A stretch of DNA of 64,000 nt from contig LUVW01000016.1 in assembly GCA_001661515.1 (NCBI GenBank), forward strand, positions 439,496 through 503,495. The letters run 5' to 3'. Positions 1 through 64,000 of the stretch are shown here, in pieces. The notes under the pieces were generated by a model. That model made no database searches. It had not been told where the DNA came from and saw only the letters and a program-made list of their open reading frames with translations. Position 1 is the stretch's first letter. Each line of letters starts with the position of its first letter. The translations under genes were made by a program, and so were the position numbers. The stretch comes from Capniomyces stellatus (lineage: Eukaryota; Kickxellomycota; Harpellomycetes; Harpellales; Legeriomycetaceae).

Positions 1-78
1 TTACGCAAGCAGAAGGCCCAACAAGAACAACGGTCGAGGTTAGCAGACTTCCTGGAAAACTACCCTCAAAACTCCTAA
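1..78 (+). CDS. 3' end of an unidentified protein (partial)
   Basis: The first 75 bases read as an open frame of 25 codons followed by TAA at 76-78. The visible C-terminus is charged and rich in Q, R and E (it begins LRKQKAQQEQ and ends in LENYPQNS). The start and most of the gene lie outside the window. The tail is followed by AT-rich sequence, as expected after a gene end. I do not recognise the family, and a chance frame cannot be excluded at this length. Confidence 0.4.
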   Translation, partial: LRKQKAQQEQRSRLADFLENYPQNS

Positions 79-357
79 TTGAAATCAAATCTGTAGCCTA
101 TATTCCATAATACGTTCTTTACTTTTATATATATAATGTATTGGGTGTTTTATTTGACAAAATTTTCATAATGTTTTTTTTTGAAAAATAAACACAATAA
201 TAACAATAACTCGTTCAAGAGTAACTCGCCAGTTGATAGGCATTTTTACTATAAAGCTTGTAAAATTAACAATTTTAAAAAGCAATACGGGTTGATAAAT
301 GAAAAATGAAAAAATAGTATAAATTGAGATGCGACGCCAATTGCCATTCCGGAGTAG

Positions 358-1874
358 TTAGATGAATCTACTGGCTTCTAGACCAAATATTGCTAACGCG
401 TTATTCCCCAATATATCCTGCTTCTCCTCCTCACTGAGCCAACTGCATTCCTCAACCAATTTTCCTGGGACTGTTTCTCCTAGTGGGAATGGATAGTCTG
501 ATCCCAAAACAATCTTCTTTGTTCCAAATTTAGACACCAACAGCCTCAAAGCGTCTTCGTCATGAACAAGTGAGTCAAAGTATAGCTTATGCAAAAGATC
601 CTTGGGGTGTGTTTTGCTTGAATGGGCCACAAGGTCTGGTCTACAGTCATAACCGTGGGCAATGCGACCAAAAGTTCCTGGGAAAGATCCTCCTCCATGT
701 GCAAACACAATTTTAAGCTCAGGATGACGGTCTAAAATACCACCTAGAAGCATTGAGCAGATGGAAATCGTAGTTTCACAAGGCTATTAAAGAATACAGC
801 GACAAAAGGTGTGAGCGTTATAATTGTACCTCCAAATAACTACACTGATATTGGCCATGATATCATATTGAGCCATAGTCAGTATTCAAAACAAAATAAA
901 ACAAGTATATCAGCTACGGTGCAACTTACCATTCCTATGAGCCATGGGAACCAGTATTTAGACATTCTACCGTCACTTTCCATATCCCAAGGATGGACAA
1001 AAATTACTGTGTTAAGCTCTACAGCTGCAGCCCAAATAGGCTCAAACTCGGGTGCGTCCAAGTTTAATTCGTTCACATGCGATCCGATTTGAAACCCGTT
1101 TAGCTTCAAATCTTTAACACATCTGTGCATTTCCTGAACGGCCAGCTCTGTATCCTGCATTGGGATTGTGCCCAAACCAATAAACCGTTTAGGGTCTTTT
1201 GTCACGCAATCTGCAATGTGGTCGTTTAGAAACACTGATACAGCGAGGGCATCATGTGGCTTTGCCCAGTATGAGAACATCACTGGTATTGTAGAAAGAA
1301 CCTATTTTATCCGGTTATTAAATCAACAATTTTGCATAGAAATTAGATCAGTACTCGCTATTTTATCTTGATTTGAAGTCCATTTTTAAAAAAATGCATT
1401 CTTAATTGCAAATACCAACTATAATTATTCAAGTCACAATGAGAAAATACAAATTTTGAGTCGTGATTGAGTTTCCACTAACCTGTACATGGACATTGTC
1501 ATTATCACACTCCTCGATTCTTGACGTGGGGTTCCAACAGTTACACTTTATTGTTCTGAAATTTTTTCCATCTTTAATCATGTCGGCTTTGGTTGAATCC
1601 TATGTTGCCATACCGCATTAAACGCCGTTTCAGTATGTGGTGATTAATTAGGAAAGTGGAAAATAAAAATTGTGTGATAATAAACCATTAATTTGGTTTT
1701 TTTAAACCTTACATTTTCGTGATGTCCAAGTTTTATCCATCCGCCATAACCAAATTGCTTTTCAAAGTCTGGGATATCCGCTGGAAGGATATGTGTGTGG
1801 AAATCTATTTTTAGCCTTTTGACACCTGCTGTAGTGGTGTTTGGTGTCTGTGTTTCGCTTGTTGAAATGGTCAT
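358..1874 (-). CDS. ACMSD: 2-amino-3-carboxymuconate-6-semialdehyde decarboxylase (ACMSD), 4 exons
   Basis: Decarboxylates aminocarboxymuconate semialdehyde, the branch point between quinolinate/NAD synthesis and full oxidation of tryptophan. Exons are 1713-1874, 1483-1599, 930-1301 and 358-783, all in phase 0, giving 358 aa, slightly longer than the animal enzyme. Metal-site motifs of the ACMSD amidohydrolase family are present: DFHTHI near the N-terminus, FVHPWD, FAHGGG and GSDYPFP. The signature VMFSYWAKP crosses into exon 3, and KYWFPWLIGM/PCETT spans the last intron. These are ACMSD signatures rather than those of the related resorcylate decarboxylases. It is divergently arranged with an ALDH8A1-type dehydrogenase that would use its product. 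No frameshift or missing key residue is seen. The enzyme is normally cytosolic and no targeting signal is visible. Confidence 0.93.
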
Positions 1875-3839
1875 TTTCTTTTGCTTTGTTCGGTGCTTTG
1901 GTATATCTTAATGATTTTCTTGAGTAGTATCTTGATAGTTTTTAATTTTATTGAAAGACAAACCTAAATCAAGTGTGGACCTTAATCAACAAGTAGCTAT
2001 GTTATAAACTATAAACTGTGGAAAAAAAACGATGAAACTCAAGTTGTCTAAATACAGCCCGTTTTCACTCTTGTAGCTATGAAATCAGGTTGAGAACAAA
2101 CAACTAATTGGCGATTTATATGAATACCATCAACTAAATTTTCCCTTTCTTTTTTTAAGCTGATGTTGATGGTGGTATATTTGAACAATAATTGGCAATA
2201 AGCAAGCAAAATATTCCTAATTGGAAATGGAAAAAAAAGCCCCCCCCCCCTTTTTTTTAGGGAACAGCTTAATTAGCAAAGTTGATTTAGTTCAATTGCG
2301 ATCCTCTGAAATGTATGGAGCAGGATTTTAAACCCTTTGATTCTGTTATACATGTCAAAGCCACTCGTTGCGCTTTGTTTCGAATCTAGAAGGCTAAAAT
2401 TTGTAAAATGAAATAAATGTTTAATAATAATAAAAATTAAGAAAAAACTTGTAAAGTCATAATTCGTTAGTAATTTTTTTAAAATCACAGCAACTTTATT
2501 TTTTTTAATTAAACTAAATAGTGTATGCTAAAACAAGGCGGTCACGCAAAGCTTGACTTCTGAGCCAAATCAAATCAAGTATTTAATTATGATACTGGGA
2601 AACTGGCCTACAATTTTTAAGGAATAAATGCAAACGATGCAACAAATCAGGGTCATAGCGAAAATGTGTGATGTAATAGATGGATTTTGTAATAAACAAG
2701 GGTTATACCAGTTGGAAATAACGGTAAAGAAAGAAAAAGCATAATAGGTCCGCAAAAAGAAAAAAAAGAAAAAGAAAAAAAGGATAGTCACACTTAAATG
2801 AAACATTTAAAATGGTTTGATATCTAAAAGCTAAAATTGGTTTACTCCTTGAAAAACTTACCAAAAGAATTTGTAAAATGGAGTAGGATAATTGGTTGGT
2901 TTTTTTTTTAATCCCTGCCGTGTATTAAGTCTATATTATTTCACCTTCAAGTTTTACAGGCTTCGGAAACATGGCAAGTCCAGCAAAAGCGTTGGGTCAA
3001 GTTCCAAACTTGGTGACAATAAAAAGTTTCATACTATCTTGCACAAGTTGCACCTTTTTTTTTTCCCTCTTTTTACAAGCGATTTAAATGATTCACTTTA
3101 ATTTTAACGCCAATTAAAACCAAGTTGGACTTTGATTAATCATTAATCGTAATAACAAGATAAAGTGAGTCGGAATAAAATGATTAGTAATAAAAAAGAA
3201 AAGATAAAACAACAAATGGCGAAATAAAAGATAAAACAACAAAAGCTTGAAATAAAAGATAAAACAACCGGACTTTACAAGGTAATTGTATTGGGTGTTT
3301 TTTACAGATGAAACTAGATGGATTTAGTGATTTCAAAAGAAAAGATTCGCCGGAATTAAATATCTTTTGGTTGGTTTATTTGGCTTGAATTTTGGTTAAT
3401 TAACGCCTAAAGCAGGTTTGGGCTTAATGAATTTAATTAGTCAGGAGAGTTATCGACATTAAAGCCAGCCCCTGGCCAATGTCAAAATTAGGTTTAATAA
3501 AACATATCACTAAAGGCTTATTATTTGCTTGGACTTCGTTAAACAATTCAAGGGAAAAAAAAATATTTGTGACTTATTTTTTGACGAAATTTTAGTTTAA
3601 CAATCTGCATAATAGCCCAGACTTAAAAGTCTCGTCTCATTTACCACGATTAAGGTCTGTTTCAAAATTGGCAAAAAGCCATAACTGATTGATAAAGCCA
3701 TATAATCCATCGTCGTTTATTCAATTGTATTTTAACTAAAACAGAGATAAGCTCACACTATCCTCTTTTTCTTTTCTACCGAAATAACAAGCGGTAAAAA
3801 TAAAAATAAAATAGTAGTAATATTAGCAATTCATCTGAA
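1875..3839. other. Shared upstream region of the ACMSD/ALDH pair, no gene
   Basis: About 2 kb between two divergent start codons. It contains poly-A/T and C/T homopolymer runs and a tandem repeat carrying AGATAA motifs, listed separately. Short open frames here (for example 2892-3101) are low-complexity and have no recognisable domain. Confidence 0.7.
3158..3268 (+). promoter_or_regulatory. Cluster of GATA-factor-like AGATAA sites in a short tandem repeat
   Basis: AGATAA occurs at 3158-3163, 3202-3207, 3229-3234 and 3257-3262, and again at 3745-3750, always on the + strand, upstream of the ALDH gene. Three copies sit in an imperfect repeat of about 27 bp (3195-3268) with the core AAAGATAAAACAAC. 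Fungal GATA factors bind HGATAR and control nitrogen-source catabolism. A role here is inference. Confidence 0.4.
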
Positions 3840-5414
3840 ATGACACAAATAGCGAATTCAAACCTTTTGCCCAATCCAACATCGGACTCGGTGGAGATTC
3901 ACAACTTTATCGGGGGAGAATGGTTTGGCCCAAGCAACAACCAATATATAGACAACATCAATCCTTCTACAGGGCAAGTGTTCAGCAAGATTCCAGACTC
4001 TACCGAGGAAGATGTCAATTTGGCAGTTGAAGCTGCAAAAAAGGCATTCCCAGGATGGAGTTCATTAGAAAAGTCAGTGCGTGCAAAGTACTTGCACAGA
4101 CTGGCAGATTTGATTGAGGAGAATCTCGAAGCCATGGCACAGTATGAAACTATGGATCAGGGAAAGACATTAGCAATGTCAAGAAACGTAGACATTGCAA
4201 GAACAGCAACTAACTTCAGATACTTTGCCAACTACATTGAGGGACAGTCGTATGACCAAGTAGCGGAACACAACTACCCAAAGATGATAATGACAAGCGA
4301 GGGAAAGCCAGTTCAGGGCACAGCACTGAGCTACTCAAAAAGAACGGCAGTTGGAGTTGCGGGACTTATTAGTCCATGGAACCTGCCGCTGTACTTGCTG
4401 TCATGGAAAATTGCGCCATGTATTGCAACAGGAAACACGTGTGTTTGCAAGCCAAGCGAGTTTACAAGCGTAACAGCGATGATGCTCACAAAACTTATTA
4501 AAGCAGCAGGGATCCCAGACGGGGTTGTTAACATTGTGTTTGGATTGGGAGGGTCAGTTGGCAACAGCATTGTGACACACGCAGATGTTCCACTGGTTTC
4601 ATTCACAGGAGGAACCATAACAGGCAAAAAGATAGCAGCAGCAGCAGCGCCAATGTTTAAGCACATTTCTCTGGAGCTGGGGGGCAAAAACCCAGCCGTG
4701 ATATTTGCAGATGCAAACTTTGAGGAGGCACTAACAACAACCGTAAAGGGGTCGTTCCTTAACCAGGGAGAGATCTGCCTATGCTCATCAAGAATCTACG
4801 TTGAGCGATCGATTTACCCAGAGTTTGTATCCAGGTACAAGCAATTGGTCAAACAGATTGTTAGAGTTGGAAGACCAACAGAAAAGGAATCGTTCTACGG
4901 CCCTCTTGTTAGCAAGGTCCACTACGAAAAGGTCCAAAGCTATGTGAAATACGCAATTGATGAAGGCTATGATGTTGAGTTTTGTGTTGATAGAGAGGCA
5001 CGACCTGATATCACCAAGATTGGCGAGCATGGAGCTTTAACTATCTCGGGATCTGAGGGTGGATACTTTATGGCACCAACTGTCATAACTGGATGCGACC
5101 AATCATCCAGAATTGTCCAAGAGGAGATATTTGGTCCTGTTGTTGCCATAATGCCATTTGACACCGAGGAGCAAGCCGTTGAGTTTGCCAACGGTACTGC
5201 TTATGGTCTTTCTGCAACCGTTTGGAGCCAAGACCAAGCCAAACTTCGCCGTGTTTCTGGACAGATCATTGCAGGAACAGTCTGGTGCAATTGCTGGCTG
5301 GTTCGCAACCTGGACATGCCTTTCGGAGGCCTTAAGGCATCTGGTGTTGGAATTGAAGGAGGAAGCCACAGTGTCGAGTTCTTTACCAAGCTCCAAACTA
5401 TTTGCCTCGGGTAA
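3840..5414 (+). CDS. ALDH8A1: Aldehyde dehydrogenase, ALDH8A1 / 2-aminomuconate (2-hydroxymuconate) semialdehyde dehydrogenase type
   Basis: Single exon, 524 aa, about the normal length for the ALDH superfamily. It would oxidise 2-aminomuconate semialdehyde to 2-aminomuconate with NAD+. The catalytic Glu lies in SLELGGKNP (about residue 279) and the catalytic Cys in NQGEICLCSSR (residues 313-315). The substrate/cofactor segment SPWNLPLYLLSWKIAP and the C-terminal motifs WCNCWLVRNLDMPFGG and KASGVG are typical of the ALDH8/hydroxymuconate group rather than of betaine or retinal dehydrogenases. The start at 3840 follows an A-rich leader and leaves a roughly 20-residue extension before the IGGEW motif. 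No peroxisomal or mitochondrial signal is obvious. Its divergent neighbour is ACMSD, the enzyme making its likely substrate, which supports this assignment over a generic ALDH. Confidence 0.9.
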   Translation: MTQIANSNLLPNPTSDSVEIHNFIGGEWFGPSNNQYIDNINPSTGQVFSKIPDSTEEDVNLAVEAAKKAFPGWSSLEKSVRAKYLHRLADLIEENLEAMAQYETMDQGKTLAMSRNVDIARTATNFRYFANYIEGQSYDQVAEHNYPKMIMTSEGKPVQGTALSYSKRTAVGVAGLISPWNLPLYLLSWKIAPCIATGNTCVCKPSEFTSVTAMMLTKLIKAAGIPDGVVNIVFGLGGSVGNSIVTHADVPLVSFTGGTITGKKIAAAAAPMFKHISLELGGKNPAVIFADANFEEALTTTVKGSFLNQGEICLCSSRIYVERSIYPEFVSRYKQLVKQIVRVGRPTEKESFYGPLVSKVHYEKVQSYVKYAIDEGYDVEFCVDREARPDITKIGEHGALTISGSEGGYFMAPTVITGCDQSSRIVQEEIFGPVVAIMPFDTEEQAVEFANGTAYGLSATVWSQDQAKLRRVSGQIIAGTVWCNCWLVRNLDMPFGGLKASGVGIEGGSHSVEFFTKLQTICLG

Positions 5415-5635
5415 AACCTAGTCGTCCGAATTTTTTTTTTTAATCAACAGCTTGCTTTTTTTCGTACCTTTGTGCATTCTATTTTGTTTTATTTTTTACT
5501 TTTTACTTTTATCATTCTTAAAAGGCCGAAACGTACCATTATTATCCACAGTTTTATAAAGCTAGCTCAATTGTTTTCTTCCTTTACCTTTAAACGCGCA
5601 TTCCATTTTATTAATTGCAGGTTTAAACACATTCA

Positions 5636-5667
<32 letters not shown>

Positions 5668-5765
5668 NNNNNNNNNAAAAAATAGAAAAAAAAAAAAAAT
5701 AGTTGGTGGAAAAAAAAAAAAGTAATAATAATGATAATAACAAAGAGAGGATTGAATGGGCAAGT
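5415..5765. other. Convergent intergenic spacer with poly-A tract and N gap
   Basis: Between the 3' ends of the ALDH gene and VPS23. It contains a poly-A run from about 5638 to 5699 interrupted by nine N (5668-5676). The true length of the tract is unknown. Confidence 0.8.
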
Positions 5766-8140
5766 CTAATCTAAACCAGCAACATTACGGATCTTTATTG
5801 CCAATGCCTTTGCAAGAAACTGTTTTTGTGCAAGTTTTCTAACGTTTTTGAGATACAAAGGCAAGTCGCATTTCCCACAATCTAAAGCCTTTCCTAAATA
5901 GTACAGAGCGTCTTCAATCGCGTGGATTTCACTGGACACGGAAATAAGCTGTTCATAAACCACATTAGTCCCCACAAACAGCCGCTCAGGTTCCAGCTCA
6001 CCACCGTTTTCCAGCATAGAGTCGATCTTTGACTGGGTTTCGGCCTGTTGAACAGTCAGTAGCTTGACGTTTTTTTCCATAATCTCAATGTTGCTGTCAA
6101 GGTTTTTGCACAGTAGCTCCAACTCCTGCTTTTCCAGATCTATAATCGTTGAGCTATTGTTTAGCTCTGCACAGTCCTGCAGCAAGTCGTGGTTTATCTT
6201 TGTGTGTGATTCTCGGAACTTGAACATAGCATCCACCAATCGATCAAGTATTGCCACTTTGTACCCCAAAGTCTTTCGCTCAATGTTATCCAATGGCTCT
6301 GCATCTAGCAGCGAACTTTGCTCTTTGTTTTTAGGCCTATCTGTGCTTTGGAGCTGTGACTTGGTTTCGGCTTGAAGGGGTCCAGCTGACTGCACAGTCT
6401 TGGGGACACTTTCACCAGATTCCTTCATTTTGCCTGCAAACTCTGGCCTAGTTTCCTCTCCTTCTTGAACCTTCGAAATCCCAGCCAGACTCGATGCCTT
6501 CATCTCTAGCCAACCAACATAGTTATTTACTCGTTTCAATTTAACTCAGGTTTGGACAAACACACATATAAATACAAAGGCAAGTCTACACCAGTCCCCC
6601 CCCCCCCTCCCCCACTACCAAGTCAAAGCAAATCCGCATTTAGCGTTTACTCGGATTAACACTTACCTGACTCCAACGCCAGCTTATTCTGGATGCTCAT
6701 TGTCTGGTTCAGACTTTCGCTCAGCTCTAGTAACTTGTTTCTATCGCTATTTGACTCACCACCAGACCCCTTTTCTGCTTTTGGCAGGGTTGTCTCTACT
6801 ATTGACACTGATTCTATTTTTGAAGACTCGACTGATACGCCTGATACGCCTGATTTGTTGCTTTTTAAACTGAGCAAATCTGATTTCAAATCCGTATCCT
6901 TACTTTGGCTACTGCTCAAGCTGCCACTCTGGCCACTCATATTTAATGGGATCGGTGGTCGACCCGGAAACAAGTTAAACGACAACCGTTTCTGTCCGCC
7001 AGTCCAAATGTTACTTCCTTCAGACAAGCCGGCAGCCTTGCTACTTCCCGGGGCTGAGCTTGAATCTGGCGTATTTTTAAGTCTATCTGCATCTTGTGAC
7101 TCGCCAATCTTAAGGCCGCTTGAGCCACTGCTGCTTGGTGGATTCAAAGCATCTGTATGCGCCCCTCCCACTACGCCCGACCCTTGGTTCAACATTGCCA
7201 GCTCCTTGGCTATTGGCGACAGCTTAACCTGGCTCGACGTAACCACGTTTATACGGCTAGACACCGGCTTGTCAGTCTTGCTAGGACTTTCGTTTTTAGC
7301 TTGATTCGCGCTCACTCCTGCTTTTTGACTGTGTACAGGTTCCACATAGTCTGCTGGTTTACTGTACACAGGTGGTTCAATTGAAAATGCCGTTTTCATT
7401 ATTTCCAACAATCCCTCTAAGCTCCCAACCTAATTAATCACAGTTCATCGCCTCTGTTTTTTATATTTAAGGATTTATACCAAAAAAAAACAACTACCAT
7501 ACTCAGCATACAATATATCAATCCAGCAACATGGATCTGCTCCTTTAAACCTCCTGTTATTTGCACCAATCTCTTCTTTAAAAACCATTACCTCTGTGCC
7601 CAAATTCCAAGAATCAATGTATTCTGAAAGAACCTTTCCCTTCTCATCAACATGTTTACCGCTTTTTATAACCATGTTTTCCGTAGGCTGAACAAACGAC
7701 AAGGGTGATTTCTGTGGAAAGTTCTTTGGAAACCACACTATTATAGGAATGTTAAATTTAAACGACTGGTATATCACTGGAATCGTTCCATACAAACATA
7801 GCAACGACTGTTTCAATCCGTTCTCATTCTCAAACTCATCGACCTTGGGCGATAGCGCTTCATACTTTACTAGAATATCTGAGATCTGTGCGAATGCCTT
7901 GTTCGAATCTAAAAACTGAATATACATATTCAAAGTATCCTTTTGTTTCACTAAACTCAACCCAACAACACTTGCCGCATGACCAGCAATACACATTCGT
8001 CTTGCCGCTTTATACATTTACAATAAAACAAACAACCCAAATCCCAATTACTAGCAAAATAACTAGTAAAGTCTGCCAATTACCATTCTACTGCATATTG
8101 ATTTTAACCAGGAAAGCATAGGTCCCAATTCATCGTTCAT
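5766..8140 (-). CDS. VPS23: ESCRT-I subunit Vps23/TSG101, 4 exons
   Basis: Recognises ubiquitinated cargo and recruits the rest of ESCRT-I for multivesicular-body sorting. Exons are 8084-8140, 7592-7915, 6667-7429 and 5766-6505; they sum to 627 aa. Exon 2 carries the UEV domain, a catalytically dead ubiquitin-conjugating fold, with GTIPV, FNIPI, the FVQPTENM segment and SGKHVD. Exon 3 is a Ser/Gly/Pro linker that lacks long proline runs. Exon 4 has a coiled coil followed by the steadiness box (IHAIEDALYYLGKAL, then LYLKNVRKLAQKQF), ending in VAGLD. The start at 8140 was chosen because it supplies the helix LSWLKSI expected before the UEV core. Splicing at GTAATG (7591) rather than at a later GTAGTT removes an insert inside the UEV domain and keeps alignment with the family; that boundary is the least certain. 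Confidence 0.92.
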
Positions 8141-8797
8141 CTTTAAAATATAACCCCTTTTTTCTGTCGCTGGTATTAACTAATGGCCTGTGTCGTAGTA
8201 TGTCTTTGAATTTGTTCCAAGTTTTTTATTCGCTTCAATGCCCTAACTAACTAATCTGTCTTTCCTTACTCTTTTACTTTTATACTCTGAATTTGTTGAG
8301 GGTGATTATCGAGCCAAGAACCAATTTTGCTTTACTGTTTTTTTTATTATTACTGGAATTCCACTACTCGACTCTATATTATAACTATAACGTGAAGAAA
8401 AAGAGAAATGGTAACTTTACTTTTGCTTTCTGTGGCTAAAAAAAAAATAGTACTTTTCTTTGTTGGTAGAATGAAAAAATAATAACAATAATCAAGTTGA
8501 AAGATAATTTATCAAATAAGGTTGGTTGTAGATTAAATATACTTGTGAACGCCAATGTCCCAACTAAACTGTTTGACTTTTATCAACTGCGGTAAATTGC
8601 TTGGTTTTGAAAAACTCAATTTCAGATGACCTGGATTTTCTCCTTTTTAATTTTCTCGATTAATTTCTAAAACAAAACCAACCGAATTTAAACACTAAAT
8701 AAAAGACGCTCTTCTATTCAACAAAAATAAAATAAAAGGCCAAGCCCTTAATTTGCAATACACAAGCTAACACACAGAACAAATAAAACACGGGCTC
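8141..8797. other. Intergenic spacer, no gene seen
   Basis: AT-rich sequence between VPS23 and the next minus-strand gene. It should hold the VPS23 promoter. I see no ORF, RNA gene or repeat worth naming. Confidence 0.6.
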
Positions 8798-10741
8798 CTA
8801 CTGGCCTCTATCAGCTGGTACTGATGACCGGGAGTTTATTTGGCCCATACTTGTCAGTAAGTCGTTTTTACTGCTGAATATATTAAAGGACCCTTTTGGC
8901 TTCCAAAGTGTGTTGGAACGCAGCCCCACTTGGCCAGAAGATAGAAACAACGTGTCGGCTATATGGGCCGAACTAAACCCAGATTTAGACCCAAATAACG
9001 TTCGGTAGTTGTTGTTTAAAGACGCTGAAGGTCTAACGCCACCACTATCGCCATTTATGTTTGTTATTTTGGTATCAAAGTTGTAGTTTGTAAACACTGA
9101 TGGCACGTTAATTTTTGCCACATGATCGCTCGGTGCACGTTGGTAAAAGCCAACATCGCTACTGCCATGTTTAGCCGACTCGTTATGTCTGGCTGGCAGG
9201 TCAATACGCTTAGAATACAGTTCAGCTTCTAGAGGCATCATGTTGCGCTTATTTAGAGACTTGGCTGCTCTATTTCTGCTCATTTTAGCACTAGTAACGC
9301 GTTTTTCCACTCCCAAACTCGCCGTCCTTAAAACTTTGCTTTCTATGACCGGATTGTCGCTTTTAATCACTCCTATTTTAGACATATCCACGCCCAAAGC
9401 AGAGTCGGCGTTGCTACGTGTTAAACCCAAAGACATATGTTCCCCCTGTTCGTGATTTGCGCTTTTGTACATAAATATCTTTTCCAAATCCATCACCTCT
9501 TTACACTCGCATGACTCTGTGTGACCTATGCGACTCCCGTTCACACAGAGATTGTTCATTTCCACTTCAACTCGCACATCCGTCATGTCACTAGCAACTT
9601 TATTGGACTTTTCCGCTATATCGCTCACCACATTTAATATAAACTCCGACCGCTCTTCAGACTCATTGACCCGAATTCCGATGTCCACCATCAAACTTTC
9701 AATGCTCTCAATCGAACTGCGTATTGCTGACACGTCCAACTCGACAAACTTTAGCCGGTTTAAAAACTCTGTTTGCTTTTTGCTCGACTGGTTTTCCAAA
9801 TGGGCAAACTTGGCCTTAATATCGTCATCACTTGTCGATCTTGTTGAAAAATCCGCCTGGATCTTGTCTACTCGTCATGTATATTCATAAATTACATTCG
9901 GGGTTTATACTTTGCAGCGGTTGTAAAGTGCATTTTTACGCTGCACTTTCAACTTAATTGAAAGTCTTTTTCTTCACTTTGTTCTTTTCTTTGTTTTAAA
10001 AAAAAAGAAAAACAGTAGAAACAAATAGGTTGAATATTGTCGTTTGCCACTTACTTAGCGATTGTTGGATCCCGTTTACTCTATACTCTGTTTTCTTTTT
10101 TAAGTTGTCTATAGTGAATACTGCCTGTTTAATCTCTAAAACCTCCTCGCCAACTAATGCTTGGGACTTTTCGTTATCCGTGACTCTAGATTCAATTCTA
10201 TTTTGGCTTATTGACAAATTTCTCGTCAAATTCGTGATACTCCTATTGTCCTCGCATAGTTTGTAAATCAAAAGCGAGTTTTCTTTTGACTCCTGCCTAT
10301 CCTTCTTCAGCTCTTCAACAGTCGCATTCAGTAGCGAGATATCCTCCTCTGTTCTCTCTAGCCTTTTCAAAAGTACCGAATTCTGTTCTGCTAAATTTAG
10401 CCCAATCTGCGCGGCAATCTCTGCATTCGTTCTTGACTCCCTTAGCATTGACTTTAGTTTTTCGATATCCTCCTCGTCTTCAAAATCTAAATTAGCCCAT
10501 TTGGTTTTTCGTTTTTAAGGGTTTGGTTTTTAAAAGTTGTGTATTTTTCAAAATAATAGTCAATTTTGCTGGTTAGTACACACTTTGGCTAAACACTGTA
10601 CACAGACTAGCAGTGCGTTTGGGTTTCATGAAATCTACAACCCTATACTTGTCGGCTCTAAATTTCATTTTGTTAAATAAAAAGAAAAAAGTTGCCGTAC
10701 AAAAAAAATAAAAAAAAACACTTGCCTCCGAAATAACCCAT
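8798..10741 (-). CDS. Coiled-coil protein with an HAP1_N/CC1-box (AAxxG) motif, candidate dynein adaptor
   Basis: Three exons give 505 aa: 10726-10741 (16 nt, GC-AG intron follows), 10055-10486 and 8798-9867. Near the N-terminus, after an acidic stretch (DFEDEEDIEKL), lies NAEIAAQIGLNLAEQNSVLL. This contains the AAxxG pattern and the leucine/asparagine spacing of the CC1 box found in HAP1, TRAK, BICD and Spindly, where it binds the dynein light intermediate chain. About 250 residues of predicted coiled coil follow (heptads through KRLERTEEDISLLNATVEEL and beyond). The C-terminal third is Ser/Asn-rich and probably disordered. The internal exon join is supported by phase and by continuity of the coiled coil. 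The tiny first exon is a hypothesis: the frame is closed upstream of exon 2 and this ATG fits in phase. The function is inferred from the motif only. Confidence 0.65.
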
Positions 10742-11278
10742 GTTGGCTACTACTAGCTGAAATTGATGATAAATACTCCTCGATCCTATTTCTATTTATT
10801 TTCTTAATCATAAATTGTATGAAGATCCAATCAAACCAAATCCTATATAGATATACATCTGTTTCTTATTCAACAAGAAGAGGAGTGGGTCTGTTTTGAC
10901 CCCTTATTTGGCTCTTTTGAGCTTTTTTTTAATTTAAGCTTTCTAAAATCACCCAATTTCTAGAAAACAAAGCTAGAATTTAACCGCTGTATTTGGCAAT
11001 TCTTTGTTTTACAAAGCGAAAACAAACTCTGTTGATTTTTGTTTTAATTGGTTTGCAGAATCTAGTAACCAAACAATTTTCTTTTTGAAATCGAACAATT
11101 TTTTTTACGTTATAACAGTAGTTATTTTTTTTACCTGATTAATCAAGATAAACCTTTACACTCTGTGTTTTAATGTTTTTAATACCAATTCTAATTCACC
11201 TTTACTAATATTAGATCCAACCCCGTTTTACATTAGACATACCACAAGAAAAATACTAAGACCTACGAGTAAAGCGAT
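10742..11278. other. Divergent promoter region between the coiled-coil gene and MTG1
   Basis: A 537-bp AT-rich spacer between two divergent starts, with no further gene, repeat or RNA seen. Poly-T runs are frequent. Confidence 0.6.
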
Positions 11279-13116
11279 ATGGAGACAATAGCACGAGAAG
11301 GATTTCGGAATTCCTTCCAATTCACAAAAAGCATAAATTGGTTTCCTGGGCACATGTCCAAAGGTTTACGGCAAATTAAGGACAATTTGAAATCAGTAAA
11401 CTTGGTGATAGAAGTACGCGACGCTCGAGTGCCATTTTCCTCAATAAACGTTCAATTTGAAAAGGCGATAGGAAAAACTAATAGATTAATCGTATACAAC
11501 AAATCCGATCTAATACCGCCAAAATCACAAGAAGTAAGGATGAAAAATATTACTTTTATACATTGCAAATATCCTGGATCTATGTTGCTATTGAATACAT
11601 ATAGCACAATAGCGTATAACCCAGAGTGATAAGGATACTTGATTGTATAAATCTTAGGATCTGCTAAATGCATTTAGCAAAACCAAAAACCAACGAATAC
11701 TTTTCACCAATTGCAAGAAACCAAAGTCAGCAAAGTCGATTATAGAATATGCAAAGGGTAAGTCCTTGGCCTCCTACTTTTTCTATCAGCTATAAAGTGG
11801 ACCCATACCACTTTACACTTGTATATCTATTGGACAATCTCATTATCATAATATGGTGTCCAAGACTCTAACATTAAAAGAAGAGTTCAAGGGTGAACAT
11901 AGTGCGCTTTTAATATAGTTGATACGCTATACCAGTAAAAAAATGTTTGTGTTAACATACGACTGCTTGGTAATAGAGTTATCTCAGCAGCAATCAAGTA
12001 TCGACTCGAGAATAACTGCGATGGTGGTTGGAATGCCAAATGTTGGAAAGTCCACTATTGTCAATGTGCTGAGGCATGTTGGTGTTAATAAAGGTATAAC
12101 ATCTTTAAAAACAATGTATTATTTATTTATAATTCTCTTAAATTATGCCGTTGACTGACTGAGAGACAACCTGTTAACACTACTAACACAACTCGACGTA
12201 ATAGGGAAAGCAGCAAAAACAGGCTCAAATCCGGGAGTAACTCGGACCTTAAGTACAATAATCAAGGTCTTTGACTCTCCAGACTTTTATCTATACGACA
12301 CACCAGGTAAACTTGGCTGTAGTTGAGGCTGTGGATTTGCTTTTACCCACGGTGCTTAAAACGCGTTTGATTTTCATTTTATACTTTTTTTTTGCCCTTG
12401 TACTATAAATCTAAAAAAAATGCTATGCAAAACGAAATGTCGTCTAAATAGGTGTCATGATCCCTCATATTGCAAACCCATTGGATTCGCTAAAAGTTGC
12501 TCTTACAGGTAATATGTCTATAATATGGTGTACACTAATCAACGAGAACTCAACTAAAAGCAAGTGACACAAACGTAGGAGGTATTCGTGACGACTTGGC
12601 AGACTATGAGGTGATGGCAGACTATCTCCTGTTTGTCCTCAACAGATTCAATAATCAAAGGCAAGTTTAGATTTTCTGATACAAGTTAAATATCAACAAT
12701 AATTGGGCATAACTTGGAAAGTATTATTACAATGTGCTAAACGCTAAACGCGAAATGCTAATTTATTTGTTTTACTTGTTTGAAAATACAGCTATGTTGA
12801 GGAGTTGGGACTGGAAGGTCCTACAGATAACATTTCAGTACTGCTCGAGAAAGTTGCATTCAGGATTGGTGCATTGCAAGCGGGCGGTGTACCAATACTG
12901 TCTGTAGCTGCGCGATTCTTTATTCAACAATATCGTAACGGGAAGTACGGCATGTATTGCCTGGATGATGTAAACGAAAACAGCGCAATTGAGGCTGCCG
13001 AGCTGATCAACCAAACAGATAACATAAGCAAAAACCAAAACAAAAGAATAGTCAAGGAGGCTCGTAAAGCCAAGTCCTTGGAAAGGCATAACCGAAAGTT
13101 ACAATCAAAGCTGTGA
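11279..13116 (+). CDS. MTG1: Mitochondrial ribosome-assembly GTPase Mtg1 (YlqF/RbgA family), 7 exons
   Basis: A circularly permuted GTPase that acts late in assembly of the mitochondrial large ribosomal subunit. Exons are 11279-11533, 11658-11757, 11977-12093, 12205-12306, 12452-12508, 12579-12660 and 12792-13116, 345 aa. The motif order is the permuted one: G4 NKSDL in exon 1, then G1 GMPNVGKST in exon 3, the G2 region NPGVTRT, and G3 DTPG spanning exons 4-5. The N-terminal segment INWFPGHMSKGLRQI and EVRDARVPFSS are family hallmarks. Exon 6 ends in a GC donor (AAAG|GCAAGT); the phases require it. The C-terminal domain ends in a basic helix. The N-terminus is short and only mildly basic, so a cleavable mitochondrial presequence is not obvious. 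Confidence 0.93.
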
Positions 13117-14198
13117 GTCTTACCTTTTATCTTGTCCAATAGTGGTTTTTTCTACAACCTTTATCACTTGAGGCTGTAGATATACATTTGTACACAAAGT
13201 TAACATCCTATGCCACCAAGCCTGTTTTATTTAACTGTTGCCTCTGTGGCGTAATATTATTTGGTTTAAACATCAAGCTCGCTTTTTAAACAGCATGGCT
13301 CTATAGAAACAGCCATCGTGTCTAACAATACTTTGGCTGAAAAGTTATGTCAAATTATACAGCCGTGCTGTGATTATTGTGTGCGCATTTCTTTTTCTTT
13401 TTCTTTTTTTTTGATTTTGACCACTAAATCATCAAAAGTAAAAGCAAGTGTGAATAACCCACCACATTGGGCCTCATTGCTTTTGCGACATTGTTGGCTA
13501 TTTATTAATATATTATTTTCTTGCTTTCTAATATTAAAATTGTAGCTTTTTATATAATTTGCTAAAGTAATTGTTGTAATGGTATTAAAGTTGATATAAA
13601 TTACTGAATTTGCATTCTAATTTGGCTGTGAATTTGCATTTTAATTTGGTTGTGAGTTTGCATTTCAAATAGGTTGTGAGTTTAAATCTTGACCCTTTTT
13701 TTTCTCTTTCCTATAGTCTTGCTTTTTTCTTCAAAACTTTCAGCATCATTTCACAACACCCCTGTTTATTCGCAAGTTGTATTACAAACTAAAAAGTGCT
13801 TTAAGGACAGAATTTTATTTGCTAACAAAAAAAAAGGTACTTTACTCTTCAAGATTACAAAAGGTAAAACTTGTAAAGTTGGGGGGAGGGCTGTAAGCTC
13901 GCACAACAAATCCTCGCTTGGATTCTTGATTTGAAAGCATTTCTCGAACCATTTGGGTTTTATTCTGTTATATATTATTTTCTGACAATTTCTGTTGAAT
14001 ATGTTGGCAGCCACTCGATGTTTTAAACAAATCAGTAAAAATAACAATTTGAAAAGTAATTTTACTAGAATGTTTAACTGCTGTTATGATTCATACATGA
14101 GACTTTAATGACAATTTTTTCTTCAGCTGCTGCCATTTTCACCACTATAAACTTGCGTTTTTTTTTTGTTGAATTAATTGCAATTAGAAAATATCAGA
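13117..14198. other. Intergenic spacer with a 24-bp minisatellite
   Basis: About 1.1 kb between MTG1 and the nucleotidase gene. The open frames here (for example 13689-13934) have no domain. The only structure seen is the short tandem repeat at 13608-13679. Confidence 0.6.
13608..13679. repeat. Three tandem copies of a 24-bp unit
   Basis: Units begin at 13608, 13632 and 13656 with the pattern ATTTGCATTNTAATTTGG followed by NTGTGA. Copies 1 and 2 are nearly identical; copy 3 is more diverged. Confidence 0.75.
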
Positions 14199-15835
14199 AT
14201 GAGAGTAGTTGGTAATGAATACTCAACCGGTGGGACGGTTAGCAATGAGAAAATGAACATTGAAAAAGTAAAGAACCCAAAGGAATACGTTATGTTTTTT
14301 GACATTGACAACTGCCTATACCACAGAAACATAGGAATCGAGAATTTCATGAAAGACAAGTAAGCTAAAAAAGAAAATTGCTGTAAACTTATATGAGCTT
14401 TGTGTATGGAAAAGTGATCAAGGAAATGATTTATTTAGTCCAACCCACTATTTACTAAAATTACGCTCTATAATTGCCAGAATATTTGCATACGGACGAT
14501 CGATTGGGATTCCTAACGAGTATGGTAAGAAGAACTATTGCAAAAACATGCGTGTACTTCCAACATTCTCAATTAGCGGGATGGATATGGCCTTTTTAGT
14601 TTTTGATGCGTGCTGTTGTTCTCTGATTACGATATTGAAACAAATTACAATATCCTATTTTGGCATGATCTCAAAAAAGTTGACTTTTACTTTAAAAATA
14701 GTTGAAGAACTGAACCTACGATACACCAAGGACTACGGACTTTCAGTCAGAGGCTTGATACTTCACCACAGTAAATACTTTTTCCTGTTCTGCTTTACTT
14801 GAAGTGCTGGAATAGAAATGACTACAATTTAAACTAAAACTAAAATCAAAACTAAAATTAATACTAAACTTAAACTTGAATCAACAATTTTGATAGAAAT
14901 CGATCCATTAGACTACGGTAATTGCTTCAACAATTGACAGTTTGGTATGCCACATCATCCATTTACTCGGCTCAAACACTAATTGCTTTAACTTTTTCAA
15001 CTTCCTAATGCTTTAACAGATAAAAATGTCGACCAAAGTCTTCCTATTGAAGAACTGATTAAAGCAGACCCAAAACTTAAAAAGATGATTAGCTCTTGCA
15101 TTGCACGTAGATGGGCCTTCACCAATGCAGGTCTTCCAGTAAGCAGTTATTGATACTTTTTAGAAATTTTGCATTATATTTTTATGTTTAAGAAAAAAAG
15201 AAAAAAAAAACATAAAAAGTGGAATTAGGAAAGGCAATTGAGTGTTTTTATAACAAGTGTTGATTGGTGTAAATACCATTAGCATGCAACTAGGGTATTG
15301 AAGGCACTTGGTGTTGAGGATTTGTTTGAAGGGATTGTTTACTGTGACTACTCGGTGCCAAACTTTACTTGCAAACCAGGTATTATACAGGCTTGTTTAC
15401 TTTTATTGTGATTTATACTTGATCTTTCTCTTCTAATTTAAACAAGATGTAGGTATTGAATAGATTAATGATATTACAATGATAGACCAAGAATCATACG
15501 AGATTGCAATGAAGAGAGCTGGTATTTCAGATGCTAGCAAGTGTTTTCTAGTGGACGATTCAACCAAAAATGTGATTGGGGCCAAGGTAATTTGACTCGA
15601 GCTCTTGATCGGATTGATATAATGGCGATGACTATAACTGTTTTTTGTATTACTTTTTATACTTTAAACTTGATGGAGCTTTAGTAATAACATATTCTGT
15701 GCTTTTGGTTGTATTTAGAAAATGGGTTGGACTGCTATTCATGTAACATCGGATAAGGAAGTAAATGCCGGAGACCATCAAATAGAAGACATTTACGAAT
15801 TGTCAGACGTAATTCCACAGATATTTGACATCTAG
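14199..15835 (+). CDS. SDT1: HAD-family pyrimidine 5'-nucleotidase, Sdt1/Phm8 type, 8 exons
   Basis: Dephosphorylates (pyrimidine) nucleoside monophosphates in nucleotide salvage. Exons are 14199-14359, 14481-14524, 14702-14770, 14897-14917, 15020-15138, 15283-15379, 15486-15586 and 15719-15835; 242 aa. HAD motif I is FFDIDNCLYH (nucleophile and acid Asp), motif II FTNAG, the motif III Lys lies in TCKP, and motif IV is LVDDS. The family-specific segment YTKDYGLSVRGL precedes the helical cap. A roughly 25-residue hydrophilic extension comes before the first core strand. Exon 4 is only 21 nt; the phases of its neighbours require it or something equivalent. Without an alignment I cannot separate Sdt1 from the lysophosphatidate phosphatase Phm8. 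Confidence 0.9.
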
Positions 15836-16179
15836 TACATGGCATTTAGGGTTATTTGGCATTTAGGGTTATTTGGTATTTGATATCAGATACTGAATCA
15901 TAACAATGTAGCACCATTGACAGTTTTTTTAAAAAATAAAATAAAAAAGTATTCCGTTTATTATTTTTTTAGTATTTAAATAAGTTGCAAGTCTAAATAA
16001 AACAAGTGGGCAGTTAGAACTAATCAAACGTGTATAACCCACTTGAAAAGTGCCAATATATGGTAAATAAAAAGGCTAAAATTTAATAGCAGAGTATAAA
16101 GAGGGAAGGGGAGGCAGTAAATATGTAATTGCTATAAATAAATATGGAGATACATAACTTTACAAACTATACAAACTGA
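15836..16179. other. Convergent spacer with a short direct repeat
   Basis: Between the nucleotidase and transporter 3' ends. Two tandem copies of GGCATTTAGGGTTATTT start at about 15840 and 15857, followed by a partial third. Nothing else is seen. Confidence 0.6.
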
Positions 16180-18258
16180 TCATCTGAAAAGATCGCTGAT
16201 GTTCATGGACAAACATATAGTCATGACACAGATGCCGTACGCAGCTAGGAGGGCAGCACCAATTTTCCTGACTGACCAATGATCGTATTCGTTCAGTTTA
16301 CAATACAGAACACCAGGCAAAATAAACGAAATGGTGGTAGAGCCAGTAGACCCAACAAATGACAGAATTAAGCTTAGACTTCTAACAGTGATCGCAACTA
16401 TGTAACTAAAGACCAGTAGACATGTTGTGATGGTGATGTAGAGATCTGTTGAAAGCTCATGGATTTTCAAAGCGGGGCCTGCAGAGTTCCTTTCTATGTC
16501 GATGCTGTCATTTCCCGAGTTGTGGCTGTTGGGGCCGCCAACTTGGACAGTGTTATTGTCTGCACGATTGGCTGTGCGTCTGTTGCGTTGAATATCCAGT
16601 GATGGCTGATTAACGCCGTAGCTAGGAATTCCCTGATATTCAACATTGGGAGTTGTGTCGTTTAAGCTGCGGGGAGATGCTTGCTGGCGTGTACTGGTGC
16701 TTTTGCTGGCCATGGACATCACGATTCTGCCTAATGAAGCTCGTGCAGGATGACATTGCAGTGGGTACGCCGAAATAACAAACAAGGCAACGGCCATTCG
16801 ACAAAACTTGAACAGTGTACTCGATGGATCTATTATCCAATCCAATTCAACAACAATAATTAGCGTCATACTTCCCCATTAGCAGTCAGAATATAGCTCT
16901 GGTAACCGCTACTCGGCCAGATTCACTGTGGCATTTAGCAATAGCAACAACAACAATAAAAAACATAATTATACAGCTGGCTTACACAAAGTAAGAATAT
17001 TTTCGGCTGTTTTCGATCCAAATGTCAAGTACCCCAGTATTCCAACCCACTGGTAAATAGATGAAGAACTGAAGATAGAAAGCTTGATAATCCTATTCAA
17101 CTGGCTTGGTGAGTTATCCCTAAGCTCATTGTAGATTGAGAATATCTATACAAACAAAAATTATTTTATTTATTATAATTGGCACACTTACAAACTACAG
17201 CCACAACCACAACTAAAGTTTCAAAATAAAACATTCAAAAAAAAAACAGATGAACTTTGTACGTAATATGTGCGTGTAAACAGACAGACTTACGTTTTGG
17301 TGGCATGTAAAAGCAAACACAAACAGCGGCAAAGTTGACAAAATCTCGGTGCTCCAGTTTATAAGCCTTATTTCGCCCCTGGGAACGGTTTCTCTCTCAG
17401 AATCAAAGTAGAAACTGGTTACTACAAAGATTAGATAAATGACAGCAAACAGTGCGACTAAACTGGTGTACTTTAAAGCGTCAAGTCGTTTTTGAAACGC
17501 TAGTGGTATCATTGCAACAATGGCCACTGTGATCCACAAGCTCCGGCTTGCCAGTATCGACTCTGCTGAAAACCCAAAAGCTATCAGTACCTGAGGCATC
17601 AAGTCTCCAAAAATTATCAGGTACGAAACAGAAACTCCAAAACATTTTATTGCAATCGCGGCATCAAACAGAATCGCTGCCTTTGGGTACGTCAGCTCCG
17701 CTACAGAAAAAAACGATGCCCTCCTATCGGGGATTTCCTCTGCGCAGCGTGCCAGTAGATATAGCCCAAATCCCGAGGTCAGACCTGAGAATACTATCAT
17801 CAGCGAACCGAGCAACAAACCAACCACTGAAAGTGCAAACGGCTAATTATTGAAAATCAAAAAAAATAAATTATACCATTGTTAATATCCTAATCCTTAG
17901 TGTCAATACTACTTAACATTGATGTTGCTATTGCTGTCATTGCTACTGATTCAAACAACACGTTATACCAAAAATCAAATCAGAACAAAAAAAAAAAATT
18001 CGAAATATAAAAGTAGTCATACAATCAAACAGCCAAGCACAGCTATATTCTTAAAAAGCAACTTACCATTGCCAACATTCCAGAGCCTAAAATAGTATTG
18101 CATAGATTCACTGTAGACGAAAAAACTGTGCCAGTGTGGCTTCTAGAATCAATTATTGACAGTCCGTCCTCCTCCGCGCGATCAATTGTGCTGTTCCGAG
18201 AGTCAATCACCCATTGGGATACACTGTCTCTATTTAATGTTGTGGAATCGATTGCCAT
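16180..18258 (-). CDS. Vacuolar-type amino acid transporter (AVT5/6/7-like, SLC38 group), 4 exons
   Basis: A membrane protein of the amino acid/auxin permease family, expected on the vacuole to move neutral or acidic amino acids. Exons are 18067-18258, 17294-17842, 16986-17145 and 16180-16829; 516 aa. After a hydrophilic N-tail of about 45 residues the first helix has the family motif NLCNTILGSGMLAMPFA (spanning intron 1). About ten further hydrophobic segments follow, with GYLTFG, NILTLYP (spanning intron 3) and ISAYPLQCHPAR in helices 7-8. A Ser/Asn-rich hydrophilic loop of about 110 residues interrupts the C-terminal half, as in fungal Avt5-7 proteins. The last helix ends near NISDLFR. The substrate cannot be decided from sequence. 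Confidence 0.88.
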
Positions 18259-20061
18259 GGTTGCAAATTGTATTGAAAGACTAAAGTGCTCTTGTGTATG
18301 TTTTATTCAGTCTAAACAAACACGCCTTTTTTTCTTGTTCCTATAATCCCTGATTTCGCTTAAATTGCTAAACTTGAAGAAGGAAGGAGAGAAAGAAGGA
18401 AGGGAGAGGTGGAAAAAAAAACAAGTTTGCTGTGAGTCTTGGGTTTAACTGTTGGTATCGACGAATAGTAAATGTATATTTGGCGATTAATAAAGACTAA
18501 AGTGTGTGCTGCTGAAAAAAAGGAAATAAAATTAAATTAAAAGAGATAGAGTAAGCACTTTTCTGTTTAGATAATGTTTTGGTTTTGTTCAAATTGTAAA
18601 ATGGAATAAAGATGTTTAATTTGGATTATATATCAAGGTAAGGTAGTGCTAGGCTTTTGTGGGAGAAATAAAAGTATGCATTTCATATATCCAAGACAAA
18701 AGTCCAAGTGCAGGTCAAGTTCAAGTTCAGAATTTAAGAAAATAAACACTATACTAGATAACAATAAAAGCTTTTAAACGTTGTTTTGTGATTGAAGGGT
18801 TTTTAAAGCTGGGAACAGAGAAGATATCAGTGTGGTGTGGTAAATTTTATTTTTTTTATAGTTGTGTTGCGATTGGACTTTTTGCTTTTATTAGTTAGTA
18901 GTAGTAATAGTAGTAAAATATTGGCTTTGTGTATAATGCAAAACGTTCTAAACTTACATAAACTCCAAAAACCAAAAATTTCTACTAGCCTAGGATTCAA
19001 AATAAATGTGGCAACAAACATTGGCTAACCCGACAGATTAATATTGAGTGATACGGTGTTTTTATTCGACAGGAAAAGTCATTGCTTTTTTATTTGCACA
19101 AGTCAGAGTTGAGACTAATCACCAGACTTTTTTGGTGGGATTGAGGATGGAAAAGAATAAAGAAAAAAAAGGAAGAAAAAAAAGGTTTCAGATAATATAT
19201 TAATCCCAGATTACAAATATAAACATCAAAAGTAAAAAAGTTGTGGGAAAAAAAAAATTAAAATTAAAAATAGATAAAATAAAAAAGTTCAACAAAGATT
19301 CAACCAGCTTTGCGTTGATTTTGAAACGGAGAGCAGCTCTTAAAAGGCTTTTGTCACATGAGTTTATGTTATAAAAGTATGCACAATTTCTTTTATACAT
19401 TATATAAACAATGAGAATATACTTATCCCAAGATAGATTATCAAACTTAAAATGGACAATCCTTAGGATCTGGATAAAAAAGTCAACAAAGGGTGTCAAG
19501 CAGTTGCAATGAAGCGGGAATAGTGTTGATGGATTATAATCAAGACAATTGACAGAGTAAGGAAAGATAAAAACCTTATGATCGTCAAGCTTAAAGCCCA
19601 GGAATATTAAGCCATTGTATTTGATTGGTAGTAAGGGAAAATAGTCAAAGTAAAGCAAAGCAAAGCAAAGCAAAGTTCAAGTTCAAGTTCAAGTTCAAGT
19701 TCAAGTTCAAGTTCAAGTTCAAGTGTAGAAAATAGCTCAATGAAATTAAAAAGAAAGTATTGTAAAGTAGGGGGTTGGGTTGATAGCAATTAGCAATAAT
19801 GAAATGGTTAATATTGGATGTGGTTGGCTAGGCAAACTTAATAGTAATGAAGAAAGAAAGAAAGAAAAGGATTAAGGATTGAGATGATTAAATAGTAAAA
19901 AAATTGGAGTATTACCAAGAGGAAAAAAAAAGTAGTTAAAAGTAATAATGATAATAGTAATAGTAATAGTTATGGTAATGGTGATGGTAATGGTAATGGT
20001 GATGAATAATGAGTAATTGGACCAGCCTCAACTTATGCCATGACGCAATTGGTAATGATGG
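18259..20061. other. Intergenic spacer with simple repeats, no gene
   Basis: About 1.8 kb, very AT-rich. It holds the AAAGC/AAGTTC repeat block (19652-19724) and a trinucleotide-like TAATGG/TAATAG tract at about 19940-20010. The ORFs on either strand (for example 19200-19673) are low-complexity and follow the repeats. Confidence 0.65.
19652..19724. repeat. Compound microsatellite (AAAGC)n-(AAGTTC)n
   Basis: About five copies of AAAGC run directly into about eight to nine copies of AAGTTC. On the minus strand it reads as repeated Glu-Leu codons inside a spurious ORF. Confidence 0.85.
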
Positions 20062-21660
20062 TTAAGGGGATCTGATGGAGTTTAGGCCAAAGGAGTTGTC
20101 GGAGCCATTGCTCAAAGTAGGAGAGCATTTGAAGTTTGAGTTGTAGTCGAGATATGAGTTAGAGATTGAGATGTTGTTGTTGTTGTTGTTAGAGTCGGTT
20201 GATGAATGGATTGAGTTTTTAAGTAATGATTTGGCAGAAATGGTGGAAGTTGGGTCTAAGTTGGAAGAGGTAGTTTGAATGTGTTTAAGAGAAGTGACAG
20301 AAACGGGGAATGCAGAGATGTCATTGGAGAGAGATGTGAGAGAGCTCAAGTTGTCAGATTTGTCGAGAGAAGAGTTGCTGCTGTTAGAGATGTTTGATTG
20401 GTGGGAATCAGAAGGTTTGGGGTCCTTGAAGAAGTCAGAGTTTGAGGAGGAGTAAGTGGCGGGGCTGCTGGTTGGGTTGGAAGAGCGGACACCGAGGGGG
20501 TTCTTTGAGTAGCTTAGACGGATGCCGGTGGTGGTGGAGGTGGACAGCATGCGGCCGTCATACTCTCTAAGCGCAAGCGTTGCACATGTGATGTCCTTGA
20601 ACTCGACAAAGCACATGGGGCTTAAAGTAGGCTTTGTGCGGAAACAAAGTCTCTTGTACCCGTGGGCGTTTTGGAAAATCCGTCTGATTTCGTACTCTTT
20701 GGTTTGTACCGAGAGGTTCCCCACATACAGGGTATTGCATGGCGGGTTGAGGTCGGCTGTGTTTACGCTGCGCGAGGTGGTCATTTGGGTGGTGAGGCCT
20801 GGTGCTGGAGTAACCACTCCTGCGGTAAACATCCCGCTGTTCATTGAGCTTATTGGGCTTGAAATGCTGGTCTGGATCCCAATCGAAGTCAATGGTCCTC
20901 TTGAGTTGATGTTCAGGTTTGCAAAGCGGGTGCGTAGTGGTGCAAGGTCAAGAGGCCTTCTGGAAAACAGCTTTTGGTCCGAGTTGCTTTTGCACTCTGG
21001 AAGTGGCTTCAGCAGTGAAAATCCCCCCGAAAGAACTGCATCATTCTCTGGTGTTGGGTTCCGGTTTATCTGCATATCATTCTGCCCCCCAAACGACCCA
21101 ATCGAATCGTTGTACGAGTCTCTGCCAATCATCGAGTCCCCATACAGGTCATGTGTTCTAAAAAGCGGCGCCGACAAAAGCGATCCCTCCCCAAAGCTGT
21201 TAAATCCTCCCCCTGTGTTTATGTTCAGATTCATTGGTCTAGACGATGTTAGCCCTGATAGCCCATAGTCTCCAAATCCACGCGAGCCCGTTGTGTACCC
21301 TGGGCTTGGCTCCTGTCTCTGCTGGCTGTTATACTTTGTTACCAGCCCACGTCGAGTGTGCAAATTCTTCTTTGCAAGCTCTGCTTTTAAAACCCCGTCT
21401 GAATCTGCATCAATTTTACGCCCTGTCAGCAAATCTCTTGCCTCAAGTGCCTCCAGCTTCGATCGAAACTTTGCAAACCCTATTATCTTGTTGCTTGAAC
21501 TGTTTGCTCCATCCTTCTCAATCGACTCTGCACTTGGATGCTTGAGAATCGCTGCTTCAAACCCTAGCGAAAACGTAAACATGTTTTGGAACTCTCTCTC
21601 CTTTATGTCTTCTGGGAACCCAACCACAAAAATTGTAGTGATCTCTGTTTGCTGATACAT
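20062..21660 (-). CDS. WHI3: Whi3-like RNA-binding protein with two RRM domains
   Basis: Single exon, 532 aa. The Whi3 family binds mRNAs such as G1 cyclins and controls the cell cycle and local mRNA positioning. The N-terminal divergent RRM begins ITTIFVVGFPEDIKEREF (about residues 8-95). The C-terminal canonical RRM has RNP2 LYVGNLSV and the RNP1-like segment MCFVEFKD, with LRLYF-type residues replaced (about residues 308-395). Between them is a long Ser/Gly/Asn-rich linker, and the tail is Ser/Asn-rich with a run of five Asn: low-complexity regions typical of condensate-forming Whi3 proteins. The usual polyQ tract is absent. The large gene-free 5' region upstream could suit a regulated gene. 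Confidence 0.88.
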   Translation of the reverse strand: MYQQTEITTIFVVGFPEDIKEREFQNMFTFSLGFEAAILKHPSAESIEKDGANSSSNKIIGFAKFRSKLEALEARDLLTGRKIDADSDGVLKAELAKKNLHTRRGLVTKYNSQQRQEPSPGYTTGSRGFGDYGLSGLTSSRPMNLNINTGGGFNSFGEGSLLSAPLFRTHDLYGDSMIGRDSYNDSIGSFGGQNDMQINRNPTPENDAVLSGGFSLLKPLPECKSNSDQKLFSRRPLDLAPLRTRFANLNINSRGPLTSIGIQTSISSPISSMNSGMFTAGVVTPAPGLTTQMTTSRSVNTADLNPPCNTLYVGNLSVQTKEYEIRRIFQNAHGYKRLCFRTKPTLSPMCFVEFKDITCATLALREYDGRMLSTSTTTGIRLSYSKNPLGVRSSNPTSSPATYSSSNSDFFKDPKPSDSHQSNISNSSNSSLDKSDNLSSLTSLSNDISAFPVSVTSLKHIQTTSSNLDPTSTISAKSLLKNSIHSSTDSNNNNNNISISNSYLDYNSNFKCSPTLSNGSDNSFGLNSIRSP

Positions 21661-22883
21661 TTTTTCTTTTCTTTTTTTCTTTTACTTTTACTTTCAATTG
21701 ATTTGTTTGCTTGTGACTTTTGTTTTTTTTTTCAAATATAAAAACGATTAATATCCTTATTTGATATCGCTGATGAACACTGTTGTCTTCTTTTAATGCT
21801 TGTTATATCTTTAAAGTTATGGCAAATAACCGTGTGGTCAACAATATGTTTAATAGTGCCTTAATTTCGAGGTTCTTTCCCTTTTTCGATAATTACTTGG
21901 TTGATCTTAATGTGTTCTTGATGATTTACCAATGGCCGTATTATAATAAACTGGTAGCCGGTAACTTGTTCTTTATTCAACGTTTGATGTGTTTCTTGTA
22001 TTAGTATTTTGTTTGTATTTTTGTTTAGTTATTGTTGCAATGTTTAGGATTTTGATCGATTTTCTTTCTTAATTTCCTCCTTTTGTTTAATCTACTCTAT
22101 ACTTTTATTTGCCAATGTAAAGGATTTGCCCAATTGTGCTTTTCGCTGGTATGATTACCTGATGTGAAGGAGGGTGGGAGGGTGTGATGGGTTTTAAAAT
22201 ATATATTAAATAAAAATAAAACTAAGATTCCTAGCAAAACTTTGAGCTTTTAGTTAGTTTTGAATAATTAATTATATCAATGATAATACCTATAACCCCT
22301 ACCAAGCTGTTATGTATATTTAGCGGTATAGCTTGTATGTTTATTAGTATTGCAAAGTGCTGTGCTAATGTCAATGGACTTAAAAAGAGTGTTGTGTGGA
22401 AACTATAAAGCTTTATGTGATATGACAGGGAAATACTAGCTGATTTATTTTTAAATTGTAGATTATACAGGATTCGGTTTATCAAGGTTTTATCCAGACA
22501 TATCAGCTATTATATAAATGTTTTCTCAATTAATTCTCGGTTTCACTTTTGGAAATGTGCTGATAATAATGTTAATGTGCTTCTATTTACTTTTGGTTTT
22601 TTCGTCTCTTTTCTTTTCTTTTCTTTTCTTTCCACATCATCAGTTGTTGTGCTTGATTGCTTTTTTTACTCCCCCCCTTTTGCCTTTGCTTTTGCTTTTT
22701 AATTTTTTTTTTTTTTAATTTTTTTTTTGCTTTATTTACTTCCTTTCTGTTCCTTTCCTTTTGTTTTTTATTTTACTTTTTTTTCACCTCCTTCCCTTCA
22801 ATAAGTTTTTTTTTTTGTTTTCTTTCCAATAATACGCCTTGATTCCTTTGTTCAATTAATTTTTTATCAAAAAATCGCAATAG

Positions 22884-22940
22884 TAAAAAAAAAAAAAAAA
22901 AAANNNNNNNNNNNNNNNNNNNTAAAAAAAAAAAAAAAAA
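22884..22940. other. Poly-A tract with 19-N gap
   Basis: A poly-A run on both sides of N bases at 22904-22922. It looks like an assembly join in a homopolymer. Confidence 0.9.
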
Positions 22941-24106
22941 AACTGTGCATTTAATCCTTCCAATAAGTGAACGATCTATTTCCAACTATTTGAAGCAGTG
23001 AAAACAGGCTTTTTCAATTATTACTAAATTTAATAATATAAATCTCCCATACCATTAGCCTTAATCAATGCAGTTATTACAAGATATAAGGTAACAGGCT
23101 GTTAGTTTTCTCTTTGTTAAATACTTGTAGTTATGTTTGTATTTGTAATTACTTGACGCTATTGGCCTGACAACCCATTTACCTTTGCCTTTATATCTAT
23201 TGATTTCTAAATCCAAACCATTAAATCCTCATTTTGGATTTTTTTTATTCTTTTTATCATTTTGAAACCAATTGTTTGTAAAGAGTTTTTTTTTTCTTTT
23301 TTTCTTTTTTTGCCTTTTACACTTTTTTTCTTTTTGCCTTTTACACTTTTTTTTCATACAACATTACATCACCTACATTACGTTCATTTGTGGAAAGTAA
23401 AGAAAAGCCATCCAATCATCCAATCTACTATTTGACGGCTGTGTTTTAAGCTTTTTCCGCGTCTTACTCTCTGATTTTCAAACGCCAGACAATGCCCAAG
23501 CTTTTGCCACATTGAAGCTTTCCAACAAGCCAAGTCTACCGATTTTTAATCCAAAAATACGCTAACTGTATCCACAAAACAAATCATTAACGCACAATTT
23601 ACGATTGTTCACTACTCGATTCTAAGTTCAATGGTAAATACCCTTGCAATTACTTCCTATTGTACTAGCTGCCAATTCCCCTCCCCTCCAAAGTTGGTGT
23701 TGAAAATACAAAAGGACGCAGTTAATATTTTTTTTTTCTCTCTGTATAATGCTTTGGTTCTTTTTACTCAGCCTTAAAAGAGCCTTTACATTGACCAACT
23801 GGCCTCGTTAGCTGAGCGCCATTTTTGTATAATGTTTATGCTTTTACATTTAGTTATAGTGCAAAGATACTTTAATTTATAATCAATATGCCTTCAAAAC
23901 AATTCTCCTATTATCCGCCATTTATTTAAACGTTATCTTTTGTTTTTCACTTAAAGAGGACAACAATAGCAGAAATTATTTTGAAGAAGATATATTATTT
24001 ATTATCCTCGTTCACATAATCCAGCTATAATGACTACCACCAGTTATACCTACACTAAAGACTAAAACAAACTAAACTCGGTTAATGAAACAATATTTAA
24101 AACAAA

Positions 24107-24158
24107 GATGTAAAACAAGGGTGTAAAACAAGAGTGTAAAACAAGGATGTAAAGAGAG
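24107..24158. repeat. Four tandem 13-bp units
   Basis: The unit GRTGTAAAACAAG starts at 24107, 24120, 24133 and 24146; the last copy diverges at its 3' end. Confidence 0.75.
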
Positions 24159-26158
24159 TCCTAGCAAACAACTAAAGCCTATAATTACTGTGCAGTAATA
24201 AACTCATCCAACTTTTACACCAAGCGAGCTAGGCTTTTAATTCTCTTTTCTTTGAATTTATAGGAAAACCTGGCCTATCACCTTACTGATGCCAGCAGTA
24301 AACTAGTTAAATATGATATTAATTAAAATCCAAAGAGTATTCTTTGAGTTTTGGTCCCATTTTGGAATAGTTTTCTGATTAAGGTGCCGCTCATAAAGAC
24401 AACTTTATTCTCCTTTTCTTTTCTGCTTGCTTGTTTAAAGTTGCGAGCTCCCTCAACCAAGACTATTTAAGCTTTGGGCACTAGAGCAAATGGCTGATAA
24501 ACCTGGGGGTACCTGAATGGTCGAAACGGGAATTAGCTTGAAAATGGTGTATTTTTAACCATTCGTCGGATTTGTAACACATCTTTTTTGCAAGTAAGCA
24601 CAGAACAAATGGGGCATGGCCAAAGAAGGAATACGATTAAAGCCGTTACACAATCGCAAATCCGCTTGTACTCGTTACTTGTTTACTCGTCTCTATTTAC
24701 TTTTACTTTTTAAATACCTTCTTTTTACGTTTTGCCTACAACCCAAAATCGCCAATTTCCAATTCGCTAACAAAGCGTTCAAATTAAAGAAGCAATAGCA
24801 CAATGAACCCAACACAGCGTTAAAACGCTGGTAATACAAATACCATTGTTGCCTGAGTGGGCGATTAAACGTTGGGCAGCAAGGACCGCTACCTACTACA
24901 CATTTATGCTTTTATTTGTATTTATATTCGAAACAATACACAAACCAACCATTAAGTCGCTACCCTTGCTTCACTGTATACACTATGGACTTATTGTACC
25001 ATTTAGCCAATCTTGGTAACCTTGAGGCTCACAAAAAAAAATACACCTTGCCATCGTTTTAAACGTATAATGCATAATCTGGCCAGCGATTAACAAAAGG
25101 TAACCTATAGCCTGAACTAACAATCAAACAATATGCGGCTATTGTTTATCCACCTTGACAGACAATTCTCTTAAGATGTGTTTTGAGTTATTCGGCTTTA
25201 AAAAAAAAATGGCGCTAATAACAGCTGATAAGTCGCTGTTTGTTTTTGTTATTGTTCACTTATATTTTGTTCTTGCAATTGTTTTTACTCGCGTCCTTGT
25301 CCTTGTCCTCGCTTTGCATTTCGTAATAACAACATAGTTTGGGTACCAATTCTTTGTATCAAACAAGTTATTTTAGTTTACATTATACTCCAAATATCGA
25401 TAGGCTGCATCGCTTTTTTTTTGAACGGATTGGCAATTGATTCGATTGGCGACTGATCCGATATATCAAGCGAATTGCTTCTAGCAATCAATGCTGTGGT
25501 TTATATCTAAATACACCAAAGTACATTCAAGTAAAGTTTTTATCAGCGTATATTCCCAGTACACTACAGGAACTAGGTTTGCCAATAAATATGATTATAT
25601 ATTGTATATATCCAAAGTATAATTTTATGTACTTGAGCATCGATACTGGGAGGCGTTCAAGAACTAGTTTTGTGATTGTGCATTTGTAAGCAGAGTGTGA
25701 TGGGCTTTGATTTATAAAAATATACATAGATATGTAGGCAGTGCACAGCCAGGTTGGTATTTTAGCTACACTTGGCAACTTACCTGGCTGCCATTGTACT
25801 ATGCCGTGCCATTAGTCTCAAATTAACATCAGTATTCGCGAATTACCAAGGCGTTTCTTTTAATTACACTTGATTTATTTTGCCAAACTAAAATCGAAAT
25901 AGCTGATCTGATCGGTGATTGGTTAGTGGGAATTTGAAAAAGCCAATTTTTGTAAAAAAAAAAAAAAAAGTTGTTTTACTCAAAGAATGCAAAATTTTAA
26001 CACTTGAATATCTGGCAGAACTTTTAAACTATATTGAATATTACATTTTATTCTAGTTTTGCAACTTTCAGGTACAATCAAGAAAGTCGAAATCTCTACA
26101 CGCATTGACACTCGAAGGGCAAAAGTTAAAATAAGAAAAGACAGGGTTCAGAGCAATT

Positions 26159-27970
26159 ATGGGAGATAAAAGAGGAGCACAGCAAGAATCAGCTCAAAGC
26201 GAAAAGCGCCAAAAGCGGTCAAAAAGCTATGTAGAGGCAAAGGTAAGGTGTTCTTCTGCTGTTTCGCGTCACATTTTAATTCAGGTGATATGAAATAAGA
26301 CCTAATGCACAAAATGAATGAAAATGCCTAATTAGATTGAGCAAGAAGAATTAGGATTGGGATTAACAGCAGGGATCAAAGGGTTCTATGTTACAAGCGA
26401 GCTGGGCAAAGAGCGCAGAAGCGCCAAAGAGGTTATCAGACTTCTCGATGATGTAAGTGACTGAAAAACTCCTTTGCAAATCGCTCGCCACATTCTAATG
26501 ATGTATTTTTTTTTTTGCATTTACTAACGTAAATAAATAATATGAATGTACATGTATATGTATTGATTGAAAAAAAAACAGTACTTGAAAGAGATGCAAC
26601 CTGAGCTGGATTCAGCAGAAAAAACCGAGGAAAGCGAGCAAAAAGGCAATGATTCTGAAGACCAGGAAAAAACAGATAGTATCGAGGATCAAATAGCAAA
26701 CGAGCTAAATCAGATGCGTGCACCTAGAAAGAAGTCAATATTCAAGCCATTGTACTCGAAGGCTAATTGCGGTGAGGATCCGGTTAGAAAATAAAACAAA
26801 ATATATTCTGACGCTTCTTTATATAATTGTGACTATGATATAGATTGTGGTTTGGTTGACTGTGAAGCTTTATGGCGATTACTGTTGATATTTGAGGTAC
26901 TTTCGATGTTTATGCTGATATTGATATTGCTTTTAAACTTAAAAAACACCAATAGTGACATTTATTTCAAGCCCAAAGGAAGTGGACGTGGTGGCAATGG
27001 CGGAGAAGATTATGAATGACACTGCAACAGAAAAGAAACGGGCTACCAGGTATGTAGTGGATACAGCTTTATTTAAGCTGCTTCTCCAATATGGCCATAG
27101 TTGACCATTTTTGCCAAAATTCCAATACATAACATCGATTCTAGTAGCAGACTATAAATAAAACCATACGTTTTTTTTTTCTTGATAATGTAGATTTACG
27201 AGCAGAATTATTCCAATGCAAATAACATGCCATGCTAACCTTGATGAAATTACCAAAACGGCAAAAGAGATTGGCGGCTTTTTACTCTTGGAGGATACAC
27301 CAAAATCCACAGTAAGAAGAATAAGAGAGAGAAATAAGAGAAAAAAGAATAGATTATAAACATATATTGAACAACACACTTTTTGTGGTAAACAAAATTT
27401 CAGAAAAAAGCTTGGTTGGTTGCTGGCTTGATGAGCGTTGATGAGTAATAGATTATATTTGCATATGCTTTAATGTTGCTGAATGACTTGTAGTTTATGG
27501 TAGCCGCAAAAATCAGGAACAATGCCAAGGTTCAGAAAGAGGTTGTTACCAACCTGCTAGGGGGTATATTTGGTGTAAAAAACAAAGTTGATTTGACAAA
27601 CCCAGAGTACACACTAATCATCGAAGTTTTTAGGGTAAAATGACGATTTAATACATGCTAATTCAACACAGACACACTCTATTTGCTAAAAGAATGCTCA
27701 AGTCCGGGTCTACAACTAGTAATTATAAATAAATATGTGATATGTGATATGTGTTATAAATAGGGAATCTGTATCATGAGCATCGTCAAAGATTACAACA
27801 AACTGCGCAAGTACAATATTGTCGGGTTGTTTTCAGATGGCTATTTGGAGAACAGGCCATCTAGAGTTAGTGCTGGAAGCAAAGCTAAAGAGGATGCAAG
27901 CGAAGGAAGCAAGGACGAAACGCCCGCTCCCGAGTCCCAAGAAACCAAAGATAACGACGCAGCTGTTTGA
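26159..27970 (+). CDS. TAN1: tRNA N4-acetylcytidine cofactor Tan1/THUMPD1, 7 exons
   Basis: A tRNA-binding adaptor that directs the acetyltransferase Kre33/NAT10 to cytidine 12 of tRNA-Ser and tRNA-Leu. Exons are 26159-26242, 26336-26452, 26582-26771, 26956-27049, 27194-27311, 27494-27634 and 27764-27970; 316 aa. The N-terminal ferredoxin-like part begins IKGFYVTSELGKERR; an acidic insert of Glu/Asp/Ser residues follows. The THUMP domain runs through TRFTSRIIPMQITCHAN, the FMVAAKIRNNAKV strand-helix, KVDLTNPEYTLIIEVFR and GICIMSIV, near the C-terminus. A Ser/Lys/Glu-rich tail of about 40 residues ends the protein. All seven exons are needed to build the fold and the phases agree. Confidence 0.92.
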
Positions 27971-28250
27971 CGACCAAACTGATGTTGTTTTTGGCCGTTT
28001 GTAGTGTTTAATTGTGGAAGTAATTTATTTAGAATCGATTCAAATATAGCCAGCCATTACGAAATAAAACCAAATATATAAACAAAAAATAGCTGGCCCT
28101 TAAAAATAAAATTAAACCGCCGCCTAATTTAGAGTTGATTAATAACAAATGGCAAAGTAGATGTGGTTCTAGAAACTTATTTAGTTGTGAATGAAGTTCC
28201 CAACAATCGATAGATATATTTATTTATATGTACACCATATTAATATAAGT

Positions 28251-30432
28251 CTACTCGCGGTTGCGGTCAGGGTTGAAGCGACCCACTTTCATCTCAGATA
28301 TTTTATATTTGGCCAAGTCAATCTGCGGTAAATGCATCGGCACCGATTTGTCAGGAATGTAAACATAGCAAACTAACAAAGTCTGGTTATTCAAATCCAA
28401 TGTCAGTGACAATCTTTACCAAAGTTTCTACAAAAATGTGCAAGGTGTGTATACATGGCTAAATCTGGTTACCTTTCGAACTTGGGAGCAAATCCGACTA
28501 CAGCTGTGTAAATATCGTAACTGGGAATGTTCACTTGGTCCACAAGGGCTTTCTTTTTTTCCATCGTTGCTTATCGGGATTATTTTTACTGCAAATCTAT
28601 TGACACATTCAATCAAACAATTTCGAGTTATTGGGAGAATGATAAACATATTCAACATTTAGTGAAGTTATTAGCGAGAGGTTTAGTATCGGTTCAAAAG
28701 GCTCGAGGACAGCGCTGTCAAAATATTGTAAAATTAAAATTAAAACTGATAATTGAAATGTCTTACTGAGAGTGACTGCTTTGTGGCCCGCTTTTGTATA
28801 AAACTATCCGGTCAGTTAAACCATGTCGATTAATTAGTGGAGCCAAAAGGAAACACAGAAAAAATAATTTTGTTGGGCTTATTTGATTATACAAACATTG
28901 TCAGATAGCAATGTTAAGAGTAGAGTTGGTTTACCAAAATCAGTAGCAAATTTCAATCCAGACCTAACTACCCAGCCTCGGCTGCGGTAGTAGTAGTATA
29001 CAGCATAGTCGATTAACAATTTGTTATCCCACCCTAAATTTTCATCAAAAATTCCTAACAAACTTTTCCAGAGTCTATGTTCGTCCATTAGAGACTGATG
29101 TACATAAGCATTGATGGTTACTCGTTTTCTGATTAAGCGATGTCCGCTACTACGCCCATTAACGCCGTGTAATGCTAAAAAAAATAGAGTACATCATTTA
29201 CCCCATTGCTATACACCCTCAAACATTTCAACCCGGTAGTTAAAAACAGAGTCTCGCATAAACTGAGTTGCAGTGGTTCCATAAACTCCGCCTCCTTGCT
29301 CGTGACATCTTCGTAGCACTCTTTTAAACCTAGAAAAAAAAAAGAAAAAAACAGCCATTGGTATGAAAATAGTATCGCAAAGTGCACATTTACAGCGCCA
29401 GAACTATACAAGCTATATGTATGTACATATATACACAAGTGTATATTAGTTCAATTCAGATTCACAAACAAATCTTACTTCGTGTTGCTCCTGCTCTATC
29501 TATCCGTCTTTGCCAAGTAATTTCTTCAACGTAGCCAATAACATCTATAACATATCAAGTAGTCCAATTTCCAGATACCATTTATATATATATGTATATG
29601 TTTTATTAACAAGCTTTGTGTGTTGGTTGTGGTTTTGGCTCAAATAGCCATCAGTTTATTATTACTATTTGCACCACATACCGTTATCACTGGACATGTT
29701 CTTTTCATGTCTATCCTTAAATGTGGGCTCAGATCGAGACAGAATCCCCTTCCCAAAGGTACCATTTTCCCATAATTTCTTGACGCTGGAAGGGTCCACA
29801 CACCATACCTGGGCATCAATAATCTTATTTGTCTCAGTGTCGTACACTAGAGTTAGATCAGCAACTAAATCGTTTGAAAACACTATTTGTTCTGCTGTGA
29901 GCCACATTAGATTATTAGCAACAATCTCAAACACCATATTTTTAACTCGTCGACTATTTTCGGATATACTTTTGTACACTTTCACGAACTTCGAGTCATT
30001 TACACTATCTTCCGCTGCTGTGGTTGTGCCCGATTCCACTTTGCGTGCTTTTGCTCTATGGGATATTTCTGATTTTATTAAATTGCCTGAAACGGGAATC
30101 GAACCAGAGTCTAAATCCACCCCTGTGTTTGTAGCTGCATCCGACTGCTTGGCCAAGCTATCTGCTTCATTTGCGCTTTTGGATTGAAACACTCTTTGGA
30201 AACTGATTCTAATACCAATGTTGCCGATATTCCTAGCAAGTATTTGTATACCAGTGCCCAAAGTATGAACTATTGTTGTTTTCAGAACTCTGTTCGAATA
30301 GTCTAGTGTCTGGTTTAAAAGCAGGTTTAGGATCGAGGTGTATAGTTTTATTGGAAAAGAGTAGCCCCTTTCCACTTTTTTTCTATTTCCTTTCTTTATA
30401 CGCTTTTTTTCTGAGATCTGTACCGATTCCAT
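28251..30432 (-). CDS. SEN2: tRNA-splicing endonuclease catalytic subunit Sen2, 7 exons
   Basis: Cleaves the 5' splice site of intron-containing pre-tRNAs. Exons are 29682-30432, 29479-29544, 29202-29329, 28935-29094, 28767-28803, 28473-28596 and 28251-28382; 465 aa. Exon 1 carries the Sen2 signature FGKGILSRSEPTF. Exon 3 holds LQLSLCETLFLTTGLKCL. Exon 4 ends in the catalytic-domain motif YRSRGWVVRSGLKFATDF, with the catalytic Tyr region just upstream. A 37-nt exon gives VLYKSGPQSSHSQ, supplying the likely catalytic His. Then come FAVKIIPIS and SRICSQVRK|TLLVCYVYIP. The C-terminus (ISEMKVGRFNPDRNRE) fits the family end. Between exon 1 and exon 4 the spacing matches Sen2 only if the AG at 29095-29096 is used. 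The basic N-terminal region is long and probably disordered. Confidence 0.9.
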
Positions 30433-31209
30433 AGTTGTAGTTATTATTTTTGTTTACTTGTGCTGTCCAAATTAAGCCTTGTGCATTTTTGTAAAGCTCA
30501 ACGTGCAATACAATCTAAATGTGGCTTTTACGTTTTAATTGCGCCCGCCTTCGTTTTGGTTTTAGTTTTCGATGTTTTGCTGTAGTATATTTCAAGGAGA
30601 CTCGGCTTGATTTGTTTTTAAGCGTCGTTTATAATGGTAATTAATGTTAAAGAGATGATGGTAAAAAGTAAACCCGTTTTCGGGAAATAAACTATCCAAC
30701 ACTGTTGCATAATAAATACCCAACAACTAATCAAAGTAATTCCACTCAATATTGTTCGCAAAAAAATAATAATTCGGTTTTCGATTTGGTGGTTTGCAGG
30801 TCCGCAAGAGCCAATTGGAAGGTGTTTAGCCTTTTATTGATATTATAGAGGGAATTGTTTATTGAAAGGAAGCGCACCAGAAATATCGTTTCGGATTATC
30901 TTGAAATAACCCCCCAGTTAAGGTAAAGGGCGGATTAGGCTGCAACAATATAACGACACAGGTTTTATCACAACGGATCAAGAAGCTTTGAATCTTAATT
31001 ACGAATTCCCGAACAAACGTAACAACAAGATACCTCAAATATATAAATACACACATGAACAAAACAAGTAACTGCACTGTAATGGTTAAAGCAAAAAAAA
31101 AAACAGACACTAGAAAACAGACTCTTGAAAACAAACTTTAACAGCTATTATTTTTTGGGACAGTAGGGCCATAAAGTTATAAAGATCAATCACTTGGGTT
31201 TTTCTAGCC
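30433..31209. other. Divergent spacer between SEN2 and GET4
   Basis: A 777-bp AT-rich region that should contain both promoters. No gene, RNA or repeat is recognised. The minus-strand ORF at 30859-31134 is hydrophobic but lacks any domain and overlaps the likely GET4 promoter. Confidence 0.55.
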
Positions 31210-33126
31210 ATGAGTAGTTCAGACGCAAAAAGAACTGACCGGATTATAAGCAATCTTGTGAAAAACATATCTGATGGAAATTTCTACGAAGGCCATCAAG
31301 CATTGAGAACGGTCGTAAGCAGGTAAATAATTCTAAGCTCGATTTATACCAGCTTAATTTATCCATAGCGGATAATAGAGGAAGTAGCTGGAGCAGAAAA
31401 GTAACTCAATATAAACAACAACAATAGCTTGATGAAAAGTGGCGTATGAAAGCTTTAAAAAAACGAGTTGAAGGATGAAGAGGTGGTTAGTAACAATGCT
31501 TTTATGGAATTGTGAATATAGATATGTCAAGTTAAAAAAAATCTCAGCGGCGATTGCGCTTTTGTCAGCTGGTGCCAAAGAACTGTCCAGATTTGAACAA
31601 TGGGGTAGCGTTTCAGATCTGATTTTATATATGCTAAAGGTCTACAGGGACCACAACGTAGAGGTTGACCAAGAGTCTAAAGGCAAGCGTTTCCTCATTT
31701 TGTGTTTGTTTTAGATTGCTTTATATTATAATTATTTATGCTGCTACCTTTTCTGTTTTATTTATATTTGTTCTAGTTCTTTTTATAGTGATATAAATGC
31801 ATAGTAATGATAATTGGTGAATAACTTGATGTTTGAAAATAGAGCGATTATTTGACATGACGCTAGAGTTTCCACCGCAGAATAAAGTATTAAAGACGAT
31901 AGCGGATGCTGCGGTAGGGTAAATATTCGAGCTGCAGTTAATTTCCCTTTAGCACAACAACTATTGCACAAAATAACATACTTAAAACAGCCAACTTTTA
32001 CCATTGTTACTGACGTACAACACGCACTTTTTAGATGGTCAATTTCGCAAAACAACTCGCAGGTTGGAGATGCTCAGATCCACCACTTTTTTGCTACAAT
32101 GTATAACCAAGGTAATATACTTTGACTACCCTGGTGGTCTTGGTGTTTGAGGTTTCTAGTCTATGTGTATCCACATAGACAATAGATGTTTAAGGAAGCT
32201 GATGCTGTTTTAATAATATTGCATCTTTGCATGCCAAGGTTGATCAAGATGCGAATTAAACCATGATTCGGTATTAACTGTGTGGCTTAGGGGGCAGGTT
32301 TGAGGAGTCTGAAAAACATTATCTTTTTGGTACAACCGAAAGCTTTACAGCGATGGGCCATATGTATTGGAACTGGTCGGTGAGCAGTGGAGGCGAGGAG
32401 CCTGGCATTTTTGTTTCAAGAGGAGTTTTCCAGTAATAACCACTTTTCTGTTCTATTGTTTATCATGCCTTTCTATAGCATATTTTATTACTCATTTCTT
32501 CGCCTTTTTTATTATTATTTATAACTTTGATGCTTGATCACAAGCCTTAAGCAAGGTCTGTAAGTGTGGGTGATTTGTTGTATGTTGCATCATTAGGCTG
32601 CTGACTATGGGTAATGTGGAAGGAGCATCAAATTGCTATAGAGCCTTCTTACTGGCAGCGAAGCAAGGTGGGGTGGAGGTTGAGAAAAAATCAATCGAGT
32701 CTTCAACCGAGAACCTGATTTGCGAATATAGTTCAGAGATTCCGCTGCTAAATATGTGCCAGATTCTTTTGGTTTGTGTACAGAAAAGTAACGGAGATCC
32801 CGAGTCAAGCGCCACAAAGGCGTTCAATATCTGTAGACGCCGTTACTCGCACTTGTTTGGAATCAATGAAAATAACTTTGCTAGAGTAAGTACCGCTATT
32901 TTTCCACTCTGTTTAACATTGTTGTTTAGCTTTGCATGTGACTCGATATAGCCGCTTAAGGAATATAAAAAGTCTCGCTATTGCCAACTGTGTGATAAAT
33001 ATGTAGATGTTCCAGGAAATAGGCGATATTTACTTTGGTATAAAGGTCCAAAAACAAACCAACATTTTGGCCGAATTGATGTCAAGCATGTTTGCTGACC
33101 CAAACACTCGTTCAATAGGCAACTAG
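31210..33126 (+). CDS. GET4: GET pathway protein Get4 (TRC35), 7 exons
   Basis: Scaffold with Get5 that hands tail-anchored membrane proteins from Sgt2 to the Get3 ATPase in the cytosol. Exons are 31210-31322, 31522-31682, 31843-31918, 32035-32111, 32291-32432, 32597-32885 and 33007-33126; 325 aa, the usual length. The all-helical repeats show family motifs: NFYEGHQALRTVVSRYVKL, AIALLSAGAKEL, the LEFPPQNK loop, DAQIHHFFATMY, HYLFGTTES, and the later long helices. Exon 2 ends in a GC donor (AAAG|GCAAGC), required by phase. The gene starts MSSSDAKRTDRI, with a start in an ordinary context. No break or missing segment was found. Confidence 0.92.
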
Positions 33127-33515
33127 TTTTATTTCAATTCTTTAAAAAAATTCACTCTGTTTTCTTATTGCTAATCAGCTTTATAATCTACAATGAGCGA
33201 ATTTTTTTTTTTTGTTATTATCAAATTACAATGTTTTATTAAATAACCTTGTTGCAATGTGATGTATTGGGTTTTCTGAATTGCACGTTAAGACGAAAAC
33301 ACATCAATTAAGCAAAAGAGCTCCCCCTTAACAAATCTTAAATTTAGAGTTGGTTTAAAAGAGGGTTGTGATATCTTTTAGCAACTTTTTTTTTTTTAAA
33401 AAAAAGCGATCAAGGAAAAATAAAAAAGAAAAAAAAGAAAAAAAGAATAGAATTGAGATAACATACTAGTATTAAAAGTAGCAATAGCATGCTATGCTGG
33501 ACTTGGATGGTATAT
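33127..33515. other. Convergent spacer between GET4 and FOX2
   Basis: 389 bp with poly-A/T runs at 33389-33450; it holds two 3' UTRs. Nothing else is seen. Confidence 0.6.
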
Positions 33516-36500
33516 TTATAGCTTGGATTTCACAATGGAAACAGCTTTAACCGGGGTCTTAAACTCGGCTACGGCATCAGAAATCACTACCAAGTCACGC
33601 TCCAAAACCTTGACAGAGAATATAACTCTCTTTGGGTTAGACTTGTCAATCCACATGCTGGTGGATAGCGTTTCACCTGGATACACTGGCGATGAGAATC
33701 TAACCTTTACAGCGCCCAAAAGACTGGCGTCTCCATCTACCATCCCATTGACAACGTGGCGGGTAGCGAATCCCATAGTACAAAGCCCATGCAGGATTGG
33801 AACTTTGAAGTTACCCTTTGAAGACATGGCAGGATCAATGTGCAATGGGTTGTAGTCGCCTGAAAGTCTGTAAAGCGCAGCTTGGTCTTCACTCGTTTTT
33901 TGGGTAATAACCAGGTCTGGCGTCGTCTTTGGGGCTGCTGAAGAGCTTGTAGCCAAAGGATCCCTGGTTGGTGCAGGAGCTGGATTAAACCCGTCCTGTT
34001 TGCTAAACCCACCAATTCCACGAATGAACTGTGTAGATTCTGACTCGGCCACTAGTTCCCCACTATCGCCATCTAGCAGCTTGCATTTCATAACAACAGC
34101 TGCACCCTTCCCTTTATCGGCAATGTCAACAATCTCTGGCTCAATTAAGAATGTGCCCGATGTGGGTATGTCTGAGTATATTTTAACAAACTGCTCGCCA
34201 TGGAGCAGCATCATTGGGTCAAACTTTGGCAAGTAGTCTTCTGCCCCAATCTCAGCGTAGAAGGAAGGAATGACCGCAAATGTTGGGAAGGTCTGAAAGT
34301 CGCTCGAGTTTTCGTACACGAGTGGTAAATCTTTGCGTGATGCACCAATTCCCAGTGAATAAAGCATCACATCTCTTTCGGTATATTCGTGGCGAGTCTT
34401 GGGGAACTTGTGCGATCTTGCAGCTCTGACATCAACTACTTTTGTGTTGATCTTGGTTTTTTCTTTACTCTTAGCATCCTTCAGCGCTTTGTTCACGAAT
34501 GCGTCATCGCTTGGCATTGCTCTTCCATTGGCAACCGCAATATTTCTGAATATAATCTTTTTGTTCTCAACGTTGTTTGGCACGTGGTAGGCCTTGCCAT
34601 CGTTAAAGTTGGTTATTCTAGACCATTCGCTCCTAACAGCTTCGGGGGTAAATACATTCCCTGTTGTTGGGAAAGTTACACCAGCTGTTCTTTGGCGTCT
34701 AATTTGGCCAAACCAGCACGCACCAGCCATAAATGCTTTCCCTGTGGTTGTACACGACTCATGCGCCAAGTACCCAACCAGTGGTGCAGCGTACTCTGGC
34801 TTCAAAGCCTTAACAAACGCTGGCGGGAGGAATGTGGCGGTCATTGCTGTGCCCGCGTTTGGAGCAAGACAGTTTACTCTAATGTTGTGCTTGGCACCCT
34901 CAATTGCCAGTGTCAACGTAAGTCCTACAATAGCCGCCTTCATGGCTGCATAGTTGGACTGACCAAAGTTTCCAAACAGCCCTGTTGTGGAGTTGATGTT
35001 AATAATTGAGCCTCCGCGCTGGCTAACAAACAGTGGCCACACTGACTTTGTCATTTTGTATGTGCCGTACAGATGCGTTCTATACACCTCTCTCCATTCT
35101 TTGAGATTGGAGTTGATGAATGATCTGTCCCTAAGTATTCCAGCGTTGTTGACAAGGATGTCAACTTTTCCAAACGATTTCAGCGTGAAATCAACTACAC
35201 GGTCGCCATACTCAACAGAGTCATGATTGGAAACAGCTACTCCGCCAAGCTTCAAAATCTCATCGCAAACCACATCCGCGCAATACTGGCCTTCGGAATT
35301 CTTGGCGTTGTCGTTTACCACAACTTTGGCGCCATGTTTGGAAAACATTAGTGCATAGTCTCGACCCAGTCCATTTCCTGCACCGGTCACTATTACAACC
35401 TTGTTATCGAACCGGAGCTCTGGACCTTGGGGGTTTGATGGAACCTTATGGCACTCTTTCAAAAATGTTGCATAGTCAATCCCAACCTTTTGAGTTGGAA
35501 ATAGTGTTTCATTTTCAAAGCCTGTAATCTCGTTATATCGCTGCTTGATAGCAGCCGGTGTGAGTGTTGGTCCAGGCTTGAAAAGTGCACCCTTTGACGA
35601 CTCCCACCTCACCTTGGAGATAAACCCACCAGCAACCTCAAACAGGCCCCCTGTTTCTGCAGTCTCTTCGTGTGTCAAGAATACCACCAATGGAACCACA
35701 TACTTTGTATCGAGCTGCTCCATGATGGCTTTATCGGTCGAAGTTGCCAGCATTCTGGACGCTGCCAATGGTAGTATCGTGTTGCACGTTATATTATACT
35801 TTGCGCCTTCTTGGCTTAGAGTATCGCTAAATCCGATCAGCGCATGCTTTGCTGCCGAGTAGTTTGCTTGCCCAAAGTTTCCATATAATCCTGCTGGCGA
35901 TGCTGTCATTATCACCCTGCCAAAGTTTTGTTTTTTAAAATAAACCCACGCTGCTCTAGTTAGCTTGTATGCCGCTTCCAAATGAACAGATATCACCTGC
36001 TCCCACTCTGATTCGGTCATTTTAGCAAAGGACCTATCCCTCAATATACCAGCGTTATTGATAAGCACATCGATTCTTCCAAACGATTTGATTGCTGTCT
36101 CAATTATTTTCTCGCCATTCTCTACCGAGTCATAATTTGCAACAGCTTTCCCTCCACTTTCCACAATTTCCGAGACTACACTGTCTGCAGCTTTGCTTGA
36201 GCCTTCGTTTCCAAGTAGCGATACTCCCAGGTCATTCACTACCACCGAGGCACCACGTGATGCATAAAACAAGGCATACGACCTTCCGATTCCTATTTGT
36301 ATTTTGATGATTTGCGTTTCACTCTACTGTCTTTGCTTCTTTGCTTTTTGTTTTGTTTTGTTTTTGTTAACATACATTTAAACATAATCAAGAAAGGAGT
36401 AAAGTAAGAAAAAAATATATTGTTAAAAATGATGCAATAAGGCTAGCCAACTTTACCTCCACCTGCGCCAGTTATAGCTACAACACGCCCATCATATCTA

Positions 36501-36517
36501 AGACTCTTTGCTGCCAT
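33516..36517 (-). CDS. FOX2: Peroxisomal multifunctional beta-oxidation enzyme Fox2/MFE-2, 2 exons
   Basis: Performs the second and third steps of peroxisomal beta-oxidation: (R)-specific enoyl-CoA hydration and 3-hydroxyacyl-CoA dehydrogenation. Exons are 36457-36517 and 33516-36292; 945 aa. It has two tandem short-chain dehydrogenase domains: domain A with the nucleotide motif TGAGGGIG spanning the intron and active site YSAAK; domain B with TGAGNGLG and YAAMK. A hydratase-2 (MaoC hot-dog) domain follows, with the motif YRLSGDYNPLHIDP and HGLCTMG. The C-terminus is Ser-Lys-Leu, a classic PTS1 peroxisomal signal. The domain order is that of fungal Fox2; animal MFE-2 has one dehydrogenase domain and an SCP2 tail. 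The sequence is intact throughout. Confidence 0.96.
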
Positions 36518-39500
36518 TTTTTTTCCTTCTTTTTTTCTCCTGCTAGTGTTTTATCTGTTGATTGTGCTTTATTGCCTTTTTTTGGTACAAGGTTGTTAAT
36601 ACTTATTTATAATTTACTAATATTTAATTTTACAAAACAAAAAGTCGTGTGTGAATTGATGCCGTTTCGTCTCTTTATATTGTTTTGGGTTTGGTTTTGT
36701 TTCTCAGCTCGTGGTCTTGTATTTTTATATCGTTTTCTAACAATTCCTCATACTGTGTAAATCGTCCTTGTTTACTATTTTCAGAGTCCTCTCCAGTGCA
36801 GCTTTGGTTTTGACGTAGTTTCCACCAGTTTTATCAATTATTCAGACTTTTATTCGTATTCCAAACCCCATCAATTTTAATAAAATAAACGGGCTTTACT
36901 TTTGTACTATCTCGTTTCCAAACCATAACCCCCTGTTTTTAAAGCATCAATATTATATTCCCATCTCCTTGATTTACAATACAATCACTCTTGCTACTAC
37001 CTTTGTTATATCCATTTCAGTCAATTTTCACGTTCATTTTGATTTCAACTTGATTTTGGTTCTGCTATTACCCAATTTCTACTTTTCTCTAAAACTGGTT
37101 TTGTAGATTATTGTTGCTTTTATCAGGGCGTTTTATCTATTTACTTTTAACTTTTTTTTTTCGGCAAACCAATAGTACACAATACTTTCTTCAAAAAAAG
37201 CGAATCGCTTATAAATCTGGTTATTATGAACCAAGTAAAGTTTACAAACAGTCACTTACACATTATACACTCACCTCCAAGCTCTTGTTTGTTTATATTG
37301 GTACTGCAACACAAACTCCTTGTTTATTCATGTATTTTTTGGTTGTGGCAAAGTAAAAGGTTCAGGGATTCGTATTGTTTGGGTGGTATTCATGCTGCTT
37401 TAACAGTGGACTTTGAGCTTTTTATGCATTAGACTAATATTGATTTTCACTTTCAATGTGGTCAAGCTAGTTTTGCTTTTAGTGGATCAAATCAGCAAAG
37501 ATACACCAAAATCAACACATCCATCTTATCTCTTGTTTTCTCTCCAGCGGTTAATCACAGACAAAAGCAAACTTTAATAACAAAACTTTTATTCTCAGTA
37601 AAGTATTTTTTTTTTAATTGTTTTTTTTGGTAACAATAACCATGAGGCCATAATTTCCTTGCTTGTTGTCTTTACTTTTTGACACAACCACAACTGGATT
37701 TGGTTAATGTCCAGCACGAGTACCTTTGATTGTGAGTTTTCCATTTGGTATACAGCTTCAAGCAAACCTGGAGTAAGCAGGAGTTGTACGAGTAAATCTT
37801 GTGGGTTTTGGATTGAAGGGCTAGTCTATCACTATCTCAATCTATACCTCTAACTCTACTTTCTGTTATTCTTCCAACCCAATATCCAACACCCAATACT
37901 CAACCTTCAATACTCAACCTCCAATACCCTAGCTAATAGTATTGTTAATATTTTTCTTGGCAAATTGATTGGTATGTACTGGAGGGGTTTCTAGAGACTC
38001 AAAAGATGTTTTCCTATTATCCTAGCAGCTTTAATTTTGGTAAAACGTAAGGTATTAAATAAATAAAATAGAAACAAAAAGATGCTTAGTTGACGCATCT
38101 TATTTTTTTCTTTCTAGCTAACAAATTATAAATTCTTGATTTTATATACTTGCTATTGGTTAGATGTTTTATTTATCTTTTCAAAAGAACAAGGGTGCTG
38201 ATTCTCGAGTAAAAAAGTAGTTAAGGTTCAGAGCAAAAATAAGAGCAGAAATAAAAACAAAAATAAAGCTAATAAAAACAGAAATAAAATAGGCGAGAAA
38301 AGTAAAAGCTAGCACAAAAAGACAGATTTAAAATATTAGTAATAATAGAAACGAATCAGAGCAATCAATAGGCAAAATAGCCAAATTTTAGTTTTCAATA
38401 TCTTTGAATGGCTGATAAATCAGGCCAAATACAGTTTGATCAAACAACATATTTTCTTTCAATAAATACTCAATCAATTCGCCAATCATTCTGACATACC
38501 CTAATTTAAATTGAACCAACAGAGAAGTTTTATATATATATATTTTCTTTCAAACAAAAGGTTTGCAGGAGCTTTGGCTAACCATCTATCGATTAGAAAA
38601 CATTCAAGTATTTTTTTTGGCTAAATCGAAATTTGCGATAAAAAGATTCACTTTAATTTCCATAGGCCGGAAAAAGCACAAATTCAGCGATTAAAACAAA
38701 AAAAATATTATGTAAGTAAGCTTGGTTCTGTTTTATTATGGTATCTCCGAAGGGAAGGTGGAGGATTGGCGAGTAGCATTGCTGCATTTCTATTATTATT
38801 GTTTTTGTTTTAATTATTTTCAATCGACACTAAACTCAAAATATTAATTGTGAGAACTGATTTACTTTATCGAGAAGGTTGTAGATAAAAAATTGGCAGA
38901 AAAGATGAAAGACAATGAATAAATGACAAAAAAAACAAGAGTTCGAGTTTAAGGTGACAAAAAAAAAAGAGTCGTAAATTGGTCGATACCAAGATTCATA
39001 TAAATACGGAGGAACAAAGCAGGCATTTGTTCCTCTACCGATTTCTATTAAAAAAAAATCAAAACCTTATTTTTCAAAAAAAATAATAAACAACAAACAT
39101 CTCGAAACCGATTCCCTACAAATATAGGGAATTTATTAAAGACGTTTTCAAATCTATTATCGTCACTTCATAATCCCCACAGGTACGAAATCAGGGCTTG
39201 GATTTTCTTTATTTCTTACGCTTTGCTATTTCTAGAATTAGATTTGGAATTGAAATTTGCTTTAGGGTTCTGGTCTAATTGCGCTTTATGCTTGTATAAT
39301 TGCGACTATTGATTTTAAAACAGTGGGTAGTAAAAAGAAAGAAGAAAAAGAGCCGAGTGCGCTTGTAGTTAAACTGAAGTATATACTAATTCTGATAATG
39401 AAACTGAAATGTATTTATTGTAGAGGAATAAAGAGAACACAGCCTAAGCCAAAAAGCAGCCGATAAAAAAGCATTTTTATTGCCTCGTGGGTATTTATAT

Positions 39501-39610
39501 TAACTAAACTTGAAAAGAAAACAACAACAAAAAAAACAAAAAAAACAAAAGCAAAGCTTTGAAGCAGAACAAAAAAAGAAATTTTAATAAGAAGTAAAAA
39601 AAAAAAAAAA
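36518..39610. other. Long divergent region between FOX2 and INO1
   Basis: About 3.1 kb with no recognisable gene. Several short ORFs (for example 37111-37432) lack domains. TATA-like and 5' UTR splice-like elements close to INO1 are listed separately. I searched by eye for the yeast inositol-responsive element CATGTGAAAT and did not find it. Confidence 0.6.
38999..39006 (+). promoter_or_regulatory. TATA-like box upstream of INO1
   Basis: TATAAATA about 600 bp upstream of the INO1 start. An exon-like CCCCACAG|GTACGAAATC donor lies at 39183, so a 5' UTR intron may close part of this distance. The acceptor is not certain (a TAG at 39421-39423 is one option). Confidence 0.35.
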
Positions 39611-41191
39611 ATGTCACCAGCTCAAGCCAGAACATCAAACACCGTCAACTCGGTTTCAATCAAGGTTAACTCACCTAATGTGCGTTACTCTGACACCGCA
39701 ATTGAGTCAGACTACTTTTATGACAAAACAATTGTTAGCCATGATGAAAATGGGGTTCTTTCAGCAAAGCCAACAAAAGTGCACTACCAATTCCGTACCA
39801 AGACCGATGTTGGTCGAGTAGGTTTGATGCTTGTTGGGTGGGGAGGTAATAACGGAACTACGATCACCGCATCAGTGCTTGCAAACAAGCACAATGTGAC
39901 ATGGAACACACGTAAGGGGGTGCAGGAGCCAAATTACTATGGATCGGTGATGCTTGCGTCGACAGTGAAGCTTGGAGTGTCAGAGGATAGCAAAGATGTG
40001 TTTGTTCCTTTCCACAACCTGATCCCAATGGTAAACCCCAACGACATTGTCTTTGGAGGATGGGACATCAGCGGCATGAACTTGGGAGACGCAATGACAC
40101 GTGCACAAGTGTTCCCATATGACTTGCAGCGCCAGATGTACGATGTGATGCAGGAGTACAAGCCATTGCCATCGATCTACTACCCAGACTTTATTGCAGC
40201 CAATCAGTCGGAGCGTGCAGACAACGTGTTGGGAGGAACAAAGCAAGACCATCTCGAGAAGATCAGAAAGGACATCCGGGACTTCAAGGCAGCCAACAGT
40301 CTGGACAAAGTGATTGTTTTGTGGACAGCCAACACCGAGAGATTTGCAGACATCATTGAGGGAGTCAACGACACAGCCGACAATCTGCTGCAGTCGATCC
40401 AGAATGGCCACTCGGAGGTTTCTCCTTCAACTGTCTTTGCAGTTGCCTCGATCTTGGAAGGCTCAGCGTTTATCAATGGATCGCCACAAAACACTCTTGT
40501 TCCAGGAGTAATTGAACTGTCTGCCCGCCACAACTGCTTCATTGGAGGTGATGACTTCAAGACTGGCCAGACCAAAATCAAGTCCGTTTTGACTGAATTC
40601 CTCGTCAATGCCGGAATCAAGCCTGTCGCAATCACCAGCTACAACCACTTGGGCAACAACGACGGCCACAACCTTTCAGCCCCAGCCCAGTTCCGCTCCA
40701 AGGAGATCAGCAAGAGCAGCGTTGTTGACGACATGGTCAACGCCAACCACCTGCTCTACAAGAAGGGCGAGCACCCTGACCACACCATCGTCATCAAGTA
40801 CGTTCCTTCTGTTGGCGACTCCAAACGCGCTCTTGACGAGTATGTAAGTGAGATTTTCATGGGTGGTCTCAGCACCATTTCCATCTACAACACCTGCGAG
40901 GATTCCCTTCTTGCTGCCCCCCTCATCCTCGATCTTTTCTTGGTCGCTGAGCTGATGACCCGTGTTGAGTACCGCGCCTGCTCCGACTCTGCCCCAACCG
41001 GCGAATGGGAGTCCTTCCACTCTGTTCTTTCCATCTTGTCCTACATGCTCAAGGCCCCTGTTGTTCCTCCAAACACCCCTGTAATCAACGCCCTTGCCAA
41101 GCAGAGATCCGCCATGGAGAACATCATGCGTGCCTTCATTGGATTGCCTCCAAACAACGATATGCTTCTTGAACATGTTACCAACTTCTAA
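39611..41191 (+). CDS. INO1: Inositol-3-phosphate synthase Ino1
   Basis: Converts glucose 6-phosphate to myo-inositol 3-phosphate using bound NAD+, the committed step of inositol synthesis. Single exon, 526 aa, the usual length. The Rossmann motif is [10 protein letters not shown] (about residues 76-85). Family blocks [11 protein letters not shown], the [12 protein letters not shown] segment, [35 protein letters not shown] and [15 protein letters not shown] are all present. Codon use is noticeably richer in G/C-ending codons, mainly in the second half of the gene, than in many neighbours; this is common for highly expressed fungal genes. The start follows a long A-run leader (39595-39610). 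Confidence 0.97.
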
Positions 41192-41785
41192 GCATTTCCC
41201 TCCTTTTTTTTTTCTTATTTTTTTTTTTTTCCTTTCTTTCGTTTTATTGGTTAAACTTTTGTTCTTTTGTTCCCTCGTTCAACATCTAATAAACCATACT
41301 GGAAAAAAAAAACTGTTATTCATTTAATTGTAAACCAATACAACCAACCAATGAAAACACAAAACCTTTATTTAGCCCCAAAGACCAAATTTCTAGAACT
41401 TGCTAGAAATTTTTCATCCAAATCCTGATGTTTGAAAACAAAATAAAAAAAATGTGTTTTTTATAAATAGTCCTTGCTATGAACGAAATGGAATATCCTC
41501 AAATCGAATAAAAAAAAATGTTTAAACGAATAACGTTTAAAAAAAAATCCACTCGATTGTTTTGTTTTGGGTATTTTTATGCCCTTTGTAACAAAGTCGA
41601 GTTTAAATTTTAATTGAAAATCGCATTAAAATAAAATACATATAAAAACCACAAAAAAACCCAATAAATGTCGTTGGCTGTTGACTCGAATTCTAGTAAA
41701 CTTTTCTCTCTACTTTTATACTATATTATTCGCTTATTTTAGCCGGTATAATTTTAAATCGTCCTGACAAAAAAATAAAATAAAA
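41192..41785. other. Spacer between INO1 and the cyclophilin gene, contains a heat-shock element
   Basis: 594 bp. The INO1 3' UTR is T-rich. The rest is the cyclophilin 40 promoter, with the element at 41391-41413 described separately. Confidence 0.6.
41391..41413 (+). promoter_or_regulatory. Putative heat-shock element (alternating nTTCn/nGAAn)
   Basis: Read in 5-bp steps the site is TTC-ta-GAA-ct-TGC-ta-GAA-at-TTT. That is three perfect and two one-mismatch units of the HSF consensus, 373 bp upstream of the cyclophilin 40 start. Hsp90 co-chaperone genes are commonly HSF targets, which makes the site credible. Confidence 0.55.
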
Positions 41786-43054
41786 ATGGCAACCAAAATG
41801 TTGAACACGAAGAATCCACGAGCATATTTCGATATCTCGATTGGTGGAAATCTCGAAGGCCGCGTGGTTATGGAGTTGGTAAGTTTGATTTAAACTGAGA
41901 CTATACTGTTGTTTAACTCACAAGCGAAATAAATAAAGTCTGGCCAAACTAGCACACAAAGTAACAGACTATTTGTTGTACAATGAAACACAAACTTGTA
42001 GTACATGGACAAGCTTCCAAAAACCTCGGAAAATTTTAAAGCGCTGTGTACAGGAGAAAAGGGAGTTGGAAAGAGCGGTAAGCCACTGTGTTTCAAAGGA
42101 AGCAAGTTCCACAGAGTTATCAAGAACTTTATGATCCAAGGAGGAGACTTTACAGCAGGAAATGGAACGGGAGGCGAGAGCATTTATGGAGAAAAGTTTG
42201 AGGACGAGGCGTTTGTTTTTGAACATTCAAAGCCATTTTTATTGAGTATGGCTAACGCAGGGCCAAACACAAATGGCTCGCAGTTTTTCATAACAACAGA
42301 GCTAACACCGCATCTGGACAACAAGCATGTTGTTTTTGGACAGGTTCTGAAGGGAAAGGGCGTAGTTAGGACTGTTGAGAACACAAAAACTGACAGCGGA
42401 GACAAACCACTTCTGGACTGTGTCATTGAGGACTGCGGCGTCTTTTTGGAAGGTGAGGATGATGGATTTGAAAAGATCAACAATATTGAGGGCGACGATT
42501 ATCCATTGTACCCCGAGGACTACCCACTAGGTGAAGATGAGGATGTGATTCCCACTGAAAAACTGCTCGAAATTGGTGCCAAACTCAAAGACTTGGGGTC
42601 ATCATACCTCAAGAAAGGAGACTACAACACTGCGTTCCGCCTATACACCAAGGCCATCAGATACCTGGACGAGTTTTCGGCCTTTGACAAGGACAATGAC
42701 CCTGATGGCACACTCAGACAAAGGTTCTATGCTTTAAGGGTACCACTGTACTCAAACAGTGCATTGACCTTGTTGAAGCTTGGAAACTATAATGAATGTA
42801 TTTCTAAAGCAACCATTTTGATTGAAATGGACAAGGCTGACGTCAGCGACGAGCTGAGAACAAAGGCGTACTACCGCAGAGGTGTATGCTATCGCCACAA
42901 GAAAATGGAGGATGAATGTCTTGCTGATCTGAAAGCCGCCCAGAAACTAAACCCCAAAGACAAGGCCATTTCTAACGAAATCATCCTTGTTAACGCCGAG
43001 ATTAAATCTAGATTGGAAAAAGAAAAGAAAATGTACTCTAAGCTCTTTTCATAA
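41786..43054 (+). CDS. CPR6: Cyclophilin 40 (Cpr6/PPID-type), peptidyl-prolyl isomerase with TPR domain, 2 exons
   Basis: An Hsp90 co-chaperone with prolyl isomerase activity. Exons are 41786-41878 and 42002-43054; 381 aa. The N-terminal cyclophilin domain (about residues 10-185) has FDISIGG, the active-site block [14 protein letters not shown], and NGSQFFITT. The position of the cyclosporin-contact Trp is His in [12 protein letters not shown], as in other Cyp40 proteins. The C-terminal half holds about three tetratricopeptide repeats ([19 protein letters not shown], then further repeats through [16 protein letters not shown]), which would bind the MEEVD tail of Hsp90. An acidic linker joins the two parts. 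A good heat-shock element lies upstream. Confidence 0.95.
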
Positions 43055-43564
43055 TCACTCACTTGTTTTATGTTTATCCTTTTTATTTTTTTTACTTGCC
43101 ACCTTCAACGCTTGAGGTTATTCACTTTCAAAACTTGGGTTTTTTTTGCTTTGAAGTTTTTAGTTTACAACAACTATAAACGACTTGCCTGCCTCAATAA
43201 ACCAATATACGCACATTTTATTTAATTTTAGTTTCACTTGTTCTTTTTTTTCTTTTCCTTTTCGCTTTCCAAGTGAACTAATTACTCACACTTTTGCCAT
43301 TTACTCAATTATTTAAAGCAACTCGTGCTTGATTTTAAAAACGACTTATTTATGTATTGTAATAGTATTCGAGATGATTTATTTATATTAATTCCAGTGA
43401 CTTTAGAAATTGGATTAAAAAAATAAAGTCGCTAGAATTAGAGCTGGATTTAAAGACACATCGCCCAAATATGCACGGGCCGGTTTATCCGCTGGTGACA
43501 GACATGGGAGGTAGTATAATGAGTTTCTTTTAAATACAAAATCTTGAAAAGCAAGTTGAGAGTT
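43055..43564. other. Convergent spacer
   Basis: 510 bp between the 3' ends of the cyclophilin gene and the small minus-strand ORF. It is AT-rich and I see no other feature. Confidence 0.55.
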
Positions 43565-43813
43565 TCAAGACGTTTTTTCTTTTGTTTTGAATTGCTCATT
43601 TCCTTCAATGCTGGCCATGTTTACCACTGCGAATACCACTACTACGGTGATGAAAAGCATAACAAAGATCCCAGAAAGCACCCCGGGCGTAATCCAACTG
43701 ACAAAGAATATATCATCTCGTGCTATTATTTTTGAAGTTTCGCTTGCCGTTATCGAAGTGATACTAGAAATCGTACTTGCTACTGTAGTTGTAATCGAGG
43801 CGCTTGATGACAT
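43565..43813 (-). CDS. Small single-pass membrane protein, resembles the C-terminus of Voa1/Big1/ATP6AP1
   Basis: An 82-aa ORF without introns. The N-terminal 28 residues are Ser/Thr-rich. A charged stretch (KIIARDD) precedes a hydrophobic helix of about 25 residues starting at the segment FFVSWITPGVLSGIF. A short polar tail ends in KTKEKTS. The pattern of an F-x-TPG-like entry, one transmembrane span, and then a small Ser/Glu turn is reminiscent of the C-terminal anchor of V-ATPase assembly factors Voa1/Big1 and ATP6AP1; I recognise the pattern, not a confident homolog. It could be a stand-alone microprotein of the V-ATPase membrane sector, an unrelated tail, or the last exon of a longer gene whose upstream exons I could not see. 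Confidence 0.5.
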   Translation of the reverse strand: MSSSASITTTVASTISSITSITASETSKIIARDDIFFVSWITPGVLSGIFVMLFITVVVVFAVVNMASIEGNEQFKTKEKTS

Positions 43814-44537
43814 CTTTTCACTCGTTGGTCTTTCCTTTTCTGTTTCCTTTTCCTCTTTCTCTTCTTATTTTCACTCTAGAATTATTATTGATTCTGGTTT
43901 TGTGTTTGTTAGGATCAATTAATCTTTTTTGATATTCTTGGCTATTTAGTGATGATTTCTATATCATAGTCTATGTGTATAGCTTTTATCTTATCTTATT
44001 TTATTGTCTTGTGAATAAAAACAAAATGCAGATCCAGGTAGGGAAAAGTGCTTTAATCTTTTCAGTTTCAATTCGAATTTTGTAGATTTAACAAACGTAT
44101 GTGCATTTAATTAGATTTTGGTCCTTATATTGGTCTTTTTTTGCAGTTTTTGTTTATTTAGGTTTTTACCAGCATTATTTACACTGTTTAAAATGGACTA
44201 GTAAAATTCCAACGTTGTGATTTTTGTTTAGAGCCCAATCAGACAGCATTTTTAGGGCTATGTTGAACTTGTAATGTTGATTTTCGAAAGCTGAGCTATT
44301 TAGACCTATCAGATCTCGATCTTGATGTTGGGTTTATCGCCAACTTATTCTAAATTAGCGTCCCTTTTTTTACTATAAATACAGTGTTAGCGATCGAGAT
44401 TTACAAACGTAAACACAAGAGAGGCGTTTGTTTTCAAAGTAAAAAAAACACAAAGTAACCACACTCTTTCTCCCTTCTTTCTCGTACTCACAATAGAAAT
44501 TTAATTCTCATTGCCAGCGGTTCTAGTTGTGACGGAA
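43814..44537. other. Divergent promoter region of the small membrane protein and eEFSec
   Basis: 724 bp. A TATAAATA box at 44374-44381 faces eEFSec. No further ORF or RNA gene is recognised. No cloverleaf resembling a selenocysteine tRNA was seen. Confidence 0.55.
44374..44381 (+). promoter_or_regulatory. TATA-like box upstream of eEFSec
   Basis: TATAAATA, 157 bp before the eEFSec start codon. Confidence 0.4.
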
Positions 44538-47533
44538 ATGAACAAAGACAAGCTAATTCAGAATTTCAACATTGGTTTGCTGGGGCATGTGGACAGCGGG
44601 AAAACTTCACTAGGTATAGCGTTATGTTGGTTATGAGTTGATATTTGGTGCTAATTAAAAGTGTCCCGAATGCATGTCCTTTATTTTTCTATCCCAGAGG
44701 ACAATTTAGTGGCCAGTTGACACTTTTTTAATTCCGCTTAAAATAATCAATCGGATAGCCAAGGCACTGAGCACACAGGCCTCTACAGCCGCCTTTGACA
44801 AAAACCCACAAAGCCAAAATCGCGGAATAACTTTGGATTTAGGATTCTCTACATTTACCTTATCCACTTTTCAAAACAACGAAGGTAACTAGTAAATTTC
44901 TCTTTTAAATTCATATTAATTTTTAGCTACAAGCTAAAAAGTTTCCTAGAAAAGACAAAAGTAGAATAAAGTCAAGTAGGAAAGAAAAAGTAGAAGAAAA
45001 CAAAACAAACCACCTGTATACTTACATCAGTAACCTAAATACGAATAAAATAGTTCAAATAACCCTTGTCGATTGTCCGGGCCATGCTTCACTAGTTAGA
45101 ACAATAATAGGAGGTATGTTGTTGCAGCCATTATAGCCATTACGGTTGTTATTGTGCTATGAGTTGGCTATGGGGCTGTATGGTATCATTGCAACGAGTA
45201 TGCTATTCTAAATTAAAACGTATTATTTAGGTGCCCAAATTATGGACGCAGTTGTTCTAGTTGTCGACGTTAATAAAGGGATCCAAACCCAGACAGCCGA
45301 GGTAATAATGGTGCCTGGGCAGCTTTGCATACTTTAAAACCCAATTTATTGTCTGCTCTTTATAACCCGAATAAATAGCTATATTTATTATGACAATGAC
45401 CGGACTCAGCCTAACCAAGTCTTTTCTTTATTTTCTTGTTTCGATCTGTTGTTGGCGCGATTATGTAGTGCTTAGTACTTGCAGAAATAACAAACAAGCC
45501 TTTGATTATAGCTCTCAATAAAATCGATTCAATGCCAGTAGAGAACAGGGCCAAAAAAGTAGACAAGGTCACCAAGAATTTACGCAAAGCTCTGTTGGAC
45601 ACACCGTTCGCATCAAGTACAATAGTAGCTGTGAGCGCAAATATAGATAGTACAAATGCAAGCGGTGCAGATTTAGAGTTGGATGGTATGTGTGTTGGGG
45701 TTAGTCCGTTGGTAGCTGCTATACGACGATTTGTTGAAAGTTCCTACAAGTCTGATGGCATCCACGATCTAAAAAGACTAGCAATTAGTGAAGATAAGGA
45801 GAGTTGTCTAATGGCTTTCGAGCATTGTTTTCTACTTCGTGGGCAAGGATCAATTCTGACTGGAACTATAATAAGCGGGAGTCTATCGATTGGCGATGTA
45901 AGAGCTTTAGCAATACATTGAACCCCACACTAAACCCGATACCATTCAAGTTATCATATTATGTTGGCGATAGAATATCTTGGATCAGATTGTGACAAAG
46001 GATATTTGCAGTTCGGCACTCTGTATTTACTTAAAAGCGAATATATGTGTTTTTGAATTATGTTATTAGACGCTGGATATATTGCCAATGGGAATACAGC
46101 GCAAGGTAAAGTCAATACAGCGATTCAGAGAGCCTGTGACGTCGATATTTGCAGGAGATAGAGCAGGGGTGTGCGTGACAAAGGTCGACTCTGAAGATAT
46201 TGAGCGAGGATTTTTAGCAACTCCTGGATCAGTCAGAGGCGCAACGGCATGTATACTTCCGCTGAGTAGAGTGCGGTACTACAAAGGATCATTGAAATCA
46301 CACACACTTTTCCATGTGAGCATAGGATATGAGACTGTGACAGCAAAGTTAGTCTTGTTTAGGACAAGAAGATATGTAGACTTGGATGCAAACGCAGAAG
46401 TACTAGACTTTACTAACAAAGAGTTCGAGGCCGTTGGCGAACTTGGCAGTGATTCGGATACTGGCGCTTTCCAAGTATTTGCGTATCTTGACTGGGGGCG
46501 CCAGATATACATTCCAAAGTCTACGTTGATTATTGGATCGAAGTTAAACTCTGAGCAAAGTAAGTATCGTTTCATCTTTTCTTTTCACCAATACACTCTC
46601 ATTTAAGCCTAACTGTTTTTGCAGTAGTTGTTTGGACAGCATATCGGTTGTGGATCAGATGGTTTTTTTTGATTTTCTGATTTTTTTTGATTGGAATTTA
46701 TGAAGGGATATTGCTTAGATGAGTGTTTGCTGGCTTTTCTAGCTGAAAACGGACATAGTTATATTATAGCCAAGCAAAACTATTTCTGATTGATGTTTTA
46801 AAACCTGCAATCTAAATAAACTGCATGTACAAATGCCTTCAACTTGGTTGCACTAGGTTTGAACGTATGTAGACTTGCATTCTATGGAAAGCCGTGCCAA
46901 ACAGTGTCGGAAAAGGGCAGCAGCGACTGGTTTTTATTCAACGTATCCTTGTATAAACTAAAAGAGAGGGCAGGCGATGTTTTCAGAGTAAGGGCGGTTG
47001 GTTGTTGACGGGATCTGGTGATTGGGTGGTTGTGTTGGTGTCTACCATTACCTTGTCAGCAGATAATATAGCATTTAATGTGATTGTAGGTTGTGGACGA
47101 GAACATGCTGGTTGCTAAGGGGATGCTCAACGTATCAAACATATCGTATTTTAATGGGTTTAAAGTAGACTTGGTTGATGGTAAAAAAAAAAAAACTTAT
47201 TCGTACCGTTTACTATATGTTTGATGGGAGTTGTATTAACTGTACTTGGCCTATATCTAACCCTGTAATCTTGGCTCCTGAATGCTTGCAGAAAGCGGTG
47301 ATGTGCTTGCTACTGGGAAGGTTGATGGGTTGTTTGGTAAGAGCGATAAGTTTAGAGTTAGGTTTTCTTCGAGTGTTAAGCTTTCAGACTACTTTAACAT
47401 ATCCAAGTCATCAAAAAAACCCGTTCAGCAGACAAAGATCAATGGCAAGGAAGTAAGTGGCGAAATCACCCTCAGGATAAAGTACCGCAAGTTTATTTCT
47501 GGGCAGACAAAGCTGGATCAACATTTTCAATAG
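44538..47533 (+). CDS. EEFSEC: Selenocysteine-specific elongation factor eEFSec (SelB family), 9 exons
   Basis: The GTPase that delivers Sec-tRNA to UGA codons of selenoprotein mRNAs. Exons are 44538-44613, 44759-44884, 45054-45113, 45231-45301, 45469-45897, 46070-46559, 46857-46987, 47090-47180 and 47292-47533; 571 aa, close to the animal protein. All GTPase motifs are intact: G1 GHVDSGKTS (residues 16-24), G2 RGITLDLGFSTF (47-58), G3 DCPGHASL (74-81) and G4 NKID (128-131). RGITLDLGF is diagnostic for eEFSec; EF-Tu and eEF1A differ there. Domain 2 has the block LLRGQGSILTGTIISGSLSIGD, followed by KVKSIQRF and AGDRAGVCVT. Domain 3 includes FHVSIGYETVTAKLVLF and VCRLAFYGK. The eEFSec-specific domain 4 is complete, from NVSNISYFNGFKVDLVD to the basic LRIKYRKFISGQTK near the stop. 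No frameshift or premature stop is needed. Confidence 0.95.
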
Positions 47534-48276
47534 GCTCGAAATATTGAAACAAATAAACGACAGATTAAATGCTCTAATATTCCTAATCATTAATATGGAA
47601 ATGGGGTATATAGCATTTCAGAGCTGAGTAAATGTTTGTAGTGAGTCAAAGTGGCCAAAGTTAGCTCTGATTATACAATTGTAACATGGAAAATAAACCA
47701 ACAACTTCACCGGAACTTTTGGGTTTGATTACAAATCAGAGTTTTGAAAGTTAGTTGCGTTTGAGCAACTCTAACTCTATTTGCCAGAATTACTAATTTA
47801 AAGACGATTTTGAAAAAAAGAAAAAAAAACAATTTTTAATAGATCAGAATTTGCGAAACAATTTATTTGCACAAAAAAAAAAAAAAACCAATAAAAAAAA
47901 TTTTCACTAAAAATAAACGAGCTTTTTTAAAGTAAAAGTTGATTTTAAAAATTTGGAAATACAGTGACAAGTTATCAAGGTTCGAGTTTAAAGGATAGTT
48001 TGTTTTTACTTTTATTGTTTGGAATTTCACTACAGTAGAATCAAAATTACATTCAGAACAGCGCATTCATAAGCCAAAGAGCTTGATAAAAGAAACAGAA
48101 AGGCAGAAAGGTAGAAGGAATAGAGGTATAGAAAACAGACTGAGAATCTAAAATTTAAGCTATTGAAGTTTACGATTGGATAGTAAACCAGCAATAGAGG
48201 TGTAAATAGACGATATATTATAGTAGAGACAGTGTAATATACGATAGACGTAAAGAAAAAGAAAAAGGTATAGAGT
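47534..48276. other. Intergenic spacer, no gene
   Basis: 743 bp between eEFSec and SDA1, AT-rich with A-runs at 47815-47890. The hydrophobic minus-strand ORFs here lie in the SDA1 leader and lack domains. Confidence 0.55.
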
Positions 48277-50798
48277 ATGGTTAGAAGACAAAGAACAACA
48301 GAATTGCTGAGCAATCTGCCTCAGTTGCAGAATTTGATTAAAAGAGATCCGATTTCGTACAAGGAGGAGTTTCTGCAGCAATGGAGACATTTTGAGGCGT
48401 CTTTGGGTATATTTGAGCTGAAGCCTGAGGATGAGAATAAAGAGTTTGGAGATCTGATAATGTTTTTGTCGCATGTGACGGGGTGTTTCCCAGAGGAATG
48501 CAAAGGGTTTTCAGAGAAGATATTGAGCATACTGCAGAAGCATTATATGGTGCTTGGGCCAAATCTTAGAAAGTCGCTAGTTCAGTCGGTGATTTTGTTG
48601 AGGAACAAGAAGCAGATTTCGAGCACGGTGGTGCTGCCAGTATTTTTCACGCTATTCAGATGCCATGACAAGGCACTTCGAGAGATGTTATACACGTACA
48701 TAGTAAATGATATCAAGACATCGAATAGGGGGCAACACAAGAACAACAGCTTGAACAAGGTGTTGCAAAATTTTATGTTTTCGGTGATGACGTCGCCAGA
48801 GGCACAGGATCGATCAGGGTCGGGGGCTATTGCGGCAAAGAAGAGTTTGGATGTGTGCATTGAGTTGTACAAGAAGAATGTATGGAATGACGCCAAGACG
48901 GTAAATGTGATAGCAGAGGGATGTTTTTCGCCGATAACAAAGATCAATGTGACATCGGTTCAGTTTTTCTTGAAACCAGTGAGCAAGAAGAAGAACGAAG
49001 ATGGAGAGACAGAATCTGAGGCTTCAGGATCGGATAGCGATAATACACGGGATTATAGAGGGGAATTGAAGGAGCTGCAGAAGCAGCAGTGCTACAGCAA
49101 AAAGAAAAAGTCAAAGCAAAGACTGCTTGAGCGCGCACTTCGGTTCAACCGTAAGCAGGAACGCGAGGATACAAAGAAGAACGAGGAAGGGGAGGATGAG
49201 AGTATGGGGTCGAACGGGAAGAAGAGCGACCAGCCACAGTTCAGAGTTTTATCGTTGCTGCACGACCCTCAAAGTAAGATGAAATTAAAAAGAAAGATAT
49301 AAGAGTATGGGAGATTGCTTTGGTGTATGGGAGTTGTGTTTTTTTTTTTTTTTTTTTTTTTTAAAANTTTTTTTTTTTTTTTTTTTTTGCTAAAAGTTTA
49401 TATTGTTTATAAAATGTAGGTTTTGCAGAAAAATTGTTTGCTCGGGCCAGTAGCAACTCGGGACAGCCAAAGAGGGGAGGGCAGACAGTTGAGCGATTTG
49501 AAGTAAGACTACTGCAACTGAAGCTGGCATCAAGAGTGATAGGATACCACCAGCTGTTTGTAATGCCGTTTTATCCATTTATGCAGCGGTATTTGCAGCC
49601 TCACCAGCGCGACGTAACAGTGATTCTTGCTCTGTTTGCAACAGCGTGTCATCAGTTTACACCGCCAGAGTCGATCCAGCCGCAGATACGAGCAATAGCA
49701 GACAACTTTGTGTCAGATCATTGCTCACCTGAAGTTATTTCCGCAGGTCTGAACTCGATCCGGGCAGTAGCGGCCAGGCAACCTCTGGTTCTGGATACAG
49801 ACCTGCTTTCAGATCTGATTCAGTACCGCAAACATCGCGACAAGGGTGTGATGAACGCAGCCAGATCCCTGCTTCAGCTGTACCGTGAAAAACACCCAGA
49901 AATGTTGCCTAGGAGAGAAAGAGGCAAGCCAGGCGCTGAAAATGCTGCCAAGGACGGTGATGCATCTAAGCCGCTTTTGTTTGGTCAAGAGCTTGTTGCT
50001 GACGGTGTTGATGGAATTGATTTGCTCGATATTCCAACTTCTGAAGAGGACAACGATGCCGATCAAACCGATGACGAACTTGCTGATCTTAGTGACGACG
50101 AGAACGAAAATGTAAATGAAAATGATGAAGAGGATGATGAAGATGAAGAGGAAGAAGAAGAGGAAGAAGAGGAACTTGAGTTGGATTCTGATGAGCTTGA
50201 AGCTATCAACAGCGACGAGTTTGAACCAGTTCCTGGACAAGAGGAAGACGCGTCTGATAACGAAGAAGCCAGCAACGAACCTGCCGCTGCCAATCAAATG
50301 CTTCCTCCCAAGGCTCGTGTCGATATGACAAGAATATTGACTCAGGAGGATTTCGACAAAATTGACAGAATCAAGCAGAAAAGACTCGAAAAGTTGCAGG
50401 AGGAGGCCGATGAGGTTGCCCAGAAATCTGGCAAAAAGCGCGCCAATCCAAGCGTTGCAGGATCTGTTACCGGAAGCGCAATTGACGACGACAAGGAGTA
50501 CATTGACACCGAGGACATTTTAGGTGCCTACCACACACGTAAACGCGCCAAGGCCTCATACGAAGAAAGAATGGCTACAATTCAAGCAGGTCGTGATGGC
50601 CGTGAGAAGTATGCGTCTAAGAAGAGCAAGCGTGAGTCCGAGGGAAGAAGTACTTCCAACAAAGAGAAGCGCAAAACTAAGAGTTTCAAGATGTTGTCCC
50701 ACAAACAAAGCAATGTTGTTAAAGGAAAGCGCTCCCTTGTTGATAAACGTCGCCAACTAAGAGCTCATATCAAGAAGCAAAAAATGAAAGGAAAATAG
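48277..50798 (+). CDS. SDA1: 60S ribosome biogenesis/export protein Sda1, 2 exons
   Basis: A nucleolar/nuclear factor needed for 60S subunit maturation and export and for G1 progression. Exons are 48277-49273 and 49420-50798; 791 aa. The N-terminal HEAT-like helical region begins LPQLQNLIKRDPISYKEEF and includes LRKSLVQSVILLRNK. A conserved segment crosses the intron (DPQSFAEKLFARA) and continues with LKLASRVIGYHQLFVMPFY. An acidic block of Glu/Asp repeats sits at about residues 545-600. The C-terminus is the highly basic Sda1 end (SFKMLSHKQS to HIKKQKMKGK). The single intron contains a poly-T run with one N (49367), so its true length is unknown; the exons themselves are unaffected. Confidence 0.95.
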
Positions 50799-51460
50799 TC
50801 TTGTTCGCCCCCCTTCCCCACTTTATAACACCTATTGGTTTATTCATTTACACTTTTAATTTTAATTTTCTTTATTCTTTATTTTTACCTTTGAATTCTC
50901 TTTTACTTTCAGCTTAATGCTTTCCTTTCCCCCCCCCCCTTTATTTAATACAAAGCACAGAAATAGTACACCATCACCTAACCAACTTTTGCATATCCCA
51001 TTTCTAACCTGGCTTTTATATCTCTTTAACTCTTGTACCGCTTTTTAACTTGGCTTTCCTTGCCTCCGTTCATTTGTTAACGTCGGTCTATCTTGACTTT
51101 TATTATTTCATATTTGGTTCTCTTTTCTGTTTAATTTTCTTTTTGAACGATTTTAATTTAATATTTTTTATTTTCTTGCTATGATTTTTTTTTTCTATTT
51201 ACTTTTTAACTTTTTTTTAAAAATAAATAAACAAATAGTCCCAATACGTTTGTTTACCCTTTCGCTTTCGAATCATTAAGTTTAAAATTACAACACTTGG
51301 ATAAATCCATAAAATCCACCACCCTTATTATTTCCTTTTTTTATATTATTTTTCGTTTACCAATTCCTGAACTAAGACTATTTTACTTTATCTTTATTTT
51401 AACACTGCAATTGCCTAAAAAGATAATATATATTAATAGTGGGCTAAAGCAACAAGAAAA
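50799..51460. other. Intergenic spacer, pyrimidine-rich
   Basis: 662 bp between SDA1 and the SSXT gene. T/C-rich stretches and a C9-10 run near 50930 are seen; no gene. Confidence 0.55.
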
Positions 51461-52640
51461 ATGTCTGATCAGGATTCTCAAAGCACTAAAGACACACTCG
51501 CAAACTCTTCCGACTCCAAGAAAGACTTTACGGCATATATCCCAAGACTCAAATCGAGCATTATTCAAGTGGTAACGCGTCTTTCTTTTACTTTTTTTTC
51601 TTTTTCCTCTTCTCAATTCTAAGTCGCTTGAACAATACTGCTGCAAAGTTGGCGATTATATTAGTTGTAAGCACAAAAGCACTAACAATAACTGGGGAAA
51701 ACTATTCGCAATGTAGGTTTTGAACATAAATAGCGAATTGATTAACTTATGCAAGGAATTCCAGAACATGGGTCTCGTTCATGACCCCGAGTATATGATG
51801 TAAGTTGTCATTTCAACCCCACTTACTTTACCCTTTTTACTTTACTTTGCTTTTTATTTAATCACATTAACTAGTTTTCAAGGCTTGTCCATTATTTGAT
51901 TTGCACTTTAATTCCGAACAAAGTACTCTGTTTTGGCACCTAACTATATTCTATCCTTTTTTTAGCTACCAAATTAAATTGCAATCAAACATAAAGTACT
52001 TGACTGCTATAGCCGATTATTACTTGGATCCTGTAAAGGTAACGTGATCATTGATACTTTTAAACAGTCAATATCTTTATTTATTGGAGTCTCTTTGCCT
52101 CCTTATTCCAGAATAACACGTACAATTTTCCAAATCTGCTGATACACATTACCAACAGTATCCGGCTTTCAGAGTACATTTACACTCTCTATTTCAACAC
52201 ACACCCCCCCACCCTCACCTAATTAAAAAAATGTCATGAATTAAAATTTTCTATTACGCGTAACTTAGAACGAACCCGATTTTTCAGCGCCTTCGATACC
52301 AAAAAGCTCGCTGGTGACTTCGGACTTTCAGTATCAGCACCAAAACCTCCTCCAAAAACTATCTTCCTTCAAAGCCGAGCACGACTTGTATGTTTCTGCC
52401 TGGAAAGCCAAACAGCTTGAACTTTCTAGTCGTGCACGAGCCCTGCTATTGTCCCATGACAAACAACGCCTCCAAGTGATCAAAGAGTCTTACCCTTGCG
52501 ATAAAATCGCTGAAGCTTTGACTGAGGATCGCGTTACTGTTGACTTTGACTATCTAAAAACCTCCGACCCTTCTAGCTACGACCCTTTGCCTCCTTTCCA
52601 ACTGCCATCTGGAATTAAGCTTCCCCCCAGCTTAAACTGA
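51461..52640 (+). CDS. SSXT (SS18/Snf11/GIF)-domain protein, probable SWI/SNF subunit, 4 exons
   Basis: Exons are 51461-51571, 51717-51799, 51966-52038 and 52269-52640; 212 aa. Exons 2-3 encode the SSXT signature: NINSELINLCKEFQNMG, then, after a short acidic turn, YQIKLQSNIKYLTAIADYY. This matches the x-L-I-x-x-x-x-E-x-Q-N and YQ-x-x-L-x-x-N-x-x-YL-x-x-IAD pattern of animal SS18, plant GIF and yeast Snf11, which bind the SWI/SNF ATPase module. The N-terminus is Ser/Asp-rich. The C-terminal 124 residues form a helical region (YQHQNLLQKLSSFKAEHDLY) and a Pro-rich end that I do not recognise; the glutamine-rich activation domain of SS18 is absent. The last splice (52269) is the least certain; an alternative acceptor near 52112 exists. 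Confidence 0.75.
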
Positions 52641-54536
52641 CATCGTTACTCCTGAGCTTTATTTGTTTGTTTTTTGTTTTTGTTTTTATAGTAATTTTGT
52701 TTTATCTTTTCAATCTTTCATTGCTATTTGTTTTGTACTTTAGTTTTTTATTTTTCACTTATCACCAGCTCAGTTTGTGCAGAGTTTGATAAATATTAGT
52801 TTTTTCTTTAAAAATAAAATCCCATAAAAAAAGAAGAAAAAAAAAGTTATAGATCGTTGAACTTTGTGTTTGGTTAAACGACAAATGCATTCCAAAACTA
52901 ACCTGGTAGTACGAGGATACTTTTTTTACTTTGAACCCTCCATTGACGCTTAATATTGTTCGTTCTTTTATTAAGACTACTATTTAAGCTAGGGTATAGT
53001 CTCTTTAAATTTTGCAATAATAGTTTGGAATAGTAAATGGTAAATGATAAATGGTAAATGGTAAATGGTAAATGGTAAATGGTAAATGGTAAATGGTAAA
53101 TGGTAAATGGTAAATGGTAAATGGTAAATGGTAAATGGTAAATGGTAAATGGTAAATGGTAAAAGGTAAAATTAATATGAATCTAATCACTTTTGATCAT
53201 GTTCACTAATCACAAATTTCGATTTTTGTTCAATAATATCGCAATCAAATAGGGTTTTTATTGGCCAATTTGACTTTCAGCCTTTTATAAAAGTTGGTTA
53301 AAAAAAACAAAAAAAAACTCTAACGAGTCAATTTCATTCTTTTGGTTCGAGTTATTCGATTTTTTTACCTTTTACCTTCTACTTGAATGAAGGTGATGGT
53401 GATGGTGCTTGTCTATCAGATGCTAGGCTGTTCAAAGCTGGGTTCGCGAAATTAGCTTTGATGTTTCAGCCAAACAGACCTTAATTGGGGCTAGGAAGGT
53501 TAAAGTGTCTAGAGAAATTGATTGAATTAGTCTATTCAACTTGGAATTGCGTCATTGCTTTTAGCAAAGTGTTTAAACTACATTGGCGACATACCTCAGG
53601 GTTATTGCACCAAGTTTTTGTTTTTGTTTTTTTTTAGCTACTTTAGTAAAAAAATAAAACCAAGCTTACTATGTGTCATTTCCGAGACTTGGTTACTTTG
53701 GTTGCAGAACTGGTCTACTATAACCTAAAGAAGTTGAGAAGTATAGAGAGAAAGAGGGTGAGGAAGGCTTTAATAATATACAGGTCATCGAGTATATTCG
53801 TTTGTTGAAATTGAATAGTTTAGTCGAGTATTCGCTGTGCCTATTCAAAGAAATTAGCATTCTTTGCTGCCGGACTTAAAATAAGCTCACGTACTTTTGG
53901 TTTGTCTTGGTGGACGATAAGCTGACAGTTGTTATTAGCAGAAAGAAAAAGAACCATGCCAGACAACAATAATGAATAGGCGTTTGGTAGTTTAATAGAC
54001 AAATTTGTGCCATTAAGTCGATATTTTGAATGTCGGTGAGGCTAGATTTAAATCCACATCGCAAGGAAGCAATAACATCTCACTCTCACGCTCAAAAAAA
54101 CTATACAAACACATTTAATAATAAAAATGAAATGAACATGGTCCATTACCAACTTACCAACTTGTTAATTTTACTGACAAATTGCGAAATTTTGTTCAAT
54201 TATGTTTAATCATTTGCAATGGTAGAATGAACAAAAAATCAATCATTAATTATTTGAATTCCAAGGTCTGATTTTGTATAACTTAATTGACAAATCCAAC
54301 GGGCATATAAATAGGATGGAGGTTGGTGCTAGAGCTGGAAACTAAGAAATTAAAATAAAAGGTTGGATTTACTCGTTTTATCCTTAAACACAACAGTCAT
54401 ACTAGACACGCTGAACATACTTTGTTTTAAATAGAAAAATATTTTATTTTATTTACATATCACATTATATATATATTTTTTCGAATAAGCGCATCGACTT
54501 TAGCGTTCAGCAATAATAACACAAGTTATCAACAAT
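52641..54536. other. Intergenic region with a heptanucleotide minisatellite
   Basis: About 1.9 kb between the SSXT gene and siroheme synthase. Apart from the repeat at 53034-53166, no gene or RNA is recognised. The ORF at 53005-53190 is generated by the repeat. Confidence 0.6.
53034..53166. repeat. Minisatellite (TAAATGG)n, about 18-19 copies
   Basis: Near-perfect head-to-tail copies of TAAATGG; one early copy reads TAAATGA and the last is TAAAAGG. On the minus strand the 21-bp superperiod translates as a repeated seven-residue peptide, which is not evidence of a gene. Confidence 0.95.
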
Positions 54537-56336
54537 ATGGTTGGAGAAATTAGATATCCCGAGCCTGTTCCAGGAGGCTCCTTTGTGATTGCTTGGCGAG
54601 CTAGAGATAGACACATTTTGGTTGTAGGTGGAGGAGCAGTTGCAACAGGCCGAGTTTTTAACGCACTTGAGGCAGACGCCAAAGTAACAGTAGTTTCGCC
54701 AGAATTAAATAATGAGTTGTTGTATAGATACAACAAGTCGCAAATAAGCTGGATTCCAACCAAGTTTGAAGACTCACATTTAATTGGTGCAGATATGGTA
54801 TTATCGACCATTGATGATCCAGTATGCTCGGAAAGAATAGTGACATTGTGCAGAAAAAAGAGAATTCCTGTAAACGCGGCTGACATCAACGACCTGTGTG
54901 ATTTCTGGTTTATGTCAATGCATCGCGACGGACCGCTGCAGATTGCAGTTTCAACCAACTCAAAAGCACCGAGGCTGGCAAATAGAATTAGGCGTAGAGT
55001 GGCTTCTGCACTTCCAGAGGGCACTGGCAAGGCAGTGAGCAAAATCGGAGAGCTAAGAGAAAAGATAAGAAAGGGTGACCCTGGGGCTGGGAGCGTGCAC
55101 AAAAGAATGGCATGGATGAAGCAGCTGTGTGATTATTGGCCCATTGAAGAGTTGGCAAAGATGGATACCAACGATATAGACTCACTGTTTTCCTCATACT
55201 TGAAGCAGGATGATGTAAAAGCCACAAAAATCAACAGTGCAGAGATTGTAAATGACTTGGAGCAAGCCATTGGTAAAACGGAAAAAGCGGATGTAGACAC
55301 TGTTGTTGTGCCTGGTGCTGGAATTAAAGAACCATTGGCGGTTGCAGCCGACTCTTTAGCATCAAACACACATGGAGCTATTTGTATAGATAAAGAAACA
55401 AAGGGTGATACCAGGAACACGAGCAGTTCTACTGAATCAAACAGGTTGGAAGCAGATGTTAGAGCTAGCTCTCCAGCTGGAGTAAAGTGTGGATCCCGGT
55501 TCAGACCTACGCCAAAAAAGGTGGGCCGTATTTATTTGGTTGGTGCAGGGTTAGGGGACCCGGATTTGTTGACGGTAAGAGCCAAGAACTTGTTGGAGGA
55601 GGCTGACTTGGTGCTGTCGGATAAACTGGTTCCGCAAGCAGTGCTTGATACTATAAAGACAGCAGAGGTATTTATAGCGCACAAATTCCCTGGTCTTGCT
55701 GACACTGCACAGGATGAATTGAATAGAAGAGGGTTGGCTGCTTTAAGTGAAGGGAAGATGGTTGTGAGGCTGAAGCAAGGGGATCCGTTTGTGTATGGAA
55801 GAGGGGGGGAAGAGGTGTTGTTTTTTGAAAAGCATGGGTTTGAATGTAAGGTGGTTCCTGGCTTGTCGAGCGCGTTGTCTGGTGCAGGACTAAGCAGGAT
55901 CCCAGTGACACACCGTGGGGTTGCTGACCAAGTGTTGATTCTATCAGGAAATAACAGAAATCTCCAGTTGCCTGAAATTCCTCCTTTCCTAAAAACACGC
56001 ACAATGGTGTTTTTAATGTGCATCAAGAGGCTTTCTGAGATTGTGGATCTCCTTTTAAAAAACAACTACCCACAAGATATGCCTGTTGCCATTTTGGAAA
56101 GAGCTGGGTGTGATGACCAAAGAACACTTCGAGGCAACATTGAAAACATTGTAAAAGTTGTGGAAAGAGTTGGAACTAATCCTCCTGGATTGCTGATTGT
56201 TGGCTACTCTACCACCGTGCTGGCATCAACCGGTTTGTTTGAAACCAGCAACATAAACAACCAGGTACACGTTAACGGCGAGCAAGTCAACGAGTGCGGC
56301 GACCTCAACGATGTTATAGTGGAGCCTGTAAACTAG
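54537..56336 (+). CDS. Trifunctional siroheme synthase (Met8-Met1 fusion)
   Basis: Makes siroheme, the prosthetic group of sulfite and nitrite reductase, from uroporphyrinogen III. Single exon, 599 aa. The N-terminal part (about residues 1-195) is Met8-like: a Rossmann motif ILVVGGGAVATGRVFNAL, a ferrochelatase/dehydrogenase core with STNSKAPRLANRIRRR, and the helical dimer region. A hydrophilic linker of about 120 residues follows. The C-terminal part (about 325-580) is a uroporphyrinogen-III C-methyltransferase like Met1: VGAGLGDPDLLTVRA, LKQGDPFVYGRGGEE, SALSGAGLSRIPVTHRG. The order matches bacterial CysG, whereas S. cerevisiae has separate Met1 and Met8. No organelle signal is seen. A full set of activities implies assimilatory sulfate (or nitrite) reduction. 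Confidence 0.94.
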   Translation: MVGEIRYPEPVPGGSFVIAWRARDRHILVVGGGAVATGRVFNALEADAKVTVVSPELNNELLYRYNKSQISWIPTKFEDSHLIGADMVLSTIDDPVCSERIVTLCRKKRIPVNAADINDLCDFWFMSMHRDGPLQIAVSTNSKAPRLANRIRRRVASALPEGTGKAVSKIGELREKIRKGDPGAGSVHKRMAWMKQLCDYWPIEELAKMDTNDIDSLFSSYLKQDDVKATKINSAEIVNDLEQAIGKTEKADVDTVVVPGAGIKEPLAVAADSLASNTHGAICIDKETKGDTRNTSSSTESNRLEADVRASSPAGVKCGSRFRPTPKKVGRIYLVGAGLGDPDLLTVRAKNLLEEADLVLSDKLVPQAVLDTIKTAEVFIAHKFPGLADTAQDELNRRGLAALSEGKMVVRLKQGDPFVYGRGGEEVLFFEKHGFECKVVPGLSSALSGAGLSRIPVTHRGVADQVLILSGNNRNLQLPEIPPFLKTRTMVFLMCIKRLSEIVDLLLKNNYPQDMPVAILERAGCDDQRTLRGNIENIVKVVERVGTNPPGLLIVGYSTTVLASTGLFETSNINNQVHVNGEQVNECGDLNDVIVEPVN

Positions 56337-56795
56337 TAGCTGTATACCCAAGCATATTTGCACAATCTATTTTTTTTTCTAATTTTATAAAGTGTACATT
56401 TAAACCTTTCTCCAATTTGACATTCCTATATCATAGTCTAGCCAGATACAAATACTGGCGTTTTATTAATATACAGTGAGAGTAATTACAATACAAAAAA
56501 GTTAACAAGTAAGCGAGTTTAATGGCGACTTGGAGCTTATTTGATAAGAAAAAGTTGGGTATTGATTTACTGAAACGAACTGCCGCTGCAAGATGAGCAA
56601 TTAATTAACGAATAACTGTATTGATTAAAATAACAAACACAAAGATTAAAGACAATAAAAGGTAGAGTAAATAGAGAAGTAGAGTAAATAAATGGTAGAG
56701 AAGAGTAAATAGAGAGTAGAGTTAAGCGATGAGGCATATAAAAGTAAATTTTGCAAAAGGTGAAATAATTGTAAAATTAGCTTAAAAAGCTTCTA
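56337..56795. other. Convergent spacer
   Basis: 459 bp between siroheme synthase and the SR-protein gene. Short purine-rich repeats with TAGAGTAAATA cores occur at about 56660-56720. No gene. Confidence 0.55.
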
Positions 56796-58091
56796 TCACC
56801 TTCTATCTCCGCGATGTGAGCTTCTGGATCTAGAGGCTCTGCGAGATCTACTGTCTCTTCGAACATATTTGCGTGGTGGCGAATCACTAGGACTTCTTCT
56901 ACGGCGGTAGCGAGGTCGGCTACGATCTCGTGATCGTGAGCGTGACCGAGATCGGTTGCCTCCTCTGAATCTTGGAGGCGAGGGTCGATGATCTCGGCGA
57001 ATTGATCTGGACCGATCTCTAGATCGCGATCGTTTGTTGTTGTAGCTGCTCCTAAATGGTCTTGAACGGCCGCCATTGTTCCTGTTTCCGCGGAATTTAG
57101 GTCCATTTCGTCCTCCACGAGGTGGCTGCTTACGCGTCTCGCGTAGTATAACGGTTATATTCTCGCCATCCAGCATGGCTCCGTCCATATAATCAATAGC
57201 CATTGCTGCCTCTTCAGGGGTAAAGTAATCGACATACGCCATCTTTCTATGTATCCCAACACGTCTATCTAGTGGAATTGTAACTCGTTCGATTTTTCCA
57301 TAGGCTGAAAATATTTCTTGAATGTGCGCCTCCCTTACATCACGAGTCAGGTTTTTTACTATTACTGTTGAGATTGGCTTAGATTCATTTTCAACATCTG
57401 AATCTCTTTTGTTATTAGAATCTTTATTTCGTCTGTTTGCTGATGGCGAGCCTGAATTTGACCTAAGTCGTCGGCGAGGCAAGCCTGAGCGAGATCTACT
57501 GCGCCTGTGTAGATGGCTTTTACCTCTTGAGCCTTTTCTGTCTCTTCTTCTTGGGCTGTGGGAACGCGTTCTGGATCGGCTCTTGCTGATACTCTTTCTA
57601 CGCCTCCCTCTTTGAGAAGATTCAGAACGCGATCTACGTGAACTTGAAGAACGACGACGCGAACTATGTCTACTGCTTTTTGAAATAGATCTAGAGATTG
57701 GACGAGATCGTAGAACAGTTGGCGACTTTGATCTACTTTCAGAATTTGATCGAGCGCGATTTCTAGGCGGTGGTGAGTATGATTCGCTTCGAGACGCCCT
57801 ATTTTGGTATTGTCCACAAAAGTTGAAGTATTTCCATTAGTAGCTGTTACATTTTAATTGCACATATATTAATAGAAAATAATTTTTCATTTATAATCTG
57901 CCAATCTTTCTGCTCTACTTGCCAAAACTATTCATGAATTAACAAAAAAAAAACACACACACACATATATATATTCTCATCTACAATTGCAATATTGATC
58001 AACGCAACAGTTCCGCGCTAGACAAGCAATAAAGTTACCTCGATTTATTTCCTCTGGATGAAGATCGACTTGGACTTCGCACTGTAGGCAT
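56796..58091 (-). CDS. RNPS1: RNPS1-like SR protein (RS-RRM-RS), 2 exons
   Basis: An exon-junction/ASAP-complex type splicing regulator. Exons are 58039-58091 and 56796-57798; 351 aa. An N-terminal Arg/Ser-rich region (about 140 residues with many RS, SR and RR pairs) is followed by one RRM: VIVKNLTRDVREAHIQEIFS, then KMAYVDYFTPEEAAMAI and MDGAMLDGENITV. A Gly/Arg-rich stretch and a second RS domain reach the C-terminus. The arrangement and the NLTR-V-x-x-x-HI-x-EIFS start of the RRM match RNPS1 better than Tra2 or SRSF proteins. The first exon encodes only MPTVRSPSRS and a few further residues. RS-dipeptide regions suggest SRPK phosphorylation and nuclear-speckle location. Confidence 0.88.
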
Positions 58092-58878
58092 TCTTTTTTA
58101 TTTGTTTATAACTGTATTGTTGAAAAACACGATTATTGAAACTTGTGAATAGTTGACTAGTAAGTTATTCGAGAGATATTATTGCGATATTATTGTACTA
58201 ATTCGTTTATTAATTGGTTTTTATTTTTGGTAAAGAGTATTTTTAGTAGTTTTTGAAAAGCTCAATTCAAAATAAAAAAAACTTGATTTTATTATTTTGA
58301 TTTTACTCTTTAAAATAGAGTAATTATTCAATTAGTAAACATTACGTTTTATTTTGGCCAAAAAAAATAAAAAATCAACGATACAACACAACAAAACACA
58401 ATTCATCAGCCCAGTTAGCTGATTGAATACAAAATTAATTTACAAAACAAAGAATTTAGGTCGCAAAGAGGACGACCGTTTTTATCAATAAATATGTTGC
58501 TAACACGACACTATTGCAATGTTATTAGAGTTAAACATAATTCAGTTATCTAGCAAACCTTTTCATAAAAAAAACTACAAAAATGATTAGATAATCGCCT
58601 ACGTCCATTTATAATAAAGCAGCCATAGTTTAAAGAATCTACTAGATAATTATAAACACAAACAACAAAATTACAAAATTCAAAGTTTTCGTTTAAAAAT
58701 CAGACTTTGTGATTTATTTAATGCTACAAATATCAAGTACAATTAAGCAAAATAAATGTGATTTTCTTAAACAGACAATATAAAATGACATCTAGCAATA
58801 ATTTTTCCAGCAGGTTGTACTCTTAAAACAAAGAATTAAAAGTGTCAAAAATCCGACAAACAACCAGTAAAAAGTGAG
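58092..58878. other. Spacer between the SR-protein gene and the tRNA
   Basis: 787 bp of AT-rich sequence with no ORF or repeat of note. It should include the SR-protein promoter. Confidence 0.6.
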
Positions 58879-58960
58879 CGTCACCTGCAGGATTCGAACC
58901 TGCGCTCCCAAAGGGAAATGGCTTAGCAGGCCACCGCGTTAACCACTCCGCCAAAGTGAC
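58879..58960 (-). tRNA. tRNA-Ser(GCT)
   Basis: 82 nt on the minus strand with the class II shape of serine tRNAs. The 7-bp acceptor pairs GTCACTT with AGGTGAC (one T-G pair). The anticodon stem GTGGC/GCCAT encloses the loop CTGCTAA, giving anticodon GCT. A variable arm CCC-TTT-GGG is present, and the T arm is GCAGG-TTCGAAT-CCTGC. There is no intron. Discriminator base is G. An LTR element starts 7 bp upstream of its 5' end. Confidence 0.97.
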
Positions 58961-58967
58961 TGGCTAT

Positions 58968-59377
58968 TGTTATATCTAATTTGTCTATTTGTTTAGTATT
59001 CCGACTATCGATCGGATTATAATTTATATCTGAATATATGGTTAATCTAATTAAATCTAATCTTAAAGATACTAAAGCCTATATATTATTAATGATTAAA
59101 ACTATAAGTATATCTTTTGAACGTTCCGTTTCTTAGCTGTCTAAAATATGTGTTTTATTATTTAAGCAGGAAGATTCAACTTTTTGGGAAAAACTATTGT
59201 AATAACTAAAATTTGGAAATATAAAATAAAATAACTAAAAGGTAACTAACTAACTAAAACTAAGGTTATACTAAAACTGTTATCCAATCGATAACTTAAT
59301 AAGAATAAACAAACCCCATGGGCTACAAAAACTTCTTATTAGTAATTATCGACTGGTTAGTCATATTTCATATGACA
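58968..59377 (-). repeat. 3' LTR of the Ty3-like element
   Basis: 410 bp with TG...CA ends on either strand (TGTTATATC at the left, TATGACA at the right). Its first 251 bp look identical to the start of the second copy at 63750-64000. Confidence 0.9.
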
Positions 59378-59389
59378 GACCCCCAGCAA

Positions 59390-60790
59390 CTATGCTTCGT
59401 CGTCCTCGGCAAGCATTAATACTTTTTTGAACCTACTGAGAGTGGGTCTCAATCCACCGCTACTTACTACCGGAATCATTTGTGTCGCTTCGTGATACAT
59501 TTTAAGTCGATCCCCGTGTACGAGGTCTCTGTTTCCTCTATCGTCCGCTATTATGTATGTACCCTTCTCGAGTATCCGTGTGATTGTGAACGGTCCTTCC
59601 CAGACCGGTTCGAACTTTGTTTGTAACTGTTCTACATACTTAAGTACTCTATCATTTATTTTAAATGTGAATTGTTTAACTACGTGATTATACCTTTTCT
59701 TATCGTAATTCTTTGCTTTTACTAAATTCTTATAGCCTAAGCTTCGTAATTCTGGTATTGCCTTCTCAATTTGTTCGATGCGGTTCGTGATGGCTTCTTC
59801 TAACTCCTCTACTTCGCCTGAGGGCGTCCACGTTGTCGGTGTATTTAACTGGGTGCCGTAAAGTAACTCTGCTGGTGAGTACTTGGTCGACTTATTCCTC
59901 ATGCTTCTGATCACTAACATGGCTTTCCACATAGAACCATCCCAGTTATCTTGGTCCAACCTAATCATTTTCATTAAAACGTTTTTGAGGGTTTGATTAA
60001 ACCTCTCTACTTGCCCATTGCTCTGAGGGCGGTAGGCTGTCGTCGGCGTGTGTTTAATCTGTAAGAACTCGTAGAGTTTGGTGGCTACTTCGCCTACAAA
60101 GTTAGAACCGCGATCCGAGATTAGCTGTTCCGGCACTCCGTATTCTTGGACTATTTTGTTTATGATGAAGTTCACTACCGTCTCGGCTTTAATGTTGTCT
60201 ACTGGAAGAGCAATCGGCCACTTCGTCAAGTAGTCTATGGCTGTTAAGATATATCGGTTTCCGCTGCTGCTAACCGGACTTATAGGACCTATTGCGTCGA
60301 TTCCCATGATCTGGAAAGGTCTTTGTGCCATAATTGGTATTAATTCGGTTCGCCGATTTTTTTGTCCTTTGTGCCTCTGACATTCGTCACACTCTTCTAC
60401 AATTTTTTTAACTGTATCGTATAACCCCGGTCCTACATATAACCTACTTATCCGTTCCCACGTATTATTTATTCCTTCGTGTGTCTCCTCATGTATTTTA
60501 CTTATCGTTTGTTTTGCCGATCTCTCATTTAATACTTTACGAACTCCATGTTTCTTCGAATTCATGTAGAGTTTCTCGTCAATTAACCTGTATTTCTTTG
60601 CCGTATTCCTTAGTTTATGTCGAAATTTTTCGTCGGCGTCCAGTGGGTAACTAAAGTCTTGTAAATAATTAACTAAGGATTTGTATTTTAGAAAATCCAT
60701 TGAATATACATCAATAAATTTTTCTTTTATATCATTCAGTTTATTATTTGTTTTGCTATTTAATTCATCATTTAAATTATTTCTTGACAA
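59390..60790 (-). pseudogene. Integrase segment of the retrotransposon pol (5' truncated)
   Basis: An open frame of 466 codons without its own legitimate start. It has an HHCC zinc-binding region (the HEETHEG His pair and ECDECQRHK), the integrase catalytic core with Asp in MGIDAIGP, Asp in ISDRGSNF and Glu in NGQVERFNQTL, and a C-terminal GPY/F-like module (WEGPFTI). The stop is 12 bp from the LTR. Upstream it should connect with RNase H, but that domain is missing. Confidence 0.88.
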
Positions 60791-61115
60791 AAAATCTGAA
60801 GGATTGTACTTCCTTTACATTGCTTGGTGCTTTTAAACCTTTTATAGCTTTTATTTTTGACTCTGTCGTAGCTATTCCTTTGTTTGAAATTAAGTGTCCT
60901 AGATACTCCAGCTCTGTCTTTCCTATTTCGCATTTTTCTTTATTTAATTGTATTTTACTATCATTTAATAATTTGAATACCTTGTTTAAATCCTCTGCGT
61001 GTTCTTCCGTCGTACGCGAGTATATTATGATGTCGTCTATAAAGACTACTGCGCATTTCCATAGTACCGGAGCCAGAACCCGCTCCATAAGTCGCTGGAA
61101 GGTAGCTGGGCTGTT
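60777..61115 (-). pseudogene. Second half of the reverse transcriptase palm, then deletion
   Basis: Continues the RT frame just after the TGA at 61116-61118: NSPATFQRLM, then the catalytic FIDDIIIYS, and LEYLGHLIS. It ends abruptly after KEVQSF, where the family continues into the connection and RNase H domains. Sequence joins directly to the integrase-side frame, so roughly the RNase H region is deleted. Confidence 0.85.
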
Positions 61116-63338
61116 TCATAACCCAAACGGCATCACATTGTAACAGAATGTGCCGCTTCCTGGCAGAGAAAAGGCGGTTTTAAGTTTATCTTGGGAAGTT
61201 AATTTGACTTGCCAGAAACCGCTTAACGCGTCTAGGCTGCTGTAGATGCTTGAACCAGCTAATGCTAGAAATATATCCTCTGTGTTCGGCAGTGGGTACA
61301 CGTCTTTCTTGGTCACCAGGTTTAATTTCCTGTAATCACTGCAAATCCTTAGTTTCCCATTTTTTTTCCAAACGGTTACTACCGGGGCAGACCATTCCGA
61401 CCAGCATGGTTCGATAATCCCCCTTTTTTTCATAATTTCTATTTCTTTGTTTACTAGTTCTCGCATACCGTGGGCGATTCGATATGGCTTTAGCTTCACT
61501 GGCTTCGCTTCTCCTGTGTCGATGCTGTGTTCGATTACATCTGTCTGGGTGAGCTGCATGATGTCTTCCACGAACAGTTTTTTGTTCTTCTGTAATACCT
61601 CTCTGATCCTTTGCGTTGCTTCCGGTTCTAATTGGTCCAACTCCTTTTCTTTTCTTTTTGTTTCCAATATACCTATTCCATATATTTCGTACTCGCTTTC
61701 TTCCTCTGATTCACTAGAAGTTGTATTGGTTACCTTGGTACTGAAAGATAGTATCACGTCATACTCTCCTTTTGGGAGGATTAATTCTTCGTTCTTTATA
61801 TCCATTACTGCATGATGAGCCTTCAACCAGTCTACTCCTAGAATTATTGTATCCTTATTCTGTTCCATCACTAACAAGTCTGCTACGAACGTGTAACCTG
61901 CTATTTTGATTGGTAATTTTGAAACAATACCTAAGGTCCTGTGTTTAGCTCCATCCGCGGTTACGATTAATTGTTTACTGTTCTTATCAGCATCTACTCC
62001 CAATTTATCCATCATGGTGCGGTTTATAACACTACAAGCTGCACCTGTATCTAATACAGCCCAATAGTGTTTACCATATATTTCCACTAGTGCTCTACTG
62101 TTACTAGTGTCGTCGTGGTCGATTAGTTTCAGTTCTTTTCCTATCTCCTCTTTTTTGCACAATTTGTTCAAGTCTGCTCTTATTTCCGGCGATACTTGTA
62201 AAAGCTGGGCTAACGATATATTGGCTTTCGTATTGATGAGGTCGTCTTTTAGTGAGTATTGGTTCTCATTACGAACTAGCTCGATTTCTTTATGCCTTTT
62301 CTTAACTACCCTAGCCTTGACTACTTTTTGACTTTTCTTTGGTGGTTCTCCACCTGCTGAGTCTACCTCTTTGCTTGCTTCTCCTACCACTTCGTTCCAG
62401 GTCCGTTTTTCGGTGGCGTAAATGTTTTTTCCCACTTCTTCATACTCCACTTCTATTGATCCTATGGGCTTTTGTTCTTCCATGCTGTTGATGTTGGGTT
62501 TCTTGTTCCAAAACGTTTTTGGGCAGTCTTTTGACCAATGTCCAGCCTCTTTACATTGGTGACAGAATTGTTTTTGGTTATAAAACCCGCGTTCCGCTTG
62601 ATTGTTTCTGTTTCTTGACACCTGAATACTTTCATCCAACTTAGTTAGGATGCTGACGCTTAGTTCTCTGAATTGCTGTATCAATGCCTCGTACATCGGA
62701 TCTCCGTTTTCCTGGTTTTTGACATTCGTGATCTTGGTCCTGTCGGTTACACTTGGTTTTGGTGTTATGGAATCGTTACCTTGGACTGCTACTAGCTTGT
62801 TTAGTTCCTCTTCCTTAATGGCTACGGCGATAACCTGGTCGTAGGTTTTTACTGTCGATTTCAGTATCTCCTTTTGGTACTGGGGTAACAGTGCTGATAC
62901 CAAGTACTTCCTCTTAATGTCGGCGTCCACGATTTTCGCTTTACGGAATAGCTTATTCGTACGTGCCACGAACTCGTCTAAGTCTTCCTTCGGGTCTTGT
63001 TTCAGCGTTTGGAGCTCCTTCCAAATTCTCAGCTCTGCTTCTTGGCCTTCGAAACGTTCCATGAACAATACCTTCAGATCCGGCCATTTTGTTAAGTCCG
63101 AAATTTTCATTTCGTACCAACTTAGGGCTTTTCCCTCCAAATAGAGCTCCATTAATTCCACTTTTTCCTCGTCGCTCCATCCACTTTTCCTTGCATAGAG
63201 GTCGTACCTCTTTAACCATCTTTCTGGATCCATTTTTGATTCGTTTTCGAAAACGGTTGGTTCCAACATGTTCCTGATGCTGCTCCTGCTAGCTTCACCC
63301 TCCTTTGCTACGGCTTCTGAGTGCTTGATTTTTGTCAT
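61116..63338 (-). pseudogene. gag-protease-RT(N) open frame of the retrotransposon
   Basis: 740 codons. The N-terminal part is a Ty3-type capsid (DPERWLKRYDLYARKSGW onward, with WYEMKISDLTKW). A nucleocapsid zinc knuckle follows (CHQCKEAGHWSKDC, CX2CX4HX4C). The aspartic protease has the active site AVLDTGAACS. The RT begins with EPCWSEWSAPVVTVWKKNGK and reaches MPFGL, where a TGA (61116-61118) stops the frame in the middle of the RT block that normally continues to the PATFQ motif. Confidence 0.9.
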
Positions 63339-63455
63339 CTTTCTTGTTTGTTTGTGCTCACTTGTGTTGGTTTAAGTTTTTATTTGATTTTATTTTTATT
63401 TGATTTTATTTTATTTTTATTTATTTATTTTATTTTTATTTTTTATTTTTTTATT

Positions 63456-63640
<185 letters not shown>

Positions 63641-63731
63641 TTTTGAATCCGTTAATTAATTTTTAATTTAATGGATTAGTTGAAGTTGGTAGTACGAATC
63701 GGTGAGATTGGCGATTTTACTATATTGGCTT

Positions 63732-63748
63732 CCCCGGTCAAGCCCCCA
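63732..63748 (-). other. Putative primer-binding site of the LTR element
   Basis: On the minus strand one base after the 5' LTR end the sequence is TGGGGGCTTGACCGGGG. The leading TGG would pair with a tRNA CCA end. The primer tRNA was not identified. Confidence 0.5.
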
Positions 63749-63749
63749 C

Positions 63750-64000
63750 TGTTATATCTAATTTGTCTATTTGTTTAGTATTCCGACTATCGATCGGATT
63801 ATAATTTATATCTGAATATATGGTTAATCTAATTAAATCTAATCTTAAAGATACTAAAGCCTATATATTATTAATGATTAAAACTATAAGTATATCTTTT
63901 GAACGTTCCGTTTCTTAGCTGTCTAAAATATGTGTTTTATTATTTAAGCAGGAAGATTCAACTTTTTGGGAAAAACTATTGTAATAACTAAAATTTGGAA
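63750..64000 (-). repeat. 5' LTR of the Ty3-like element (partial)
   Basis: The first 251 bp of the LTR in window orientation, matching 58968-59218; the remainder lies beyond the window. Confidence 0.9.

Follow-up and report, generated by a model that had tools for sequence, protein, structure and literature searches.

A selenocysteine elongation factor gene in a Harpellales-type fungus that very probably makes selenoproteins

Introduction

Does a fungus whose genome carries an apparently complete gene for eEFSec, the elongation factor of selenocysteine (Sec), use this amino acid, and if so, what tells its ribosomes which UGA codons are to be read as Sec? These questions are raised by a locus found in the window – the whole stretch of 64,000 nucleotides analysed here, C8:439496-503495 – which belongs to an assembly of 24,510,316 bases in 59 contigs. 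The Sec trait is not foreign to fungi: Mariotti et al., in 2019 (Nat Microbiol), reportedly described it in Harpellales and in other early-branching lineages. We consider in turn the gene itself, its fungal origin, its companion genes, the genes it may serve and the signal that might mark their UGA codons.

The elongation factor gene

At positions 44538-47533 of the plus strand, nine exons separated by GT-AG introns make a single open frame of 571 codons followed by a TAG stop, in agreement with the original prediction of nine in-phase exons and 571 residues. The predicted exons are as follows.

44538..44613, plus strand: exon 1, start codon and P-loop GHVDSGKT
44759..44884, plus strand: exon 2, switch I block RGITLDLGFS
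45054..45113, plus strand: exon 3, switch II DCPGHAS
45231..45301, plus strand: exon 4, GTPase domain
45469..45897, plus strand: exon 5, NKID motif, last part of the GTPase domain and first part of domain 2
46070..46559, plus strand: exon 6, remainder of domain 2 and most of euk_SelB_III
46857..46987, plus strand: exon 7, end of euk_SelB_III and start of eEFSec_4th
47090..47180, plus strand: exon 8, domain 4
47292..47533, plus strand: exon 9, remainder of domain 4, C-terminal tail and TAG stop

The splice sites are those of a model in which donors were set by hand and every AG acceptor within chosen intervals was tested. Another open model, of 585 aa, uses an acceptor at 44717; we prefer the 571-aa version because the longer one splits the conserved TSLAKALST.

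The domains that had been announced for this protein are all recovered, the four Pfam families scoring above their cut-offs: GTP_EFTU (111.8 bits), GTP_EFTU_D2 (41.1), euk_SelB_III (PF21208, 75.9) and eEFSec_4th (PF21131, 58.7), the last two against cut-offs of 27. The switch I block RGITLDLGFS is invariant in all six aligned eEFSec, as are the G-H-x-D-S-G-K-T and DCPGHAS blocks. Among solved structures the best matches are 5izk (E 2e-105) and 7zjw (3.8e-105), which we take to contain human eEFSec and which have the same GTPase domain and the same domains 2, 3 and 4; identity to a vertebrate eEFSec is about 40%. A GTPase fold in common would be expected also if the protein were some other relative of EF-Tu, and this is all that speaks for such an assignment: euk_SelB_III and eEFSec_4th are both above cut-off, while SelB (4ac9) comes at 2.1e-52 and EF-Tu at 4.4e-29 or weaker, far behind the eEFSec structures, so that we give it practically no credit. 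The gene of the window is confirmed, as far as sequence can do this, as that of eEFSec, a protein predicted to bind Sec-tRNA and to act with SBP2 and SECIS elements.

Fungal origin of the locus

Harpellales dwell in the gut of insects, and eEFSec exists in animals: a contig, or a gene, coming from an animal host or from another eukaryote would therefore be a trivial explanation of the finding. The window offers a placement marker of its own.

39563..41191, plus strand: inositol-3-phosphate synthase frame, stop to stop

Its product is 84% identical to that of Smittium mucronatum, 83% to that of S. culicis and 80% to that of S. megazygosporum, and 85% identical to a partial protein of Zancudomyces culisetae; Coemansia, Mycoemilia and their allies come next at 75-79%, and none of the 120 matches listed reaches 86%. 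From the identities to Smittium and Zancudomyces the genome is therefore assigned, on this marker, to Harpellales or their close vicinity; as no listed match comes nearer, it may represent a further species.

The eEFSec protein tells a similar story. A homologue search gave 3440 matches among 7989 scored candidates; among the best 120, which were listed, Smittium angustum, with 54% identity over 90% of the length, and S. simulii, with 46% over 99%, come closest. A tree of 22 rows was built from the window protein and 21 sequences picked from these 120. In it the window protein and the two Smittium group together at 100/100; Synchytrium microbalum falls outside this group, and the remaining 18 rows hold together at 93/96. 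Ten of the 19 inner branches of this tree are drawn open, and the letter make-up of S. simulii is unusual. The remaining machinery genes, furthermore, are found elsewhere in the assembly, on contigs other than that of the window. With the marker nearest to Smittium and Zancudomyces, then to Coemansia and its allies, and with eEFSec joining two Smittium, contamination – which the original prediction had held unlikely and which a check for a non-fungal contig did not reveal – seems to us extremely improbable. The gene was most likely inherited vertically.

Further along the window we noted a tRNA-Ser with anticodon GCT (58878-58960, minus strand) and, near its end, frames whose translations read as those of a Ty3/gypsy-like retroelement (59390-63371, minus strand). 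Judged by the sequence at their ends, two of the 11 window frames checked terminate with TGA, one of them being a retroelement frame; termination thus appears to be another use of UGA in this genome.

Companion genes of selenocysteine synthesis and delivery

Up to an E of 10, the search for tRNA-Sec gave 20 matches (53 of the 1230 first-look candidates were scored), a single one of which, C38:80019-80104 on the minus strand, reaches the cut-off, with 64.1 bits against a gathering score of 47. ARAGORN calls it tRNA-SeC with anticodon TCA, and the base that follows its acceptor stem is G. The other 19 are below cut-off, and the one examined among them is a tRNA-Ser. SepSecS gives, one exon after another, five matches over the cut-off on C28, one of them counted with its neighbours, together with a sixth, on C16, below it; the stretch QSTDKNYMVPV is legible in the exons.

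The kinase PSTK is less well defined. A 440-aa frame on C20 is a weak candidate: its best NCBIfam match is TIGR03575 (E 3.3e-10), whose equivalog cut-off of 382.35 bits lies far above the 39.7 obtained, its best Pfam match is KTI12, and among solved structures it matched no PSTK. Two other matches were set aside after reading their translations, a strong KTI12 match on C53, which looks like KTI12 itself, and one at C38:31989, which looks like an adenylylsulphate kinase.

An SBP2-type frame of 786 codons lies at C32:33327-35684 (plus strand), where residues 8-147 match SECIS Binding Protein 2 (7zjw_B) with E 2.4e-22. Together with an upstream frame, which is probably part of the same gene, it yields 1116 aa in one of the six splice combinations that stay open. 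Past the RNA-binding domain some 600 residues follow without a stop, with weak matches to ankyrin repeats (Ank_2, 27.4 bits against 27.3); AlphaFold2, run without alignment, gave the frame a mean pLDDT of 33.4. A homologue search in which 7995 candidates were scored returned one protein, of 631 aa, with only PF01248 among its listed domains. An SBP2 with ankyrin repeats is not known to us, nor did we find one reported in the openly licensed full texts searched.

This search of the assembly for the other Sec genes, the absence of all of which would have undone the original prediction, leaves it standing: tRNA-Sec with anticodon TCA, SepSecS, an SBP2-type domain and, as we now describe, SPS2 are present, while PSTK is weakly supported.

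Two genes with an in-frame UGA

The gene of selenophosphate synthetase, SPS2, is modelled on C5 with five exons and GT-AG introns.

C5:397215-397137, minus strand: SPS2 exon 1 of the model
C5:396956-396805, minus strand: SPS2 exon 2
C5:396676-396526, minus strand: SPS2 exon 3
C5:396330-396004, minus strand: SPS2 exon 4
C5:395933-395575, minus strand: SPS2 exon 5

Its frame is single and open save for a UGA at C5:397149, which stands opposite the T of LKGTGCKV in selenide, water dikinase 1, that is, at the active site. With U written as C the protein matches selenide, water dikinase 1 with E 3.5e-91; its four exon matches to TIGR00476 are all below the whole-protein cut-off. At the 5' end (C5:397264-397216, minus strand) an in-frame TAG lies shortly upstream, with no ATG between, and the start may belong to an exon further upstream or be separated from the frame by a very short intron. 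An intron of 25 nt was considered there and is kept only as an option, since the other introns modelled in eEFSec and SPS2 measure 70-297 nt.

The second gene, SelenoH, on C7, has two exons and a CVSU (CxxU) site, with GIKMGPPRKLKFP downstream. In the genome search it scored 30 bits against a cut-off of 34.2, with a match that spans one TGA as well as a single TAG falling within the inferred intron; the spliced protein, with U as C, reaches 44.2 bits against the same 34.2 (SelT/SelW/SelH). An earlier SelenoH model, whose exons were wrongly joined, scored 14.6 bits with Pfam Rdx (cut-off 22.6), and the match of this family elsewhere in the genome is also below cut-off. No in-frame stop interrupts the matches to GPx (none of two), AhpC-TSA (none of four, two of which are below cut-off and one of these overlaps a GPx match) or MsrA (none of two, adjacent on C27). 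The count of two predicted selenoproteins is a lower bound, for the families covered: SPS2, SelenoH/Rdx, GPx, AhpC-type and MsrA.

That UGA is decoded as Sec in some genes, as had been proposed from the elongation factor, is supported by its presence at the expected Sec position of both SPS2 and SelenoH. One might object that eEFSec is a relic, Sec decoding having been lost with only remnants left behind: the PSTK candidate is weak, and the strict scan described below finds no SECIS-like element for SelenoH. Yet the eEFSec, SPS2 and SBP2-type frames are open and the SepSecS exons readable, tRNA-Sec, with anticodon TCA, exceeds its cut-off, and in two genes a UGA persists where Sec is expected, flanked by conserved sequence on either side. 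Such a loss is in our view very unlikely. As eEFSec is accompanied by a matching tRNA, by the enzymes and by two genes in which UGA occupies the selenium site, the fungus very probably makes selenoproteins, and we hold with high confidence that this eEFSec is that of a Sec-using fungus of Harpellales type; what we infer is that the genes are spliced and expressed and that Sec is actually inserted.

The pathway, with steps taken from what the protein families are expected to do, would run as follows. The tRNA-Sec (TCA) would be loaded with serine, the seryl group phosphorylated by PSTK and then converted on the tRNA by SepSecS, with selenophosphate supplied by SPS2. eEFSec with GTP would bring Sec-tRNA to the UGA of the SPS2 and SelenoH messengers, and this delivery would be guided by the SBP2-type protein through an RNA signal to which it binds.

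The recoding signal

The eukaryotic SECIS consensus has a UGA/GA core, a helix of about 11 bp and AA in the apical loop; the majority of fungal selenoproteins in the 2019 work of Mariotti et al. are said to lack it. Rfam SECIS_1, used without a eukaryotic positive control, found no match up to E 10 in the whole genome, where 132 of the 362 first-look candidates were scored, and none in the SPS2 and SelenoH loci.

A strict scan for SECIS-like elements, built for the purpose, asked for TGA and a GA core, three pairs closing it, seven pairs or more, and unpaired AA after these. It finds one element in the SPS2 3'UTR (C5:395411-395339, minus strand), with 11 pairs before AAAA and a score of -20.7; the criteria were settled only once a first look had turned up the SPS2 candidate, which makes these figures partly post hoc. 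In the element C faces C where the consensus has K. SelenoH gave no match in 601 nt, and none of the 212 window tiles of 600 nt reaches -20. Over 437,850 background bases – the window and the fetched loci minus the SPS2 locus, both strands – seven matches reach -20, the best -26.7, all with another TGA and none of the ATGA type. When the SPS2 3'UTR is shuffled 2000 times, -20.7 is attained by 0.2% of the shuffles if ATGA is required and by 0.9% if any TGA is allowed. Under a relaxed scan the SPS2 score is ordinary among the 212 window tiles (25th percentile -21.2), and the stretch itself, over its own 109 bases, is no stabler than its shuffles (z -0.6). We keep it as a candidate for a near-canonical SECIS.

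Another feature occurs in both 3'UTRs: some 95-100 nt past the stop lies a hairpin, 48-50 nt long, made up of a lower helix, a 5' bulge and a UGG:UCA pairing. Its descriptor, built from these two genes after looking, has two other matches in 128,000 background bases. The hairpin cores are matched in stability by only 0.3% (SelenoH) and 0.2% (SPS2) of 1000 shuffles each, and the fold z of the same 80 bases of SelenoH is -4.2 with 60 shuffles and -3.4 with 1000. Sliding-window fold z is ordinary, 40% (SelenoH) and 57% (SPS2) of 60 sampled background tiles being at least as extreme. Described after looking, present twice in the background and known from two genes, the hairpin is for this reason only a hypothesis as a recoding signal. 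It would be tempting to combine these elements into a modified mode of Sec insertion, in which SPS2 would use its near-canonical SECIS, SelenoH the UGG:UCA hairpin, and the reader would be an SBP2-type protein that had gained an ankyrin-like C-terminal half; we consider this scenario unlikely, if worth keeping in mind.

Relation to known Sec-using fungi

The surprise expressed in the original prediction was overstated. Sec use is reported for nine fungal species, seven of them Harpellales, and a further report gives Zancudomyces culisetae the Sec machinery, SecS included, and SelenoH, with RNA-seq support, SelenoH being common to Harpellales (PMC12611240). The Sec trait is already known in Harpellales, and is not new. 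The genome studied here is of the same order by its inositol-3-phosphate synthase, and shares with these fungi the Sec machinery and SelenoH. Z. culisetae HAW-14-8, with 27.2 Mb in 26 contigs where we have 24.5 Mb in 59, has both as well; the marker is 85% identical to a partial protein of Z. culisetae. Compared with Sec-using early-branching fungi, the SECIS-like element of SPS2 and the ankyrin-like extension of SBP2 are known here from this genome alone.

The small group of fungi in which use of the 21st amino acid is known thereby gains a long-contig genome. Standard gene models for SPS2 and SelenoH are likely to be cut at UGA. The value of the finding lies in the recoding-signal question: with SPS2, SelenoH, the SBP2-type protein and tRNA-Sec in one assembly, two defined 3'UTRs are at hand in which to ask how UGA would be marked without a consensus SECIS. 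Finally, the chytrid Synchytrium microbalum, to our knowledge not among the nine Sec-using fungi reported in 2019, possesses a 608-aa eEFSec-like protein, labelled hypothetical.
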